NCBI RefSeq assembly: GCF_000166415.1
Contig: NC_014654.1
Coordinates: 1,240,001-1,304,000 of the forward strand
Reading direction: 5' to 3'
Length of the DNA: 64,000 bases
Origin: Halanaerobium hydrogeniformans
Lineage (GTDB): Bacteria > Bacillota > Halanaerobiia > Halanaerobiales > Halanaerobiaceae
The notes below the pieces were generated by a model. That model saw nothing but the letters and a program-made list of their open reading frames with translations, had not been told where the DNA came from and did not search any database. Below are positions 1-64,000 of the stretch, piece after piece (within the stretch, counting starts at the first letter, position 1; every line of letters starts with the position of its first letter). The position numbers were made by a program, and so were the translations under genes.

Positions 1-1126
1 TATAATCATTGGAGCTTATCTGATAGCCGCTGCTGTCAAATCTTCAGGCTTAGGTGAGAGAATCGCATATAATTTTATCTTAAATTTTGTTAATTCTTAT
101 AAAAGTATTATCTATTCAATTTTTATTTTAACTCTTTTTTTGAGTTTGTTAATTCCTCATCCCTGGCCTCGCTCATTTTTGATTATGTCAGTTATGGCAG
201 TTGTAATTGAAAGTGCTGGTTTATCAGATAATGATGCAGCTAAGGTGGGATTAGCGGTATTTGCTTTTTCAGTACCGATTTCAATGATATTTTTAACTGG
301 AGATAGTACAATTAATATTCTGGCCGTAGAAATGTCGGGACAGACAATGAGCTGGTTAGGCTGGCTTTATCATATGGGAGTTCCAGCAGCTTTAGCATCG
401 ATTTTAACCCTTATTTTATTTTTAAATTTATTTAAAGCAGAAAAAAAAGTTACAATTGATAAAGCAAAAATTAAAGAGAAATTATTAGATTTAGGTTCAT
501 TTTCAAGTAAAGAAAAAAGAATGATTTTCTGGATTACAACAGCAATTATACTCTGGACAACTGACTCTTTGCATGGAATAGATTTAGGTTGGGTTACACT
601 ATTAATTGCAGTTTTAATGGGGATGCCTGTTGTTGGTAATGTTTTAGAAGCCAGAGACTGGCAGAATGTTCCCATCGGAATTTTGTTTTTTTTAACTGCT
701 GCTGTTTCTATTGGTAGAATCGGTAGTAGTACTGGTATGAATGCCTGGATTGCTTCAGTTATTTTACCAGCTGAAATCCCGGCCAACATGCTTCTTTTTG
801 CATTAATGGTTGCTTTAATATCAATAACTTTACATATGTTTTTGGGCAGTGTTATAGCGGTAATGGGAATTGCCATTCCTTCTTTTATCATTTTTGCAGA
901 AGGCTATGGAATAAATCCTTTAGTACCAGCATTAATGGCCTATTCTTCGATAGCACTGCATTATGTTTTCCCGTTTCATCATTTAAATATACTGGTAGGA
1001 TTGGGCAAACATAACGGCTTATATGATGATAAAAAGGTAATAAAGCTTGGAATACCACTTACTATTGTAATTATAATTGTAGTTGTATTTGAGGCTGTCT
1101 GGTGGCAGTTAACCGGATTATTATAA
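1..1126 (+). CDS. SLC13/DASS-family anion transporter, 5' truncated by window edge
   Basis: Integral membrane transporter of the divalent anion:Na+ symporter (SLC13/DASS) type, which typically carries dicarboxylates, sulfate or related anions. The frame stays open from base 2 to the stop at 1124-1126, so the gene begins upstream of the window. A TTG at 140 is only an internal codon: the residues before it (a GAYLIAAAVKSSGLGERIA stretch) already look like family sequence. Many hydrophobic segments are visible. Two SNT-like substrate and sodium motifs are present, LTGDSTIN near base 294 and GSSTGMNAW near base 722. The next gene starts 27 bases downstream and belongs to molybdenum cofactor synthesis. 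Transport of molybdate or sulfate is therefore possible, but this is context only. The substrate cannot be read from the sequence. Confidence 0.85.
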   Translation, partial: IIIGAYLIAAAVKSSGLGERIAYNFILNFVNSYKSIIYSIFILTLFLSLLIPHPWPRSFLIMSVMAVVIESAGLSDNDAAKVGLAVFAFSVPISMIFLTGDSTINILAVEMSGQTMSWLGWLYHMGVPAALASILTLILFLNLFKAEKKVTIDKAKIKEKLLDLGSFSSKEKRMIFWITTAIILWTTDSLHGIDLGWVTLLIAVLMGMPVVGNVLEARDWQNVPIGILFFLTAAVSIGRIGSSTGMNAWIASVILPAEIPANMLLFALMVALISITLHMFLGSVIAVMGIAIPSFIIFAEGYGINPLVPALMAYSSIALHYVFPFHHLNILVGLGKHNGLYDDKKVIKLGIPLTIVIIIVVVFEAVWWQLTGLL

Positions 1127-1153
1127 ATTAAATAGATAATTAGAGGAGGAAAT

Positions 1154-2413
1154 ATGAGAGAATTTTTGGAATTAAATCCACCCAAAATATTTTGGGAGAA
1201 AATTAAAGAATATTTAGTAAATAAAGAATTAGAAGTTGAAAAGTTAAATTTAGATGAGTCACTGGGAAGAATTGTGGCAGAGGATATACTTTCACCAGTA
1301 GATCTTCCCCCATTTACTAGATCCACTGTGGATGGTTATGCTGTTAGAGCAGCAGATACAGCTGGAGCATCTGCCTCTATGCCTTCGTTTTTAGAGCTTG
1401 TAGGTAGTGTTGTAATGGGCGAAAAAACTGAATTGGAAGTTTTAGCAGGTGAGGCAGCTGCTGTACCTACTGGAGGGATGCTCCCTGAAGGTGCAGATGC
1501 TGTTTTGATGATAGAAAATACCGAAAAAATTGATGATATAACCATAGAGAGTTCTAAATCTCTGGGTATTGGTGAAAATCTTGTAAAAAAAGCAGAAGAT
1601 ATAGCAAAAGGAGAAATATTATTTAAAAAAGGTCATAAGTTGATGGCCCGTGATATCGGTGCATTAGCAGGTTTAGGTATTACTGAACTTAAGTGTTTTA
1701 AAAAACCTGCAGTATCTGTAATTTCTACAGGAGATGAATTAATTCCGCCTGAGGCTGAAGCAGAAGCAGGTCAGATAAGGGATATTAATAGTTATTCAAT
1801 TGTTTCTTATCTTAAAAAAATTGGTGCTGCTCCCAATAAAGTTGGAATTATAGAAGATAACTTAGCAAGTTTAAAAAACAGTGTAAAAAATGAACTTAAT
1901 CAAGACCTTGTTTTAATCTCAGGAGGAAGCTCAGTTGGGATTAAAGATATGACAATAGAGATTCTTGATTCTCTCGGTGAACCAGGTGTTTTATTACATG
2001 GACTTTCTATAAAACCTGGCAAACCAACAATACTGGCAATTATTGATCAGACAATTGTGATTGGTTTGCCCGGACATCCAGGTTCAGCCTGGACTGTGAC
2101 AACAGTACTGGTTTCAGAGATTATTAAAGTGCTGGCTGGAGAAAAAAATATTTCAGAAATTGGTCTTGATGATGAGAAATATATTATAAAAGCGAAATTG
2201 AGCAGAGCTATAGTCTCTGATAAAGGAAGAGAAGAATATATACCTGTAAAAATAACTAAAAACAGCTCTGGTGAACTCTTAGCTATTCCTCAGCTTGGCA
2301 AGTCAAGCTTAATTAGCAATTTGGTAAAAGGAGATGCAGTATTAAAGATTAAAAGCTATCAAGAAGGAAAAGAATTAGGAGAAATTGTGGATTTAAAAAT
2401 AATCGAAAATTAA
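1154..2413 (+). CDS. moeA: Molybdopterin molybdenumtransferase MoeA (first copy)
   Basis: Inserts molybdate into adenylylated molybdopterin, the last common step of molybdenum cofactor synthesis, in the cytoplasm. Length is 419 aa, normal for stand-alone MoeA. Visible family landmarks are the N-terminal LPPFTRSTVDGYAV segment (about residues 53-66), PTGGMLPEGADAVLMIE (about 106-122), the MoCF_biosynth stretch STGDELI and SGGSSVG with downstream D, and a C-terminal IPQLGKSSLISNLVKGDA domain IV. The start ATG at 1154 follows a strong GAGGAGG site. It is followed 29 bases later by a second, longer MoeA. Two MoeA proteins side by side are known from other anaerobes and may serve different metals or insertion steps, but nothing here decides that. 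Confidence 0.95.
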   Translation: MREFLELNPPKIFWEKIKEYLVNKELEVEKLNLDESLGRIVAEDILSPVDLPPFTRSTVDGYAVRAADTAGASASMPSFLELVGSVVMGEKTELEVLAGEAAAVPTGGMLPEGADAVLMIENTEKIDDITIESSKSLGIGENLVKKAEDIAKGEILFKKGHKLMARDIGALAGLGITELKCFKKPAVSVISTGDELIPPEAEAEAGQIRDINSYSIVSYLKKIGAAPNKVGIIEDNLASLKNSVKNELNQDLVLISGGSSVGIKDMTIEILDSLGEPGVLLHGLSIKPGKPTILAIIDQTIVIGLPGHPGSAWTVTTVLVSEIIKVLAGEKNISEIGLDDEKYIIKAKLSRAIVSDKGREEYIPVKITKNSSGELLAIPQLGKSSLISNLVKGDAVLKIKSYQEGKELGEIVDLKIIEN

Positions 2414-2442
2414 ATAGATGTTTATAAGGAAGGATGTTTTTA

Positions 2443-4362
2443 ATGGCTAAAAGATATTTAGATAAACTGCCGCTTCAGGTAGCTCTTGATCAACTGCATG
2501 AAGAATTTAAAAATTTTAGGGCTGAAACAGAAATTATTGCTGTTGATGAGGCAGCTGGCAGAATAACTGCTCAGGCTGTTAAAGCCAATAGATCTGCTCC
2601 GGATTTTTATGCATCTGCTATGGATGGTATTGCAGTTAGGGCTAAAGAAACAGCAGATGCCAGCAGCAGAAACCCGGTTTTATTAAAAAAAGGTGTTCAA
2701 GCTGTAGCAGTAGACACGGGTAACCCTATTCCTGAAGGATTTAATGCAGTAATTAAAATAGAAGAGGTTAATGAAGTTGATGAAGATTATTATAAAATCG
2801 AAAAAAGTGTAGCGGTCTGGAATCATGTTCGTTCAATCGGAGAAAGTGTAGTTAAAGGTAATCTCATTTTAACTGTTGGACATAAAATTCGAGATTTTGA
2901 TCTTGGTGCTTTACTGGAAGCTGGTATAACTGAGGTTGAAGTTTATAAAAAACCAGTAGTAACAATTATTCCCACCGGTGATGAACTTGTTAAGCCGGTA
3001 AAAGAATTGCAAAAAGGTGAACTAGTAGAATTTAATTCAACTATGGTAAAATCTGCCCTGAGAAAATGGGGAGCAGAGGTTAAAATCACAGATATTATAG
3101 TTGATAATAAAAAATTAATAAAAAAAGAATTCAAAAAAGCAATTAAAGAAAGCCAATTAGTTATTATTTTATCAGGTTCGTCTGCTGGAAGAAAAGATTT
3201 TACCCGAGATATCTTAAAATCAGAGGGCAGAATATTATTTCATGGAGTAAATATAATGCCTGGCAAACCTATTTTAGCAGCTAAAGTAGCTAATAAGCCT
3301 GTTATTGCTTTGCCTGGTTATCCGATCTCTGCTCTGCTTGATAATTATTTATTTGTTAGAGAATTAGTATATTTAATGCAGGGCCAAAAAGCCGCTGAAT
3401 TTGATCAGCAGCAGGTAGAAGTTAAACGCAAGATAAATTCGGATATCGGTTTAGAGGAATTTTTAAGAGTTAATTTGATTGCTAAAAATGATGATCAGGA
3501 ACTATTAACCGCTGTTCCTTTAAAAAGAGGTTCTTCAGCAATGGAATCAATGGTAAAAGCCGATGCTATTTTGAGAATTTCCGAAAATAAAGAAGGATTG
3601 GCTCCTGGAGATAAAGCACCTGCTATATTATTAAAATCAAAAGCTGAAATTAAAAAAGATTTACTTTTAATAGGTAGTCATGATTTAAGTCTTGATTTAA
3701 TCAGAAATGAAATTGCAAAAAGAGGATTAGATTTTAGGCTCAAGCTGCAAACAGTCGGTAGTATGGCAGGTTTAACAGCTTTAAGAAGAGGAGAATCACA
3801 TCTTGCAGGAGCTCATTTGCTGGATATTGAAAGTGGAGAATATAATATATCTTATCTTAAAAGATTTTTTAAAAATAAAAAGATGGCTTTAATAAATTTA
3901 GTTGAAAGAGAACAGGGTTTTTACTTAAAAAAAGGTAATCCTAAAAATATTAAATCGATTGCTGATTTAAAAAATAATGATCTTAATTTTGTAAATCGAC
4001 AGCGTGGAGCTGGAACAAGGGTTTTATTAGATTATTTACTCAAAAAAGAGGGAATAGATAGCAGTCAGATCAACGGTTATAATAAAGAGGAATTTACTCA
4101 TATTGCTGCTGCAGCAGCTGTTGGGAGAGGTTCTGCAGATGCAGCTTTAGGTATTAGAGCAGCAGCTGCTGTAATTGGGGTTGATTTTCTAACTGTTGCT
4201 GAAGAAAGATATGATTTAATTGTTGAGGCGGCTATGTTAGAAGATCATCGGATAAAATATTTAATTAAAATCCTGCGTGACAAAAAAGTTAGAGAAGAGA
4301 TTAAAAATCTTGGTGGATATAGAACAACTGATAGTGGTTCCCTAAAAATTTTAGATCTTTAA
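2443..4362 (+). CDS. MoeA fused to a periplasmic-binding-like (LysR/PBP-type) domain
   Basis: 639 aa. Residues 1 to about 400 are a complete MoeA: SAPDFYASAMDGIAVRA, PTGDELV, LSGSSAGRKDFTRD, a GYPISALL segment and an AVPLKRGSSAMESMVKADA domain IV. From about residue 410 a second domain follows (LLLIGSHDLSLDLI, FVNRQRGAGTRVLLDYLL, AAAAAVGRGSADAALGIRAAA). This matches the PBP superfamily domain found fused to MoeA in archaea and Clostridia, related to ModA-type and LysR substrate-binding folds. In other fusions the extra domain is presumed to sense or bind an oxyanion, which is inference. Start choice: ATG 2434 touches the AAGGAAGG site, so ATG 2443, nine bases beyond it, is preferred. There is no signal peptide, so the binding domain is cytoplasmic. 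Confidence 0.9.
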   Translation: MAKRYLDKLPLQVALDQLHEEFKNFRAETEIIAVDEAAGRITAQAVKANRSAPDFYASAMDGIAVRAKETADASSRNPVLLKKGVQAVAVDTGNPIPEGFNAVIKIEEVNEVDEDYYKIEKSVAVWNHVRSIGESVVKGNLILTVGHKIRDFDLGALLEAGITEVEVYKKPVVTIIPTGDELVKPVKELQKGELVEFNSTMVKSALRKWGAEVKITDIIVDNKKLIKKEFKKAIKESQLVIILSGSSAGRKDFTRDILKSEGRILFHGVNIMPGKPILAAKVANKPVIALPGYPISALLDNYLFVRELVYLMQGQKAAEFDQQQVEVKRKINSDIGLEEFLRVNLIAKNDDQELLTAVPLKRGSSAMESMVKADAILRISENKEGLAPGDKAPAILLKSKAEIKKDLLLIGSHDLSLDLIRNEIAKRGLDFRLKLQTVGSMAGLTALRRGESHLAGAHLLDIESGEYNISYLKRFFKNKKMALINLVEREQGFYLKKGNPKNIKSIADLKNNDLNFVNRQRGAGTRVLLDYLLKKEGIDSSQINGYNKEEFTHIAAAAAVGRGSADAALGIRAAAAVIGVDFLTVAEERYDLIVEAAMLEDHRIKYLIKILRDKKVREEIKNLGGYRTTDSGSLKILDL

Positions 4363-4405
4363 TTTAATTTTAATTAAGTTATGATATGTTAGGGAAGGAG
4401 ATATC

Positions 4406-5371
4406 ATGGAGAATTTAAATGATAAATTAGGTAGAAAAATAGATTATTTAAGGGTTTCAATTACAGATCGCTGTAATTTGCGCTGTCATTACTGTATGCC
4501 TGCAGAAGGTATTAAAGAGAAAAGTCATTCTGAGATATTAAGTTATGAAGACCTTATAAAAATTATAAAAACAGCTCAAAAAATAGGAGTGGATAAAGTT
4601 AGAATCACAGGAGGGGAACCTCTGGTAAGGCTTGGTGTTGAAGATTTAATCGCCGGTCTTTCTAAACTCGGTTTAAAAGATTTATCGATGACAACAAATG
4701 GTGTTTTACTGGCTGAAAAAGCAGCAGAATTAAAAAAAGCAGGTCTTGATAGGATAAATATCAGCCTTGACACTTTACAAAGAGATAAATTTAAAAAAAT
4801 TAGTAGACGTGATGATTTTGACAATGTAATAAATGGTATTAAAGCAGCCCAAAATTATGGGCTGGATCCTGTTAAGTTAAATGTTGTTGTTATGAAAAAT
4901 ATCAATGATGACGAAATACTTGATTTTGTTGAGCTCAGTAAAAACAATAAGCTCGTTGTCCGTTTTATAGAATACATGCCCCTTGGTGGAGAGACAGAAT
5001 CAGAAAAATTTATCAGTGTTAATGAAATCAGATCTATAATTGATAAAAAATTTAAATTGATAAAAACTGAATCAGAAGGTAATGGTCCTGCTGAGTATTA
5101 TAAATTAAAATCTGCAAAAGGAAGAATAGGTTTTATTGCTGCTTTGACTGAACATTTTTGTGCAGACTGTAATCGCTTAAGATTAACAGCAGATGGGAAA
5201 TTAAAACCCTGTTTAGCCAGCGATTTAGAGGTCGAAATTGATAAAAGCATGAAAAGTGATCTGATCTTAAAAAGTTTTAAAAAAGCATTGATGATAAAAC
5301 CTGCTGCTCACAATTTAAATTTTGACGATGAGCTCAAATATAAAAGGAGCATGTCACAAATTGGAGGTTAA
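4406..5371 (+). CDS. moaA: GTP 3',8-cyclase MoaA
   Basis: Radical SAM enzyme that converts GTP to 3',8-cyclo-GTP, the first step of molybdopterin synthesis. The SAM cluster motif CNLRCHYC places cysteines at residues 23, 27 and 30. The GGEPL glycine motif follows, and a C-terminal second [4Fe-4S] site is visible as HFCADCNRLRL plus the later C in KPCLAS. The protein ends in a double glycine (SQIGG), which MoaA needs for activity. The length of 321 aa is typical. ATG 4406 has a GGAAGGAG site upstream. The gene sits between moeA and moaC with short gaps, so co-transcription is likely. Confidence 0.97.
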   Translation: MENLNDKLGRKIDYLRVSITDRCNLRCHYCMPAEGIKEKSHSEILSYEDLIKIIKTAQKIGVDKVRITGGEPLVRLGVEDLIAGLSKLGLKDLSMTTNGVLLAEKAAELKKAGLDRINISLDTLQRDKFKKISRRDDFDNVINGIKAAQNYGLDPVKLNVVVMKNINDDEILDFVELSKNNKLVVRFIEYMPLGGETESEKFISVNEIRSIIDKKFKLIKTESEGNGPAEYYKLKSAKGRIGFIAALTEHFCADCNRLRLTADGKLKPCLASDLEVEIDKSMKSDLILKSFKKALMIKPAAHNLNFDDELKYKRSMSQIGG

Positions 5372-5374
5372 GTT

Positions 5375-5857
5375 ATGAAAAATGCTTTCACACATTTAGA
5401 TGAAAATGGAAAGGTAAAAATGGTAGATGTTTCAGAAAAAGAGATTACAATGAGAAAAGCTATTGCTGCTGGAGAAATTGTTATGAAAGAAGAAACTTTA
5501 AAAATGATTAAAGCGGGCGAAATTAAAAAAGGAGCGGTTTTAGAAACAGCAAGAATTGCTGGAATAATGGGAGCTAAAAAAACTTCAGAATTGATTCCTA
5601 TGTGCCACCCCTTATTATTGAGCAGCATAAAGGTTGATTTTAACAGTGATTTTTCTGATAGAATTAAAATAAAGGCTGAGGTTAAAAATAGTGGTCAGAC
5701 AGGTGTTGAAATGGAAGCTTTAACAGCTGTAAACCTTAGTGCCTTAACAATTTATGATATGTGTAAAGCTGTTGACAGGTCAATGGAAATTGGTGATATA
5801 AAATTGTTATATAAATCTGGAGGGAAGAGTGGGATTTATGAGCGAAAAAAAGAATAA
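5375..5857 (+). CDS. moaC: Cyclic pyranopterin monophosphate synthase MoaC
   Basis: Converts 3',8-cyclo-GTP from MoaA into cyclic pyranopterin monophosphate in the cytoplasm. At 160 aa it has the family's usual length. Recognisable motifs are FTHLDENGKVKMVDVSEK at the N terminus, the MCHPL segment (catalytic histidine region), GVEMEALTAV and YDMCKAVDR. ATG 5375 lies three bases after the moaA stop with GGAGG just before it. Its 3' end overlaps the start of the next gene, so translation is probably coupled. Confidence 0.97.
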   Translation: MKNAFTHLDENGKVKMVDVSEKEITMRKAIAAGEIVMKEETLKMIKAGEIKKGAVLETARIAGIMGAKKTSELIPMCHPLLLSSIKVDFNSDFSDRIKIKAEVKNSGQTGVEMEALTAVNLSALTIYDMCKAVDRSMEIGDIKLLYKSGGKSGIYERKKE

Positions 5858-6347
5858 TAAAATTAAAACAGCAGTTTTAACTATTAGTGATAAAGGTTCT
5901 CGAGGTGAACGCGAGGATTTAAGTGGGCCAGTATTAGAAAAAATGATGCTTGAAGTTGGGGCTGAAATAGTTCATCGAGAAATTATTGCAGATGAAATGG
6001 AAGAAATTAAATCCGCTCTGATTTACCTCTGTGATCATAAAGATGTAGATTTGATATTAACTACCGGGGGCACAGGATTTGCAAAAAGAGATATCACACC
6101 AGAGGCTACACTTGCCGTAATTGAAAAAGAAGTACCTGGACTGCCGGAAAAAATGAGAGCAGATACGATTTCAATTACACCTCAGGCTGCCCTATCTAGA
6201 GCTAGAGCAGGGATCAGAAAAAATAGTTTGATAATCAATTTCCCGGGCAGTCCCAAAGCTGTTCAGGAATGTTTAGAATCGATAATAAATGTAATCCCCC
6301 ACGGAGTAGAAATACTAAAAGGTGAGTTTACTGAACATAATCATTAA
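5838..6347 (+). CDS. MoaB/Mog-family molybdopterin adenylyltransferase
   Basis: MoCF_biosynth-fold protein of 169 aa expected to adenylylate molybdopterin (MogA activity) so that MoeA can insert the metal. Motifs include AVLTISDKGSRGERED near the N terminus, TTGGTGFAKRDITPEAT (the nucleotide-binding loop) and NFPGSPKAVQECL. MoaB and MogA cannot be told apart by eye here, hence no symbol. Start: GTG 5829 is in frame, but ATG 5838 is preferred. Both overlap the moaC end, and the GGAGGG site lies at 5819-5824. Confidence 0.92.
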   Translation: MSEKKNNKIKTAVLTISDKGSRGEREDLSGPVLEKMMLEVGAEIVHREIIADEMEEIKSALIYLCDHKDVDLILTTGGTGFAKRDITPEATLAVIEKEVPGLPEKMRADTISITPQAALSRARAGIRKNSLIINFPGSPKAVQECLESIINVIPHGVEILKGEFTEHNH

Positions 6348-6377
6348 TTATATAGAAAAATTTGAGAGGTGGTAAAG

Positions 6378-6824
6378 TTGGAAGCTAAAGTATTAGCTGT
6401 CTCTAAAAGCGAAAATAAAGGTACTGTTAAAAAACCGGTTGAAATAGCTTACTTAAAAGAAAATCATGGGCTTAAAGGTGATTCTCATGCCGGAAAATGG
6501 CATCGTCAGCTCAGTCTATTAGATAAAAGCAGTATTGATAAAATGAGAAATAAAGGATTTGAACTAAAATATGGAGATTTTGCAGAGAATATTACAACTG
6601 AAGGTTTGAGTAATTTATATGAACTCCCAGTTGGAACAAGATTTAAAATAAATGAAAATATAATTATCGAGCTTACTCAGGTTGGCAAAAAGTGCCACCA
6701 TGATTGTGAAATTTTAGAGGCAATAGGTGATTGTGTGATGCCTAAAGAAGGAATATTTGCCAGGGTAATTAGTGGTGGTCCCATTAAAGCTGGAGATAAA
6801 ATTAAGATTTTAGAAAATAATTAA
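6378..6824 (+). CDS. MOSC domain protein
   Basis: 148-aa MOSC (MOCO sulfurase C-terminal) domain protein. Family members bind molybdenum cofactor or sulfur-carrier intermediates, and in bacteria small MOSC proteins often sit in moa/moe operons as here. Visible features are the HGLKGDSHAGKWHRQLSLLD stretch near the N terminus, FAENITTEGL, and QVGKKCHHDCEI, which carries the conserved cysteine. ATG is absent: TTG 6378, six bases after AGAGGTGG, is preferred over GTG 6369, which lies inside that ribosome-binding site. Exact biochemical role is not known for most stand-alone members. Confidence 0.9.
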   Translation: MEAKVLAVSKSENKGTVKKPVEIAYLKENHGLKGDSHAGKWHRQLSLLDKSSIDKMRNKGFELKYGDFAENITTEGLSNLYELPVGTRFKINENIIIELTQVGKKCHHDCEILEAIGDCVMPKEGIFARVISGGPIKAGDKIKILENN

Positions 6825-6899
6825 AACAAGCAATTTCATTTTAAATAGTGATAAAGTTTAATGTCACTAAGTATATTATACGAGGGAGGAAGAATAATT

Positions 6900-7505
6900 A
6901 TGGAAATGATAGGAGTCAGTGCATCGACAAGTAAAGCTGGCAAGACAACTTTAATTTCCTTAATGCTTAAAAACAGCCGTTATAAAGATGCTGTTATCAA
7001 AACTTCGGTTGACAATGAAATGGATCAATACAAAGTTATTAATGATCCTAAAATTATTAACCAATCAGGTACTGATACAAGTAGATTTGTTGAACACGGT
7101 GCAGACAAGGTTATTTTATTACAGAGCCCGGCTGCTGAACTGCCAAGTGCTTATCAGTTAGCAAGAAGCCTGCTTGCTGATGATATAGAAAGATTATTTA
7201 TTGAAGGAAATACAATAATTAATTTTTTAAATCCTGATCTGTTATTTTATTTAGAAAATAAAGATCAACCAGAAAAAAAATCTGCTAAAATGGTTAAAAA
7301 TAGAGCAGCCATTAAAATAAATACTAACCTTATTTTACAGACAAATAATTTAAGTAATCTATCTTTTGATATTCAGGCTGAAAAATTAAGCTGTTATCAG
7401 GCCCATCTTTTAGCTGATCTCTTTGATTTGAAGCTGGGAGAAGTAGGGAAAATAGTTAAAGAACAGGATGTTAAAATTACAAAATGTATGCTGGGTCTTT
7501 TTTAA
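6900..7505 (+). CDS. MobB-like P-loop protein of the molybdenum cofactor operon
   Basis: 201 aa, starting at ATG 6900 behind GGGAGGA (the in-frame upstream codons have no better site). Residues 4-17 form a deviant Walker A loop with the core STSKAGKTT, like SIMIBI-class NTPases. A FIEGNT segment resembles the MobB 'EG' motif. I read it as a relative of MobB, the GTP-binding partner in guanine-dinucleotide cofactor synthesis. No MobA nucleotidyltransferase is present in the window, so its role may be different. It is the last gene before the terminator at 7531. Confidence 0.65.
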   Translation: MEMIGVSASTSKAGKTTLISLMLKNSRYKDAVIKTSVDNEMDQYKVINDPKIINQSGTDTSRFVEHGADKVILLQSPAAELPSAYQLARSLLADDIERLFIEGNTIINFLNPDLLFYLENKDQPEKKSAKMVKNRAAIKINTNLILQTNNLSNLSFDIQAEKLSCYQAHLLADLFDLKLGEVGKIVKEQDVKITKCMLGLF

Positions 7506-7530
7506 GAGAAATATCTTAGAGTTAAAAGGG

Positions 7531-7587
7531 AAAGAGATTATAAAAAATATTAAAGTTATAACGAAAAAATCTCTTTTCTTTTTTTTG
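7531..7587 (+). terminator. Rho-independent terminator of the molybdenum cofactor operon
   Basis: The 9-bp arms AAAGAGATT (7531-7539) and AATCTCTTT (7568-7576) form a hairpin with a long AT-rich loop, followed by a run of T with one C. It separates the cofactor operon from the fab promoter. Confidence 0.7.
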
Positions 7588-7594
7588 ACTAAAC

Positions 7595-7623
7595 TTGACT
7601 AGTAGTCGAAAAAGTGATATAAA
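7595..7623 (+). promoter_or_regulatory. Promoter of the fabH-fabD-fabF operon
   Basis: TTGACT (7595-7600), a 17-base spacer and TATAAA (7618-7623) make a near-consensus housekeeping promoter. Transcription should start near 7630, within the two palindromes listed next. Confidence 0.75.
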
Positions 7624-7657
7624 TTTAGTTAGACTAGCTTATTTAGTTAGACTAACT
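7624..7657 (+). promoter_or_regulatory. Tandem operator-like palindromes at the fab promoter start site
   Basis: TTTAGTTAGACTA occurs at 7624-7636 and again at 7642-7654, an 18-base period. The second copy extends to the perfect palindrome AGTTAG-A-CTAACT (7645-7657); the first has one mismatch. The pair covers the probable transcription start and leader, the usual place for a repressor of lipid synthesis (FapR- or FabT-like role). The regulator cannot be named from the site. Confidence 0.6.
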
Positions 7658-7674
7658 TAAGGAAGGTGAATGAT

Positions 7675-8664
7675 GTGCGAAAAGCTACAATAACTGGATT
7701 GGGTAAATACCTCCCAGAAAAAGTAATGACAAATAAAGATCTGGAAAAAATTGTTGACACAGATGATGGTTGGATTAAAGCTAGAACCGGAATCGAAGAA
7801 CGCAGAATAGCAGCTGATGATGAAACTGCATCTGATTTAGGAGTTAAAGCTGCTGAAGAAGCTTTAAAAAAAGCTGGGATTAAAGCTGAAGAATTAGACC
7901 TTATTATAGTAGCTACAATAACTCCTGATATGCCTTTTCCTGCTACAGCCTGTTTGATCCAGGATAGAATCGGGGCAAGTAATGCTGGAGCATTTGATTT
8001 AGAAGCAGCGTGTTCAGGTTTTGTTTATGGGATAAGTGTTGCCAGTAGTTTTATCGAATCAGGAATGTATGATAATATTATGGTTATAGGGACAGAAGTA
8101 TTATCTAAAATAATAAACTGGGAAGATAGAGGAACCTGTATTTTGTTTGGTGACGGTGCAGGTGCAGCAGTTTTACAACCCACTGATAAAGGTGGTATAC
8201 TTGCTTCTGATCTTGGTTCAGATGGATCAGGAGGAGACACATTATATATGCCGGGTGGAGGCTCACTTAAACCTGCTACACATGAGACTGTTGATAATAA
8301 AGAACATTATTTATATATGGAAGGTAATCAGGTATTTAAATTTGCAGTAAAAATAATGAGTAAAGCCTCACTAAAAGTTTTAAAGAAGGCAGGTCTTAGT
8401 ACAGATGATGTCGACTTATTGATACCTCATCAGGCTAATACCAGAATCATTGCTTCATCTACAAAAAGATTAAAGCTTAAGCCAGAACAGGTTTTTGTTA
8501 ATCTAGATAAATATGGGAATACATCTGCAGCCTCAGTTCCAATCGCTTTAGCTGAAGCTGAAGAACAGGGTTTAATTAAAAATGGAGATACTATAGTTTT
8601 GGTTGCTTTTGGGGGAGGATTAACCTGGGCATCTACAGTATTAGAGTGGAATGATCTAAAGTAA
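7675..8664 (+). CDS. fabH: Beta-ketoacyl-ACP synthase III (FabH)
   Basis: Starts fatty acid synthesis by condensing acetyl-CoA (or a branched starter) with malonyl-ACP. The catalytic triad is visible: Cys in EAACSGFVYG, His in LIPHQANTRI and Asn in KYGNTSAASVP. FGDGAGAAVL and the C-terminal AFGGGLTWAS are also typical. The product is 329 aa from GTG 7675, eight bases after AAGGAAGG. The upstream GTG at 7666 overlaps that site. It is first of three fab genes behind a regulated promoter. Confidence 0.96.
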   Translation: MRKATITGLGKYLPEKVMTNKDLEKIVDTDDGWIKARTGIEERRIAADDETASDLGVKAAEEALKKAGIKAEELDLIIVATITPDMPFPATACLIQDRIGASNAGAFDLEAACSGFVYGISVASSFIESGMYDNIMVIGTEVLSKIINWEDRGTCILFGDGAGAAVLQPTDKGGILASDLGSDGSGGDTLYMPGGGSLKPATHETVDNKEHYLYMEGNQVFKFAVKIMSKASLKVLKKAGLSTDDVDLLIPHQANTRIIASSTKRLKLKPEQVFVNLDKYGNTSAASVPIALAEAEEQGLIKNGDTIVLVAFGGGLTWASTVLEWNDLK

Positions 8665-8740
8665 ATAATTTTTAATTTAAAAATAAAATGTATATTTAAA
8701 TAAGTAATAGTGAAAATATTAATAAAGTGGAGGTTTCAAA

Positions 8741-9670
8741 ATGACTAATAATTTGGTATTTATGTTTTCAGGTCAGGGTTCCCAGTATGTTGGAATGGGA
8801 AAAGATCTTTATGATAATTATAGAGCTGCTGAAGAAGTTCTCAATAAAGCTGATAATTTAGTAGATTTTGACCTAAAAGATATAATTTTTAAGGGACCAA
8901 AAGAAACTTTAAATAATACTAAAAATACTCAGCCCGCTATTTACACTATCAGTGCTATGGTTAAGGCTGTTTTAGAAGAAGAAGGTATTAGAGCTTCTGC
9001 AGTGGCAGGTCATAGTTTAGGTGAATATTCTGCTCTTTATGCTGCTGGTGTTTTATCTTTTGCAGATGGACTTAAACTGGTGCGTAAAAGAGGAGAACTA
9101 ATGGATAAAGCTGACCCAGAAGGTAAGGGAACTATGGCTGCTGTAATTGGTTTAGAAGACCAGATAGTAGAAGATATATGTGAGCAGGTTGACGGAATCT
9201 GTCAGGTTGCTAATTATAATTCTCCTGGTCAGGTTGTTATTTCTGGTGAGGTTGATGCTATAAAAAAAGCTGAAGAAATTTTAAATGAGCAGGGAGCAAA
9301 AAGGGTTATTCCTTTACAGGTTAGTGGGGCTTTTCATTCTCCATTAATGGAACCTGCAAAAGAGGAATTAAAAAAACTGATCGAAGAAATTGAATTTAAG
9401 GATGCAGAACTACCCCTATTAGCAAATGTTAGTGCTGATTATGTTAAAGATCGTCAGGATATAAAAGAGGTATTAATTAAACAGCTTGATAATAGTGTAC
9501 GCTGGTCAGAGATAATCCAAAAGTTTAAAGAAGATGGTTATCAGGATTTTGTAGAATTAGGGCCAGGAAGAGTTTTAAAAGGGTTAATGAGAAGAATTGA
9601 TCGTTCTTTAAATGCCTATAATGTTGAAGACAGCAAAAGTTTAAACAAGACATTAAAAAAACTAAAATAA
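8741..9670 (+). CDS. fabD: Malonyl-CoA:ACP transacylase (FabD)
   Basis: Transfers malonyl from CoA to acyl carrier protein to supply the elongation cycle. The N-terminal FSGQGSQYVGMGKDL, the nucleophile elbow GHSLGEYSAL (catalytic serine) and the AFHSPLM histidine motif are all present in a 309-aa protein of ordinary length. ATG 8741 has a GGAGG site. It lies 76 bases after fabH and 32 bases before fabF, in the same direction. Confidence 0.97.
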   Translation: MTNNLVFMFSGQGSQYVGMGKDLYDNYRAAEEVLNKADNLVDFDLKDIIFKGPKETLNNTKNTQPAIYTISAMVKAVLEEEGIRASAVAGHSLGEYSALYAAGVLSFADGLKLVRKRGELMDKADPEGKGTMAAVIGLEDQIVEDICEQVDGICQVANYNSPGQVVISGEVDAIKKAEEILNEQGAKRVIPLQVSGAFHSPLMEPAKEELKKLIEEIEFKDAELPLLANVSADYVKDRQDIKEVLIKQLDNSVRWSEIIQKFKEDGYQDFVELGPGRVLKGLMRRIDRSLNAYNVEDSKSLNKTLKKLK

Positions 9671-9702
9671 ATGCTAAAATTTTTTAGGAGGAATTTAATA
9701 AT

Positions 9703-10944
9703 ATGAATAAAAGAGTAGTAATTACTGGTGCAGGTGTTGTTCATGCCCTTGGTACTGAGGCAGATGAATTCTGGGAAAAAATAGCAGCAGGTGAATCAGG
9801 GGTAAGCAAGATCGAAAATTTTGATGCATCTGAGTTTCCAAGTCAGATCGCTGCTGAAATAAAAGATTTTGATCCAGGAAAGTATATTGACCGTAAGGAA
9901 GCTAAAAGAATGGCCCTTTACAGCCAGTATGCAATTGTATCATCTTTAAAAGCTCTTGAAGATGCAGATTTAGAATTAACAGATGATATTGCAGATAGAG
10001 CCGGTGTTATAATGGGTTCTGGTATTGGAGGAATAGAAGTTTTTGAAGAGCAGGTAGAAAAGTTACATAAAAGAGGTCCCCGCAGAATCAGTCCTTTTTT
10101 TATACCGATGATGATTGCTAACATGGCAGCAGGTAATGTTGCTATTTATGCAAATGCCAAAGGACCAAATATGAATACAGTAACTGCTTGTGCTTCAGGT
10201 ACCTCCGCAATTGGAGAAGCATTTGAAACAATTAAAAGAGGTGCAGCAGATATTATGATTGCTGGAGGAACTGAGGCTGCAATTTCCCCTTCCGCATTAG
10301 CAGGATTTGGTAATATGAAAGCCCTATCTACCAGAAATGATGAACCTCAAAAAGCAAGTCGTCCCTTTGATAAAGATAGGGATGGATTTGTTATGGGTGA
10401 AGGTGCGGGAGTACTGATTTTGGAGGAATTAGAAACTGCTAAAGCTAGAGGAGCAAATATCCTGGCAGAAATTGTTGGTTATGGAGCTTCTGGTGATGCT
10501 TATCATATTACTTCTCCAGCTCCAGAAGGTGAGGGAGCATCAAGAGCTATGCTGGCTGCAATAGAACGTTCTGGTCTTGAGTTGACTGATATTGATTATA
10601 TTAATGCTCATGGGACTTCAACCCCTTTAAATGACGAATATGAAAGTACAGCAATTAAAAATGTTTTTGGAGATCATGCTTATGATTTAACCGTTTCTTC
10701 TTCAAAATCTATGACAGGTCATCTACTTGGAGCTGCTGGTGGTGTGGAAGCCTTAATTACCACTATGGCAGTAAAAAATGACTTAGTTCCACCTACAATT
10801 AATTTTAATGAAGGTGGAGAAGGCTGTGACCTTAATTATCAGCCAAATCAAGCTGGCAAAAAGACCATTAAAGCTGCCTTAAGTAATTCTTTTGGTTTTG
10901 GAGGGCAAAACGCCTGTATTATCATTAAAAAATATCAGGATTAA
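9703..10944 (+). CDS. fabF: Beta-ketoacyl-ACP synthase II (FabF)
   Basis: Elongating condensing enzyme of type II fatty acid synthesis, 413 aa. The active-site Cys lies in TACASGTSAIGEA, with the two catalytic histidines in NAHGTSTPLND and TGHLLGAAGG. The glycine-rich SNSFGFGGQNA end is intact. ATG 9703 is preceded by TAGGAGG. A terminator follows at 10972. ACP, FabG and an enoyl reductase, often interleaved in Firmicute fab clusters, are not in this operon. Confidence 0.97.
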   Translation: MNKRVVITGAGVVHALGTEADEFWEKIAAGESGVSKIENFDASEFPSQIAAEIKDFDPGKYIDRKEAKRMALYSQYAIVSSLKALEDADLELTDDIADRAGVIMGSGIGGIEVFEEQVEKLHKRGPRRISPFFIPMMIANMAAGNVAIYANAKGPNMNTVTACASGTSAIGEAFETIKRGAADIMIAGGTEAAISPSALAGFGNMKALSTRNDEPQKASRPFDKDRDGFVMGEGAGVLILEELETAKARGANILAEIVGYGASGDAYHITSPAPEGEGASRAMLAAIERSGLELTDIDYINAHGTSTPLNDEYESTAIKNVFGDHAYDLTVSSSKSMTGHLLGAAGGVEALITTMAVKNDLVPPTINFNEGGEGCDLNYQPNQAGKKTIKAALSNSFGFGGQNACIIIKKYQD

Positions 10945-10971
10945 AAAAATCAATAAATAAATAATTAATTG

Positions 10972-11005
10972 CCTGTCAGCTGAATAAGTTGACAGGTTTT
11001 ATTTT
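10972..11005 (+). terminator. Terminator after fabF
   Basis: Perfect 7-bp stem CCTGTCA / TGACAGG around an 11-base loop, followed by TTTTATTTT. It closes the fab operon. Confidence 0.85.
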
Positions 11006-11139
11006 AATTAATTTTATAATTACTTTTATCTCAACAATTAATTTGTCTCTAAATGATTGAAATTTCGCAACAAAAAATATATAATCAAAATGAAGTAAAA
11101 AATATATTTTGTTTTATCAGGAAGAAGGTATTCTAAAAT

Positions 11140-11958
11140 ATGAAAGTATATGCACTTGTAGGTGCCAGTGGGACCGGGAAAAGCCATAGGGCTGTTTTGC
11201 TGGCCAATAAATATCAGATACCCCTTATAGTTGATGATGGTCTTTTAATATATTCTGGTAAGATCATGGCAGGAAGTTCTGCCAAAAGGGAAGAAAGTAA
11301 AATGGGAGCAATCAGACGTGCTCTCTTTTTTGATGACAGACATGCAGAAGCAGTAAAATCTTCAATAAAAAAAATTAATGAAGATAAAATACTGCTGCTG
11401 GGAACTTCACTTGGAATGGTAGAAAGAATTGCCGAGCGACTGGATTTAGAAAAAATCGATAATTATATTGATATAAAAGATATTTCATCTCCAGAGGAGA
11501 TAGAGAAAGCACTTGAAGTAAGAAATAAAAAAGGAAAACACGTTATTCCAGTACCAACAATCGAGGTTGAAGAAGAATTTACTGGTTATTTGCTCCATTC
11601 ATTAGAACTTTTCTTTAAAAAGGATAATCGTACGGTAAGACATGAAAAAAGCATAGTAAGGCCGAGATTTAGCTTTTATGGAAATTTAAGTATTCATAAT
11701 CGTGTTTTAGTAGATTTAATCAAGTATTTTTTAAAAAGAAAAAAAGAAGTTGGAAAATGTAAAAAAACTAGAATCGAAGAATTAAATAATTTTTTATATG
11801 TTGATATTTCAATTGAATTAATGTATGGAATTAATATACCTCGATATTTAAAACAGCTTCGTTATAATTTGCGGGAATATCTAGCAAACAGTACTGGAAT
11901 AAATGTTAAAGAAATTAATATAGAGGTTTATACTCTTTTTTTGGAGAATGAAAGTTAA
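11140..11958 (+). CDS. P-loop ATPase with C-terminal Asp23/Gls24-like domain
   Basis: 272 aa. The N terminus has a clear Walker A motif GASGTGKSH (residues 7-15), then DDGLLIY and an LLLGTS strand, like a nucleotide kinase core. From about residue 185 a different domain follows (FYGNLSIHNRVLVDLI, then FLYVDISIELMYGINIPRYL, and TGINVKEINIEV at the end). This looks like Asp23/Gls24 (DUF322), a family of alkaline-shock or envelope-associated proteins usually found alone. Its function is unknown. A role coupling nucleotide binding to envelope stress is inference. It sits 15 bases upstream of a GH65 phosphorylase, suggesting co-transcription without an obvious functional link. Confidence 0.65.
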   Translation: MKVYALVGASGTGKSHRAVLLANKYQIPLIVDDGLLIYSGKIMAGSSAKREESKMGAIRRALFFDDRHAEAVKSSIKKINEDKILLLGTSLGMVERIAERLDLEKIDNYIDIKDISSPEEIEKALEVRNKKGKHVIPVPTIEVEEEFTGYLLHSLELFFKKDNRTVRHEKSIVRPRFSFYGNLSIHNRVLVDLIKYFLKRKKEVGKCKKTRIEELNNFLYVDISIELMYGINIPRYLKQLRYNLREYLANSTGINVKEINIEVYTLFLENES

Positions 11959-11973
11959 TTAAGGGGGGATTTT

Positions 11974-14313
11974 ATGCGCAAATATCATCAAAAAAAATTG
12001 GAGGCTGAGGCAATTTATCCATATCAGCCCTGGAAGATAACCGAGGAAGAATTTTTGGTAGAACACAATCATCATAATGAAGCAATTTTTGCTTTGGGTA
12101 ATGGTTATATGGGGATTAGAGGTACTTTAGAAGAAGATTACCCTGCCAGTGAAAAAACTACAACTCCCGGATTTTATATTAATGGAGTTTATACAAGTGA
12201 AGAGATTATTTATGGAGAAAAGGCACCTAATTTACCTAAAGATGGTCAGACTATAATAAACCTGGCTGATTGGAGTGAAATAAATCTCTATATTAATGAG
12301 GAAAAACTTAATCTACTCAAAGGTAATTTAATTGACTATAAAAGAGAATTAGATCTTCAACACGGTGTATTGAAAAGAAAATTAATCTGGGAAGACCGAA
12401 AAGGGAGACAGGTTGAAGTTAAAATAATAAGACTTGTTTCTTTAAGTAGAGATCACATTGCAGCAATTAGATATGAGGTTACTCCACTTAACTTTTCTGG
12501 AAAAATCAGTATAAACTCAGCAATTAATGGGGATGTTAGTAATCACCATCATCTTCGAGACAAAAAAACTCTTGAAGGTTTAAAATCAGAGTTAGATGGA
12601 AATACAGGTATTTTATTACATAATGTTAAGAAAACTAATTTTAAAGTTGCCTATGTTGTTGAACATATTTTAAACGAAGATGCCGAGGAAAATTGTGAGA
12701 TTAAAAGTAATTCTTTTAATGATAGAATTGACTGGGTATTTGAAGCAAATGCGACTAAAGGTAAAACCTGCAGGCTAGATAAAATTGTTGGTATTCATCA
12801 CAGTAAAGAGGAAAAAGAAACTCCACTTAGTGATGCTAGAGCATCTGTTGCTAGAGCTGTAATATCCGGTTTTGATAAGCTAGTTCAGGAACAAACAGAA
12901 TTCATGAGAGGATATTGGCGTGATACTGATGTTAAAATATCCGGGAATATGGCACTTCAACAGGCTTTTCGTTTTAATGCATTCCATATTCTTCAGGCAA
13001 CAGGTAAAGATGGGATGACAAGTGTTGCTGCTAAAGGTCTAAGTGGAGAACATTATGAAGGTCATTATTTCTGGGATACTGAAAGCTATATCTTACCATT
13101 TTATGCTTTTCAGAGACCTGAAGTTGCCAGGAATTTATTGCTTTATCGTTATAACTGTTTAGCAGAAGCTAGAGAAAATGCTAAAAGAATGAAACTTGAT
13201 GGAGTATTATTCCCCTGGAGAACTATAAATGGTAAAGAGGCATCCGGATTTTTTATGGGCTCAACTGTACAATATCATATTAATGCTGACATAGCTTATG
13301 CAGTAAATTTATATTATCAGGTTAGCAGAGACCAGGAGTTTATGCAAAATTATGGTCTGGAAATCTTGATTGAAACTGCCAGGATGTGGATTAGTTTTGG
13401 AAGTTATATTGCTGATCATGACAATAAGTTTTGCTTTAATGTAGTCTGTGGTCCAGATGAATATAAGCCCGGTGTTAATAATAATGCTTTTACAAATTAT
13501 ATGGCTAAATTTAACTTAAAAACTGCTGCAGAAATGGCAGAGATAATTAAAGCTAAAGCTCCTGAAAAATATAATAAATTACTAAATAAAATAGACTTCA
13601 GCCAGGAAGAACTAAATAAATTTAAAGAAATTGCTGAAGATATTTATTTACCATATGATGAAGAACTGGAAATAACTCCTCAAGATGATTCATTTTTAAG
13701 TAAAAATCCGATAGAAGTAGATAGTATACCTGAAGCAGAACTGCCTCTGGTTAAAAACTGGCATCCATTAATTATCTGGAGATATCAGGTTATTAAACAG
13801 GCAGATGTTATTTTATTAATGCTGCAGCTGGGTGATCAATTCAGCAGAGAACTAAAAACTAAAAACTATGATTATTATGAGCCTAAAACAACTCATGATT
13901 CTTCCTTATCACCGGCTATTTATAGTATTATAGCTTCAGAAATTGGCTATAAAAAACAATCATATAATTATTTTATCCAGACGGCCAGACTTGATCTTGA
14001 TGATTATAATGAAAATGCCTATCAGGGTGTACATACTGCCTGTATGGGTGGGACATGGATGGCTTTAGTACAGGGATTTGCTGGAATGAGGATGTTTTCT
14101 GGTAAATTATATTTTCATCCTCATCTACCAGAAAAAATGGATGAATATCAATTTAGAATTCGTTTTAGAGGCAGCCAATTAGAAGTAACTGTTGATGAGC
14201 ACGAGACAAATTATCTGCTAATTTCTGGCGATAAGATTGAATTTAAACATTATGACCAGTTAATTATTCTGGATAAAAATAATTTATCAAAAAAAGCAAG
14301 AAATGAAAAGTAG
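11974..14313 (+). CDS. Glycoside hydrolase family 65 disaccharide phosphorylase
   Basis: 779-aa inverting phosphorylase of the family that includes kojibiose, maltose, trehalose and nigerose phosphorylases; these cleave an alpha-glucoside with phosphate to beta-glucose-1-phosphate. The N-terminal domain starts HNEAIFALGNGYMGIRGT. The (alpha/alpha)6 core carries HYFWDTESYILPF and the catalytic acid Glu in VCGPDEYKPGVNNNAFTNY (about residue 493). KTTHDSSLSPAIYS and GVHTACMGGTWMA complete the active site. The substrate cannot be chosen by eye. No beta-phosphoglucomutase or sugar transporter is adjacent, though these are common partners. The strong GGGGGG site precedes ATG 11974. Confidence 0.9.
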   Translation: MRKYHQKKLEAEAIYPYQPWKITEEEFLVEHNHHNEAIFALGNGYMGIRGTLEEDYPASEKTTTPGFYINGVYTSEEIIYGEKAPNLPKDGQTIINLADWSEINLYINEEKLNLLKGNLIDYKRELDLQHGVLKRKLIWEDRKGRQVEVKIIRLVSLSRDHIAAIRYEVTPLNFSGKISINSAINGDVSNHHHLRDKKTLEGLKSELDGNTGILLHNVKKTNFKVAYVVEHILNEDAEENCEIKSNSFNDRIDWVFEANATKGKTCRLDKIVGIHHSKEEKETPLSDARASVARAVISGFDKLVQEQTEFMRGYWRDTDVKISGNMALQQAFRFNAFHILQATGKDGMTSVAAKGLSGEHYEGHYFWDTESYILPFYAFQRPEVARNLLLYRYNCLAEARENAKRMKLDGVLFPWRTINGKEASGFFMGSTVQYHINADIAYAVNLYYQVSRDQEFMQNYGLEILIETARMWISFGSYIADHDNKFCFNVVCGPDEYKPGVNNNAFTNYMAKFNLKTAAEMAEIIKAKAPEKYNKLLNKIDFSQEELNKFKEIAEDIYLPYDEELEITPQDDSFLSKNPIEVDSIPEAELPLVKNWHPLIIWRYQVIKQADVILLMLQLGDQFSRELKTKNYDYYEPKTTHDSSLSPAIYSIIASEIGYKKQSYNYFIQTARLDLDDYNENAYQGVHTACMGGTWMALVQGFAGMRMFSGKLYFHPHLPEKMDEYQFRIRFRGSQLEVTVDEHETNYLLISGDKIEFKHYDQLIILDKNNLSKKARNEK

Positions 14314-14361
14314 TATTTAGTTTATTTGAGCTTTAAATTTATATTTTAAGCAGGTGTAAAA

Positions 14362-15267
14362 ATGGATTTTAAGCAAAAAATATATATCTTACTTGCTGGA
14401 GGAGTTTTCTTTTTATCTCTTTCAGGTATTTTAGTAAAAATTGCAACTTCTCCACCAATGATTACAGCTTTTTATCGTATGTTCTTTACTGTGCTGCTAT
14501 TAACACCTTATTTTATAAAAAATCACCGCCACAAAGCAGCTTACTTTTTGGATTACCGACCCCTGCTGGTCGGTTTTCTGCTTGCAGTTCATTTTATACT
14601 CTGGATTACTTCAATTGAATATACTGATATTTCAAATTCGGTAATTTTTGTTGCTTTACAGCCTCTTTTTACTATTATTCTGGAGTTTTTGTTTGCGAAA
14701 GAAGATTTAAGACCAGGAGCCTTAATAGGGATTATTATGGCATTTATCGGGACTAGTATAATTAGTATCGGTGATTTTTACCATTTAGGAGATAAATTAT
14801 TTGGTAACTTTCTTGCTTTATCAGCAGCATTATTTGCAGCCTCATATTTATTTATTGGGCGAGGAGTAAGAAAAAAACTAGATTATTTTCCCTATTTATT
14901 CATTCTTTATACTTATGCGGCTTTTTTCCTGGGGATAGGAGCTTACATTTTTGAGATCCCATTTTTTGGTCATGGAATAAATAATTATTTGATTTTATTG
15001 GCTCTGGCTGTTGGACCAACTTTAATTGGTCATTCTATATTAAATTATTCTGTTCGTTATCTACCGACTTCAATTGTTTCTTTATCTATTTTAGGTGAGC
15101 CAGTTTTAACTACTTTTTTAGCCTGGTTATTATTAAATGAACAGGTTCTTTTAACTACATTAATTGGAGGAGCTTTCATATTGGGTGGGATTTATTTAGC
15201 CTCAATCTATAATTATCGAAAAAGCAAAATGCAAAAAAAAGCTTTTTCTGCTAAAAAAAATAGTTAA
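14362..15267 (+). CDS. EamA/DMT-superfamily transporter
   Basis: 301-aa membrane protein with about ten hydrophobic helices in two homologous halves, the drug/metabolite transporter fold. Family marks are the early GILVKIATSPPMITAFYRM segment, the first-half ILEFLFAKEDLRPGALIGII and the second-half ILGEPVLTTFLAWLLLNEQV. Members export amino acids, nucleosides or other metabolites, but the substrate is unknown. It lies 48 bases after the GH65 gene, with an AGCAGGTG ribosome-binding site. A C-terminal lysine-rich tail faces the cytoplasm. Confidence 0.85.
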   Translation: MDFKQKIYILLAGGVFFLSLSGILVKIATSPPMITAFYRMFFTVLLLTPYFIKNHRHKAAYFLDYRPLLVGFLLAVHFILWITSIEYTDISNSVIFVALQPLFTIILEFLFAKEDLRPGALIGIIMAFIGTSIISIGDFYHLGDKLFGNFLALSAALFAASYLFIGRGVRKKLDYFPYLFILYTYAAFFLGIGAYIFEIPFFGHGINNYLILLALAVGPTLIGHSILNYSVRYLPTSIVSLSILGEPVLTTFLAWLLLNEQVLLTTLIGGAFILGGIYLASIYNYRKSKMQKKAFSAKKNS

Positions 15268-15291
15268 ATTAAAAATTTATCAGTTTCTGAC

Positions 15292-15320
15292 TGGACATTT
15301 ATAAATATTACATATAAAAT
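15292..15320 (+). promoter_or_regulatory. Probable promoter of the transketolase gene
   Basis: TGGACA (15292-15297), 17 bases, then TAAAAT (15315-15320), about 47 bases before the start codon. Confidence 0.5.
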
Positions 15321-15366
15321 AAAAAATGAGTTAAGTTTAAAAAGTTTATTGAGGGAGGGATAAAAC

Positions 15367-17328
15367 TTGTTAAAAGAACTTGCGAATACTGTAAGAGGCT
15401 TATCAGCTGATATGGTTGAACAAGCTAATTCTGGTCATCCTGGAATGCCGATTGGCTGTGCAGATATAGGAGCTTTATTATTTGGAGAAGTTATGAATTT
15501 AGATGGTTCAAAACCAGACTGGCCAAATAGAGATCGTTTTGTATTATCTGCTGGACATGGTTCTGCCTTTCTTTATTCATTTTTGCATTTGAACGGATTT
15601 GACATTACAATGCAGGACTTAAAAGAATTTCGACAATTACACTCAAAAACTCCTGGTCATCCAGAATATGGAGAGACAGCTGGTGTAGAAACAACGACTG
15701 GACCTTTAGGACAGGGTTTTGCCAATTCAGTTGGTATGGCTGTTTCTGAAAAAATGCTGGCTGAAAAATTTAACACCGAGAAACACAAAATTATTGATCA
15801 CTACACATATACTATCCTTGGTGATGGATGTATGATGGAAGGAATTACTTCAGAAGCTGCTTCTTTAGCAGGTCACCTTGGTTTAGAGAAATTAATTGCT
15901 ATTTATGATGACAATAATATTTCTATTGCTGGTAAAACCGATTTAACTTTTAGTGAATCTCCAGCAGATAGGTTTAAATCCTTTGGCTGGCATGTAATCG
16001 AAGATGTTGATGGTCATAATATAGCTGAGGTCCGTCAGGCCATCAAAGAGGCAAAAGCAGAAAAAGATAAGCCAAGTTTAATTATGGCTCAAACTCACAT
16101 TGCCTTTGGTGCCCCTACAAAACAAGATACTAGTGATTCTCATGGTGCTCCATTAGGTGAAGCTGAAATTAAAGGTTTAAAAGAAAAGTTTAATTTACCA
16201 GTTGATGAGAAATTTTATGTAGCAGAAAATGTCAAGGATTTTTCCCGTAAAAGAGCCTCAAAAATGCAGGATTTAAGATTGGAATGGGAAAAAGAATTTA
16301 ATAAATGGGCCGTAGAAAACCCTGAACTTAAAAAAGAATGGGATCATGCGCAAGGATTAAGGTTGCCCATAGAATTAAAAGAAGAACTTACAGCACTTGA
16401 TATTAAGACTCCAATAGCGACCAGAAAAGCAGCTGGAGCTGTTCTCAAAAAAGCAGCAGATATGATCCCATATTTAGTTGGAGGTTCTGCTGATCTTGCT
16501 CCATCAACTAAAACATATCTTGATGACTATGGAGAAATTCAAAAAGATAATTTTAAGGGTAGGAACTTTAGGTTTGGAGTTAGAGAACATGCTATGGGAG
16601 CTGTAGTTAATGGGATTTCCTTACATGGAGGTTTGCGTCCATTTGCAGCTACTTTCTTAGTCTTCTCCGATTATATGCGTCCTGCTATCAGGTTAGCTGC
16701 ATTAATGAAACAGCCAGTAATTTATGTATTTACCCATGATTCTGTTTATGTAGGTGAAGATGGTCCTACCCATCAACCGGTAGAACATGTTGAAGCATTA
16801 AGAATTATTCCTGGCCTAAAAGTTTTAAGACCTGCTGATGCAGAAGAAGCAAAAGAAGCCTGGGTAGAAGCTTTAGAAACTAAAGATCAACCAACTGCCC
16901 TGATTTTAACAAGACAAAATCTTCCTCATATTGATAAGATAAATGGTTTAAAAGAATTTCATAAAGGTGGCTATTTTGTTAATGATCCAGAAAATGCTGA
17001 TCTAATTATTTTTGCCAGTGGCAGTGAGGTTTCACTTGCTGTAGAAAGCAGTAAACAGCTTGCTAAAAAGGACATTAAAGCTGCAGTTATGTCTGTCCCG
17101 GAAAGAAAAAAACTTGAAAACTATCTTGTCCAACATAAGCTGCCAGATTTCAGTTTAAAAGTTGCTCTTGAAGCAGGAGTGGGAAGTGGCTGGTATAAAT
17201 TAGTTGGTAGTGATGGTTTAGTTATCTCACTAGATCGTTTTGGTTTGAGTGGAAAAGGGCAGGAAGTAGCAGAAGAATTAGGTTTTAAAGCCGAAAAAGT
17301 AACTGAAAAAATCATGAAAGCAATTTAA
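15367..17328 (+). CDS. tkt: Transketolase
   Basis: Thiamine-diphosphate enzyme of the non-oxidative pentose phosphate pathway, full length in one chain (653 aa). Visible motifs are NSGHPGMPIG and TGPLGQGFANSVGMA at the N terminus, the ThDP/Mg motif GDGCMMEGITSEAASLAGH, and the second-domain transketolase motif THDSVYVGEDGPTHQPVE. The start is TTG 15367 behind GAGGGAGGG; no ATG fits better. It is followed by a terminator at 17392, so it is probably monocistronic. Confidence 0.97.
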   Translation: MLKELANTVRGLSADMVEQANSGHPGMPIGCADIGALLFGEVMNLDGSKPDWPNRDRFVLSAGHGSAFLYSFLHLNGFDITMQDLKEFRQLHSKTPGHPEYGETAGVETTTGPLGQGFANSVGMAVSEKMLAEKFNTEKHKIIDHYTYTILGDGCMMEGITSEAASLAGHLGLEKLIAIYDDNNISIAGKTDLTFSESPADRFKSFGWHVIEDVDGHNIAEVRQAIKEAKAEKDKPSLIMAQTHIAFGAPTKQDTSDSHGAPLGEAEIKGLKEKFNLPVDEKFYVAENVKDFSRKRASKMQDLRLEWEKEFNKWAVENPELKKEWDHAQGLRLPIELKEELTALDIKTPIATRKAAGAVLKKAADMIPYLVGGSADLAPSTKTYLDDYGEIQKDNFKGRNFRFGVREHAMGAVVNGISLHGGLRPFAATFLVFSDYMRPAIRLAALMKQPVIYVFTHDSVYVGEDGPTHQPVEHVEALRIIPGLKVLRPADAEEAKEAWVEALETKDQPTALILTRQNLPHIDKINGLKEFHKGGYFVNDPENADLIIFASGSEVSLAVESSKQLAKKDIKAAVMSVPERKKLENYLVQHKLPDFSLKVALEAGVGSGWYKLVGSDGLVISLDRFGLSGKGQEVAEELGFKAEKVTEKIMKAI

Positions 17329-17391
17329 TAAACTATTGTTAAAGAAAGCTTAAAATTAAATATTCAATTCGGATTGAGATAATGAGTAAAT

Positions 17392-17427
17392 CCGCCTGGA
17401 GCTAATGCTGCTCTAGGCGGTTTTTTA
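17392..17427 (+). terminator. Terminator after transketolase
   Basis: CCGCCTGGAGC pairs with GCTCTAGGCGG (one G-T pair) around a short loop, followed by TTTTTT. It lies between convergent genes and its T run favours plus-strand transcription. Confidence 0.85.
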
Positions 17428-17859
17428 CAATAGAAAAATATACCAATTTATTATAGCGATTAAAGCACCTAATAAAATACCTGCTAAGACCTCAAAAGGA
17501 GTATGGCCTATTAATTCTTTAAGATCTTCTTTAATTATTTCTTTATCATCACTAAAAGCTTTAGCTTCTAAATGTCGGATCAGATTATTTAATACATTAG
17601 CCTGTTGACCTACTGCCCGTCTGACACCACTGGCATCATAGGTAACTATCATTGCAAAAACTGCAACTATAGCAAAAAGATCAGAGTTAAAGCCATATTT
17701 CAAGCCGACCGAAAAAGCTAATGTAGAAACAAAAGACGAATGAGAACTGGGCATACCTCCTGAGGTAAAAAAGACATAAAAATTAAAGGGTTTGATAAAA
17801 AATATTTTCAGAAATTGAGCGATAAATAATGATAAAATAGAGATTGCAAGTAAGGACAT
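17425..17859 (-). CDS. DUF212 (divergent PAP2) membrane protein
   Basis: 144-aa integral membrane protein of the DUF212 family, called divergent PAP2. The conserved GGMPSSHSSFVSTLAFSVG stretch (about residues 33-51) and DASGVRRAVGQQANVLN (about 75-91) identify it. A further HTPFEVLAGILLG helix follows. Relatives are annotated as phosphatase-like, but no activity is established for this group. It is transcribed opposite to its neighbours, with its start at 17859 behind AAGGGGGA on the minus strand, facing folC divergently across 124 bases. Confidence 0.85.
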   Translation of the reverse strand: MSLLAISILSLFIAQFLKIFFIKPFNFYVFFTSGGMPSSHSSFVSTLAFSVGLKYGFNSDLFAIVAVFAMIVTYDASGVRRAVGQQANVLNNLIRHLEAKAFSDDKEIIKEDLKELIGHTPFEVLAGILLGALIAIINWYIFLL

Positions 17860-17882
17860 TCTGAATCCCCCTTATATATATT

Positions 17883-17911
17883 TTGTTCTTTTATAACATT
17901 TTGTGTATAAT
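17883..17911 (+). promoter_or_regulatory. Promoter of folC
   Basis: TTGTTC (17883-17888), 17-base spacer, TATAAT (17906-17911). This is a perfect -10 box, about 73 bases before the folC start. Confidence 0.65.
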
Positions 17912-17983
17912 GATATTAATCTTATAAATATATTTTAACTTATATGTAATATTGAATGCAAATAAAATCGAGGGAGGATAAAT

Positions 17984-19291
17984 GTGGATCCTTATAGCTA
18001 TATAAATTCTCTTTCACTTTTTGGGACAAAAGGTGGATATAATCCTGGTTTAAAAAGAATAAAAAAACTGCTTGCTTATCTTGGTAATCCTGAGCAAAAT
18101 TTCAATGTAATTCATCTTGCTGGAACTAATGGCAAAGGTTCGACTGCAGCATTTATTGAAAATATTTATCGTCAGGCAGGATATAAAACTGCCCTTTATA
18201 CATCACCTCATTTTTATCATTTTAATGAGAGAATAAAAGTTAATGGTAAAGCTGCCTCAACTTATTTATTAAAAGATTTAATAAAAGAACTCAAAAAGGC
18301 AGTGGAAAAACTTAAAAAAGATGGTTTTGGTGAAGCAAGTTTTTTTGAGGTTGTTACAGCACTGGCTTTTCTGTATTTTGAATTTCATCAGCCAGATATT
18401 GTTATTTTAGAAACAGGACTTGGCGGAAGGCTAGATGCGACAAATGTCATTAAAAAACCTCTTTTATCTATAATTACCACTATAGATATTGAGCATAGCA
18501 AATTGCTTGGTAATTCTCAATCAGAAATCGCTTATGAAAAAGCTGGTATTATTAAAGAAAATTCAAAAGTATTAACTGCAGTGACTTCTCAGGAAGCTTT
18601 AAGTGTTATTGAAAAAACTGCAGCTGAAAAATCAACTCAATTGATTAAATTAACTCAAAAATATGATAAAATAAAAAGCAGTGGTGGATTAAAGAAAAAT
18701 TATTTATATTTTAGCAGCTCCAATAAAAAATATAAATATAAATTATCTCTTCTTGGAATGTATCAGGCTCAAAATGCTGCTCTTGCTCATTTGGCAGTAA
18801 ATATCTTGAAATCTGAATTCCCTTTTAAAAAAGAAGATCTTCAAAAAGGCCTATCAACAGTTGTCTGGCCGGGAAGAATGCAAAAAATTTCTAAAAAACC
18901 TTTAACCATTCTCGATGGTGCTCATAATCCGGCAGCTGTTAAAGCACTTGCTGAAAGTCTTAAAACTGCAGCAGCTGAATTTAATAATATTCATCTTATA
19001 TTTTCTGCTCTTAATGATAAAGATATTGTAAATATGTTGAGTTGTTTTTTGAATTTTAAGCCAAAAATTCAATTATATTTAGCAGAAAATAATTCTTTTA
19101 GAACATCTACTTTAGCAGAACTAGAAAAAACAGCAAAAAGTCTTAATTTTAAATATCAGTTATTTTCAAGTTTATCACAGGCAGCTGAAGAGGTTGTTAA
19201 AGTTAGCAAAAAAGATGATTTGATTTTAGCTGCAGGTTCTTTTAGTACGGTTTTTGAGTCTGGTATAACATTAATGACAAAAAAATTTTGA
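17984..19291 (+). CDS. folC: Folylpolyglutamate/dihydrofolate synthase FolC
   Basis: Mur-ligase-family enzyme that adds glutamate to folates (and, in many bacteria, also makes dihydrofolate), 435 aa. The ATP loop HLAGTNGKGSTAAFIE is at about residues 45-60. YTSPHFYHFNERIKVNG and the ETGLGGRLDATNV segment follow, and the C-terminal ILDGAHNPAAVKAL is intact. The start is GTG 17984, behind GAGGGAGG: the overlapping ATG at 17982 is in another frame and hits a stop after seven codons. The SPOR gene begins 10 bases after its stop. Confidence 0.95.
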   Translation: MDPYSYINSLSLFGTKGGYNPGLKRIKKLLAYLGNPEQNFNVIHLAGTNGKGSTAAFIENIYRQAGYKTALYTSPHFYHFNERIKVNGKAASTYLLKDLIKELKKAVEKLKKDGFGEASFFEVVTALAFLYFEFHQPDIVILETGLGGRLDATNVIKKPLLSIITTIDIEHSKLLGNSQSEIAYEKAGIIKENSKVLTAVTSQEALSVIEKTAAEKSTQLIKLTQKYDKIKSSGGLKKNYLYFSSSNKKYKYKLSLLGMYQAQNAALAHLAVNILKSEFPFKKEDLQKGLSTVVWPGRMQKISKKPLTILDGAHNPAAVKALAESLKTAAAEFNNIHLIFSALNDKDIVNMLSCFLNFKPKIQLYLAENNSFRTSTLAELEKTAKSLNFKYQLFSSLSQAAEEVVKVSKKDDLILAAGSFSTVFESGITLMTKKF

Positions 19292-19301
19292 GGTGGCAGA
19301 A

Positions 19302-19805
19302 ATGAAGAAAAATGAAAAAGGATTTTCTCTAGTAGTAGTAGTAATTTTTATGTCAATCGCTGCTTTATTTGTAGGTTATTTACTGGGAAGTTGGTTGATT
19401 ACTTTTTTAGTAGATGATACTGAGGACGAAATTGCTCAAAATGAGGTTGAAGAAGTTCAGGAAGGCACTTTAAACGGTATATCTGATGACTTATTAGAAG
19501 ATGAGTTCGTTGATGAACAGCCTGTAGATGATCCTCAAGCTGAGCCGGGAGAAACTATTGAAGAAACTCCAACTACTGAAGAATTTTCTGGGCAGTATGG
19601 TGTTCAGGTGGGAGCATTTGCTAACTATACTAGTGCACTTGCTCTAAAAAACGAATTAGAAGAATTGGGTTATGAAGTTTTTATAACCGATACAAGCCCA
19701 CATCAAATTCAGGTTCATGGCTATGAGAGTAGAGAAGATGCGGAAGAGGCACAAAGCGAACTGGAGACTGAAGGTTATGAGGGATTCATAATACATCGTG
19801 AATAA
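19302..19805 (+). CDS. Membrane-anchored SPOR-domain protein
   Basis: 167 aa. One transmembrane helix near the N terminus (GFSLVVVVIFMSIAALFVGY region), a strongly acidic linker of about 55 residues, and a C-terminal SPOR domain from about residue 97 (YGVQVGAFANYTSALALKNE, IQVHGYESREDAEEA). SPOR domains bind denuded peptidoglycan glycans, often at the division septum, so an envelope location outside the membrane is expected. ATG 19302 follows GAGGTGG, which overlaps the folC stop. An upstream TTG at 19293 would start inside that site. Confidence 0.88.
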   Translation: MKKNEKGFSLVVVVIFMSIAALFVGYLLGSWLITFLVDDTEDEIAQNEVEEVQEGTLNGISDDLLEDEFVDEQPVDDPQAEPGETIEETPTTEEFSGQYGVQVGAFANYTSALALKNELEELGYEVFITDTSPHQIQVHGYESREDAEEAQSELETEGYEGFIIHRE

Positions 19806-19827
19806 TTTCTTTAATACTGATTTGGTG

Positions 19828-19856
19828 TTGTTTTTAACTTATAATTAGTATATAAT
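19828..19856 (+). promoter_or_regulatory. Promoter of the rnf operon
   Basis: TTGTTT (19828-19833), 17-base spacer, TATAAT (19851-19856). It lies 74 bases before rnfC. Confidence 0.65.
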
Positions 19857-19929
19857 AATAAATGGTTTGCAATATATTTTGAATAAAAATGGATAAATTT
19901 ATAAAAATTTAAAGGGGTGAAATTAAATA

Positions 19930-21261
19930 GTGAAAGCATTGACTTTTAAACAGGGGATACATCCTGCTTATAATAAAGAAATGACAAAGGATAAACCTCT
20001 GAAAAATGCAGAGCGACCTAAAGAGGTGCTGATACCGATCAAACAGCATATCGGAGCACCATTAGATTTATTAGTTAAAAAAGGTGATCAGGTTAATTTA
20101 GGTCAAAAAATTGCAGATAGTGAAAGTTTTGTCTGTGCACCGATTCATGCATCAGTTTCAGGTAAGGTAAAAGAGATTAGAAAAGTGACTGATCCTGGTG
20201 GAAATGCCGTTGATGCAATTGTAATTGAAGCTTCTGCTGAAAAAGATGAAAAATTGGTTTCAGACTTAGAAAAACATCAAAATCTTGATAATTTAAGTCC
20301 TGATGAGATCAGAAATATTGTTCGTGAAGCTGGTATTGTAGGCTTAGGTGGAGCTATGTTTCCTACCCATGTTAAACTTTCTGTGCCAGAGGATAAAAAT
20401 GTTGAGTATGTTATCTTAAATGGTGCTGAATGTGAACCTTACTTAACTGTTGACCATAGAGTGATGGTTGAAAGACCTAATGCAATTGTTTTTGGTCTAA
20501 AAGCACTCATGAAAGCAGTTAATGCCGAAAAAGGCTTAATCGGGATTGAAGATAACAAAATGGAAGCAGTAGAGAGTATGCAGGATGCAGTTGCTGATGA
20601 AGACAATATAGAAATAAAGATCGTTGAGACAAAGTATCCTCAGGGTGGAGAAAAAATGTTAATTGAAGCCCTTTTGGATAGAGAGGTTCCTGTTGGAGGA
20701 TTACCACTTGATATTGAAGTAGTAGTAAATAATACTTCAACAGCTGCAGCAGTTGCAGATGCGATTCGTGAGGGAAAACCATTAATTGACCGATCAATTT
20801 CTATAACTGGAAGGGGTATAGAATCTCCCTGTAATTTAATTTATAGAATTGGTACGAAATTATCTGATTTAGTTGAACAGGCTGGTGGTTTAAAAGAAGA
20901 TGCAGTAAAGGTTATAGCTGGTGGTCCGATGATGGGAGCTGCCCAAAAAAATCTTGATGTCCCTGCAGTTAAAGGAACATCAGGTCTTTTAGTGTTTGTA
21001 GCTGATGAAGTAGAAGAGTTTGATCCAGATCCATGTATTAACTGTGCTAAATGTGTTGATCACTGTCCAATGTATTTAATGCCAACTACTTTAGTTAGAT
21101 ATGCTAAAAACAATATGGTTGAAAAACTAGAAGAATATCAAATTCTAAATTGTATTGAATGTGGTTCTTGTTCTTATGTTTGTCCATCAAAAATACCGCT
21201 TGTTCATTATCTGAGACTGGGAAAATCTCAGGCAATGGCTAAAAGGCGAGAAGAGAAATAA
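19930..21261 (+). CDS. rnfC: Rnf complex subunit RnfC
   Basis: Peripheral cytoplasmic subunit of the Rnf complex, which couples ferredoxin oxidation and NAD+ reduction to Na+ or H+ export; RnfC is the NAD(H)- and FMN-binding side. 443 aa. The N-terminal barrel-sandwich region carries GAPLDLLVKKGDQVNLGQ and the Rossmann part GIVGLGGAMFPTHVKL with NGAECEPYLTVDHRVM. Two [4Fe-4S] motifs lie near the C terminus: CINCAKCVDHCPMYLMP and CIECGSCSYVCPSKIPLVH. The start is GTG 19930 behind AAGGGGTG. First gene of rnfCDGEAB. Confidence 0.96.
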   Translation: MKALTFKQGIHPAYNKEMTKDKPLKNAERPKEVLIPIKQHIGAPLDLLVKKGDQVNLGQKIADSESFVCAPIHASVSGKVKEIRKVTDPGGNAVDAIVIEASAEKDEKLVSDLEKHQNLDNLSPDEIRNIVREAGIVGLGGAMFPTHVKLSVPEDKNVEYVILNGAECEPYLTVDHRVMVERPNAIVFGLKALMKAVNAEKGLIGIEDNKMEAVESMQDAVADEDNIEIKIVETKYPQGGEKMLIEALLDREVPVGGLPLDIEVVVNNTSTAAAVADAIREGKPLIDRSISITGRGIESPCNLIYRIGTKLSDLVEQAGGLKEDAVKVIAGGPMMGAAQKNLDVPAVKGTSGLLVFVADEVEEFDPDPCINCAKCVDHCPMYLMPTTLVRYAKNNMVEKLEEYQILNCIECGSCSYVCPSKIPLVHYLRLGKSQAMAKRREEK

Positions 21262-21272
21262 GGAGTGTTAAG

Positions 21273-22184
21273 ATGAATAGTGCAGAATTACTAGTAACAT
21301 CCTCTCCCCATGTTAGGTGTGAGGATTCAGTACCTAAGATAATGTGGTCAGTAGTAATTGCTCTGCTGCCGGCATTTTTTGCCTCTGTATATTTTTTCAG
21401 TGCTAGAGCAATTTCAATTGTTTTAGCAGGAATAGCTGGTGCTGTAATAAGTGAGTACATATTTCAAAAGGCACGAGGCAAAAAAATTACAATCAAAGAT
21501 GGTAGTGCAGTTGTAACAGGCTTACTTTTAGCTTTAACTCTGCCTCCAACCATACCTCTCTGGGCTACTTTTTTAGGTGGAGTAGTGGCCATAGTTTTAG
21601 GTAAACAGGTTTTTGGAGGGATCGGACATAACCCTTTTAACCCGGCTTTAATTGGTAGGGCATTTTTGGTAGCTGCTTACCCGGTATTAATGACCGATTG
21701 GGCAGTAGATGGTGTTTCTACGGCAACTCCACTTGCTTTAATGAAATCAGATGGAGTTGCTACTGATACATGGAGGCTTTTTGTTGGCCAAATTGGTGGT
21801 TCACTTGGTGAGACATCTGCTTTAGCATTACTTTTAGGATTTTCATTTTTATTATATAAAGGTTATGTAAACTGGAGAATACCTCTTTCCATGATATCTA
21901 CAGTATTTTTAATGACTTTCATTTTTGGTCAAAATCCAGTATTCCATATTTTTGCTGGTGGTTTAATGATAGGTGCTTTATATATGGCAACTGACATGGT
22001 ATCAAGTCCAACCACAAAATTAGGTCGTTATATATTTGGTATTGGTGCCGGTATTATCGTTGTAGTAATTAGACTCTGGGGTGGCTATGCAGAAGGTGTA
22101 TTATTTGCCATCTTATTGATGAATGCAGCAGTACCTTTAATTAATAGATACACAAGACCTCGCAGTTTGGGAGAGGTGAAATAA
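21273..22184 (+). CDS. rnfD: Rnf complex subunit RnfD
   Basis: Integral membrane subunit of Rnf, 303 aa with multiple hydrophobic helices. It carries the covalent-FMN motif: STATPLA at residues 149-155, where Thr152 corresponds to the threonine that ApbE flavinylates in family members. GGIGHNPFNPALIGRAFL and the C-terminal FAILLMNAAVPLINRYTRP are typical of the NqrB/RnfD family. ATG 21273 has an AAGGAG site and lies 11 bases after rnfC. No apbE is in the window. Confidence 0.96.
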   Translation: MNSAELLVTSSPHVRCEDSVPKIMWSVVIALLPAFFASVYFFSARAISIVLAGIAGAVISEYIFQKARGKKITIKDGSAVVTGLLLALTLPPTIPLWATFLGGVVAIVLGKQVFGGIGHNPFNPALIGRAFLVAAYPVLMTDWAVDGVSTATPLALMKSDGVATDTWRLFVGQIGGSLGETSALALLLGFSFLLYKGYVNWRIPLSMISTVFLMTFIFGQNPVFHIFAGGLMIGALYMATDMVSSPTTKLGRYIFGIGAGIIVVVIRLWGGYAEGVLFAILLMNAAVPLINRYTRPRSLGEVK

Positions 22185-22742
22185 ATGGAAAAGAATAGCA
22201 ATTTAAGGCTGGTTATAACTTTAGTAACGATTGGACTTGTTTCAGCTTTTGTTCTAACCTTTGTTTATCAGTGGACTACTCCATATATAGAAGCAAATCA
22301 GGCTGAAATAAGAAGAAGAGCTATTAATGAAGTTCTGCCAGGTGCTGAAGAAATTGAAGAGATTGATATTGATGGAGATATATTTTATAAAGCTTATGAT
22401 CAAGATAACCGCAAGATAGGTGTTGCTACTCAGCATTCTGGAGCAGGTTATAATGGTATGATCGATGTTATGGTAGGAGTGGATATTGAAGAGCAAAAAG
22501 TATTAAATATCAGTATTGTAGAACATGAAGAAACTCCTGGATTGGGTGCTAGAATTACTGAAGAAGAATATAGACGTCATTTCCAGGAAAAACCATTTGG
22601 TGATTATCAGGCTGTAAGTACTGAGCCAACTGATCCGATGGAAGTGCAGATCATTGCTGGTGCTACAATTTCTTCAGAGGCAGTAATGAAAATTGTAGAA
22701 AATGCTGTTGATAAAATAAATACTGTTTATGGAGGGAGATAA
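22185..22742 (+). CDS. rnfG: Rnf complex subunit RnfG
   Basis: 185-aa subunit with one N-terminal membrane helix (about residues 9-28) and an extracytoplasmic FMN-binding domain. GARITEEEYRRHF and the flavinylation motif AGATIS (residues 158-163, Thr161 the expected FMN-bearing residue) are visible. It passes electrons across the membrane with RnfD. The start ATG 22185 directly abuts the rnfD stop, so translation is probably coupled. The first motif residue is Ala rather than the common Ser or Thr, which looks tolerated. Confidence 0.94.
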   Translation: MEKNSNLRLVITLVTIGLVSAFVLTFVYQWTTPYIEANQAEIRRRAINEVLPGAEEIEEIDIDGDIFYKAYDQDNRKIGVATQHSGAGYNGMIDVMVGVDIEEQKVLNISIVEHEETPGLGARITEEEYRRHFQEKPFGDYQAVSTEPTDPMEVQIIAGATISSEAVMKIVENAVDKINTVYGGR

Positions 22743-22744
22743 TG

Positions 22745-23350
22745 ATGGCCGAAAAAGCAAAAAGTTTATTTCATATATTCAAAAATGGGCTCTGGAAAGA
22801 AAACCCCGTCATGGTATTAGTTATCGGTATGTGTCCGACCCTTGCTGTAACCAATACTGGTGCAAATGGATTTGCAATGGGAATTGCTACAGCTTTTGTG
22901 CTTATTTCTTCAGAGATTGTAATCTCTATAATTAAAAATTTAATTCCGAGTAATGTTAGAATTCCTAGTTTTATTTTAATTATTGCTACCTTTGTAACTT
23001 TTACAGATTATTTTGTAAAAGCATTTTTTCCAACTATTGCAGCATCTTTAAGTATCTTTATTCCTCTAATCGTAGTAAACTGCTTGATTTTAGGACGTCA
23101 GGAAGCTTTTGCCTCTAAAAACCCTACTCATAAAGCAATTGCAGATTCAATAGGTATGAGTATTGGTTTTACCTGGGTATTAACTCTTCTGGGTATTATA
23201 AGAGAATTTTTTGGAATGGGATCAATTTTTGGTCTGCAGTTATTAGGTGAATGGTATAGACCGATGGTTATTATGTTGCTTCCTGGTGGAGCATTTCTAA
23301 CATTAGGTTTAATGGTTGGTATTTATAATCATGTTAGCAGGGAGGGTTAA
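22745..23350 (+). CDS. rnfE: Rnf complex subunit RnfE
   Basis: 201-aa integral membrane protein, one of the paired RnfA/RnfE subunits with inverted topology that form the core with a membrane-embedded iron-sulfur centre. The conserved GMCPTLAVTNTGANGFAMG (first cysteine) and PLIVVNCLILGRQEAFASKN (second cysteine) motifs are seen. ATG 22742 overlaps the rnfG stop; ATG 22745 gives better spacing (6 bases) from GGAGGGAG and is chosen. Confidence 0.95.
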   Translation: MAEKAKSLFHIFKNGLWKENPVMVLVIGMCPTLAVTNTGANGFAMGIATAFVLISSEIVISIIKNLIPSNVRIPSFILIIATFVTFTDYFVKAFFPTIAASLSIFIPLIVVNCLILGRQEAFASKNPTHKAIADSIGMSIGFTWVLTLLGIIREFFGMGSIFGLQLLGEWYRPMVIMLLPGGAFLTLGLMVGIYNHVSREG

Positions 23351-23353
23351 ATA

Positions 23354-23944
23354 ATGGAAGAATTTTCTCAGATATTACTTTTATTTATCAGTACCATTTT
23401 AGTTAATAATTTTATTTTAGTTAGATTTTTAGGGATATGTCCATTTTTAGGTGTCTCTAAACAGATCGAAACAGCTTTTAGTATGGGATTAGCTACGACC
23501 TTTGTTATGACTCTAACTGCTGGAGCAACATGGTTAATAAATACATATATCCTTGAAGCATTTAATTTGCCATTTCTACAGTATGTATCATTTATTATTG
23601 TTATTGCTTCATTAGTTCAGTTTGTAGAAATGTTTATTAAAAAAACCAGCCCTGTCTTATACAAAGCACTTGGAATTTTCCTGCCCCTAATTACTACTAA
23701 TTGTGCAATCATGGGACTGGCATTATTAATCCCACTCAATAATTATAGCTTTATTGCAAGTATAGTATTTGGTTTTGGTGCAGGTGTTGGTTTTACCCTG
23801 GCGATCGTTTTGATGGCAGGATTAAGAGAAAACTTAGAATTTGGCGATGTACCAGAAGCCTTACAGGGAGTGCCAATCACCTTAATGATTGCAGGTATTT
23901 TGGCATTATCTTTTATGGGTTTTGCTGGTATGATCGCAATGTAG
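23354..23944 (+). CDS. rnfA: Rnf complex subunit RnfA
   Basis: 196-aa integral membrane partner of RnfE. The motifs LVNNFILVRFLGICPFLGVS and PLITTNCAIMGLALLIPLNN each carry one of the conserved cysteines that coordinate the intramembrane iron-sulfur cluster. It begins 3 bases after rnfE with its ribosome-binding site (GGGAGG) inside the rnfE end. Six hydrophobic helices are expected. Confidence 0.95.
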   Translation: MEEFSQILLLFISTILVNNFILVRFLGICPFLGVSKQIETAFSMGLATTFVMTLTAGATWLINTYILEAFNLPFLQYVSFIIVIASLVQFVEMFIKKTSPVLYKALGIFLPLITTNCAIMGLALLIPLNNYSFIASIVFGFGAGVGFTLAIVLMAGLRENLEFGDVPEALQGVPITLMIAGILALSFMGFAGMIAM

Positions 23945-23964
23945 TGGAGGTGGCAGAGAAATAA

Positions 23965-24960
23965 ATGAATTCAATATATTTTTACTCAATGATTAGTATG
24001 GGTGGTATTGCAGCCTTGCTTGCAGGAGGACTCGGTTTTGCTGCAAATCACTTCCATGTAGAAAAAGATCCTAGAGTTGCTAAGATTGAAGACACATTAC
24101 CTGGTGCAAATTGTGGTGCTTGTGGTTATGCTGGTTGTGAAAGTTTTGCAGAAGCGGTTGCTAAAGGGAATGCCCCGGTCGGTGGTTGTCCGGTTGGTGG
24201 AGACAGCGTTTCCAGTGAAATTGCTGATATAATGGGCTCTGAAAATGAAAGTTCAGAAAAAGTAGTTGCTGAACTTTTATGTGGTGGAGGATTAAAAGAA
24301 ACCAAAAAATCAGGCAGTTATGATGGTATAAAAACCTGTAAAGCAGCTAATCAGGTAAATGGTGGAGTTAAAGTTTGCCAGTACAGTTGTATGGGTTTTG
24401 GAGATTGTAAGGTAATTTGTCCTTTTGATGCCATAATAATGAATGATAATGGTTTACCAGAGATTGATCCAGATGTATGTACTGGATGTGGCAAATGTAT
24501 TGAGGAATGTCCAAGAAATATTTTGCTTTTAGCTCCCTATAAATCAAAAAACCATATTAGATGTTCATCTCATAATATAGGTAAAATTGTCCGTAAAACA
24601 TGTGAAGTTGGCTGTATAGCCTGTAGTCTTTGTGTTAAAGCATGTCCGGTTGATGCAATAGAAATGAAAGATAATCTGGCCGTTATTGATTATGAAAAAT
24701 GCGTTGACTGTGGTATCTGTGCTGAAAAGTGCCCTACAGGAACGATAGAATTTCAGGGGGAGAGAATTAAAAATGTTGAAATTAATGATAATTGTGTCGG
24801 TTGTACTCTCTGTGCTAAAGCATGTCCGGTTGATGCAGTCGAGGGTGAAATCAAAAAACTTCATAAAATAGATCAAAATCTTTGTATTCAGTGTGGTCTC
24901 TGTTATGAAGCTTGTAATGTTGATGCTGTTGATCTTTTCTATGAGTCAGATCTAGATTAA
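23965..24960 (+). CDS. rnfB: Rnf complex subunit RnfB, multi-[4Fe-4S] ferredoxin
   Basis: 331-aa electron-input subunit. One N-terminal membrane helix (about residues 8-28) is followed by the Fe-S motif CGACGYAGCESFAEAVAKG. A chain of ferredoxin-type motifs then follows: CQYSC..C..C, CTGCGKCIEECP, CIACSLCVKACP, CVDCGICAEKCP, CVGCTLCAKACP and CIQCGLCYEAC. By eye this is one N-terminal and about six further cluster sites, at the rich end for RnfB. Bases 24636-24657 are repeated exactly at 24816-24837, a sign of internal duplication. Last gene of the rnf operon. Confidence 0.96.
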   Translation: MNSIYFYSMISMGGIAALLAGGLGFAANHFHVEKDPRVAKIEDTLPGANCGACGYAGCESFAEAVAKGNAPVGGCPVGGDSVSSEIADIMGSENESSEKVVAELLCGGGLKETKKSGSYDGIKTCKAANQVNGGVKVCQYSCMGFGDCKVICPFDAIIMNDNGLPEIDPDVCTGCGKCIEECPRNILLLAPYKSKNHIRCSSHNIGKIVRKTCEVGCIACSLCVKACPVDAIEMKDNLAVIDYEKCVDCGICAEKCPTGTIEFQGERIKNVEINDNCVGCTLCAKACPVDAVEGEIKKLHKIDQNLCIQCGLCYEACNVDAVDLFYESDLD

Positions 24961-25024
24961 ATATCACCTTATTATTGTTAAAGATATTTCTTGATTAAAA
25001 TATAATATAAGTTAATAATTATTA

Positions 25025-25055
25025 AACCCGGCCAGCAAAGGTCGGGTTTTCTTTA
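25025..25055 (+). terminator. Terminator of the rnf operon
   Basis: AACCCGGCC and GGTCGGGTT form a 9-bp stem with one wobble and a 6-base loop, followed by TTCTTTA. The group II intron begins directly behind it. Confidence 0.88.
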
Positions 25056-25056
25056 T

Positions 25057-26972
25057 GTTTGCCTGGCATGGATATTTGCTAGTCAGTGAAAGTCTGATGT
25101 GGGGGTCAATAGTGCCAACCACTAGCTGAAGACAAGGGTGTCCACCGTGAGGTGGAATCTGAAGGAAGTTGGAGGCAAAGCTTCGGTCTGAGGAATACGA
25201 ACTGTATAAAAAAGGCACAATCTTGTGGGTAAGTTTGCATAACAAAACAAAGCCCAAAACTATTCGAGACGGGAAGTGTAAATACAGCAGATAGATGTAG
25301 TGAAAGCAAATATTCTTAACCAGGGAAGGTCTGACAGTAGATTGTGGTGATGAATTTCTAAGCAATAAACTCTGCAGTAATGCAAGAGTTGAACTGTCAG
25401 AATGCAGCAGAGGTCATAGTAGATTGGTGGATATATACACTAATTGAAGGATGAAACATTAGGAGGTTTCTTAAATTTGAACAACTCGACGGAAACACAT
25501 AGAAAGCAGACAACTTCATATGAAGGCTGCTCTCAGGAGAAAAGGCTGGAAGCTGGAAGTAATGAGAGAGTGCAGAGTGTTTCTGCGGCGTTGCCGAAGG
25601 AAAGAAACGGTGAAAAGGCAGACTCCAGTAATCTGATGGAGAAAATTCTTGCAGCTCCAAACCTGAATAAGGCATATAAAAGAGTTGTAGGAAATAAAGG
25701 CAGCCATGGTATTGATGGGATGAGTGTAGATGAACTTCTACCCCACCTTAAAAGAAACGGCAGTCAACTTCTGAAAGATATACTGGAAGGTAATTACAAA
25801 CCACAGGCAGTAAGAAGGGTAGAAATACCTAAGCCTGGTGGTGGAGTAAGACTACTTGGTATTCCAACAGTAATAGATAGAATGATTCAACAGGCAATAA
25901 CACAACAGCTGACGCCAATATTTGATCCGGGATTTTCAGAGTACAGTTACGGATTCAGACCTGGAAGAAATGCACACCAGGCGGTAAATAAAGCCAGGGA
26001 ATATATAAATGACGGTTATACATGGGTGGTCGATATAGACCTTGAAAAGTATTTCGATACTGTTCAACATGATAAACTGATGTCTTTAGTAGCCAGGAAA
26101 GTGCAGGATAAGAGGGTGCTGAAGTTAATAAGAGCTTACCTTAACTCAGGAGTAATGATTGATGGTGTAATCAGTAAAGATGATAAAGGTTGCCCCCAGG
26201 GCGGCCCGTTAAGTCCGCTGCTCAGCAACATAATGCTGGATGAACTGGATAAAGAACTGGAGAAACGCAATCATAAATTCTGTCGCTACGCTGATGATAG
26301 TCAGATCTATGTCAGAAGCAGAAAAGCGGCCAAGAGAGTTATGGAAAGCATAACTGTATTTGTTGAAAAGAAACTCAAACTTAAAGTCAATGCAAGGAAA
26401 AGTGCAGTCGGCAGACCCTGGAGAAGAAAATTCTTAGGGTTTTCATTCTATAGTAGGAAAGGTGAAGTAAGGGTTAGAATCCACCCGAAATCGATTAAGA
26501 AAATTAAAGGAAAGATAAAAGCACTCACATCAAGGAGTAAGCCATGGACAATGAAATATCGTTTTAAGAAATTAAAACAGATAATCACAGGCTGGGTCAG
26601 CTACTATAAAATAGCTGATATGAAAAGAAAGATGAGGGAACTTGACCAGTGGGCAAGACGAAGAATAAGAATGTGCTACTGGAAGAGGTGGAAGAAAATT
26701 AGAACCCGCTTTAAGATGCTCAGGAAACTGGGTATCAAAGAAGCTAAGGCATGGAAATATGCTAACACAAGGAAAGGCTACTGGAGAATATCCAATAGCC
26801 CAATACTTGCAAGAACCTTTACCAACCAGTTATTAAAGAAACTGGGATACTTCAGTTTTACGGAAAGATATGCACAAGCAACTAATACTTAATGAACCGC
26901 CCAGTACCGAACGGTACGCTGCGGTGGTGTGAGAGGACGGAAAATAAATTAATTATTTTCCTCCTACTCGAT
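25057..26972 (+). mobile_element. Group II intron with internal RT/maturase, inserted behind the rnf terminator
   Basis: About 1.9 kb. The probable 5' end is GTTTG at 25057, close to the GUGYG consensus. The structured 5' part runs to about 25440 and includes the familiar stretches GGATATTTGCTAGTCAG and CACTAGCTGAAGACAAGGG. A maturase ORF follows. Domain V is at about 26894-26929 (ACCGC...GCGGT arms, GTACCGAACGGTAC hairpin). Domain VI pairs GGAAAATAA with TTATTTTCC, and the probable 3' end is CTACTCGAT at 26972. Placement immediately after a terminator hairpin is the known habit of class C introns, and the maturase lacks an HNH domain, which fits. Ends are read by eye and could be off by a few bases. 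No target-site duplication is expected. Confidence 0.85.
25477..26892 (+). CDS. ltrA: Group II intron reverse transcriptase/maturase (LtrA type, no HNH)
   Basis: 471 aa. It splices and mobilises the surrounding intron. Reverse transcriptase blocks are clear: NKGSHGIDGMSVDEL, RRVEIPKPGGGVRLLGIPTV, YGFRPGRNAHQAV, VVDIDLEKYFDTV, CPQGGPLSPLLSNIML and the catalytic RYADDSQIY. Domain X (maturase) follows with ITGWVSYYKIADMK and the C-terminal AKAWKYANTRKGYWRISNSP. There is no C-terminal HNH endonuclease. The frame is intact. TTG 25477, ten bases after AGGAGG, is preferred over TTG 25444, which has no site. The active-site box reads YADDS where a hydrophobic residue is usual after the aspartates. 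Confidence 0.92.
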   Translation: MNNSTETHRKQTTSYEGCSQEKRLEAGSNERVQSVSAALPKERNGEKADSSNLMEKILAAPNLNKAYKRVVGNKGSHGIDGMSVDELLPHLKRNGSQLLKDILEGNYKPQAVRRVEIPKPGGGVRLLGIPTVIDRMIQQAITQQLTPIFDPGFSEYSYGFRPGRNAHQAVNKAREYINDGYTWVVDIDLEKYFDTVQHDKLMSLVARKVQDKRVLKLIRAYLNSGVMIDGVISKDDKGCPQGGPLSPLLSNIMLDELDKELEKRNHKFCRYADDSQIYVRSRKAAKRVMESITVFVEKKLKLKVNARKSAVGRPWRRKFLGFSFYSRKGEVRVRIHPKSIKKIKGKIKALTSRSKPWTMKYRFKKLKQIITGWVSYYKIADMKRKMRELDQWARRRIRMCYWKRWKKIRTRFKMLRKLGIKEAKAWKYANTRKGYWRISNSPILARTFTNQLLKKLGYFSFTERYAQATNT

Positions 26973-27053
26973 TTCTGATAGTGTGGACATAAGCATTGAA
27001 AGATGTTAAAATATATAGTAATGATAGGAAAAAGAAATTAGTGGTGAATTATT

Positions 27054-27461
27054 TTGAGAATACTTGATATAACAACAATTTATGATAAAATACTTATAAT
27101 AATTGTTATAATAGCCAGTTTAATTATGATGGTTATACCTTTTTATTATTATAGAACAACTGAAGGTGATGAATTATATTTGATCGTTCAGCAGGACAAC
27201 GAAATTATCAGGGAAGTACCAATAGCTGATAGTTATGAAAGCCCAATTCACTTTACAGTAGATGGTCCAATTGGAACTCACCATATAGAGATTATCCAGG
27301 GTAGGGTTAGGGTCAAAGAAGCTCCACCTGATGACCCTCTAAAAATATGTGAAAAAACAGGCTGGATAGATAGGAAAGGGCCTGTTATTATTTGTGTTCC
27401 AAATCGTTTAAGCCTTTGGATTGAGAGTACTAACTCTGATATAGATGGGATGAGTTGGTAA
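27054..27461 (+). CDS. Membrane-anchored NusG domain II protein
   Basis: 135 aa. One N-terminal transmembrane helix (about residues 13-31), then a small extracytoplasmic beta domain with VPIADSYESPIHFTVDG and IEIIQGRVRVKEAPPDDPLKICEKTGWI, the pattern of Pfam NusG_II. Such proteins are frequent neighbours of rnf and Gx-transporter genes, but the function is unknown. The start is TTG 27054 after a GTGGTG site. The group II intron now separates it from rnfB. Confidence 0.75.
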   Translation: MRILDITTIYDKILIIIVIIASLIMMVIPFYYYRTTEGDELYLIVQQDNEIIREVPIADSYESPIHFTVDGPIGTHHIEIIQGRVRVKEAPPDDPLKICEKTGWIDRKGPVIICVPNRLSLWIESTNSDIDGMSW

Positions 27462-27462
27462 A

Positions 27463-27987
27463 ATGAAAAATACAAAAAAAATAGTTATTATTGCTCTTTT
27501 AATAGCACTTGGTCTGGTACTACATCTGGTTGAAAATATTTTTCCTTTAGCAGCCTTAATCCCTGGTGCAAAATTGGGTTTAGCAAATATTGTAACTTTA
27601 ATTGCTATTGTACTTTTTGGATTTACAGCTGCATTTCAAGTGCTGATGTTTAGGGTGATTTTAGCTTCATTACTTGCAGGAACTTTTATGACAATTAGTT
27701 TTTATCTAAGCTTTAGTGGAGGTTTATTAAGCTTTTTGCTGATGTATTTAGCTTATTATCTTTTAAAAGATAAGTTGAGTTTAATTGGAGTCAGCATAAT
27801 TGGAGCAGTAGCTCATAATACTGCTCAGGTTATTGCTGCTTATTACCTTATCGAAAATCCGGGTATATTCTATTATCTACCTTTTCTAACACTTTTTGCA
27901 ATACCAACTGGTTTTAGTATTGGTTTAGTAAGTTATTTTACTATTGATTATTTGCCTATTTCTTTAAAACAGGGGGTTAGCAAATGA
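27463..27987 (+). CDS. Gx transporter family protein (Hpre_diP_synt_I type)
   Basis: 174-aa integral membrane protein with about five helices. The N-terminal LVLHLVENIFPLAALIPGAKLGLANIVTL and later FSGGLLSFLLMYL are typical of the family first labelled heptaprenyl diphosphate synthase component I and now grouped with S-component-like Gx transporters. It is adjacent to the NusG domain II gene (1 base apart), a conserved pair near rnf operons. Substrate unknown. ATG 27463 overlaps the region of the previous stop, suggesting coupled translation. Confidence 0.8.
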   Translation: MKNTKKIVIIALLIALGLVLHLVENIFPLAALIPGAKLGLANIVTLIAIVLFGFTAAFQVLMFRVILASLLAGTFMTISFYLSFSGGLLSFLLMYLAYYLLKDKLSLIGVSIIGAVAHNTAQVIAAYYLIENPGIFYYLPFLTLFAIPTGFSIGLVSYFTIDYLPISLKQGVSK

Positions 27988-28577
27988 GCGAAGAATCAGA
28001 AGAAAAAAAATTAGTTTTAGCTTCAGCCTCACCGCGGAGAGAAGAAATATTAAAACAATTGAAATTAAAGTTTACGATCATTCATCCAAAAATTGATGAG
28101 AATAATTTTAATGGAGATACACCTGAAGAACTTGTTGAAATTTTGGCAGAAAAAAAGTCCAGGTCTGTATCTGATATAGTAGAAAATGCTCTGATAATTG
28201 CTGCAGATACAATCGTAGTCTTAGATGGGAAAATTCTCAATAAACCTATTGATAATGAAGATGCAAAAAAAATGCTGCATTTATTGAGTAATAGAGAGCA
28301 TAAGGTTATTACAGCATTGGCAGTCTTAGACTCAGATAGTGGTAAAATAATAGTAGAAAGCAATGTTACAGATGTTAAAATGCTTGAATTAAGTGATGAT
28401 GATATAGATAAATATTTAAATACTGGTGAAGCTATGGATAAGGCTGGTTCTTATGCAATCCAGGGATTTGGTGGCTTATTTGTAGAGTCTATTCAGGGAT
28501 CTTATTATTCAGTTGTTGGTTTACCTATCCATCAATTAGCAACAATTTTAAAGAAATTCAATTATGGAATCTTATAA
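27984..28577 (+). CDS. maf: Maf-family nucleotide pyrophosphatase
   Basis: Hydrolyses non-canonical or modified nucleoside triphosphates (dTTP/UTP pyrophosphatase type) and is linked to septum control in Bacillus. 197 aa. LVLASASPRREEILKQL at the N terminus, the catalytic ADTIVVLDGKILNKP and the YAIQGFGGLFVESIQGSYYSVVGLP region are diagnostic; the last is exactly in the usual C-terminal place. ATG 27984 overlaps the preceding stop by four bases. Followed by radC and mreB as in many Firmicutes. Confidence 0.95.
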   Translation: MSEESEEKKLVLASASPRREEILKQLKLKFTIIHPKIDENNFNGDTPEELVEILAEKKSRSVSDIVENALIIAADTIVVLDGKILNKPIDNEDAKKMLHLLSNREHKVITALAVLDSDSGKIIVESNVTDVKMLELSDDDIDKYLNTGEAMDKAGSYAIQGFGGLFVESIQGSYYSVVGLPIHQLATILKKFNYGIL

Positions 28578-28596
28578 GAGAAAGGAGCTTGTTTTG

Positions 28597-29292
28597 ATGG
28601 AGAGCCCAGAAAAGGGATTTACCATCAAAGAATTACCAGCAGAAGAGAGGCCACGCGAAAAAGTTTTAAAAAGAGGCAGCAGTTATTTATCTAATGCCGA
28701 ATTACTTGCTTTGATAATCAGAACTGGAAATAGGAAAAGGACTGCGGTTGAGCTTTCTCAGGATCTTTTAAATTCTTTTGGAGGTCTCAGAGAAATTTTG
28801 GACCTAAGTTGTGAAGAACTGCAGGAGGTTAAAGGGATAGGATTAGCAAAAGCTGCTCAAATTGTAGCAGTTGTTGAGCTTGCCAAAAGAATATCATCAA
28901 TAAAAAATTATGAAAAGGATTTAGTTAGTAATCCTGTTCAGGCTGCAGAACTTCTTGCTTCAGAAATGAGGTTTTTAAAGCAGGAAGTTTTAAGAACTAT
29001 TTTATTAGATGTAAAAAATAGGGTTATTGCTATACCAGAAATTTCTAAAGGAGGACTTAGCAGTTCTATAGTTCATCCCAGAGAAGTTTTTAAAGAAGCA
29101 ATTAGAAGAAGTAGTGCTGCAGTTATTCTAGTTCATAACCATCCCAGTGGTGATCCAAAACCAAGTGCCGATGATTTAAATATTACTAAAAAACTGCAAA
29201 AAGCAGGAGAAATTATCGGGATTAAGGTAATTGATCACATTATAATAGCTGGTGATAAGTTTTTAAGCTTTAAAGAAGAAAATTTAATTTAA
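28597..29292 (+). CDS. radC: RadC-family JAB domain protein
   Basis: 231 aa. A helix-hairpin-helix region (ELQEVKGIGLAKAAQIVA) precedes a JAB/MPN metalloprotease-like domain with the zinc motif EVFKEAIRRSSAAVILVHNHPSGDPKPSADD. Despite its name the family has no proven repair role. ATG 28597 lies nine bases after AAAGGAG. The in-frame ATG at 28564 would sit inside maf and has no site. The maf-radC-mreB order is a conserved Firmicute block. Confidence 0.93.
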   Translation: MESPEKGFTIKELPAEERPREKVLKRGSSYLSNAELLALIIRTGNRKRTAVELSQDLLNSFGGLREILDLSCEELQEVKGIGLAKAAQIVAVVELAKRISSIKNYEKDLVSNPVQAAELLASEMRFLKQEVLRTILLDVKNRVIAIPEISKGGLSSSIVHPREVFKEAIRRSSAAVILVHNHPSGDPKPSADDLNITKKLQKAGEIIGIKVIDHIIIAGDKFLSFKEENLI

Positions 29293-29329
29293 AAAGATAG
29301 ATGTTATATTCGAAAGGGGTATTTATTAA

Positions 29330-30370
29330 ATGGTTTTCAAATTTCTTAGTGCACCATTTTCAAGAGATATGGGTGTTGATTTAGGAACAGCTAATACACT
29401 AGTTTATATTAAAGATAAAGGTATTTTAATTAGAGAACCTTCTGTTGTAGCTTTAAAAAAGGACAAAAATGAGGTACTCGCAGTTGGTAATGAAGCAAAA
29501 AGAATGATCGGTAGAACACCGGGTAATATTATCGCGGTAAGACCTATGAAAGACGGTGTTATAGCAGATTTTGATGTTACTGAAAGTATGCTGCGGTATT
29601 TTATAACCAAAGCTCATAAAAGAAGCAGAATGGTCAGGCCAAGAATAATAATCTGTGTTCCTTCAGGTGTAACTGAAGTAGAAAAAAGAGCAGTTATAGA
29701 TGCTGCAATACATGCTGGAGCCAGAGAGGCATATTTAATTGAAGAGCCCATGGCTGCTGCGATAGGAGCTGGATTACCGGTTCATGAGCCAACTGGAAAC
29801 ATGATTGTTGATATCGGGGGAGGAACTACTGAAGTAGCAGTAATCTCCCTGGGAGGTATTGTAACAAGCCGTTCTATCCGTATTGGTGGTGATGATATGG
29901 ATACTGCGATCGTACAGTATGTTAAAAGAACATATAATTTAATGATTGGTGAAAGAACAGCTGAAGAAATCAAGATTGACATAGGTTCAGCTTTTTGTGA
30001 TAATCCAGAAGGAGTTAAAGAAATCAGGGGTAGAGATTTAGTTAGTGGGTTACCAAAAACTATAGAAATTACTGCTGGTGAGATTCAGAATGCACTCAAA
30101 GAACCGGTTATAAATATTATTGATTCAGTTAAAATGACTTTAGAAAAAACACCTCCTGAACTTGCCTCAGATGTAATGGATAGAGGAATAATTTTAACAG
30201 GAGGAGGAGCCCTGCTTAAAGGTCTTGATACTCTATTAAGAAATGAAACTCAGATGCCTATCCATATTGCTGATAATCCTCTAGATTGTGTTGCTAAAGG
30301 AACAGGGATTGCTTTAGAAGAGATAGATGAATTGAAGAAAATTTTAATTACCAACAAAAAGTTATCATAA
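29330..30370 (+). CDS. mreB: Rod shape-determining actin MreB
   Basis: Bacterial actin that organises lateral wall synthesis under the membrane, 346 aa. Actin-family ATP motifs are present: [19 protein letters not shown] (phosphate 1), [19 protein letters not shown] (phosphate 2) and [18 protein letters not shown] (adenosine). [14 protein letters not shown] and [10 protein letters not shown] complete the set. ATG 29330 is preceded by GAAAGGGG. First gene of mreBCD, followed by a PBP2 gene. Confidence 0.97.
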
Positions 30371-30382
30371 GGGGGGAGCCTG

Positions 30383-31213
30383 TTGTATAAATTTGACAGG
30401 AACTCTTTAATAATCGCCGCTCTCTTATTAATATTAGTTCTTACATTTCTTTTTGTCTTTATAAACGATATTGAAATTGGTTTTTTAAATTGGTTTGGAG
30501 ATATAATATATAATTTATTAACTCCCATTTTGAACTTAATGAATAATATTATTAGCAGAATTCAGGGCTTTTTTAATACATTATTTTCTATCAATGAAAT
30601 TCAGGAAGAAATAAGCAATTTAAGACAGCAAAATCAAGTTTTAGAAAGACAAATAATGTTTTTAAGCAATTATGATCGTGAGAATAAGAGACTGCGAGAA
30701 CTCCTTGATTTTCAAGAAAGAGTTGAGTATGAGATGATTGGAGCAGAAGTAACTGCTAACTCTCCCTCGGTTTTTGAACAGATAATTACAATTAATAGAG
30801 GTAGAAGAGATGGTCTGGAAGAAAGAATGCCTGTAATTACTTATAATGGTTTTTTAGTTGGTAGAATTGACTATGTTGGCAGCAGCTCAGCTCAAGTTAG
30901 ATTAATTACTGATAATCAATTTGTAGTTGGTGGTGTAGTTGCAAGAAGTGATTCAAGACAAATAGGTTTAGTCAGAGGCTCAGGCCGAAGAGATCAGAAT
31001 AATACTATGGATAATATTGCCTGGGATGCAGATGTAGAAATTGGAGATGTTATTTTAACTTCCGGATTATCAAATAATTTTCCTGAGGGCTTAAAAATTG
31101 GTCAAATAAAAAGTATAGAGACTGATAACTATGGTTTATCTCAAAAAGCAGAGGTAGAACTTGACATTCAGTCAGTAACTATTGAAGAAGTGATGGTAAT
31201 TAAGAATTTTTAA
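30383..31213 (+). CDS. mreC: Rod shape-determining protein MreC
   Basis: 276 aa: one N-terminal membrane helix (about residues 9-27), a coiled coil at about 68-105 (EEISNLRQQNQVLERQI), and an extracytoplasmic beta domain with NRGRRDGLEERMPVITYNG, VRLITDNQFVVGG and DVILTSGLSNNFPEGLKIG. It links MreB to the wall synthases. The start is TTG 30383 after a GGGGGGAG site. Confidence 0.95.
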   Translation: MYKFDRNSLIIAALLLILVLTFLFVFINDIEIGFLNWFGDIIYNLLTPILNLMNNIISRIQGFFNTLFSINEIQEEISNLRQQNQVLERQIMFLSNYDRENKRLRELLDFQERVEYEMIGAEVTANSPSVFEQIITINRGRRDGLEERMPVITYNGFLVGRIDYVGSSSAQVRLITDNQFVVGGVVARSDSRQIGLVRGSGRRDQNNTMDNIAWDADVEIGDVILTSGLSNNFPEGLKIGQIKSIETDNYGLSQKAEVELDIQSVTIEEVMVIKNF

Positions 31214-31246
31214 GTTTATCAATCAATATTAACTGGAGAGATTAAA

Positions 31247-31744
31247 TTGAAAAAATACTTTAAAAACCTCATTATTATGGTTTTACTATTAATCTGCCAG
31301 TTATTAATAGGTATAATTTTCCCTAACCTTTATTTGATACCTGATTTTATTTTAATTTTTATAGTTCTAAAAGCAATTTTCCATGGTTCAAATCAGGCCA
31401 TGATTTATGGTTTTACTGGAGGAATATTACAGGATGCTTTTTTGGGTACATTTATTGGTATCTTTACTCCTGTTAAAACAGCGGTTGCCTTTCTTTCTGG
31501 ACTGCTTTCAGGCAGGTTTTTTCCAGAAAACCTTTTAATTCCTCCATTAGGGGTTTTTTTGGCAACTATAGTCCATCAATTTCTATATATTTTACTAAAA
31601 GAAAATTATCTGTTTAATACAAATATTATATTGTTATTTAGAGAATTAATCTTACCAATGGCTGCTTTAAATGCTCTGCTCACATTTGGCTTTTATTTAA
31701 TATATTTTTTCTTAGGAAGGCGGAATATTAATTGGATAGACTAA
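31247..31744 (+). CDS. mreD: Rod shape-determining protein MreD
   Basis: 165-aa polytopic membrane protein with five to six hydrophobic helices, placed between mreC and a class B PBP as expected for MreD. Family-like segments are LYLIPDFILIFIVLKAI and YGFTGGILQDAFLG. TTG 31247 follows GGAGAG. Its end overlaps the start of the PBP2 gene. Confidence 0.88.
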   Translation: MKKYFKNLIIMVLLLICQLLIGIIFPNLYLIPDFILIFIVLKAIFHGSNQAMIYGFTGGILQDAFLGTFIGIFTPVKTAVAFLSGLLSGRFFPENLLIPPLGVFLATIVHQFLYILLKENYLFNTNIILLFRELILPMAALNALLTFGFYLIYFFLGRRNINWID

Positions 31745-33579
31745 AAATACTAAGAATTATAATTCTAGTTATATTTATTATTTTAATTTCTAGAGCAGCT
31801 TATTTGCAAATTATCAATGGAGATTATTTCTTTAGATTATCTGAAGGTAACAGGATTTCTGTACGTCCAATTAATGCTCCTCGAGGTAAGATTATTGACA
31901 GTCAGGGGAAAGTAATCGTTTCTAATCGTTTAACCTATAATTTATATTTAATGCAAAATGAAATTCCACCTGGAGTATCTGCAGAAGATATTCTAGAAGA
32001 TCTTTCAGAAATTAGTGGTATTGATTCTCAGAGATTGATAGGTAATTATAGAAATACTGATGCAAAAAGTTTGGTTGAACCGATTCTTTTAGCCCGGCAT
32101 CTTTCTAAAGAAGAGATGGTAGTCATAGTCGAGAATAATGATTTATTACCCGGGATAATTGTTCAGGAAGCATCGTTAAGAGATTATATTTATCCTGAAA
32201 ATTTGGTTCATACTACTGGCTATATTGGCGAAATAAGCAGAAATGAATTAATATCTTTCAATGAACTGGGATATAATTATAAAGCTGGAGATTTTGTCGG
32301 TAAAAGCGGTTTAGAAAGACAGTATGAATTTTATTTAGCTGGTCAAGCAGGTGCAGAACAAATAGAGGTAGATAATCGGGGACAAAAAAAACAGACTTTA
32401 GGAATTAGAAAGCCTATTGCCGGGAATGATTTAACTTTAAATATTAATTTTGATCTACAGCAGTCTGTAGAAGAAATATTAAAAGAAAGTTTTGATCGCT
32501 TGCGTATTGAAGCTGAAGAAGATGATGAAAGAACCAAACCGACTTCAGCTGCTGCTATTGTAATGGATGTAAACAGTGGGGCTGTGCTTGCAATTAGCAG
32601 TATACCCAATTACAATTTAAATCTATTTGCAAAAGGTATTTCAAACAGTGAGTTTCAAGAACTTTCAAATAATCCTTTACGGCCAATGCTTGACAGAACG
32701 GTTATGTCTGACTATCCTCCAGGCTCAATTTTTAAATTAATTACAGGAGCTGCTGCAATGGAAGAACTTGGAGTAAGAGCTGATACAAGTTTTTATGATC
32801 CTTCGGGAAGATTTTATCTCCCTAATTGGTCCAGACCTTTTAGAAACTGGCTTGATAGAGGTGAAGGACAGCTTGACTTTGTAAGAGCAATGGCCCGTTC
32901 AAATAATATAGTTTTTTATGAATTAGGCCATGAACTATATAAAGAATATCGTGGTGATAAATTAGCAGAATATGCTCGTAAATTTGGCTTGGATGAAAAA
33001 ACAGGTATTGATTTACCATCTGAAAAAACCGGTGTAGTACCTGATGATCAGTGGAAAAGAGAAAAGTTTAATGAACCATGGTATCCAGGTGATGCAGTCA
33101 ATCTTTCGATTGGTCAAAGTAATTTATTAACAACACCACTTCAAATTGTTCAGATGTTTTCTGTTTTTGCTAATGAAGGCTTATTATATAAACCACAGCT
33201 AGTAGATAAAATAACTTCTCCAGAAGGCGAAATAATAGCAGAATTTGAGCCGGTTATCAAAGCTGACTTACGCTCTGAAATTAGCCCTTCAACCTTTTCA
33301 GCTCTTAAGCAGGGACTTTATGATGTTGTAAATCAAAGCTATGGAACTGCTTCTCATCATTTTATAAATTTTCCGATTGAGGTAGCTGGTAAAACCGGGA
33401 CTGCTCAAACTTCAGTGGCCCTGACAAATCATGCCTGGTTTGGTGGGTTTGCACCTTATGAAGACCCAGAAATTGCAGTAGTTGTTTTATTAGAAAATGG
33501 AGGATCAAGTTCTTTTTCGGTACCCATTGCTAGAGATATTATAGCTCATTATTTTGGGGTTAATCAAGAAGATGAGTAA
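31732..33579 (+). CDS. mrdA: Penicillin-binding protein 2 (elongation transpeptidase)
   Basis: 615-aa class B PBP of the elongasome that cross-links peptidoglycan with RodA. One N-terminal membrane helix (residues 5-22), dimerisation domain with NAPRGKIIDSQGKVIVSNR, and a transpeptidase domain carrying the SxxK motif in YPPGSIFKLITG, the SxN motif in MARSNNIVFYELG and the KTG motif in AGKTGTAQTS. The start is TTG 31732 and overlaps the mreD end by 13 bases, so translation is likely coupled. mreBCD-pbp2-minCDE-rodA reads as one shape and division cluster. Confidence 0.95.
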   Translation: MDRLKILRIIILVIFIILISRAAYLQIINGDYFFRLSEGNRISVRPINAPRGKIIDSQGKVIVSNRLTYNLYLMQNEIPPGVSAEDILEDLSEISGIDSQRLIGNYRNTDAKSLVEPILLARHLSKEEMVVIVENNDLLPGIIVQEASLRDYIYPENLVHTTGYIGEISRNELISFNELGYNYKAGDFVGKSGLERQYEFYLAGQAGAEQIEVDNRGQKKQTLGIRKPIAGNDLTLNINFDLQQSVEEILKESFDRLRIEAEEDDERTKPTSAAAIVMDVNSGAVLAISSIPNYNLNLFAKGISNSEFQELSNNPLRPMLDRTVMSDYPPGSIFKLITGAAAMEELGVRADTSFYDPSGRFYLPNWSRPFRNWLDRGEGQLDFVRAMARSNNIVFYELGHELYKEYRGDKLAEYARKFGLDEKTGIDLPSEKTGVVPDDQWKREKFNEPWYPGDAVNLSIGQSNLLTTPLQIVQMFSVFANEGLLYKPQLVDKITSPEGEIIAEFEPVIKADLRSEISPSTFSALKQGLYDVVNQSYGTASHHFINFPIEVAGKTGTAQTSVALTNHAWFGGFAPYEDPEIAVVVLLENGGSSSFSVPIARDIIAHYFGVNQEDE

Positions 33580-33691
33580 AAAATAGTAGTTTAATGAAGA
33601 TTAAAAAATATTAAAGTTATAATTGATGAAGGTATTTCAATTATATTAAAGAATATAATTAATTAAGTGCATATAATTGAGGAGAGATTTT

Positions 33692-34297
33692 ATGAGTTCA
33701 GTTTTTTCTTTTCAGGCAGTATCAGATGGAATTGTGATGAACTTCCGCAGTGGTAGTACATTTGGTAGTATTAAAGAGGCAATTACTTTACATGCTTCAC
33801 AGGCTTCAGATTTTTTTAATGGGGTTAATTTATACCTTAATCTAAGTGGTTTGGAGCTGGCTTTTGAACAACTTCAGACACTGATGGATATTGTTCAAAA
33901 TTATAACAGAGTAAATAAGATATATTTTACAGCAAAAGAAATTAAAGCGGAAAATAAAGAGGCTGTTCCAAAATCTGAAGCTGTAATTATTAATAGGACT
34001 TTGCGTTCAGGCCAGATGGTAAAAAATCAGGCTAATGTCGTGATTGTTGGAGATGTTAATCCTGGTGCCGAAGTAATCGCTGGAGGTGATATTATCGTCT
34101 TTGGCCGCTTAAGAGGAGTTGTTCATGCAGGAGCTGGAGGAAACGAAGCTGCTCAAGTAGCTGCTTTAATATTAGATCCAACTCAACTTAGAATAGCTTC
34201 TTTAATTGCCAGGTCACCAGATGATAATCATAATTCAGGGCTGAATCCGGAAAGAGCATTTATCAAAAATGACAGTATAATGGTAGAAAAGATTTAA
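33692..34297 (+). CDS. minC: Septum site-determining protein MinC
   Basis: 201-aa inhibitor of FtsZ assembly that acts with membrane-bound MinD. The N-terminal FtsZ-inhibiting domain precedes a right-handed beta-helix C-terminal domain: RTLRSGQMVKNQANVVIVGD, GDVNPGAEVIAGGDIIVFG and LRGVVHAGAGGNEAAQVAAL are classical. ATG 33692 follows GAGGAGAG; the in-frame upstream TTG at 33677 lies before that site. Confidence 0.95.
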   Translation: MSSVFSFQAVSDGIVMNFRSGSTFGSIKEAITLHASQASDFFNGVNLYLNLSGLELAFEQLQTLMDIVQNYNRVNKIYFTAKEIKAENKEAVPKSEAVIINRTLRSGQMVKNQANVVIVGDVNPGAEVIAGGDIIVFGRLRGVVHAGAGGNEAAQVAALILDPTQLRIASLIARSPDDNHNSGLNPERAFIKNDSIMVEKI

Positions 34298-34320
34298 TCA
34301 TAAATCAGGGGGGATATAAT

Positions 34321-35115
34321 TTGGCAGGCAAAACAATTGTTGTCACTTCAGGAAAAGGTGGAGTAGGTAAAACAACATCTTCAGCAAATATTGGTACAGC
34401 ACTTGCTATGAATGGCAAAAAGGTGTGCTTAATCGATGCTGATATTGGTTTAAGAAATTTAGATGTTGTTATGGGCTTAGAAAATAGGATAGTTTATGAT
34501 ATTGTTGATGTTGTAGAAAATAACTGTCGTTTAGAACAGGCTATGATTCGTGATAAAAGATATGATGGTCTTTACTTATTACCGGCAGCTCAAACCCGTG
34601 ATAAAACTTCAGTAACCCCATTTCAGATGAAAGAACTACTTGATAATTTAAAAGAAGAAATGGATTATGTAATAGTTGATTCACCGGCTGGTATTGAGCA
34701 GGGATTTAAAAATGCTATATCTGGTGCAGATAGAGCAATTATTGTTACAACTCCAGAAATTTCTGCTGTTAGAGATGCAGATAGAATTATCGGTCTTTTA
34801 GAAGCTGAAGGGCTGCGTGATCCAGAGGTAATAATTAACCGGATTAGGGCAGATATGGTTGATAGAGGTGATATGATGGGTATTGACGATATGATAGAGA
34901 TATTAGCAATCGATCTACTGGGAATAGTCCCGGAAGATGAAGGTATTGTTGTTTCTACAAACAAAGGTGAACCGATTGCCATCAACCAAAAAGCAAAAGC
35001 TGGACTGGCATATAGAAATATTGCTAAAAGAATAATGGGAGAAGATTTACCAATTATGAAATTAGAAAAAGAAAGTTTTCTTTCTAAATTTAAGAAATTA
35101 GTTGGCTTATCTTAA
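34321..35115 (+). CDS. minD: Septum site-determining ATPase MinD
   Basis: 264-aa deviant-Walker-A ATPase that recruits MinC to the membrane. The P loop GKGGVGKTT is at residues 11-19. LIDADIGLRNLDVVMGLENR, IVDSPAGIEQGF and the C-terminal amphipathic membrane-targeting helix (ESFLSKFKKLVGL) are present. The start is TTG 34321 behind GGGGGG. The next gene, minE, begins 17 bases after its stop with an unusual start codon. Confidence 0.97.
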   Translation: MAGKTIVVTSGKGGVGKTTSSANIGTALAMNGKKVCLIDADIGLRNLDVVMGLENRIVYDIVDVVENNCRLEQAMIRDKRYDGLYLLPAAQTRDKTSVTPFQMKELLDNLKEEMDYVIVDSPAGIEQGFKNAISGADRAIIVTTPEISAVRDADRIIGLLEAEGLRDPEVIINRIRADMVDRGDMMGIDDMIEILAIDLLGIVPEDEGIVVSTNKGEPIAINQKAKAGLAYRNIAKRIMGEDLPIMKLEKESFLSKFKKLVGLS

Positions 35116-35132
35116 TTTAAGGGGGGAGTAAA

Positions 35133-35393
35133 ATCGATATTCTAAAATGGCTCGGCTTAAAGAGTGATAAAGACAAATCAAGTAAAAATGTTGCAAAGGA
35201 AAGACTTCAATTTGTACTTGTTCAGGATAGAATAAAGTTAACTCCAGATGAAATGGATGCAATGAGAGAAGAATTGATCGGAGTATTAAGCAAATATATC
35301 GATGTAGATTCTCAAAAAATAGAGATGGATGTAAAAAGAGAAGACGAAATGACAGCTTTAGTAGCTAATTTTCCCCTTAAAGGTTCAAAATAA
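35133..35393 (+). CDS. minE: Cell division topological specificity factor MinE, apparent ATC start
   Basis: 86-aa activator of the MinD ATPase. The frame reads I/M-DILKWLGLKSDKDKSSKN then AKERLQFVLVQDR, the conserved anti-MinCD helix, followed by LTPDEMDAMREELIGVLSKY and EMDVKREDEMTALVANFPLK. No ATG, GTG or TTG precedes the conserved helix in frame; the first in-frame ATG is inside the gene at about 35252. A strong GGGGGGAG site at 35121-35128 is six bases from ATC 35133, the same geometry as the TTG start of mreC. ATT 35139 is the only other candidate. The gene is absent from simple ORF calls because of this start. Confidence 0.9.
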   Translation: MDILKWLGLKSDKDKSSKNVAKERLQFVLVQDRIKLTPDEMDAMREELIGVLSKYIDVDSQKIEMDVKREDEMTALVANFPLKGSK

Positions 35394-35425
35394 GGGTTAA
35401 ACTTAATAATTTAAGGAGCTTTACG

Positions 35426-36565
35426 ATGTCTTGGAACAAAAAATTTCTACACTATTTAAATTTAAATGTACCTTTAACAGTTGTTTTTTTGATTATAATA
35501 GGATTTTTAACAATTAGTTCAGCTGTAGAAATTAATCAAGTTGATTCTAATGCTCTTGTATTTTTGCAAAGACAGGCAGTCTCAGTAGTGTTGGGACTGC
35601 TAGTAGTTTTTATAATACAGGCTTATGATTATAGGATATTTAAAGAATATGCAGCAGTAATCTATTTGCTAATGATCGGGCTTTTAAGTTTTACCCTTTT
35701 AATGGGTAGAACAGTTGCAGGTGGTAAAAGATGGCTCAGTATTGGACCAATCAACTTTCAGCCAGCTGAATTGGCAAAAATTATGCTGGTTTTAGTTTTA
35801 GCTGCGGTCATAGATAATAATTCAGATGATATGGGTTATCTTAAGGGAATGTTTCTGCCTTCAATTATAGCTTTTATACCATTTGTATTGGTAGTGCTCC
35901 AGAATGACCTTGGTACTGCACTTGTTTTATTCTTTATTTACCTTGTAATGCTCTTTGCAGGTGGAGGTAATATAAAATATATGGCCCTGGTTTTTGGGAC
36001 TGGTTTCTTAATTGTTGTTTTAGTTATCAGTGCTCATGTGATGCTCGATACACCTTTACCTTTTTTACAGGAATATCAGTTAAATCGATTAATAGTATTT
36101 ATTAATCCAGATATTGATCCTTTTGGTAGTGGCTATAATATTATTCAATCAAAAATCGCTTTAGGATCAGGCCGATTAACTGGTAAAGGCCTTTTTGCTG
36201 GTACTCAAAATCAGCTTAATTTTTTACCGGAAAAACACACAGATTTTATTTTTTCTGTGATTGGAGAAGAATTTGGTTTTATAGGATCTGCTGTAGTAAT
36301 TATATTGTTTTTATTTTTGCTCTGGCAGTTTTTAAAAATTGCTGAAGAGGCAAGGGATAGATACGGTTATCTGGTGGTTATAGGAATAACTGCTATGTTT
36401 TTGTTTCATGTCCTGGAAAATATCGGGATGACCATGGGTATTATGCCTATTACTGGAATCCCACTCCCTTTTATTAGTTATGGGGGTACATTTATGATAA
36501 CCTCTTTAACTGCAATTGGTATAATAATTAATATAAACTTAAGACAAAACAAGTTAATGTTTTAA
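35426..36565 (+). CDS. rodA: Rod shape SEDS glycosyltransferase RodA
   Basis: 379-aa polytopic SEDS-family peptidoglycan polymerase, partner of the upstream PBP2. About ten hydrophobic helices are present. Conserved SEDS motifs are GGKRWLSIGPINFQPAELAKI, LQNDLGTAL, the long loop with GSGYNIIQSKIALGSGRL and GLFAGTQNQLNFLPEKHTDFIF, and GIPLPFISYGGT near the end. ATG 35426 follows AAGGAG. Its position after minCDE favours RodA over FtsW. Confidence 0.93.
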   Translation: MSWNKKFLHYLNLNVPLTVVFLIIIGFLTISSAVEINQVDSNALVFLQRQAVSVVLGLLVVFIIQAYDYRIFKEYAAVIYLLMIGLLSFTLLMGRTVAGGKRWLSIGPINFQPAELAKIMLVLVLAAVIDNNSDDMGYLKGMFLPSIIAFIPFVLVVLQNDLGTALVLFFIYLVMLFAGGGNIKYMALVFGTGFLIVVLVISAHVMLDTPLPFLQEYQLNRLIVFINPDIDPFGSGYNIIQSKIALGSGRLTGKGLFAGTQNQLNFLPEKHTDFIFSVIGEEFGFIGSAVVIILFLFLLWQFLKIAEEARDRYGYLVVIGITAMFLFHVLENIGMTMGIMPITGIPLPFISYGGTFMITSLTAIGIIININLRQNKLMF

Positions 36566-36581
36566 TAGATGAGGTGGTTTT

Positions 36582-38444
36582 TTGCAGTATAAGAAGAAAA
36601 TAATGGAAAACTTATATAAGGTTTCAAGTCCAGAAAGATATACAGGAAATGAATGGAACACAATAAATAAAGAATGGCAGGCTGAAAAATTAAAAATTGC
36701 CTTCGCTTTTCCCGACGTTTATGAGATAGGAATGTCTCACCTTGGACTTAAAATCTTATACCATTTAATTAATAATGAAGAAAATATGCTGGCAGAGAGG
36801 GTTTATGCTCCCTGGCAGGATATGGAAGATTTACTGAAAGAAAAAGAGATTCCACTCTATACACTGGAATCATATCATGAAATAAAAGATTTTGATATTT
36901 TAGGTTTTACCCTTCAGTATGAAATGAGCTATACAAATATCCTGAATATGCTCGATTTAAGCGGGATGTCTATTTATTCGAAAGAGAGAAATGAAGATGA
37001 TCCGCTGGTAATTGCTGGTGGGGCAACTGTTTTTAATCCAGAGCCAATAGCAGATTTTATTGATCTCTTTTTTATCGGTGAAGCAGAAGGCATTATTATA
37101 GAATTATTAAATAAATATCAGCGGTTAAAATCTAAAGGGATGCTCAAAAAAGATGTTTTGCTTAAATTAAGCAAAATAGATGGAGTATATGTACCATCCT
37201 TATACAGTGAAATTTATGGTGAGCAGGGAGAAATTCTAGCTTTGAATTCTCAAAATGGAGTTAAAGCAAGAACAAAAAAACAGCTTGTGCAAAATTTAGA
37301 TCAGGCCTTTTATCCTACTGATTTTATTGTTCCTTATCGTGATACGGTCCATGAGCGGGTTGTTTTAGAAATTTCTCGGGGCTGCACCAGAAGCTGTCGC
37401 TTTTGTGCTGCTGGAATGACATACCGCCCCAGTAGAGAAAGAAGTGTAGAAAGATTGATGGAATTAGCCGAAAAAGCCTTAAAATCTACTGGTTATGATG
37501 AAATTTCTCTAACTTCTTTAAGTGCAATGGATTATACAAAAATAGAGGAATTATTAAAAAGAATGACTGAAAAATTTAGTCAGCACAAAATTAGTGTTTC
37601 TTTATCCTCTCTTCGAGTAGATGAATTTTCTGTAGAACTTGCTAAAGAAGTTCAAAAGGTCAGGAAAACTGGTTTAACCTTTGCACCAGAAGCTGGGACT
37701 CAGCGTTTAAGAAATGTAATTAATAAAAATATCAATGAAGAAGATCTTTATAATGCTGTAAGGTCTGCTTTTGAAAATGGCTGGTCAAGGATAAAACTAT
37801 ATTTTATGATCGGATTACCAACAGAAACTATGGATGATATAGCAGGGATTGTAGAACTGGCAAAAAAAGTAAGAGATATTGGTAGAGAAGTTCGTAAAAA
37901 CACTAAAAAAAGAATGAGAAATATACAGATATCTGTCAGTGTTTCTACATTTGTTCCTAAAACCTTTACCCCTTTTCAATGGGTAAAGATGGATGATGTT
38001 CAGACTATAATCAAAAAACATGATTATTTGAGAAATAATTTGCGGGGACATGGTTTGAATTTCAGCTGGAATGATCCAGAGTTATCAAGGCTTGAAGGGG
38101 TAATTGCTAGAGGAGATAGAAGACTGTCAGAGGTTATAGCCAGTGCCTGGGAAAAGGGAAGTCGCTTTGAAGGCTGGAATGAATGTTTTGATGCCAGAAT
38201 CTGGGGAGAAGCATTTAGAGAAAATAAAATTGCTCCTGCAGAATATTTAAGAGAAAGAAAAATATCAGAAATTTTTTCCTGGGAAAAAATTGATGTAGGT
38301 GTTTCTAAAGAATTTTTACTAAAAGAATATCAAAAATCTGAAGATGGAGATTTAACAACTGATTGTCGCTTTGAAGAATGCACAGGCTGTGCAATTTGTG
38401 CTGATTTTGGAGTCGATTTAGAACTGGTGGGTGGTAAAAGATAA
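36582..38444 (+). CDS. TIGR03960-family B12-binding-type radical SAM protein
   Basis: 620 aa. An N-terminal cobalamin-binding-like region (FAFPDVYEIGMSHLGLKILY) precedes a radical SAM domain with the cluster motif RGCTRSCRFCAAG. A C-terminal cysteine group, CRFEECTGCAICADFG, may bind a second cluster. The family has no proven reaction. It is almost always followed by the TIGR03936 gene, RNase G and L21 as here, which hints at a role in RNA or ribosome maturation (inference). The start is TTG 36582 after GAGGTGG; ATG 36603 is an alternative. Confidence 0.88.
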   Translation: MQYKKKIMENLYKVSSPERYTGNEWNTINKEWQAEKLKIAFAFPDVYEIGMSHLGLKILYHLINNEENMLAERVYAPWQDMEDLLKEKEIPLYTLESYHEIKDFDILGFTLQYEMSYTNILNMLDLSGMSIYSKERNEDDPLVIAGGATVFNPEPIADFIDLFFIGEAEGIIIELLNKYQRLKSKGMLKKDVLLKLSKIDGVYVPSLYSEIYGEQGEILALNSQNGVKARTKKQLVQNLDQAFYPTDFIVPYRDTVHERVVLEISRGCTRSCRFCAAGMTYRPSRERSVERLMELAEKALKSTGYDEISLTSLSAMDYTKIEELLKRMTEKFSQHKISVSLSSLRVDEFSVELAKEVQKVRKTGLTFAPEAGTQRLRNVINKNINEEDLYNAVRSAFENGWSRIKLYFMIGLPTETMDDIAGIVELAKKVRDIGREVRKNTKKRMRNIQISVSVSTFVPKTFTPFQWVKMDDVQTIIKKHDYLRNNLRGHGLNFSWNDPELSRLEGVIARGDRRLSEVIASAWEKGSRFEGWNECFDARIWGEAFRENKIAPAEYLRERKISEIFSWEKIDVGVSKEFLLKEYQKSEDGDLTTDCRFEECTGCAICADFGVDLELVGGKR

Positions 38445-38445
38445 A

Positions 38446-39147
38446 ATGAATTATAGAATTAAATTTGAAAAGTTAGAAGATCTTATGTATATTTCTCATT
38501 TAGAGGTTATGAAGACGATTAGAAGGATCATCAGGAGAGCAGAGTTTCCTGCAGCTTACAGTCAGGGCTTTAATCCCCACATTAAAATTTCTATGGGTCC
38601 CCCACTTGCTGTTGGTTTGATTAGTTATGGTGAATATTTTGATTTAGAACTAGAAGAAGAATTACTTGAAACTGAATTAATTGAAGCTTTAAATCAATTC
38701 TCACCTAAAGATTTAAATTTTATTAAAGCAGTTAAAATTCCAGAAAACATCAGATCTTTATCTTCACTACTTGATACAGCAATTTATACGATAAAATTTA
38801 ATTTTAAAACAACGAAAACAAGGGAAGAGGAAAAAGAAATTTTAAAAAATTTTATGGACGAAGAAAGTATTATGATTATTAGGCACCGCCGCAAGAAATC
38901 AGATAGAGAGATAGATTTAAAGAAAAGAATCTTTTCTGCAGAGGTAATCGAAAAAAACAAATGGAAATTTGCTGTTGTTACAGGCAGTAGAGGCAACTTA
39001 AGACCAGAAGAGCTAAATAGAGCTTTGAAGGACAGATATCCAGAAATCAAAGATTTTTCACCTCTCAATGTTGTTAGAGAGGGAGTTTTTGTAAATGAAG
39101 AAGACGATTTTTATCCTCCCTATGCAGAAAAGTTTATCGGGAGTTGA
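38446..39147 (+). CDS. TIGR03936 (DUF2344) protein
   Basis: 233 aa. The N-terminal IKFEKLEDLMYISHLEVMKTIRR and PAAYSQGFNPHIKISMGPPLAVGLISYGEYFDLEL segments are diagnostic of DUF2344, the invariable partner of the TIGR03960 radical SAM protein. In some genomes the two are fused. Function unknown. ATG 38446 lies two bases after the upstream stop, with GGTGGGTGG in front; an in-frame GTG at 38431 would start within that site. Confidence 0.85.
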   Translation: MNYRIKFEKLEDLMYISHLEVMKTIRRIIRRAEFPAAYSQGFNPHIKISMGPPLAVGLISYGEYFDLELEEELLETELIEALNQFSPKDLNFIKAVKIPENIRSLSSLLDTAIYTIKFNFKTTKTREEEKEILKNFMDEESIMIIRHRRKKSDREIDLKKRIFSAEVIEKNKWKFAVVTGSRGNLRPEELNRALKDRYPEIKDFSPLNVVREGVFVNEEDDFYPPYAEKFIGS

Positions 39148-39151
39148 GAAG

Positions 39152-40834
39152 ATGAGTAGACAAATAATTATTAATTCGGAGTTTAGAGAAAAAAGAGCTG
39201 CATTATTAAAAAACAATACTTTAGAAGACCTGTTTTTTGAACGTGACACTTATCAAAAAATAGCAGGCAATATTTATCGAGGTAGAGTACAGGATGTACT
39301 GCCTGGAATGCAGGCAGCATTTGTTGATATTGGTATTGCTCGTAATGCATTTCTTCATTTAAATGATTTATATCCAATCTTGAGTAATACACAGAAAAAT
39401 AAATTGAGTAAAAAAGAATTAAATATCAAACATGTTTTACAGCCTGGACAATGGTTGATGGTTCAGGTAGTTAAAGAACCCATGGGTTCTAAAGGAGCAA
39501 AGGTTACCTGTAAAATATCGATTCCAGGCCGCTTTTTTGTTTACATTCCTTCAGATAACAAAATCGGTGTTTCGAGAAGAATTACTGATGATGAAGAGCG
39601 TAATCGTTTAAAATCTATTGCCGGTGATTTAAAAAATGGCAAAGAAGGTTTGATTATTAGAACTAATGCTCATTCTGAAAGCTATTCTAAATTACAAAAT
39701 GACTACAATTTTTTATCTGGAACCTGGAAAAGAATTAGAAATGATTTTTTCCAGAAAAATAATATCGATATACTTTATCAGGAAGAAGATTTACTTAAAA
39801 ATTTAATCAGAGATTATTTAGATGAAAATATAGATAGGGTTGTTGTAGATGATAAAAAAGATTATCAGCGTTTAAGAGATTTGACATCAATTTTTGCACC
39901 TGATCTAAAAAATCGGATTGCACTTTATCAGAGGAATATTCCTATTTTAGCAGCTTATAATATTGAAAAAGAAATAGAGAGCCTTCTTCAGCGCAAGGTC
40001 TGGCTTAAATCGGGTGGTTATCTGGTTATTGACCAAACAGAGGCCCTTGTTGCTATTGATGTAAATACAGGCAAATTTACCGGCAAGAAGAACCTTCAGG
40101 ATACCATCGTAAAGATCAATAAGGAGGCAGTTGCCGAAATTGCACGGCAGATAAAGCTGCGTGATATTGGTGGGATAATTATAATCGATTTTATAGATAT
40201 GAATAATAGTTCTGATCAACAGTCTGTTACAGATCTTTTAGCTAATGAACTACAAAAAGATAGAACTAAAACCTCTATTTTGGGTTTTACCCAGCTTGGT
40301 CTTTTAGAAATGACCCGAAAAAAAGTTAGAGAAGGTTTTGGATCTTTGATGCAAAAAGATTGCCACTGTTGTGGTGGAACTGGAAAAGTTTTATCAGAAT
40401 CTACTGTTGCCATGAAGGTTATTCGAAAAATTGATGAGATAACTATTAGAGATAAATATCCTGCTGTATCTTTAGAACTTCATCCTGAAGTTGCTGCAGT
40501 TTTAATAGGAGCCGGGGGAGAGAAACTTGAGGAGTTGGAAAATAAGTTTGGAATAGATATTTTCATAAGTGGAAATACTGAATTAAATTATGAAGATATG
40601 GTAATTGAAAAAGGAAGCAAAGAAGAACTTCAACCTGATTTTCTGGATTTAGATGTTGGTGACAGAATTACTGTTGAAATAGAAGATCAGCATGCAAGCA
40701 ATCAAAATGCAGGTATTGCTAGAATTGATGGTTATATTATTATCGTTAATCATGCCGGGAATATGGTTGATAATGAGGTGGAGATAATTATTGATGATCT
40801 TCATCGGACTTATGCTAGAGCACATTTAGCATAA
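39152..40834 (+). CDS. rng: Ribonuclease G (RNase E/G family)
   Basis: 560-aa endoribonuclease acting on single-stranded 5'-monophosphate RNA, including rRNA precursors. An S1 RNA-binding domain lies near residues 35-120 (GNIYRGRVQDVLPGMQAAF). Catalytic aspartates appear in VAIDVNTGKFTGK and IIIIDFIDMNN, and the zinc link is DCHCCGGTGKV. ATG 39152 is four bases after the previous stop, behind GGGAG. Upstream in-frame ATG 39095 overlaps the DUF2344 gene and gives non-family sequence. Shorter than RNase E and without a degradosome tail. Confidence 0.93.
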   Translation: MSRQIIINSEFREKRAALLKNNTLEDLFFERDTYQKIAGNIYRGRVQDVLPGMQAAFVDIGIARNAFLHLNDLYPILSNTQKNKLSKKELNIKHVLQPGQWLMVQVVKEPMGSKGAKVTCKISIPGRFFVYIPSDNKIGVSRRITDDEERNRLKSIAGDLKNGKEGLIIRTNAHSESYSKLQNDYNFLSGTWKRIRNDFFQKNNIDILYQEEDLLKNLIRDYLDENIDRVVVDDKKDYQRLRDLTSIFAPDLKNRIALYQRNIPILAAYNIEKEIESLLQRKVWLKSGGYLVIDQTEALVAIDVNTGKFTGKKNLQDTIVKINKEAVAEIARQIKLRDIGGIIIIDFIDMNNSSDQQSVTDLLANELQKDRTKTSILGFTQLGLLEMTRKKVREGFGSLMQKDCHCCGGTGKVLSESTVAMKVIRKIDEITIRDKYPAVSLELHPEVAAVLIGAGGEKLEELENKFGIDIFISGNTELNYEDMVIEKGSKEELQPDFLDLDVGDRITVEIEDQHASNQNAGIARIDGYIIIVNHAGNMVDNEVEIIIDDLHRTYARAHLA

Positions 40835-40856
40835 ACCAAAAAAATCGCGTGATTGC

Positions 40857-40885
40857 TTGACTCATAGCTTAAACTATGCTAAAAT
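40857..40885 (+). promoter_or_regulatory. Promoter of the rplU operon
   Basis: TTGACT (40857-40862), 17-base spacer, TAAAAT (40880-40885). It lies 128 bases before rplU and drives the leader described next. Confidence 0.75.
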
Positions 40886-40894
40886 TTATATCTG

Positions 40895-41005
40895 GAGTTA
40901 TATATCCGGTCTCCGTTCTGCGGAGATACCAAAACCGCACGGTACAGGCTGTCAAATCTCTTTTAGTAGAGTGCCTCATCCGGCGAGTCTGAGGTAAGGG
41001 AGGTG
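40895..41005 (+). ncRNA. Probable L21 leader RNA
   Basis: The long untranslated region before rplU holds GC-rich pairing sequences in AT-rich surroundings, for example GGTCTCCG with CGGAGA (about 40909-40926) and CCTCATCCGG then CGAGTCTGAGG (about 40974-40995). Position and content fit the Firmicute ribosomal protein L21 leader, thought to mediate autoregulation. Identification is by location and partial pattern, not by a covariance search. Confidence 0.55.
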
Positions 41006-41012
41006 CAAGAAT

Positions 41013-41324
41013 ATGTATGCTATTATAAAGACTGGTGGTAAACAATACCGCGTCGAAGAAGATCAAATTATCACAATAGAAAAGCTTTCTGCTGAGGAAG
41101 GCGATAATGTAGAGTTTGAACAGGTTTTAGCTTTATCTGATGATAATGGTTTTAAAGCAGGTTCTCCATTTGTAGAAGGAGCAACTGTTAAAGGAAGAGT
41201 AATTGAACAGGGTAAACATAAAAAGGTCATTGTTTTTAAATATAAACCTAAGATCAGGTATCGCAAAAAGACGGGTCATAGACAACCATTTACAAAAGTT
41301 ATTATTGAAGAAATTACTGCTTAG
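41013..41324 (+). CDS. rplU: 50S ribosomal protein L21
   Basis: 103 aa, a standard-length L21. [20 protein letters not shown] at the N terminus and [21 protein letters not shown] at the C terminus are diagnostic. ATG 41013 follows GGGAGGTG. In most Firmicutes the Prp protease gene would lie next, before L27; the 84 bases after this gene contain none. Confidence 0.98.
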
Positions 41325-41408
41325 TAATTAATTAAATCAAAAATAATGTTATTAAAAATATTTAGCTTTAAAAATATTTAAACTTAATTTATAGGGGGGT
41401 GGAGTTAA

Positions 41409-43041
<1,633 letters not shown>

Positions 43042-43076
43042 ATATAAATAAAATTATTAAAAAGGAAGGTGATTAA

Positions 43077-43370
43077 ATGCTTAATGGAAAAAATAGAAGT
43101 TATTTAAGAGGAAAAGCAAATAAACTTAATCCAGTAATTCATGTTGGTAAAGAGGGAATCACAGATGCTGTAATTGATCAGCTTGATCAGGCATTAGAAG
43201 ACCATGAACTACTAAAAGTTAGGATTTTAGAAAGTGTTGGTCGTTCAACCCGTTCTAGTGCAGAGGAACTTGCAACTGCTACTGCAGCAGAAGTTGTTCA
43301 GGTTATTGGTGGTATTGCTGTACTTTTTCGTCAGCGAGATGAAGATTCTGAATATAAATTAAAAAAATAA
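43077..43370 (+). CDS. yhbY: YhbY/CRS1-CRM domain RNA-binding protein
   Basis: 97 aa, a single CRM domain. SYLRGKANKLNPVIHVGKEG, the family's GxxG-like loop, and LLKVRILESVG with VQVIGGIAVLFRQ near the end are typical. E. coli YhbY associates with pre-50S ribosomes, and the obg-yhbY neighbourhood agrees with a ribosome assembly role. ATG 43077 follows AAGGAAGG. Confidence 0.94.
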   Translation: MLNGKNRSYLRGKANKLNPVIHVGKEGITDAVIDQLDQALEDHELLKVRILESVGRSTRSSAEELATATAAEVVQVIGGIAVLFRQRDEDSEYKLKK

Positions 43371-43415
43371 TTTCAGTTTAGATTAATTTTTTACTCGGGG
43401 GAGAAATTAAAGGGA

Positions 43416-44297
43416 GTGATCTTTATTTCTAAAGTTAAAATTATTGCAGACAGCTGTTCTGATCTACCACAGGAGATTGTTGACCAATATGATATAGAAA
43501 TACTTAATATTCCTGTTCATATAGCAGATCAAGTTTACTATGATAGAGATGATCTGCAGCCAGCAGATTTTTATGAGCTTTTAGCAGAAAAAGAGATTAA
43601 ACCTACAACATCGAGAATTACACCGGAAAGGTTCAAAAAATGTTTTGAAAAATACTTAGCTGATTATGATAAAATACTCGTAATAGCTTTTTCTTCTAAA
43701 TTGAGCGGTATCGCTGAATCAGCTGTTATAGCTAAAAATGAGCTTGGAACAGATGATATAGTTATTATTGATTCAAAAGCTGCTTCTGTTGGTTTTGGAT
43801 TATTAGTCTATCAGGCTGCTAAAATGCTTCAAAATGGAGAAGACTTTCAAAAAGTTGTAAGAAAGACTGCTCATACTGCTTCTCATTTAGAGCATATTTT
43901 TGTTGTTGGAGATCTGGAAATGCTAAAAAGGGGTGGTAGGATATCTAAAACTAAAGCCTTTTTTGCTGATGTATTAAATATCAAACCGATACTTCATATT
44001 CAAGATGGAGAAATATTAGCCTATGATCGGATTCGTGGTAAAAAGAGAATGTATAATTATTTGTTGAATGAAATCGAAAATAAGTGTAAAAATCCAGGTG
44101 AGCAAATTATTGGAGTCAGTTATTCAAAAGATCATAAAGCTGCAGAAAAATTAAAAAATATGATTTTTGATAAGTTTCAACCTAGAGATGTTTTTACCGC
44201 TGAAATTGGAGCAGCGGTTGGTTCTCATGCTGGTCCAGGAACACTCGCAGTTGTATTTAAAAATAGTGAAAAAACAGCAGAAGCAAAAATATATTAA
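43416..44297 (+). CDS. DegV-family fatty-acid-binding protein
   Basis: About 290 aa. KIIADSCSDLPQEIVDQYDI at the N terminus, the TTSRITPERF segment, AFSSKLSGIAESA and the C-terminal GAAVGSHAGPGTLAVVF are DegV hallmarks. Some members (FakB) deliver fatty acids to the kinase FakA, but no fakA is nearby. Start is uncertain: GTG 43416 lies inside the AGGGAG site, while ATT 43425 has ideal spacing and would give the family-like MSKVKIIADS. The GTG coordinate is listed conservatively. Confidence 0.9.
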   Translation: MIFISKVKIIADSCSDLPQEIVDQYDIEILNIPVHIADQVYYDRDDLQPADFYELLAEKEIKPTTSRITPERFKKCFEKYLADYDKILVIAFSSKLSGIAESAVIAKNELGTDDIVIIDSKAASVGFGLLVYQAAKMLQNGEDFQKVVRKTAHTASHLEHIFVVGDLEMLKRGGRISKTKAFFADVLNIKPILHIQDGEILAYDRIRGKKRMYNYLLNEIENKCKNPGEQIIGVSYSKDHKAAEKLKNMIFDKFQPRDVFTAEIGAAVGSHAGPGTLAVVFKNSEKTAEAKIY

Positions 44298-44327
44298 TCT
44301 TAAAATTTAGCAGATGTGGGGTAAATT

Positions 44328-46268
44328 ATGTCAATTTTAAATATCACTGATCTCAAAAAAGAATATGGCATAAATGAAGTATTAAATGGATTTTCTATGC
44401 ACATTAATGAGGGAGAAAGAATTGCTTTAATTGGTGCTAATGGCTCAGGCAAAACCACTGTGTTTAAATTAATCGCTGGAAAAGAGAATTATTCTGAAGG
44501 TAATATATCTATTCGTAATGATATCGAGCTTGGTTATTTAGATCAGCTGCCTGATTTTGAAGCTGACTTGACAATTTATGCCGAACTAGAGAAAGTTTTT
44601 CAAGCAGTTATTGAGCAAATAGCGAGCTTAAAAGAATATGAAGAAAAAATTGCTCGTTATGGTAAAAGAGCGGATGGCTCAACTTCTGATTCACCAAAAT
44701 TGAATAAGTTGATGCGGGAATATTCGCAACTTCAAGAAGAATTTAATCAGGGAATAGCTTATGAATATCAAAGTAAGATACGCCAGGTTGCAGCAGGACT
44801 TGGTTTTAATGAAGAAGAGCTTTATCAAAAAAAACTGGGCCAATTAAGTGGAGGCGAAAAAACTAGATTAGGTTTGATAAAACTTCTTTTAACTGAGCCA
44901 GATTTATTATTATTAGATGAACCCACAAATCATCTTGACCTAAAGGCTGTAGAATGGCTAGAAAATTATTTAAATAGTTATCAGGGTACCCTATTAATTA
45001 TATCTCATGATAGATATTTTCTTGATAATGTTGTCAATAGGATAGTTGAAATAAAAAATGGTAAAAATGAAGATTATACAGGTAATTATAGTTATTATAA
45101 AAAGGCAAGAAAACGCCGTTACGAACAGCGCTTAAGAGAATATAAAAACCAGCAGAAAAAAATAAAAGAGTTAGAAGATGCCATAGAACAACTCTATATC
45201 TGGGGAAGATCCAGAGATAGCGAAAAAATGTTTAAAAGGGCAAAAGCCATGCAGAAAAGGCTTGATAAAATTGACAGATTAGAAAAGCCAACTCTAAAGG
45301 GAAGAAAAATGAACCTTAACTTAAACACAGAAGTTAGAGGTGGCAATGATGTACTTAAAGTCGAAAATTTAGCGAAAAGTTTTGCTGATTTAAATTTGTT
45401 TAGGGATTTAAACCTTGAGCTTTATAGAGGTGATAAGGCTGCTATTATTGGGGATAATGGGAGCGGCAAAACCACTCTTTTGAGAATAATAATGGGAGAA
45501 ATCAAAGCTGATTCTGGCCAGATTAAAATAGGTACAAATATTTATCCTGATTATTACAGACAGGAATTTGATGGTTTTGATGAACAGGATGATCTGATAA
45601 CTGCTTTAAGAAAAGAGACTAGAATTACCGTCTCAGAGGCCAGAAATCGACTTGCTGCCTTTTTATTTACCGGAGAAGATGTATTTAAAAAAGTTTCTCA
45701 GTTAAGTGGTGGAGAAAAAAGTAGATTAAGGCTTTTACAGCTGATGAGTGGAAATTATAATTTTTTAATCCTGGATGAGCCTACAAATCATCTTGACCTG
45801 CCTTCTAGAGAGGTTCTAGAAGATGCCTTAAAAGAATTTGAAGGTACTGTTTTAATTGTATCTCATGATAGATATTTTCTGGATGAAGTTGTTGATTATA
45901 TTTATGAACTAGAAAATAGTGTGCTAAAAAAATATTATGGTAATTACAGTTATTACAGCAGAAAAAAAGAGAAAATAAATATTGAAAGTGATGCAACAGA
46001 AGCTGAAACAATAAACCAGGGAAAACTCGATTATGAAGCCCAAAAACGGGCCAGAAATGAAGAAATGCAGCGTCAAAAAAGTTTAGAAGAAACTGAAGCT
46101 GAGATAGAAAAGTTAGAAAATAACTTAGCGGAGATCGAATCAGAGCTGACAGCAGAAGAGAACCTGTCCGATTTTGAACTGTTACAGGATCTAAAAGAAA
46201 AATATAAGCGATTAAATAATAGATTAGATAAATTATATAAAAAATGGGAAGAACTTTTAAAACATTAA
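44328..46268 (+). CDS. ABC-F family ATPase
   Basis: 646-aa soluble protein with two ABC ATPase domains and no membrane segment. Domain 1 has GANGSGKTT, LSGGEKTRLGL and LLLDEPTNHLDL; domain 2 has GDNGSGKTT, LSGGEKSRLRL and LILDEPTNHLDL. The linker between them is charged (about residues 255-330), and a C-terminal coiled coil rich in Glu and Lys (about 560-646) is of the Uup/YdiF type. ABC-F proteins act on ribosomes, some as antibiotic-protection factors; this arrangement suggests a housekeeping member. ATG 44328 is used. A bidirectional terminator follows. Confidence 0.93.
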   Translation: MSILNITDLKKEYGINEVLNGFSMHINEGERIALIGANGSGKTTVFKLIAGKENYSEGNISIRNDIELGYLDQLPDFEADLTIYAELEKVFQAVIEQIASLKEYEEKIARYGKRADGSTSDSPKLNKLMREYSQLQEEFNQGIAYEYQSKIRQVAAGLGFNEEELYQKKLGQLSGGEKTRLGLIKLLLTEPDLLLLDEPTNHLDLKAVEWLENYLNSYQGTLLIISHDRYFLDNVVNRIVEIKNGKNEDYTGNYSYYKKARKRRYEQRLREYKNQQKKIKELEDAIEQLYIWGRSRDSEKMFKRAKAMQKRLDKIDRLEKPTLKGRKMNLNLNTEVRGGNDVLKVENLAKSFADLNLFRDLNLELYRGDKAAIIGDNGSGKTTLLRIIMGEIKADSGQIKIGTNIYPDYYRQEFDGFDEQDDLITALRKETRITVSEARNRLAAFLFTGEDVFKKVSQLSGGEKSRLRLLQLMSGNYNFLILDEPTNHLDLPSREVLEDALKEFEGTVLIVSHDRYFLDEVVDYIYELENSVLKKYYGNYSYYSRKKEKINIESDATEAETINQGKLDYEAQKRARNEEMQRQKSLEETEAEIEKLENNLAEIESELTAEENLSDFELLQDLKEKYKRLNNRLDKLYKKWEELLKH

Positions 46269-46272
46269 AAAG

Positions 46273-46319
46273 AAAACCCCCTGCTAAGAGAAGGAGAAGT
46301 GAACATGGCAGGGGGTTTT
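46273..46319. terminator. Bidirectional terminator between ABC-F and glnB
   Basis: AAAACCCCCTGC (46273-46284) and GCAGGGGGTTTT (46308-46319) form a perfect 12-bp inverted repeat with T runs on both strands, suited to ending both convergent transcripts. Confidence 0.9.
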
Positions 46320-46374
46320 CCGGTCTATAATATTATTTATATGTGATAGTTAATAATATTATCAATATTAATTT

Positions 46375-46716
46375 TTATTGCAGGGCTTTTACACCTTCTT
46401 CACCGGTTCTAATTCTGATGGCATTTGAAATATCTGAAATAAATATTTTTCCATCACCAATTTCACCAGTGCCAACGGCTTTTTTAATTGCTTCAACTAT
46501 TTTGTCTACCTCATTATATTCTACAACAACTTCTACCTTGATTTTTTTTCTGAGCCTAATCCTATAAGTAACTCCTCTATACATTTCGGAATGGCCTTTT
46601 TGAGAACCATAACCTTTTACCTCAGTAATATTTAAACCACTAACTCCCTGTTCTTCAAGTATATCGATTAAATTATCGGTTTTTTCAGGTCTGATAATAG
46701 CTTCAATTCTTTTCAT
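46375..46716 (-). CDS. glnB: Nitrogen regulatory protein P-II
   Basis: 113-aa P-II signal protein sensing 2-oxoglutarate and ATP/ADP. MKRIEAIIRPEKTDNLIDIL at the N terminus, the T-loop GYGSQKGHSEMYRGVTY and the B-loop KAVGTGEIGDGKIF are intact; the T-loop tyrosine is present. Encoded one base after amtB on the same strand, so it is the GlnK-type regulator of the ammonium channel. The ribosome-binding site GGAGAGG overlaps the amtB end. Confidence 0.95.
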   Translation of the reverse strand: MKRIEAIIRPEKTDNLIDILEEQGVSGLNITEVKGYGSQKGHSEMYRGVTYRIRLRKKIKVEVVVEYNEVDKIVEAIKKAVGTGEIGDGKIFISDISNAIRIRTGEEGVKALQ

Positions 46717-46717
46717 T

Positions 46718-48067
46718 TTATACCTCTCCTTTTTGTGCTTTTAAGTTGGGGACAAAATCTGGATAAGATTCTGTTCCATGCTCTGAAAAGTCAAGGCCTT
46801 CTATTTCATCTTTTTCAGAAACTCTTAAACCAATTACTAAATCAATTGCTTTAAAGAGTACTAAACCAAGGCCAAATGCCCAGAAGAAAACTGCTGCAAC
46901 ACCGATTAATTGAGTTGTTAAAAGGCTTATTCCTCCACCATAGAGAAGACCACCATCTATAGCAAAAACACCGACTGCTAAAGTACCAAAGGCACCACAG
47001 ACACCATGAACCGAGATAGCTCCAACTGGATCATCAACCTGGATTTTATCAAAAAATTCTACAGAATAAATAACTATAATACCTGCAATTGAACCAATTA
47101 TTACTGCTGAAATATTGGTTACATCAGCTGTTCCAGCTGTTATCCCAACTAAACCTGCTAACGCACCATTTAAAGTCATACTTACATCTGCCTTGCCATA
47201 TTTTATCCAGCTAACTGTCATTGCTAATACAGCACCTGCTGCAGCAGCTAAATTTGTAGTAACAGCAATAGAAGCTATACTTAAATCAGTTCCTGCAATT
47301 GTAGATCCCGGGTTGAAACCAAACCAGCCAAACCAGAGGATGAAAACACCTAAGGCAGCCATCAATAAATTGTGACCGGGTAAAGCATTTGCTGAACCAT
47401 CTTCATTATATTTACCTATTCTTGGTCCTAAAATTATTGCACCAGCTAGAGCTGCCCAGCCACCTACTGAGTGAACAACGGTTGAACCAGCAAAGTCGAT
47501 AATACCCATCTGTTCCAACCAACCTCCACCCCAGATCCAGTGTCCTACAACAGGATATATAAATGCGGTAATAACGACACTGTAAGCCAGGTATCCGGAA
47601 AAGTTAGTTCTTTCTGCCATTGCTCCAGAAACTATAGTTGCTGCTGTTGCTGCAAAGACTGTCTGAAAAATAAAGAAAGCCATAATTGGAATATCAAGTC
47701 CTAAATTTTCAAATGTTCCCTGAAGAAAAAATCCAGTACTCCCTATAAAAGCATTTCCAGCTCCAAACATGAAAGCAAATCCAACCGCCCAATAAACCAA
47801 AGAGCCAGCTGCAAAATCCATCATATTTTTCATGATAATATTTCCAGCATTTTTTGCTCTGGTAAAACCAGCTTCCACCATTGCAAAACCGGCCTGCATA
47901 AAAAATACTAAAAAAGCAGCTATTAAAGTCCACATTGTATTAATAGCTACTGCGTTAGCTGCAGCCTGATCTTCCTGGGCTAAAACTAAAGAGCTCATCA
48001 AAATCACCAGCATAAATGTCAATCCAGCTGTCTGCAAAATCTTGCTTCTCAATACTTTTCTACTCAT
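46718..48067 (-). CDS. amtB: Ammonium transporter AmtB
   Basis: 449-aa membrane channel with a signal-peptide-like N terminus and eleven or so helices. Pore histidines lie in STVVHSVGGWAALAG and SVHGVCGAFGTL. Typical family stretches are MQAGFAMVEAGFTRAKNAGNI and LWFGWFGFNPGS. The ATG at 48067 has GGAGGAAATA upstream. Cotranscribed with glnB, and blocked or released by it according to nitrogen state in studied systems. Confidence 0.96.
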   Translation of the reverse strand: MSRKVLRSKILQTAGLTFMLVILMSSLVLAQEDQAAANAVAINTMWTLIAAFLVFFMQAGFAMVEAGFTRAKNAGNIIMKNMMDFAAGSLVYWAVGFAFMFGAGNAFIGSTGFFLQGTFENLGLDIPIMAFFIFQTVFAATAATIVSGAMAERTNFSGYLAYSVVITAFIYPVVGHWIWGGGWLEQMGIIDFAGSTVVHSVGGWAALAGAIILGPRIGKYNEDGSANALPGHNLLMAALGVFILWFGWFGFNPGSTIAGTDLSIASIAVTTNLAAAAGAVLAMTVSWIKYGKADVSMTLNGALAGLVGITAGTADVTNISAVIIGSIAGIIVIYSVEFFDKIQVDDPVGAISVHGVCGAFGTLAVGVFAIDGGLLYGGGISLLTTQLIGVAAVFFWAFGLGLVLFKAIDLVIGLRVSEKDEIEGLDFSEHGTESYPDFVPNLKAQKGEV

Positions 48068-48109
48068 TGTTATTTCCTCCTATGTAAGGTTTATGTTAAC
48101 TATGAATAG

Positions 48110-48139
48110 ATTATATATTAGCTTTATTCAGCAAAGCAA
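48110..48139 (-). promoter_or_regulatory. Promoter of amtB-glnB
   Basis: On the minus strand TTGCTT (48134-48139), an 18-base spacer and TATAAT (48110-48115), about 43 bases before the amtB start. Confidence 0.65.
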
Positions 48140-48161
48140 GTGATTTTAAGTTTATATAATG

Positions 48162-48176
48162 GTATACAGTGTATAC
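48162..48176 (-). promoter_or_regulatory. Palindrome upstream of the amtB promoter
   Basis: GTATAC-AGT-GTATAC, a perfect 6-3-6 inverted repeat centred about 66 bases before the expected transcription start, a common activator position. It is unlike the TnrA or GlnR consensus I know. Regulator unknown. Confidence 0.45.
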
Positions 48177-48211
48177 ATTATTTAATAGAATTTTCAGACA
48201 CAAAAATACTT

Positions 48212-48994
48212 TTAAAAGTCCGGCATTTCGGGGAGTTCTAACTTATGAGAGTTCTTTTTAGCAAGATTTTCTATTTTTGTTTTTGTTTCTTCTTTTGCCT
48301 CACCTGTTAAAATGTATTTATCTATTTCTTCATAACTCATTCCCAGTTCAGTTTCATCTTTTTGTTCTTCCCAGAGTCCGGCAGAAGGTGCTTTATTTAT
48401 TATTTTATCGGCTATATTTAACTCTGCTGCTGTTTTTCTGACCTCGGTTTTTGTTAGATTGGCCAGGGGAGCCAGATCAATTCCTCCATCACCAAATTTA
48501 GTGAAATATCCTAATTTTAACTCACTTCTGTTGTCGGTTCCAACTACCAGATAATTGTTTAAATTGGCATAAAAATAAAGGTAGGCCATTCTCAATCTTG
48601 GTTTAACATTTGCCAGGGCCAGTTTTAATTTTTGATCACCATTAATATTTTTAATTGAAGTAGAAAATCTATCTAAATTATCAAGATTTAAACTCTTAAC
48701 AAATTCCTGATAGGTATTTTTAAGATCTATAATCTTATAATCTATCTCAAACTTTTCGGCATGTGCAATCGCATCTATTTGATCCTGTTCATTGCTCTGA
48801 CAGGGTAAGATTAAGCCAAGTGTATTGTCTGGAAAAGCTTTTTTGCAGAGAAGAGAGGTAAGTGAAGAATCAATTCCACCGGACAAACCTACTACAGCAC
48901 CATCAGATCCACTTTCTTTAACCTTATTTTTAATCCATCGACTTAAATTTTCTGCAATTTCCTTATAATCTTTATCTAAATAATCTTCAATCAT
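48212..48994 (-). CDS. nadE: NAD+ synthase (ammonia-dependent type)
   Basis: Amidates nicotinic acid adenine dinucleotide to NAD+, 260 aa. The PP-loop GLSGGIDSSLTSLLCKKAF is near residues 37-55, and later GTDNRSELKLGYFTKFGDGG and LTKTEVRKTAAELN are typical. No glutaminase domain is present, so it uses free ammonia, suiting its place between the ammonium transporter and glutamine synthetase genes. ATG 48994 is seven bases after AGAGGTG; the longer GTG start at 49003 sits inside that site. Confidence 0.95.
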   Translation of the reverse strand: MIEDYLDKDYKEIAENLSRWIKNKVKESGSDGAVVGLSGGIDSSLTSLLCKKAFPDNTLGLILPCQSNEQDQIDAIAHAEKFEIDYKIIDLKNTYQEFVKSLNLDNLDRFSTSIKNINGDQKLKLALANVKPRLRMAYLYFYANLNNYLVVGTDNRSELKLGYFTKFGDGGIDLAPLANLTKTEVRKTAAELNIADKIINKAPSAGLWEEQKDETELGMSYEEIDKYILTGEAKEETKTKIENLAKKNSHKLELPEMPDF

Positions 48995-49039
48995 TTTTTT
49001 CACCTCTTAATTAATTTAAAAAAATATATATTATAAAAA

Positions 49040-49080
49040 CTTAACCTCCCACTTGTTTTGTAGGCAAGCGAGAGGTTAAG
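49040..49080 (-). terminator. Terminator of glnA
   Basis: Read on the minus strand, CTTAACCTC...GAGGTTAAG forms the outer 9-bp stem with inner CGCTTG/CAAGTG pairing, followed by TTTTTATAAT. Confidence 0.8.
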
Positions 49081-49189
49081 AACCATAATTTAAACATTTA
49101 TTGTTTAAGTAATTAGGGGGGGCTAATAGCTGCTCATTTTAAGCGCTAAACAATTAAATATTTATAATTATTAGCAATTAATAATTTGT

Positions 49190-50524
49190 TTAGAAAGTTG
49201 TCAGGTATTGCTCAAGTTCCCAGTTTGTGACCTGGGTTCTATAGGCATCCCATTCTGCTTTTTTAGCTATTACAAAGTGTTCATAAACATGTTTGCCTAA
49301 AGTAGCTTTGATTAATTCATCACCAGCTAAAATGTCTACAGCTTCATTTATATTAGAAGGAAGACTCTCTATTTGTAACTTTTCTTTACGATCTGCAGTC
49401 ATTTCATAAATATTTTCTAGAACTTCTTCTGGTGGTTCAATTTCATTTTTAATACCATCTAAACCAGCTTTTAACATTACTGCAATTGCAAGATAAGGGT
49501 TTGCGGTTGGGTCAGGATTTCTAAGTTCGAGTCTGGTTCCGTTCCCACGTGCTGCTGGGATTCTTATTAAAGCACTTCTGTTAGCACTTGACCAGGCGAC
49601 ATAAACTGGAGCTTCATAACCAGGAACAAGCCTTTTGTATGAGTTAATAGATGGATTAGTTATTGCAGCAATTGCTCTAGCGTGTTTTAAAATTCCACCA
49701 ATATAATGATAGGCAGTTTTGCTTAATCCTAATCTATCATCTCCATCATAAAATACATTTTCCCCATTTTTAAATAAAGATTGATGGACATGCATTCCTG
49801 AACCATTTTCTCCAAAAATAGGTTTAGGCATAAAAGTGGCATGTAAACCATGTTGATGGGCAATAGATTTTGTTACAAACTTAAAGGTTGCAATATTATC
49901 TGCTGTTCTTAAAGCAGGAGCATATTTAAAATCAATTTCGTGCTGACCTGGAGCAACTTCATGGTGAGATGCTTCTACCTCAAAACCCATTTCTTCTAAA
50001 GCTAATACTATATTTCTTCTAGCATTTTCACCTTTATCAACTGGACCTAAATCAAAATAGCCACCATTGTCATGGGTTATAGTAGTTGCTTCTCCATTCT
50101 CATCTAATTGAAATAAGAAAAACTCTGGTTCAGGGCCTACATTCATTTCAAAGCCCATTTCTTCAGCTTCTTCCAGTGCTTTTTTTAATACATTTCTTGG
50201 TCCACCAGAAAAAGGTTTTCCTTCAGGGGTATATACATCACATATTAAGCGAGCTACTGTACCACCTTCATCTGGGCGCCAGGGGAAAAGAGTAAAGGTA
50301 TCATAATCTGGTCTTAAATACATATCAGATTCCTGAATTCTTGTAAAACCATCTACAGAAGATCCATCAAACATAATTTTATTATCTAAAGCATCTTCTA
50401 ATTGTTGAACTGTGATCGCTACATTTTTTACTATACCTAAAATATCTGTAAACTGCATTCTAATAAACTTAACATTGTTTTCTTCAGCCATCTTTAAAAT
50501 ATCTGTTTTACTTAAACTTGACAT
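49190..50524 (-). CDS. glnA: Glutamine synthetase type I
   Basis: 444-aa GSI of the short alpha type, ATP-dependent ammonia assimilation into glutamine. [19 protein letters not shown] near the start, [39 protein letters not shown] and [10 protein letters not shown] are conserved. The region where GSI-beta enzymes carry the adenylylation loop is reduced, as usual for Firmicutes. ATG 50524, eight bases after TAGGAGAG, is preferred over GTG 50533 adjacent to the site. Monocistronic: own promoter and terminator. Confidence 0.97.
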
Positions 50525-50572
50525 TAAAATCACTCTCCTATTTTTTAATTAATATTTTTAAATCTTGATATC

Positions 50573-50601
50573 AGTATAAGCACTTTTTTAAAGGGTGTCA
50601 A
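50573..50601 (-). promoter_or_regulatory. Promoter of glnA
   Basis: Minus strand TTGACA (50596-50601), 17-base spacer, TATACT (50573-50578). The 8-bp inverted repeats AGCACTTT (50579-50586) and AAAGTGCT (50622-50629) flank the -35 box and could be operator half-sites. Confidence 0.75.
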
Positions 50602-50639
50602 TAGAGCTAAAAATTAAAAATAAAGTGCTATAAAGCCTG

Positions 50640-50900
50640 CTATGACAGGAGTGTTGTTCTTGAATTATAAAAATAAAGTAATTTTAAATACCTGTATACA
50701 AATATAATATACTGTATTTTTACTAAAAATATAAAACTTTTGTTAAAATTTATGCTGATATTTACAATAAGAAATATTATCACAACTAAATTTATGATTA
50801 TAAACTATTAAAAAGGACTAATAGATAGTATTTAGGAGCTAATTAACTTTAAAAGCTATATTTAATGTGAAATAAAGCACAAGTTATTTGTATTTTTACT
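50640..50900. other. AT-rich intergenic stretch with nothing recognised
   Basis: Between the glnA promoter region and the candidate small RNA. No reading frame with family resemblance, no strong hairpin and no convincing promoter pair was seen on either strand. Confidence 0.5.
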
Positions 50901-50927
50901 TAATTTCTGATAATCTATAATTAAATA

Positions 50928-51044
50928 ATAAAGCAAAGTTGTTTTCTGGTTTTGAGACCAGGAAATTTAAAATAAACTTTAAAAATTTGCCCAAATGCTA
51001 TACTAATCCTCTGTAAAGGTGTCCCTGCCCGGACGCCTTTTTTT
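50928..51044 (+). ncRNA. Candidate small RNA between glnA and ilvB
   Basis: A TATAAT box (50916-50921, weak -35) precedes about 117 bases with no credible reading frame. They include a hairpin CTGGT-TTTGAG-ACCAG (50946-50961) nested in AAAGTT/AACTTT (50935-50940, 50975-50980). The end is a strong terminator, AGGTGTCC/GGACGCCT with seven T (51017-51044). No known RNA family is recognised. Confidence 0.45.
51017..51044 (+). terminator. Terminator of the candidate small RNA
   Basis: 8-bp stem AGGTGTCC / GGACGCCT (one G-T pair), loop CTGCCC, then a run of seven T. There is no plus-strand gene upstream to explain it other than the candidate RNA. Confidence 0.8.
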
Positions 51045-51069
51045 CTTGCTTAAAAAATTTCTCTGATTC

Positions 51070-51098
51070 TTGACAATTTTCTAAAAATAATATATACT
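51070..51098 (+). promoter_or_regulatory. Promoter of the T-box/ilvB transcript
   Basis: TTGACA (51070-51075), 17-base spacer, TATACT (51093-51098). Confidence 0.8.
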
Positions 51099-51109
51099 AT
51101 ACAAAACAT

Positions 51110-51411
51110 AATAGTTAAAAAGTGTTGAGAGGAAGGAAAATAATTGTTCTAGATGACAGAGAGTCGGATCAGCTGAGAGCCGACATCTAAGCCAATTATT
51201 TTTGTAGTCCTTGAACTGTAAAGCTGAAAAGAAGTAAGCTTTACCGGCTGCCCAAATGGGCCAGGCATCCGTTATCATATGCTGAGGTATAATCAGTTTA
51301 AAACTTTTTGTACCAATGAGGCTGTTTACAGCAAAAATGGGTGGTACCACGTGAGGGAACTCTCGTCCCTATTAATAGTTAGAACTATTAGTAGTGATGA
51401 GGGTTTTTTTG
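51110..51411 (+). promoter_or_regulatory. T-box leader controlling ilvB
   Basis: tRNA-sensing leader. Stem I is closed by AAAATAATTG (51137-51146) and CAATTATTTT (51193-51202), with the AGAGAG element and GCTGAGAG distal part inside. A stem II region follows (GTAAAGC...GCTTTAC), then the CCGTTATC stretch. The T-box sequence AATGGGTGGTACCACG is at 51336-51351. It ends in a terminator with CCCTATTAATAGTT/AACTATTAG...GAGGG pairing and seven T (to 51410). The specifier is probably within ACATCTAAG (ATC, Ile, or CTA, Leu). I could not fix which. Confidence 0.92.
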
Positions 51412-51461
51412 ATTTATTTTTTAATTAATATTAGAATTTTAAACTAAGAGGAGTGAGTAGA

Positions 51462-53228
51462 GTGACTAAAAATAATGAAAAATTGATGAGTGGAGCAGAA
51501 ATTTTTGTTAAATCGTTAGAGGCAGAAGGAGTAGAAGTAATTTTTGGTTATATTGGTGCTAAGGTTATTACTATTTATGATAAGCTTTATGATTCCAAGA
51601 TAAGGCATATTATGCCTCATCACGAACAGGGTGGTGTTCATGCTGCAGATGGATATGCTCGCTCTAGCGGTAAAACTGGGGTCTGTATAGCTACTTCTGG
51701 CCCGGGAGCTGCTAATATGGTAACTGCTTTAGCAACTGCCCATATGGATTCTGTGCCCCTTGTTGCTTTTACTGGACAGGTTCCTAATACAATGATAGGT
51801 ACAGATGGATTTCAGGAAGCAGATATTAAAGGTATTACCATGCCGATTACTAAAAACAATTATATTGTCAATGATGTTAAAGATATTTCACGGATTATAA
51901 AAGAAGCTTTTCATATTGCTTCAACCGGAAGGCCAGGGCCAGTTTTAGTTGATATACCTTCTAATATTTTAGCTGATCAGGCGGAGTTTAATTATCCAAC
52001 AACCGTTGATTTACCAGGTTATAATCCAACTTATAAAGGGAATAAACTTCAGATTAAAAGAGCAGCTGAACTGATTAATAATGCTGCTAAACCTATAATC
52101 TATGCTGGAGGAGGAGCAATAATATCCGGTGCAGATAAAGAGGTTGCAGAACTTGCTAAAAAAGCAGAAATACCTGTTACAACAACCTTAAATGGAATAG
52201 GTATTTTTGATGAAAATGATTCTTTAAGTTTAGGTATGCTTGGAATGCACGGCAGTACTGAAGCAAATTTAGCCATCACTAATACCGATTTAATAATAGC
52301 TTTAGGAGCTCGCTTTGATGATCGAGTAACCGGTAAGATTGATAGCTTCGCTAAAAATGCAGCTGTTATCCATGTCGATATAGATCCAGCTGAAATCGGT
52401 AAAATCATAAAAACTCAGGTGCCGATTACCGGTGATGTAAAATCTGTAGTTGAAGAGCTTATTCCAAAAGTTAAAAAGGCAAAAAGGCCTGGCTGGTTAA
52501 AAGAAATAGATGACTGGAGAAAAATCGATAAAAAGGCTGACCCAGCACTCAATGATAAACTATTACCATCTGAGATAATTGAAACTCTTTATGAGCTGAC
52601 TGATGGAAAGGCTATTATCACTGCTGGAGTTGGTCAGCATCAGATGTGGGCCGCACAGTATTATAAGTATTCTCGCCCCCGAAGTTTTATCAGTTCTGGT
52701 GGACTTGGAACAATGGGTTTTGGATTCCCTGCTGCAATTGGAGCAAAAATAGCTAATCCAGATCAGGATGTATTTGCCCTGGTAGGAGATGGAAGTTTTC
52801 AAATGAATATTCAGGAATTGGCGACAGCTGCTAAAAACAAGGTGCCTGTTAAAATAATCTTATTTAATAATCAGTATCTAGGTATGGTTAGACAATGGCA
52901 GGAACTATTTTTTGATAAACGTTATTCAGCTACCTGTTTGCGCAGACAGATAGATTGTCCACCTCAGTGTTCCGGACCTAATCAAAATTGTCCGGAAATG
53001 ATACCAGATTTCATTCAGGTGGCTAAAGGTTATGGTATTCAGGGCCAGACTATTACTAATAGAGAAGATATAGAGAGTGCTTTAAAAGCTGCCATTGAAT
53101 CTAAAGAGAGTTATTTGCTTAACTTTATGATCGAAGAAGAAGAAAATGTATTTCCGATGGTATCAGCTGGTGGTAGCTTGAAAGATATGATTTTAAGAAA
53201 AGAACAGGAAAAGTATGCTAATAAATAA
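51462..53228 (+). CDS. ilvB: Acetolactate synthase large subunit, with Cys-rich insertion
   Basis: Thiamine-diphosphate enzyme, first step of branched-chain amino acid synthesis, 588 aa. PHHEQGGVHAADGYARSSGKTG, TSGPGAANMV and the ThDP/Mg motif GDGSFQMNIQELAT are clear. After QWQELFFDKRYSATC an unusual insertion carries C-x6-C-x3-C-x6-C (bases 52935-52994). GTG 51462 is eight bases after AGAGGAG; GTG 51453 overlaps it. Regulated by the T-box upstream. The small subunit ilvN and ilvC/ilvD are not adjacent. Confidence 0.95.
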   Translation: MTKNNEKLMSGAEIFVKSLEAEGVEVIFGYIGAKVITIYDKLYDSKIRHIMPHHEQGGVHAADGYARSSGKTGVCIATSGPGAANMVTALATAHMDSVPLVAFTGQVPNTMIGTDGFQEADIKGITMPITKNNYIVNDVKDISRIIKEAFHIASTGRPGPVLVDIPSNILADQAEFNYPTTVDLPGYNPTYKGNKLQIKRAAELINNAAKPIIYAGGGAIISGADKEVAELAKKAEIPVTTTLNGIGIFDENDSLSLGMLGMHGSTEANLAITNTDLIIALGARFDDRVTGKIDSFAKNAAVIHVDIDPAEIGKIIKTQVPITGDVKSVVEELIPKVKKAKRPGWLKEIDDWRKIDKKADPALNDKLLPSEIIETLYELTDGKAIITAGVGQHQMWAAQYYKYSRPRSFISSGGLGTMGFGFPAAIGAKIANPDQDVFALVGDGSFQMNIQELATAAKNKVPVKIILFNNQYLGMVRQWQELFFDKRYSATCLRRQIDCPPQCSGPNQNCPEMIPDFIQVAKGYGIQGQTITNREDIESALKAAIESKESYLLNFMIEEEENVFPMVSAGGSLKDMILRKEQEKYANK

Positions 53229-53355
53229 AAATAAAATAATTCACTAAAAATCAGCTCATAATTATGGTACAATAATATAAGAAAGAATAGACAGCTCTAA
53301 AATTAAAATAATAGATAAAACTTTAGAAATATTATTTATCAAGGGAGAGATTTTA

Positions 53356-55233
53356 GTGGATATTACAGCAAAACTAAAAGGAAAAAATAAATTTTTGTTT
53401 TTCCTTTTAGTTTTTGGTATTTTAATTAAGTATAATTTTTTACTCTGGTCTGTTTTCCAGGTTTCATCTTTTATTAGTATAATTTTAAAAAATATTATTA
53501 TTATAGCTTTGCTTACAATATTATTTGACTTTTTAGTAAAAACTAATAAAAGAAAGATATTAACATTTATAATTTATTTCTTTTTTCTGATTTTCTTTTT
53601 AGCAAATCTCTGGTATAATCGATATTTTGGCAATTATTTAAGCTTAACTGATATGACTATGGGTCAGGGTGTAAGGCCATTTAAAGTTTTAATTCGCCAA
53701 CTTATTAGATGGCAGGACATAGTATTTATTATTGAGCTGCCATTTTTAAGTTATTTGCTATTATTTAATCGGGAGAAAGGAAATAAATATACTTTTAATC
53801 ATGTTACTTTAAAAAAAGACCGTGTGAAATACAAAATTATACTGGCTGTATTAATAGTAATTTTATTTGCAGCTCAAATATCTTACAGCAGTTCTCTTTT
53901 CAAAAAAAATGGCTTTATGGAATTATATGAATTCAGTACATCTGCTTTTGTCAATGTATATGGAGTTTTTCCCCTCTATATTGCAGAATACAGACAGCTT
54001 AAAATTAGAGAGGAAAGAGCAAAAAATCTTCCTGATATAAATGCTGTAGCCACTGAAAAGAAGATGAGTGGAAAATACGAAATTGAAGATGTTGATAATA
54101 TAATAGTAATTCAGTTAGAATCGGTAGACAAAAATATTATTGATTATGAATATCAGGGCCGAGAAATCACGCCTTTTATAAATAAACTAAAAAGGAAGTC
54201 TCTTAACTTTACTGATATTTATGCTCAACACATTAATGGTAGTTTTGATGCTGAATTTTCACTTTTAACTTCTTTATATCCGATTAATAGAAATTATGCT
54301 TTTAAAACAAATGATATGGCAGAATTTAATACCTTAAATAGAGTTTTAACAGAAGAAGGTTTTCAAACCTTTGCTTTTCATGGAAATGATGATCGCTTTT
54401 TTTACAGGGATAAAGGATATTTAGAAATGGACTTTGATAAATTTTACAGTCGAGATCATTTTTCGGCATCAGAGGGAGTTATTGGTGATGATAGCTATTT
54501 AGGGATTAATGACTATGATTTCTTTGATCAATCCTTAGATTATTTAGCAGAAGCTGAAGAAAATATTTTTGCTCTTTTTATTACAGTAACCAGCCATACT
54601 CCATTTGATTTTTATCCAGAGGAAAAAAGTGTAGAAGAGTTTGAAGATATTAGTCCAAAATTCCTTAAAGATTTCTTTAATTCTATGGCATTTGTTGATC
54701 AATCATTAGAAATGTTTTTTGATGGCTTAGAAGAACTATCATTGCTTGAAAATACCTTATTTGTTATTTATTCTGATCATGTGGCTGATATAAATCAGGA
54801 CAAATATACCTCTGCCGGTAATTTTGTCACAAAAAGAAATATAAAAGAGCCAGAGCATATACCGCTTTTTATATATCATCAGGATTTAGATCCAGAAGAA
54901 ATTGATAAAACAGGTACTCATACAGATATTGCACCAACCATACTTGATATTATAGGTTATCCTGAAAAGCCAGAAGAATTTTTGGGTGTTTCTTTACTTA
55001 ATGATATTAGAAAACCAGTATTCTTTTTACATGAAATTCCTCAAATCTTATATCGAGATCAATTATATTTAAGACTTCCTGGTTCTGAAGATGAAGGGGC
55101 TATTTTTAATAAAATTGCTTATAAAGCTGATACAGAAATAAGAGAGCTTGATTTTAGTAGTGAAGAAAAAGAAAGAATGGATCAAATTATAAACTATATG
55201 CAAAAAATAATGAATACAATTTTATATCAGTAA
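53356..55233 (+). CDS. LTA synthase-like membrane sulfatase/phosphotransferase
   Basis: 625 aa. About five N-terminal membrane helices (to about residue 185) and a large extracytoplasmic sulfatase-fold domain. Metal and active-site parts are VIQLESVD (Glu), NGSFDAEFSLLTSLYP (nucleophile region), TSHTPFDF and YSDHVAD (Asp-His). LtaS proper has Thr as nucleophile; here the aligned residue is Ser296. It may transfer phosphoglycerol or another head group to an envelope polymer. The exact substrate is unknown. GTG 53356 follows AAGGGAGAG. Confidence 0.85.
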   Translation: MDITAKLKGKNKFLFFLLVFGILIKYNFLLWSVFQVSSFISIILKNIIIIALLTILFDFLVKTNKRKILTFIIYFFFLIFFLANLWYNRYFGNYLSLTDMTMGQGVRPFKVLIRQLIRWQDIVFIIELPFLSYLLLFNREKGNKYTFNHVTLKKDRVKYKIILAVLIVILFAAQISYSSSLFKKNGFMELYEFSTSAFVNVYGVFPLYIAEYRQLKIREERAKNLPDINAVATEKKMSGKYEIEDVDNIIVIQLESVDKNIIDYEYQGREITPFINKLKRKSLNFTDIYAQHINGSFDAEFSLLTSLYPINRNYAFKTNDMAEFNTLNRVLTEEGFQTFAFHGNDDRFFYRDKGYLEMDFDKFYSRDHFSASEGVIGDDSYLGINDYDFFDQSLDYLAEAEENIFALFITVTSHTPFDFYPEEKSVEEFEDISPKFLKDFFNSMAFVDQSLEMFFDGLEELSLLENTLFVIYSDHVADINQDKYTSAGNFVTKRNIKEPEHIPLFIYHQDLDPEEIDKTGTHTDIAPTILDIIGYPEKPEEFLGVSLLNDIRKPVFFLHEIPQILYRDQLYLRLPGSEDEGAIFNKIAYKADTEIRELDFSSEEKERMDQIINYMQKIMNTILYQ

Positions 55234-55260
55234 AAGCTTTGATTATGAGGGGGCAAAAAT

Positions 55261-56577
55261 ATGTCAGGTAAATTAAAAAAAGGCTCCATTTATTTATTGA
55301 TGATGGTATTGATTGCTGCAGTGATTTTTTCTTTAAACTATTTTTATGCCAGTAGAATTTCTGAAGATATTGAAGAAAACATTAGAACATTTGCCATTGA
55401 AGAAGATTATCAGATTAGAGAACTTCAGATCAGTGCTAATCCCTTTTTAAGAACTGTAAATATCGAGCGTTTGAATTTTTTGGAAACAGATAATTTTAGT
55501 CTGGAGTTAAGTAATCTAGAAATAAAGTTGAGCTGGCAGCAGTTAATTAACTATATTCAGGAAGGTGATTTTAACCTTTATAGAAATACTCAACTTCTTA
55601 TTGATGATATTATTTATTCAAATTTATCAGATGACTACCAGTTAAACTTTAAAGAGAGTAAAATTAATTATCAGGGCAGTTCAGATTTTGATAAATTTAT
55701 AGAAAGTAAAAATATATATGAGGCAGATCATGATTTCGATTTTAGAGCAGCAGAACTTAAAGTAGATTATCCTTATTACAGACGCTATGGAATAACTAAA
55801 GATAGCTGGGATAAATTACCACTTTTTGACAATTTTGTGCTCAAAGTTAATTATGATTCTCAAAGTGATGAATTAATAATTGAAGAATTTGATTTAAGTG
55901 GAGAATTTTTAAGTTGCCAGGCTGATTTAGAAGCAGTGGTGATTGATATTGATGAACAGCAGGCTTTAGAAACAGATTATAGTTTAATAACTGCTGATTC
56001 TAAAAAGGCTTTTAGTGATTTTAAGGCAAATTATTATTTTGCTTTTGATGGTAGTGGATTAGAAATACTCGAAAATGAATATTTCAAAGACATTAAGCTT
56101 GATTCTTTAAGTTTTGATGGCTATTTTGATTTATCTTTAGATGAGCCTGAAGAAATGAGCTATCATGCTAATCAGCTTAATCTAATCCTGGAATTAAAAG
56201 ATTTAAAACTATTATTTTCAGAAGAATTAAGTCAGCAAATTAATCAGAATACATTTGGTATTTTAGCAAGTGATCAGCTTTTTTCTATAGAAATAAATTT
56301 ATTTAATTATCTCCAGGATTTCACACATCCTCGGGGTAGTACTGAATCTAATCTTGAATCTCCTTTTGCAGATGCTCAATTAATAGCCGATTTTAATTAT
56401 AGTCAGGAAACACCATATCTCACCAATGGTCAGTTGAGGTTTAGGCCTAAAAAAGATTCAGCCCAGCAGCTGATTTTATTTTCACAGTTAATTTTTAATA
56501 GAGAATTTGAAGAAGATGAAGCTGGATACTATATTATCGAAGCCTGGGGAGATTTTGATGATCTACAGTTTGATTAA
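55261..56577 (+). CDS. Single-pass membrane protein, AsmA-like, unknown function
   Basis: 438 aa. One N-terminal helix (about residues 8-28) followed by an extracytoplasmic, acidic, mostly beta-rich region with repeats of the pattern 'aromatic-D-x-hydrophobic', almost no cysteine, and an opening NPFLRTVNIERLNFLE. This pattern resembles AsmA/DUF945-type proteins that span or line the diderm periplasm; the assignment is tentative. It is 27 bases behind the sulfatase, with a GAGGGGG site, so the two are probably made together. No catalytic motif was seen. Confidence 0.5.
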   Translation: MSGKLKKGSIYLLMMVLIAAVIFSLNYFYASRISEDIEENIRTFAIEEDYQIRELQISANPFLRTVNIERLNFLETDNFSLELSNLEIKLSWQQLINYIQEGDFNLYRNTQLLIDDIIYSNLSDDYQLNFKESKINYQGSSDFDKFIESKNIYEADHDFDFRAAELKVDYPYYRRYGITKDSWDKLPLFDNFVLKVNYDSQSDELIIEEFDLSGEFLSCQADLEAVVIDIDEQQALETDYSLITADSKKAFSDFKANYYFAFDGSGLEILENEYFKDIKLDSLSFDGYFDLSLDEPEEMSYHANQLNLILELKDLKLLFSEELSQQINQNTFGILASDQLFSIEINLFNYLQDFTHPRGSTESNLESPFADAQLIADFNYSQETPYLTNGQLRFRPKKDSAQQLILFSQLIFNREFEEDEAGYYIIEAWGDFDDLQFD

Positions 56578-56584
56578 AAAACAC

Positions 56585-56613
56585 TTTACAACTCAAGATT
56601 AAAATGCTAAAAT
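56585..56613 (+). promoter_or_regulatory. Promoter of the riboflavin operon
   Basis: TTTACA (56585-56590), 17-base spacer, TAAAAT (56608-56613), just upstream of the FMN riboswitch. Confidence 0.65.
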
Positions 56614-56642
56614 AATTATTAGTATTTTAAAATTAAATATAC

Positions 56643-56750
56643 TAGCGAGGATGGGTGTGATTCCCTACCGGTGGTTAAAGTCCACAAGCCTATTTGGGGT
56701 TGATCTGCTGAAATTGCAGAACCGACAGTAAAGTCTGGAAGGGAGTTAGT
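56643..56750 (+). promoter_or_regulatory. FMN riboswitch (RFN element)
   Basis: Classical order of RFN blocks: GCGAGGATGGGTG, GATTCCCTACCGGTGG, AAAGTCCAC, AAGCC, GTTGATCTGCTGAAATTGCAG, ACCGACAGTAAAGTCTGG, AGGGAG. It lowers transcription of ribD-ribE-ribBA-ribH when FMN is abundant, through the terminator at 56873. Confidence 0.96.
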
Positions 56751-56872
56751 AAAGTAATCTTAAGATTGTCTCTTTTAAATAGCAGTTATTTAACATTTTA
56801 TTTAAAAATAGTTGTATCTGGATCTGTCATGCTGTTTAAAACGAGATTAACAAATCTTTTTATGAATTTTAC

Positions 56873-56902
56873 AACCCTTCCATTTCTCTGGAGGGGTTTT
56901 TT
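56873..56902 (+). terminator. Riboswitch-controlled terminator before ribD
   Basis: AACCCTTCC / GGAGGGGTT stem with a short loop and TTTTTT, 80 bases upstream of ribD. This is the expression platform of the FMN riboswitch. Confidence 0.85.
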
Positions 56903-56982
56903 AATGCCTGGTTTAATTACAGATTTCTAGAGGACATTTTGTCCTTTGAATTAATAATTTTAATTAAGATGGGGTGAGAATT

Positions 56983-58128
56983 ATGGAAGAAAAGTTTTCA
57001 ATTACTGACATTAGATATATGGCAAGAGCACTTGAAATTGCTAAAAAGGGTGAAGGTAGTGCCTCTCCAAACCCTATGGTAGGAGCTGTTTTAGTAAAAA
57101 ATGGAGAGATAATCGGTGAGGGATATCATAAATTTTATGGCGGTCCTCATGCAGAGGTTTATGCACTAAAAGAAGCGGGTCAAAATGCCAATAATGCTGA
57201 TATTTATTTAACTTTAGAACCCTGCAGTCATTATGGAAAAACACCCCCCTGTGCGGATAAATTAATTAAATCAGGAATAAAAAGAGCAGTTATTGCTATG
57301 GTTGATCCAAATCCAGAGGTCTCAGGTAGAGGTATAGAACTATTAAAAGAAGCTGGAATCGAGGTCGAGTTAGGCTTGATGGCCGAGAAAGCTAAAGATT
57401 TAAATGAAGTATTTTTAAAGTATATTACAAGTGATTATCCTTATGTATATTTAAAAAAGGCTCAGACCTTAGATGGTTTTATTGCAAGCTCTACCGGTCA
57501 TTCTAAATGGATAACAAATGAAAAAGCTCGTTTAGAAGGACATAAATTAAGACATAAAGTAGATGCGATAATGGTTGGGATAGGAACTGTTTTAGCTGAT
57601 GATCCATCTTTAACAACAAGATTAGAAGAACAGGGAGGTATTGATAGTTTAAGGGTTATACTTGATCCGGAACTGGATATGCCCTTAGATGCTAAAATTA
57701 TTAATCAAGAATCTACTGCTTCAACCCTGTTGATTGCATCAGAGGCGAGTTTAGAAAGCAATTCAGCAGCTTTAATGGAGAAAAAAGAAAAACTTTTAGC
57801 TAAAAATAATGTAGATATTATTGCTGTCCCTTTAGAAGAAGAAGGTTTTTTAAATTTAGATTTTATTTTAAGACAACTTCATGATTTAAATATCAGCAGT
57901 ATTTTGCTTGAAGGTGGAGCTAAATTAAGTTACTCATTTTTAAATAAAGGTTTAATTGATAAATTTTATTATTTTATCGCTCCTAAAATTTATGGTGGTG
58001 ATGATGGTATTTCTTCATTCTGTGGTCAGGGACCTAAATTAATGTCAGATTCAAAAGATATTAAAATTTTAGATAGAAGATTTTTAGGTGATAATATCCT
58101 ATTAATTGGTGAATTACAAAACAAATAA
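56983..58128 (+). CDS. ribD: Bifunctional riboflavin deaminase/reductase RibD
   Basis: 381 aa. The N-terminal deaminase has the zinc motifs HAEVYAL and EPCSHYGKTPPC. The C-terminal reductase begins near residue 150 with LKKAQTLDGFIASSTGHSKW and contains DAIMVGIGTVLADDPSLTTR and ILLEGGAKL. It carries out the second and third steps from GTP to riboflavin. ATG 56983, six bases after GGGGTG, is preferred over GTG 56974. First gene behind the FMN riboswitch. Confidence 0.97.
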   Translation: MEEKFSITDIRYMARALEIAKKGEGSASPNPMVGAVLVKNGEIIGEGYHKFYGGPHAEVYALKEAGQNANNADIYLTLEPCSHYGKTPPCADKLIKSGIKRAVIAMVDPNPEVSGRGIELLKEAGIEVELGLMAEKAKDLNEVFLKYITSDYPYVYLKKAQTLDGFIASSTGHSKWITNEKARLEGHKLRHKVDAIMVGIGTVLADDPSLTTRLEEQGGIDSLRVILDPELDMPLDAKIINQESTASTLLIASEASLESNSAALMEKKEKLLAKNNVDIIAVPLEEEGFLNLDFILRQLHDLNISSILLEGGAKLSYSFLNKGLIDKFYYFIAPKIYGGDDGISSFCGQGPKLMSDSKDIKILDRRFLGDNILLIGELQNK

Positions 58129-58152
58129 GATTTAAGCTGGAGGTGAGCTTAA

Positions 58153-58803
58153 TTGTTTACTGGAATTATACAGGAAAAAGGAGAATTTATTCGTAGAAAC
58201 AAAGGTGATAATAAATATCAGCTGGAAATTGCTGCAGAAACTGTGCTGAAAAATGTTAAAACTGGAGATAGTATTGCAGTGAATGGTGTCTGTTTAACTG
58301 TAGTTGATTTTTCTGATAATTATTTTAGAGCTGATGTAATGTTAGAAACTTTAAAAGCTACAAATCTTGTTCAACTTGCCGGTGGTGATAAGGTTAATTT
58401 AGAGCAGGCCCTACAGCCAAATAGTTTTATAGGTGGCCACTTTGTAACCGGGCATATCGATGATACTGCTGAAATAAAAAAAGTTGTAACAGAGAAAAAT
58501 GCAAAGATAATTACAATGGAAGTTACGGCTGAAGTAGAAAAATATATAGTTAAAAAGGGTTCAGCTGCGATTAATGGTGTTAGTTTAACCGTGATGGAAA
58601 TTGAGGATAATCTTTTGACCATTTCTTTGATCCCAGAAACCTGGTCAGAAACTAATTTAGCTGATCTTTCTGTAGGAGATAAAGTTAATATAGAAACAGA
58701 TATGCTGGGTAAATATATTTATAAAATGTTGAATAGAGAACAGAGCAAAAATGCAAAAAGTAAAATCTCTAAAGAATTTTTAGCTGAAAATGGTTTTATT
58801 TAA
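58153..58803 (+). CDS. ribE: Riboflavin synthase alpha subunit
   Basis: 216 aa, two similar lumazine-binding domains in tandem. Each has an MFTGIIQEKGEF- or FIGGHFVTGHIDDTAEI-type start and a SIAVNGVCLTV / SAAINGVSLTV motif. It converts two lumazine molecules to riboflavin plus the pyrimidine. The start is TTG 58153 after GGAGGTGAG. Confidence 0.97.
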   Translation: MFTGIIQEKGEFIRRNKGDNKYQLEIAAETVLKNVKTGDSIAVNGVCLTVVDFSDNYFRADVMLETLKATNLVQLAGGDKVNLEQALQPNSFIGGHFVTGHIDDTAEIKKVVTEKNAKIITMEVTAEVEKYIVKKGSAAINGVSLTVMEIEDNLLTISLIPETWSETNLADLSVGDKVNIETDMLGKYIYKMLNREQSKNAKSKISKEFLAENGFI

Positions 58804-58841
58804 AAATTTAATTTAAAAATTATTTTGAAAGGGAGATAAAG

Positions 58842-60038
58842 ATGGATAAAATTGAAGATGCGATAGCTGATATAAAAGCAGGGAAAATGGTTGTTGTCGT
58901 TGATGATGAAGATCGTGAAAATGAGGGGGATCTTCTCATGGCAGCAGAAAAAGCTACTAAGGAAACTATAAACTTTATGATTAAAGAGGGCAGAGGGCTT
59001 GTTTGTACACCTGTAGAAGAAGAGATCATCGAAAGGCTTGATCTACCGATGATGGTTGATAAAAATACAGAAACTCATTCAACAGCTTTTACAGTTTCAA
59101 TTGATCATGTTGATGTAACTACTGGTATTTCTGCTCAAGAAAGAGCTTATACCATCTTGAAAATGGTTGCTGAAGACTCTGAACCGTCTGATTTTATGCG
59201 CCCAGGCCATGTATTTCCACTTGGTGCTAAAAAAGGTGGGGTATTGAGAAGAGCCGGCCATACAGAAGCTGCAGTAGACCTTGCTAAATTAGCCGGTCTG
59301 AAACCAGCAGGTGTTATCTGTGAAATTATCAAAGAAGATGGTGAGATGGCTAGAATGCCCTATCTGGAAAAATTTGCTCAAAAACACGATTTGAAATTAA
59401 TCTCAATTGAAGATTTAATACAATATAGAAAAAAAGAAGATAAACTAATAAAAGAGGCTGCAAAAGCAGAACTACCAACTGAATTTGGTGATTTTAAAAT
59501 TAAAATTTATACAACAGATGTTGATAACAAAGAACACATTGCAATTATTAAAGGTGATGTTAAAGGTAAAGAAAATGTTTTGGTTAGGGTTCACTCTCAA
59601 TGTATTACAGGTGATATATTTGCTTCTAAACGCTGTGATTGTGGTGAACAGCTGGCTGCTGCATTACAGTTAATAGAAAATGAAGGAGAAGGAGTTGTTC
59701 TTTATATGCGTCAGGAAGGTAGAGGTATTGGACTGGCAAATAAGATTAAAGCATATCATCTGCAGGATGAGGGTATGGATACTGTAGAAGCTAATGTTGC
59801 CTTAGGATTTGAAGTTGATATGAGAGATTATGGTATTGGAGCTCAGATTCTTGCAGAACTTGGTTTATCAACCCTGCGCTTACTGACAAATAATCCAACC
59901 AAAATCGTTGGTTTAGAGGGTTATGGCCTTGAAGTTACTGAAAGAATACCACTTGAGATTAACCCAAATAAAGATAACGAATTTTATTTAAAAGTTAAAA
60001 AAGATAAGATGGGACATCTTTTAGATTTTGAAGAATAA
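58842..60038 (+). CDS. ribBA: Bifunctional DHBP synthase/GTP cyclohydrolase II RibBA
   Basis: 398 aa. The N-terminal 3,4-dihydroxy-2-butanone-4-phosphate synthase has [18 protein letters not shown] and [12 protein letters not shown]. From about residue 205 GTP cyclohydrolase II has the zinc motif [18 protein letters not shown] and [13 protein letters not shown]. Both activities feed riboflavin synthesis. ATG 58842 follows AAAGGGAG. Confidence 0.97.
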
Positions 60039-60079
60039 AATTTTACTAAAATAAATACTTTTTAAAAAGGAGAATTATA

Positions 60080-60547
60080 ATGCATAAAACATATGAAGGT
60101 AAGTTAATCGGTGATGGAATTAAAGTTGGTATTGTCGTAGGTCGGTTTAATGAATTTATTTCCGGCAAATTACTTGAAGGAGCCTTAGATGCTTTAAAAA
60201 GGCACAATGTGGCTGAAGAAGATATTGAGATTGCCTGGGTACCAGGTTCTTTTGAAATGCCTTTAACCGCAAAAAAAATGGCTTCTTCTGAAAAATATGA
60301 TGGTGTAATCGCACTTGGAGCAGTCATCAGAGGTGAAACTCCTCACTTTGATTATGTATCTGCAGAGGTTTCTAAAGGTATAGCAAATGTTGGCTTAGAC
60401 CTTGAAATACCGGTTATTTTTGGTGTTTTAACCACCGATACTATTGAACAGGCTATTTCAAGAGCAGGGACTAAATCTGGCAATAAAGGTTATGATGCAG
60501 CTGTTTCTTTAATTGAAATGGTTAATCTTTTTAAAGAAATAGAGTAA
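60080..60547 (+). CDS. ribH: 6,7-dimethyl-8-ribityllumazine synthase
   Basis: 155 aa, ordinary RibH forming large capsid-like assemblies. [57 protein letters not shown] and [24 protein letters not shown] are diagnostic, including the catalytic histidine. ATG 60080 follows AAGGAGAA. Last gene of the operon, followed by a terminator. Confidence 0.97.
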
Positions 60548-60564
60548 ATTGTCTTTAATCAAGG

Positions 60565-60596
60565 AACCCGAGCAGTTTTGCTCGGGTTAATTGTTT
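60565..60596 (+). terminator. Terminator of the riboflavin operon
   Basis: Perfect 10-bp stem AACCCGAGCA / TGCTCGGGTT, loop GTTT, followed by AATTGTTT. The short intron-end scar overlaps and follows the tail. Confidence 0.88.
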
Positions 60597-60611
60597 CCCT
60601 CCTACTCGATT
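60591..60611 (+). mobile_element. Short relic of a group II intron 3' end
   Basis: This 21-base stretch matches the 3' end of the intron at 26953-26973 in 19 of 21 positions, including 14 in a row (CCTCCTACTCGATT). As with the full intron it lies directly behind a terminator. No maturase or domain V remains, so it is a decayed or truncated insertion if the match is not chance. Confidence 0.5.
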
Positions 60612-60777
60612 AATTATTAACTAAAAAAGCAGGAAGTTTTGAAATTATCTTTAATAGAGAAAATAGTACTATAAAATATTTAGTGCTGATGTTTTAAGTT
60701 ATAATTTTTCAAAATATTCTTTATTTTAATAAAAAGTATAATTTTTTGTAATAAGTTAATTTGTGAGGAGGTATAAA

Positions 60778-62280
60778 ATGAAAAAGAAAAAATATGTTGT
60801 AGGTATTGACCAGGGGACTTCTGGAACGAGGACTTTGATTTTAAATGATGATTGGGAAATATATTCTCAGGGATATTATGAACATCAACAATATTATCCA
60901 AAACCAGGCTGGGTGGAACATGATCCAGCAGAGATCTGGGAAAAAACAAAACAATCAATGGTTCAGGCGATTAAAAATGCTAAAATTAATAAAAAAGATA
61001 TCAAGGCTCTGGGGCTTGATAACCAGGGTGAAACTGTAATTGTTTGGGACAAAAATACAGGTAAGGCTATTTATAATGCCATTGTCTGGCAGGATAGACG
61101 TACTTCTAAAATGGCAGATAAATTGAAAGCCAGCCATGGGAAATTAATCAAAGAAAAAACAGGTGTAGTAGTTGATTCTTACTTTTCTGCTTTGAAGATA
61201 AAATGGATTTTAGATAATGTAAATGGAGCTCGTGAAAAATCCGAAAAAGGAGAACTACTGGCCGGGACAACTGATACCTGGCTGATCTGGAATATGACTA
61301 ATGGTAGATTACATATGACTGATTATTCTACTGCCTCTCGAACAATGCTTTTAAATATTCACAGTAAAAAATGGGATCAGGAGATTTTAGATATTTTAGA
61401 TATACCAAAGCAGATGCTGCCTGAATTAAGAAATAGCAGTGAGGTATATGCAGAAACAGATCCTGTGTGTTTTTTAGGACTTAAACTACCTATAGCAGGA
61501 AGTGCTGTAGATCAACAGGCTGCATTATTTGGTCAGACCTGTTTTGAGGCTGGTACTGTTAAAACAACTTATGGTACAGGTTGTTTTATGCTGATGAATA
61601 CCGGTGATAAAATTGTTAATTCAGAAAATGGATTATTAACAACTGTAGCCTGGGGATTAAATGATAAATTGAGTTTCGCTCTTGATGGAGGAGTATATAT
61701 TACAGGTGGAGCTGTTCAGTGGTTGAGAGATGGTTTAAAAATTATTGATAATGCTGCTCAATCTGAGTCAATGGCAAAATCAGTTGAAGATACTGGCGGG
61801 GTATTTTTTGTGCCTGCTTTTTCTGGTCTGGCAGCACCATACTGGGATCAATATGCAAGAGGTACTTTAATTGGAATTACTGGTGGGACTGAAAGAGAAC
61901 ATATAGTTAGAGCAACTTTAGAAAGTATAGCTTATCAGGTAAATGATAATCTTAAAGTAATGAAAAAAGATTCAGGGATGGATATCGATGTAATGAGAGT
62001 TGATGGAGGTGCGGTAGTTAACGAATTTTTAATGCAGTTTCAGGCAGATATTTTAAATATACCGGTTGATGTACCTGCAATAACAGAGACAACTGCTTTA
62101 GGTGCAGCATATTTAGCAGGTTTGGGAATAGGTATTTTTAATAATTTAGATGAAATCTCGAAAAAATGGAAATTAGCAAAACGCTATGAACCACAAATGA
62201 GCAGCAAAAAAAGAGAATTTTTAACCGGCCGCTGGAAAGAAGCTGTTAAACGCTCAAGAGACTGGGCTAAAGGAGAATAA
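60778..62280 (+). CDS. FGGY-family polyol kinase, glycerol-kinase-like (Arg to Gly in substrate site)
   Basis: 500 aa, aligned end to end with E. coli GlpK by eye. KYVVGIDQGTSGTRTL, the YPKPGWVEHDP segment, TYGTGCFMLMNTG, PAFSGLAAPYWD and VDGGAVVNEFLMQFQADIL are shared. Of the glycerol-binding residues, Glu85, the Tyr in DSYFSALK and Asp in AVDQQAALFGQ are kept, but the Arg of NQRET is Gly84 (NQGET). Glycerol may not be the true substrate. ATG 60778 follows GAGGAGGT. A FAD oxidoreductase gene follows at 44 bases. I withhold the symbol glpK. Confidence 0.85.
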   Translation: MKKKKYVVGIDQGTSGTRTLILNDDWEIYSQGYYEHQQYYPKPGWVEHDPAEIWEKTKQSMVQAIKNAKINKKDIKALGLDNQGETVIVWDKNTGKAIYNAIVWQDRRTSKMADKLKASHGKLIKEKTGVVVDSYFSALKIKWILDNVNGAREKSEKGELLAGTTDTWLIWNMTNGRLHMTDYSTASRTMLLNIHSKKWDQEILDILDIPKQMLPELRNSSEVYAETDPVCFLGLKLPIAGSAVDQQAALFGQTCFEAGTVKTTYGTGCFMLMNTGDKIVNSENGLLTTVAWGLNDKLSFALDGGVYITGGAVQWLRDGLKIIDNAAQSESMAKSVEDTGGVFFVPAFSGLAAPYWDQYARGTLIGITGGTEREHIVRATLESIAYQVNDNLKVMKKDSGMDIDVMRVDGGAVVNEFLMQFQADILNIPVDVPAITETTALGAAYLAGLGIGIFNNLDEISKKWKLAKRYEPQMSSKKREFLTGRWKEAVKRSRDWAKGE

Positions 62281-62324
62281 TCATTTCACTTAATTTTTAA
62301 TATATAAATAAGGAGAGGATTAAG

Positions 62325-63764
62325 ATGAAAGAGCACTATGATATTGTAATAATTGGTGCTGGTGCAATTGGTAGTGCAATTGCCAGAGAACTATCAAGAT
62401 ATAAATTAGATGTTTTACTCTTAGAAAAAAATGTGGAAATCGGTGGAGAAGCAACTACTTCTAATAGTGCTATAATCCATACGGGTTATGATGCTAAACC
62501 TGGTACTTTAGAATCGAAGTTAGTTGTAGGGGCCAATCCGATGTATGATCAGCTTTGTGATGAGTTAGATGTTCCTTTTAAAAAAGTAGGGGCCATTTTA
62601 GCAGCTGTAACAGAAGAAGAACTAAAAGCATTACCTCAGATAATGAAAAAATCATATCAAAATGGAGTATATGATATTGAATATTTAACTGGAGAAGAAA
62701 TAAAACGTAGAGAAAAAGATCTAAGTGATGATGTAAAGGGTGGTATTTATATCCCTAGGGAAAGCATTATTGATCCATTTATTTTAAATATAGCTTATGC
62801 AGAAAATGCTTATACAAATGGAGTAGATGTTAGCTTATCTACTAAAGTAACTGATATTAAAACAGCAGATAATAGAGTAAAAAGTGTGGTGACAAACAAA
62901 GGAGAAATAAATTGTGATTATATTGTCAATGCAGCTGGAGTATACTGTGATCAAATAGCTGAAATGGTAAATTTATGTGATTTTAAAGAACATCCTCGAA
63001 AAGGGGAATTCTTTATTCTCGATAAAAATGTTTCATATGAGTTAGACCACATTATTTTACCAGTACCAACTAAATTAACGAAAGGCAAGCTGATTACTCC
63101 CACTATTCATGGTAATCTATTATTGGGACCAACTGCTGAAGATATTGAAGATAAAAAAGATAAATCAACAACAAGGGAGGGTTTAGAAAGCATTATCGAA
63201 GATGTGCAAAAAAGAGTTCCTAAAGTAAGTGCCAGGGATTCAATTAAGCAATATGCCGGTTTAAGGCCAACCAGGACTCCAGAGGGCTATCACATTGAGA
63301 GCTATGATTTAAAGGGATTTATTGGCTTATCAGGTATTAGATCGACCGGTTTAACCTCTTCACCATCTGTAGCTAAATATGTTGTAGATTTGCTTAATGA
63401 AGAAGGTGTTAAACTAATTGCTGATCCTGATTTTAACCCCAATCGAGAAGGCATAAGAAAATTTAGTGAATTATCCTGGTCAGAAAAAGAAGAATTAAAA
63501 AAAGAAAACAGTAAATATGGCCAGCTGATCTGCAGATGTGAAGAAGTACCTGAAGCAGAAATAATTGCAGCTATTAATAGACCACTGGGAGCTACAACTT
63601 TGGATGGAATTAAAAGAAGAGTACGCCCGGGAGCGGGAAGATGCCAGGGTGGTTTTTGTAAGCCAAGGATTTTAAAAATACTTGCCAGAGAATTAAATAT
63701 TCCTGTAAGTGAAATTCTCAAAAAAGAAAAGGGAAGTAAAGTTATTTCCAGAAGTAAAATTTAA
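62325..63764 (+). CDS. FAD-dependent oxidoreductase with C-terminal BFD-like [2Fe-2S] domain
   Basis: 479 aa. The Rossmann FAD motif GAGAIGSAIARELSRY is at residues 11-26, followed by the DAO-type body (TTSNSAIIHTGYDAKPGT, GLRPTRTPEGYHIE). A C-terminal cysteine domain carries CRC near residue 400 (LICRCEEV) and CQGGFC, the BFD-like [2Fe-2S] pattern. Resembles GlpA-type glycerol-3-phosphate dehydrogenases and related 2-hydroxyacid oxidases. Paired with the upstream kinase, it probably oxidises the phosphorylated polyol. ATG 62325 follows AAGGAGAGG. Confidence 0.88.
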   Translation: MKEHYDIVIIGAGAIGSAIARELSRYKLDVLLLEKNVEIGGEATTSNSAIIHTGYDAKPGTLESKLVVGANPMYDQLCDELDVPFKKVGAILAAVTEEELKALPQIMKKSYQNGVYDIEYLTGEEIKRREKDLSDDVKGGIYIPRESIIDPFILNIAYAENAYTNGVDVSLSTKVTDIKTADNRVKSVVTNKGEINCDYIVNAAGVYCDQIAEMVNLCDFKEHPRKGEFFILDKNVSYELDHIILPVPTKLTKGKLITPTIHGNLLLGPTAEDIEDKKDKSTTREGLESIIEDVQKRVPKVSARDSIKQYAGLRPTRTPEGYHIESYDLKGFIGLSGIRSTGLTSSPSVAKYVVDLLNEEGVKLIADPDFNPNREGIRKFSELSWSEKEELKKENSKYGQLICRCEEVPEAEIIAAINRPLGATTLDGIKRRVRPGAGRCQGGFCKPRILKILARELNIPVSEILKKEKGSKVISRSKI

Positions 63765-63782
63765 TAATTGAGGATGATAGCC

Positions 63783-64000
63783 ATGTATAATATAAAAATA
63801 TTAAATGCAGGAAAAGATGATTTAAAAGAGGTTTTTACTGTTTTTAGCAATGCTTTTGTAAATGAAGGAATTAGTAGTTATATTTTTGATTTCTCTAAAA
63901 AGAACAGTAAAGAAGTATTTTGTCGTCTCAACATTTTAATAGGTGAGTTATATTTAGCAAAAGGAAATCAGATTCTGGCTGCTAAAAAAGAAAAGAAAAT
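63783..64000 (+). CDS. Probable GNAT acetyltransferase, 3' truncated by window edge
   Basis: 72 complete codons from ATG 63783 with no stop. The beginning MYNIKILNAGKDDLKEVF and a later AFVNEGISSYIF fit the N-terminal part of GNAT-fold proteins, but the acetyl-CoA motif lies beyond the window. GAGGATG is the likely ribosome-binding site, 18 bases after the FAD oxidoreductase stop. The family call is tentative. Confidence 0.5.
   Translation, partial: MYNIKILNAGKDDLKEVFTVFSNAFVNEGISSYIFDFSKKNSKEVFCRLNILIGELYLAKGNQILAAKKEKK

Follow-up and report, generated by a model that had tools for sequence, protein, structure and literature searches.

The window analysed here, a 64,000-nucleotide stretch of the chromosome of Halanaerobium hydrogeniformans (genome G000; 2,613,117 bp), contains a gene cluster in the order mreC, mreD, a penicillin-binding protein gene, minC, minD, minE and a rodA-like gene. 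The minD and minE genes were identified by Pfam, and the remaining genes of the cluster by reading the sequence. The minE gene directly follows minD (Table 1). Its frame reads TAA GGG GGG AGT AAA ATC GAT ATT CTA AAA TGG, where the TAA is its own upstream stop, and it ends at the stop codon at 35391-35393. The protein read from the ATC at 35133 matched the Pfam MinE family PF03776 at 1.2e-23 (83.3 bits, cut-off 25), NCBIfam TIGR01215 at 3.5e-22 (78.2 bits, cut-off 49.3) and solved MinE structures at 7.8e-09, with the Pfam match spanning residues 17-83. By these matches the predicted product is a clear MinE, which would be expected to stimulate the MinD ATPase and to drive the Min oscillation.

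Table 1. Features of the minD-minE region, with positions counted from the first letter of the window.
Feature	Position	Strand	Remarks
minD, TTG start	34321..35115	+	Pfam; stop 17 nt ahead of the minE ATC
Shine-Dalgarno region, TAAGGGGGGAG	35118..35128	+	Start codon 7 nt past the modelled AGGAGG register
ATC, putative start codon of minE	35133..35135	+	All 38 order genomes have ATC, ATT or ATA (ATH) at the homologous place
minE coding sequence, read from ATC	35133..35393	+	86 codons + stop; Pfam, TIGR01215, solved MinE structures
46-aa fragment starting at the first ATG of the frame	35253..35393	+	Product of a canonical-only ORF caller

No ATG, GTG or TTG was found in the minE frame ahead of the ATG at 35253, in agreement with the preliminary description of this DNA, which had stated that no such codon precedes the N-terminal part of the protein. 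Its prediction that ORF callers would miss or truncate the gene was right in principle, as the ORF tool, limited to canonical starts, returned only the fragment listed in Table 1. Four bases (TAAA) were found between GGGGGGAG and the ATC, and six between the end of the G-run and the ATC. The preliminary description had placed the ATC six bases after GGGGGGAG, a count that has to be corrected to four; its comparison with the TTG start of mreC holds, since the spacing at the TTG at 30383 is likewise four bases. Among genes with AGGAGG in the sampled part of the G000 genome, the spacing peaked at 6-9 nt for ATG starts and at 7-8 nt for TTG starts, and the distance from the Shine-Dalgarno sequence to the minE ATH codon was mostly 8 nt across the order. 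RNA structure around the minE start showed nothing unusual (z 0.73). TTG was the apparent start of mreC, mreD, the penicillin-binding protein gene and minD (window 30383-34321). TTG starts amounted to approximately 18% in the genome sample, and by this comparison the whole operon seems weakly started.

The same ATC was found at the minE start in all 12 genomes of the genus Halanaerobium and was seen in H. polyolivorans, H. saccharolyticum, H. kushneri, H. salsuginis and H. congolense. When minE starts were compared across the Halanaerobiales, a check that the preliminary description had proposed, the codon at this place was ATC in 28, ATT in 7 and ATA in 3 of the 38 genomes, which represent 17 genera and 7 families, and a canonical codon was found at this position in none of them. 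The isoleucine codons in the body of minE were ATT (84), ATA (65) and ATC (31), and because ATC accounts for only 31 of these 180 codons (17%), its conservation at the start is not explained by codon usage. Moreover, in-frame stops were present a few codons upstream of the ATH codon in several families, which excludes a position of the codon inside a longer protein in these families. The ATC differs from ATG by a single base, and a sequencing error had been named beforehand as a possible explanation, to be recognised by a related genome with ATG at this place together with evidence of an error here. No genome with ATG at this place was found in the genus. Given ATC in 12 separate genomes of the genus, ATH throughout the order and a well-conserved protein, a sequencing error or a pseudogene is refuted, and we attach virtually no probability to it. 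These findings show that the rare codon at the putative minE start is real, old and evolutionarily kept, and that an AUH codon is conserved across species at the homologous place.

A different start could be used instead, either the ATG at 35253, which is the first canonical codon in the frame, or a canonical codon further upstream. Initiation at 35253 would drop the first 40 codons and with them approximately half of the Pfam MinE match, and no canonical codon was found upstream in the minE frame of the Halanaerobium genomes. Upstream ATG codons were found in five genomes of families f4 and f6. In the four f4 genomes, the ATG lies 2 nt from the Shine-Dalgarno sequence and 6 nt upstream of an ATT at 8 nt, and in the f6 genome it lies 5 nt from the Shine-Dalgarno sequence and 3 nt upstream of an ATA at 8 nt. 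These five genomes carry the upstream ATG at an unusual spacing, and the ATH codon may not be the sole start there. For Halanaerobium and most families an upstream or internal canonical start was rejected, and we regard the use of a different start as very improbable. In these genomes minE appears to combine a strong Shine-Dalgarno sequence and a productive spacing with the lack of any canonical alternative. Conservation, Shine-Dalgarno spacing and absent alternatives together strongly support the earlier proposal that translation initiates at the ATC.

Outside the order, minE starts were canonical in the genomes sampled. In families f8-f11 of the same class (20 genomes), minE appeared to start at GTG in 9, ATG in 6 and TTG in 5, and in a sample of 70 genomes from the remaining phylum, most of them from separate families, at TTG in 33, ATG in 23 and GTG in 14, respectively; the starts of the class and the phylum were picked by the best Shine-Dalgarno score, so that single assignments may be off. 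None of the 70 phylum genomes had a minE lacking a canonical start. The start was non-AUG in 47 of these 70 genomes, a hint that weak MinE initiation has long been selected for in the phylum. In a MinD tree of 58 genomes, rooted at the midpoint only, one branch (support 99/95) separated the ATH starts from the canonical minE starts. The simplest reading is a single origin of the ATH start at the base of the order.

We propose that the AUC at 35133 probably initiates with fMet, and that this weak start keeps MinE scarce relative to MinD. The strong Shine-Dalgarno sequence would position the AUC in the P site, where fMet-tRNA would initiate on the minE mRNA and methionine would become the first residue of the protein. 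Ribosomes finishing minD 17 nt upstream would probably assist; the minD stop was found 12-18 nt upstream of the minE start in most genomes, which makes coupling of minE to minD termination plausible. With its mismatched third base, the AUC would act as a near-cognate start; IF3 would discriminate against it and initiation would be slow, and MinE would as a result be made at a fraction of the AUG rate from the same message. AUH near-cognate starts are described as weak and subject to IF3 discrimination (PMC4611024), and in Staphylococcus aureus non-canonical starts with strong Shine-Dalgarno sequences gave approximately 10% of the AUG output in one medium (PMC13009471). Reduced initiation of minE would keep MinE low relative to MinD, and the pairing of a strong Shine-Dalgarno sequence with a weak codon would lead to low and steady production of MinE from a message common with MinD. 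The strong Shine-Dalgarno sequence may also offset the weak codon. In the genomes of the order where the minD start could be read, minD started at TTG, GTG or ATG, and the minE start is thus the weaker of the two. Tuning of the MinE:MinD ratio by the start codon fits both this difference and the prevalence of non-AUG minE starts across the phylum. On this sequence evidence, the amount of MinE relative to MinD is probably held down by the rare start, and selection would have kept the output reduced.

Other candidate non-canonical starts were found. Among 171 G000-G004 orthologue pairs, compared in genome samples and for coding ORFs only, 117 had a shared canonical start supported by a Shine-Dalgarno sequence, 40 had no clear shared start of this kind and 14 were flagged. 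Upon reading, minE was the one clear case among the 14. A scan for ATH starts by Shine-Dalgarno score alone, run on a genome sample, turned up mainly spurious hits, AGGTGAT overlaps among them. In a DegV-family gene, the codon at 43425 is ATT in G000 and G003 and ATG in the other genomes of the genus that were read (window 43416-43430); a GTG at 43416, three codons upstream, leaves doubt over this ATT. A zinc-dependent phospholipase C family gene has an apparent CTG start with a strong Shine-Dalgarno sequence in G000 and G004 (G000:C1 ~1227330, minus strand, L311), and a 109-codon ORF has a candidate start at ATC in G000 and at ATT in G004 after a strong Shine-Dalgarno sequence (L302 ~10605-10935). 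In a single-genome scan, a glycosyltransferase-like gene showed an apparent ATT start that immediately follows a stop codon and has AAGGTGAT upstream (G000:C1:70073, L087). ATH and CTG starts are rare, yet there may be further cases besides minE and infC.

The initiator tRNAs of the order were found to be unusual. Two initiator tRNAs were present in G000 (L132:1501-1577 and L133:1501-1577), both with the anticodon CAT, and an initiator tRNA with an anticodon that would pair with AUC was rejected on this ground. The anticodon stem reads CAGG...CCTG, with A29-U41 replacing G29-C41, where three consecutive G-C pairs have been called universal in initiator tRNAs (review, PMC4611024). All initiator tRNA copies read from 29 genomes of the order carried A29-U41 (relatives: L173-L206), and G31-U39 was also found in one of the G000 copies and in two f7 genomes. 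Mycoplasma initiator tRNAs are exceptions that carry A29-U41 or G31-U39 and go together with wide start-codon use; in relaxed initiation of the Mycoplasma type, the anticodon stem has lost its first or third G-C pair, R131 of IF3 is replaced and the SKR tail of uS9 becomes TKR. The Halanaerobiales share the loss of an anticodon-stem G-C pair, and A29-U41 is common to both groups. Unlike the Mycoplasma type, they retain R131 (present in all 30 aligned IF3 sequences of the class) and the SKR tail (in all 28 uS9 tails read), and their Shine-Dalgarno sequences are strong. Mycoplasma-like changes in IF3 or uS9 were therefore rejected, being absent.

The A29-U41 initiator tRNA may have eased the switch to an ATH start. 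The match between the tRNA variant and the minE start is imperfect because the variant covers a wider group; it was also found in f9 and part of f8, and it was absent from the initiator tRNAs of f10 and f11. If the variant tRNA tolerates AUH codons, minE might simply have slid from a GUG- or UUG-type codon and stayed there without any dosage function. The presence of A29-U41 in all copies read from the order and the few further candidate ATH or CTG starts in the genus are consistent with such drift. In that case, however, a return to ATG, GTG or TTG would be expected somewhere among the 38 genomes, yet none was found, and f9 and the A29-U41 part of f8 have canonical minE starts. As IF3 R131 and the uS9 tail are also ordinary, we consider drift unlikely, and retention of the weak start for its effect on MinE dosage remains the reading that we favour.

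The minE start can be compared with that of infC, which likewise has a fixed AUH start (AUU, AUC or AUA) and a strong Shine-Dalgarno sequence. In this order infC starts at ATC, and in most of the class outside the order at ATT, so that the premise for IF3 feedback exists. Autoregulation of infC has a direct logic, as IF3 itself rejects AUH starts, and differs in this from minE, for which we know of no link to IF3. It is conceivable that translation of minE rises when IF3 activity is low, so that the condition of the translation apparatus would feed into the Min oscillation. The infC starts and the discrimination of IF3 against AUH starts (PMC4611024) are in line with this possibility; fixed low dosage needs fewer assumptions to cover these sequence data, and we judge an IF3-responsive minE rather improbable. 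A broader proposal, which we hold with similar reserve, is that the Halanaerobiales combine mildly relaxed initiation, through the A29-U41 tRNA, with fixed AUH starts that act as dosage or IF3 valves on chosen genes. The clearest of these would be minE, and septum placement would follow the state of the translation apparatus through the MinE:MinD ratio.

Few genes are known to have conserved non-canonical starts (infC, ccpN, cvfC1 and rnhC). The putative start of minE would join this small class and stands out in it by its order-wide depth and by what the gene does. In staphylococci and bacilli, ccpN (AUA) and cvfC1 (AUU) have conserved non-canonical starts with strong Shine-Dalgarno sequences and approximately 10-30% of the AUG output (PMC13009471). 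Their starts were mapped by ribosome profiling, whereas that of minE is deduced from sequence, and the conservation of minE, unlike theirs, spans 7 families of one order. In Listeria, an experimentally confirmed ATC start of rnhC was reported within one species (PMC13068326); it is the same codon, likewise fixed within a group, in a different gene. No report of an AUH start of minE was found in the open-access literature that was searched. In a study of start-codon evolution, reconstruction of tens of thousands of ancestral starts yielded just two switches to AUU, the first out of AUG and the second out of GUG (PMC5622118), and against so few reconstructed switches an order-wide AUH start in a core division gene is rare evidence that evolution keeps such codons.

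For annotation, these findings carry a warning, as a caller that accepts only canonical starts yields a 46-aa fragment or nothing for minE. With its unusual initiator tRNA, the order allows a test outside the mycoplasmas of whether start-codon range and tRNA stem co-evolve. The Min pattern depends on the MinE:MinD ratio, and the oscillator is well modelled; the strength of the start codon would thus be a simple handle on the oscillator.
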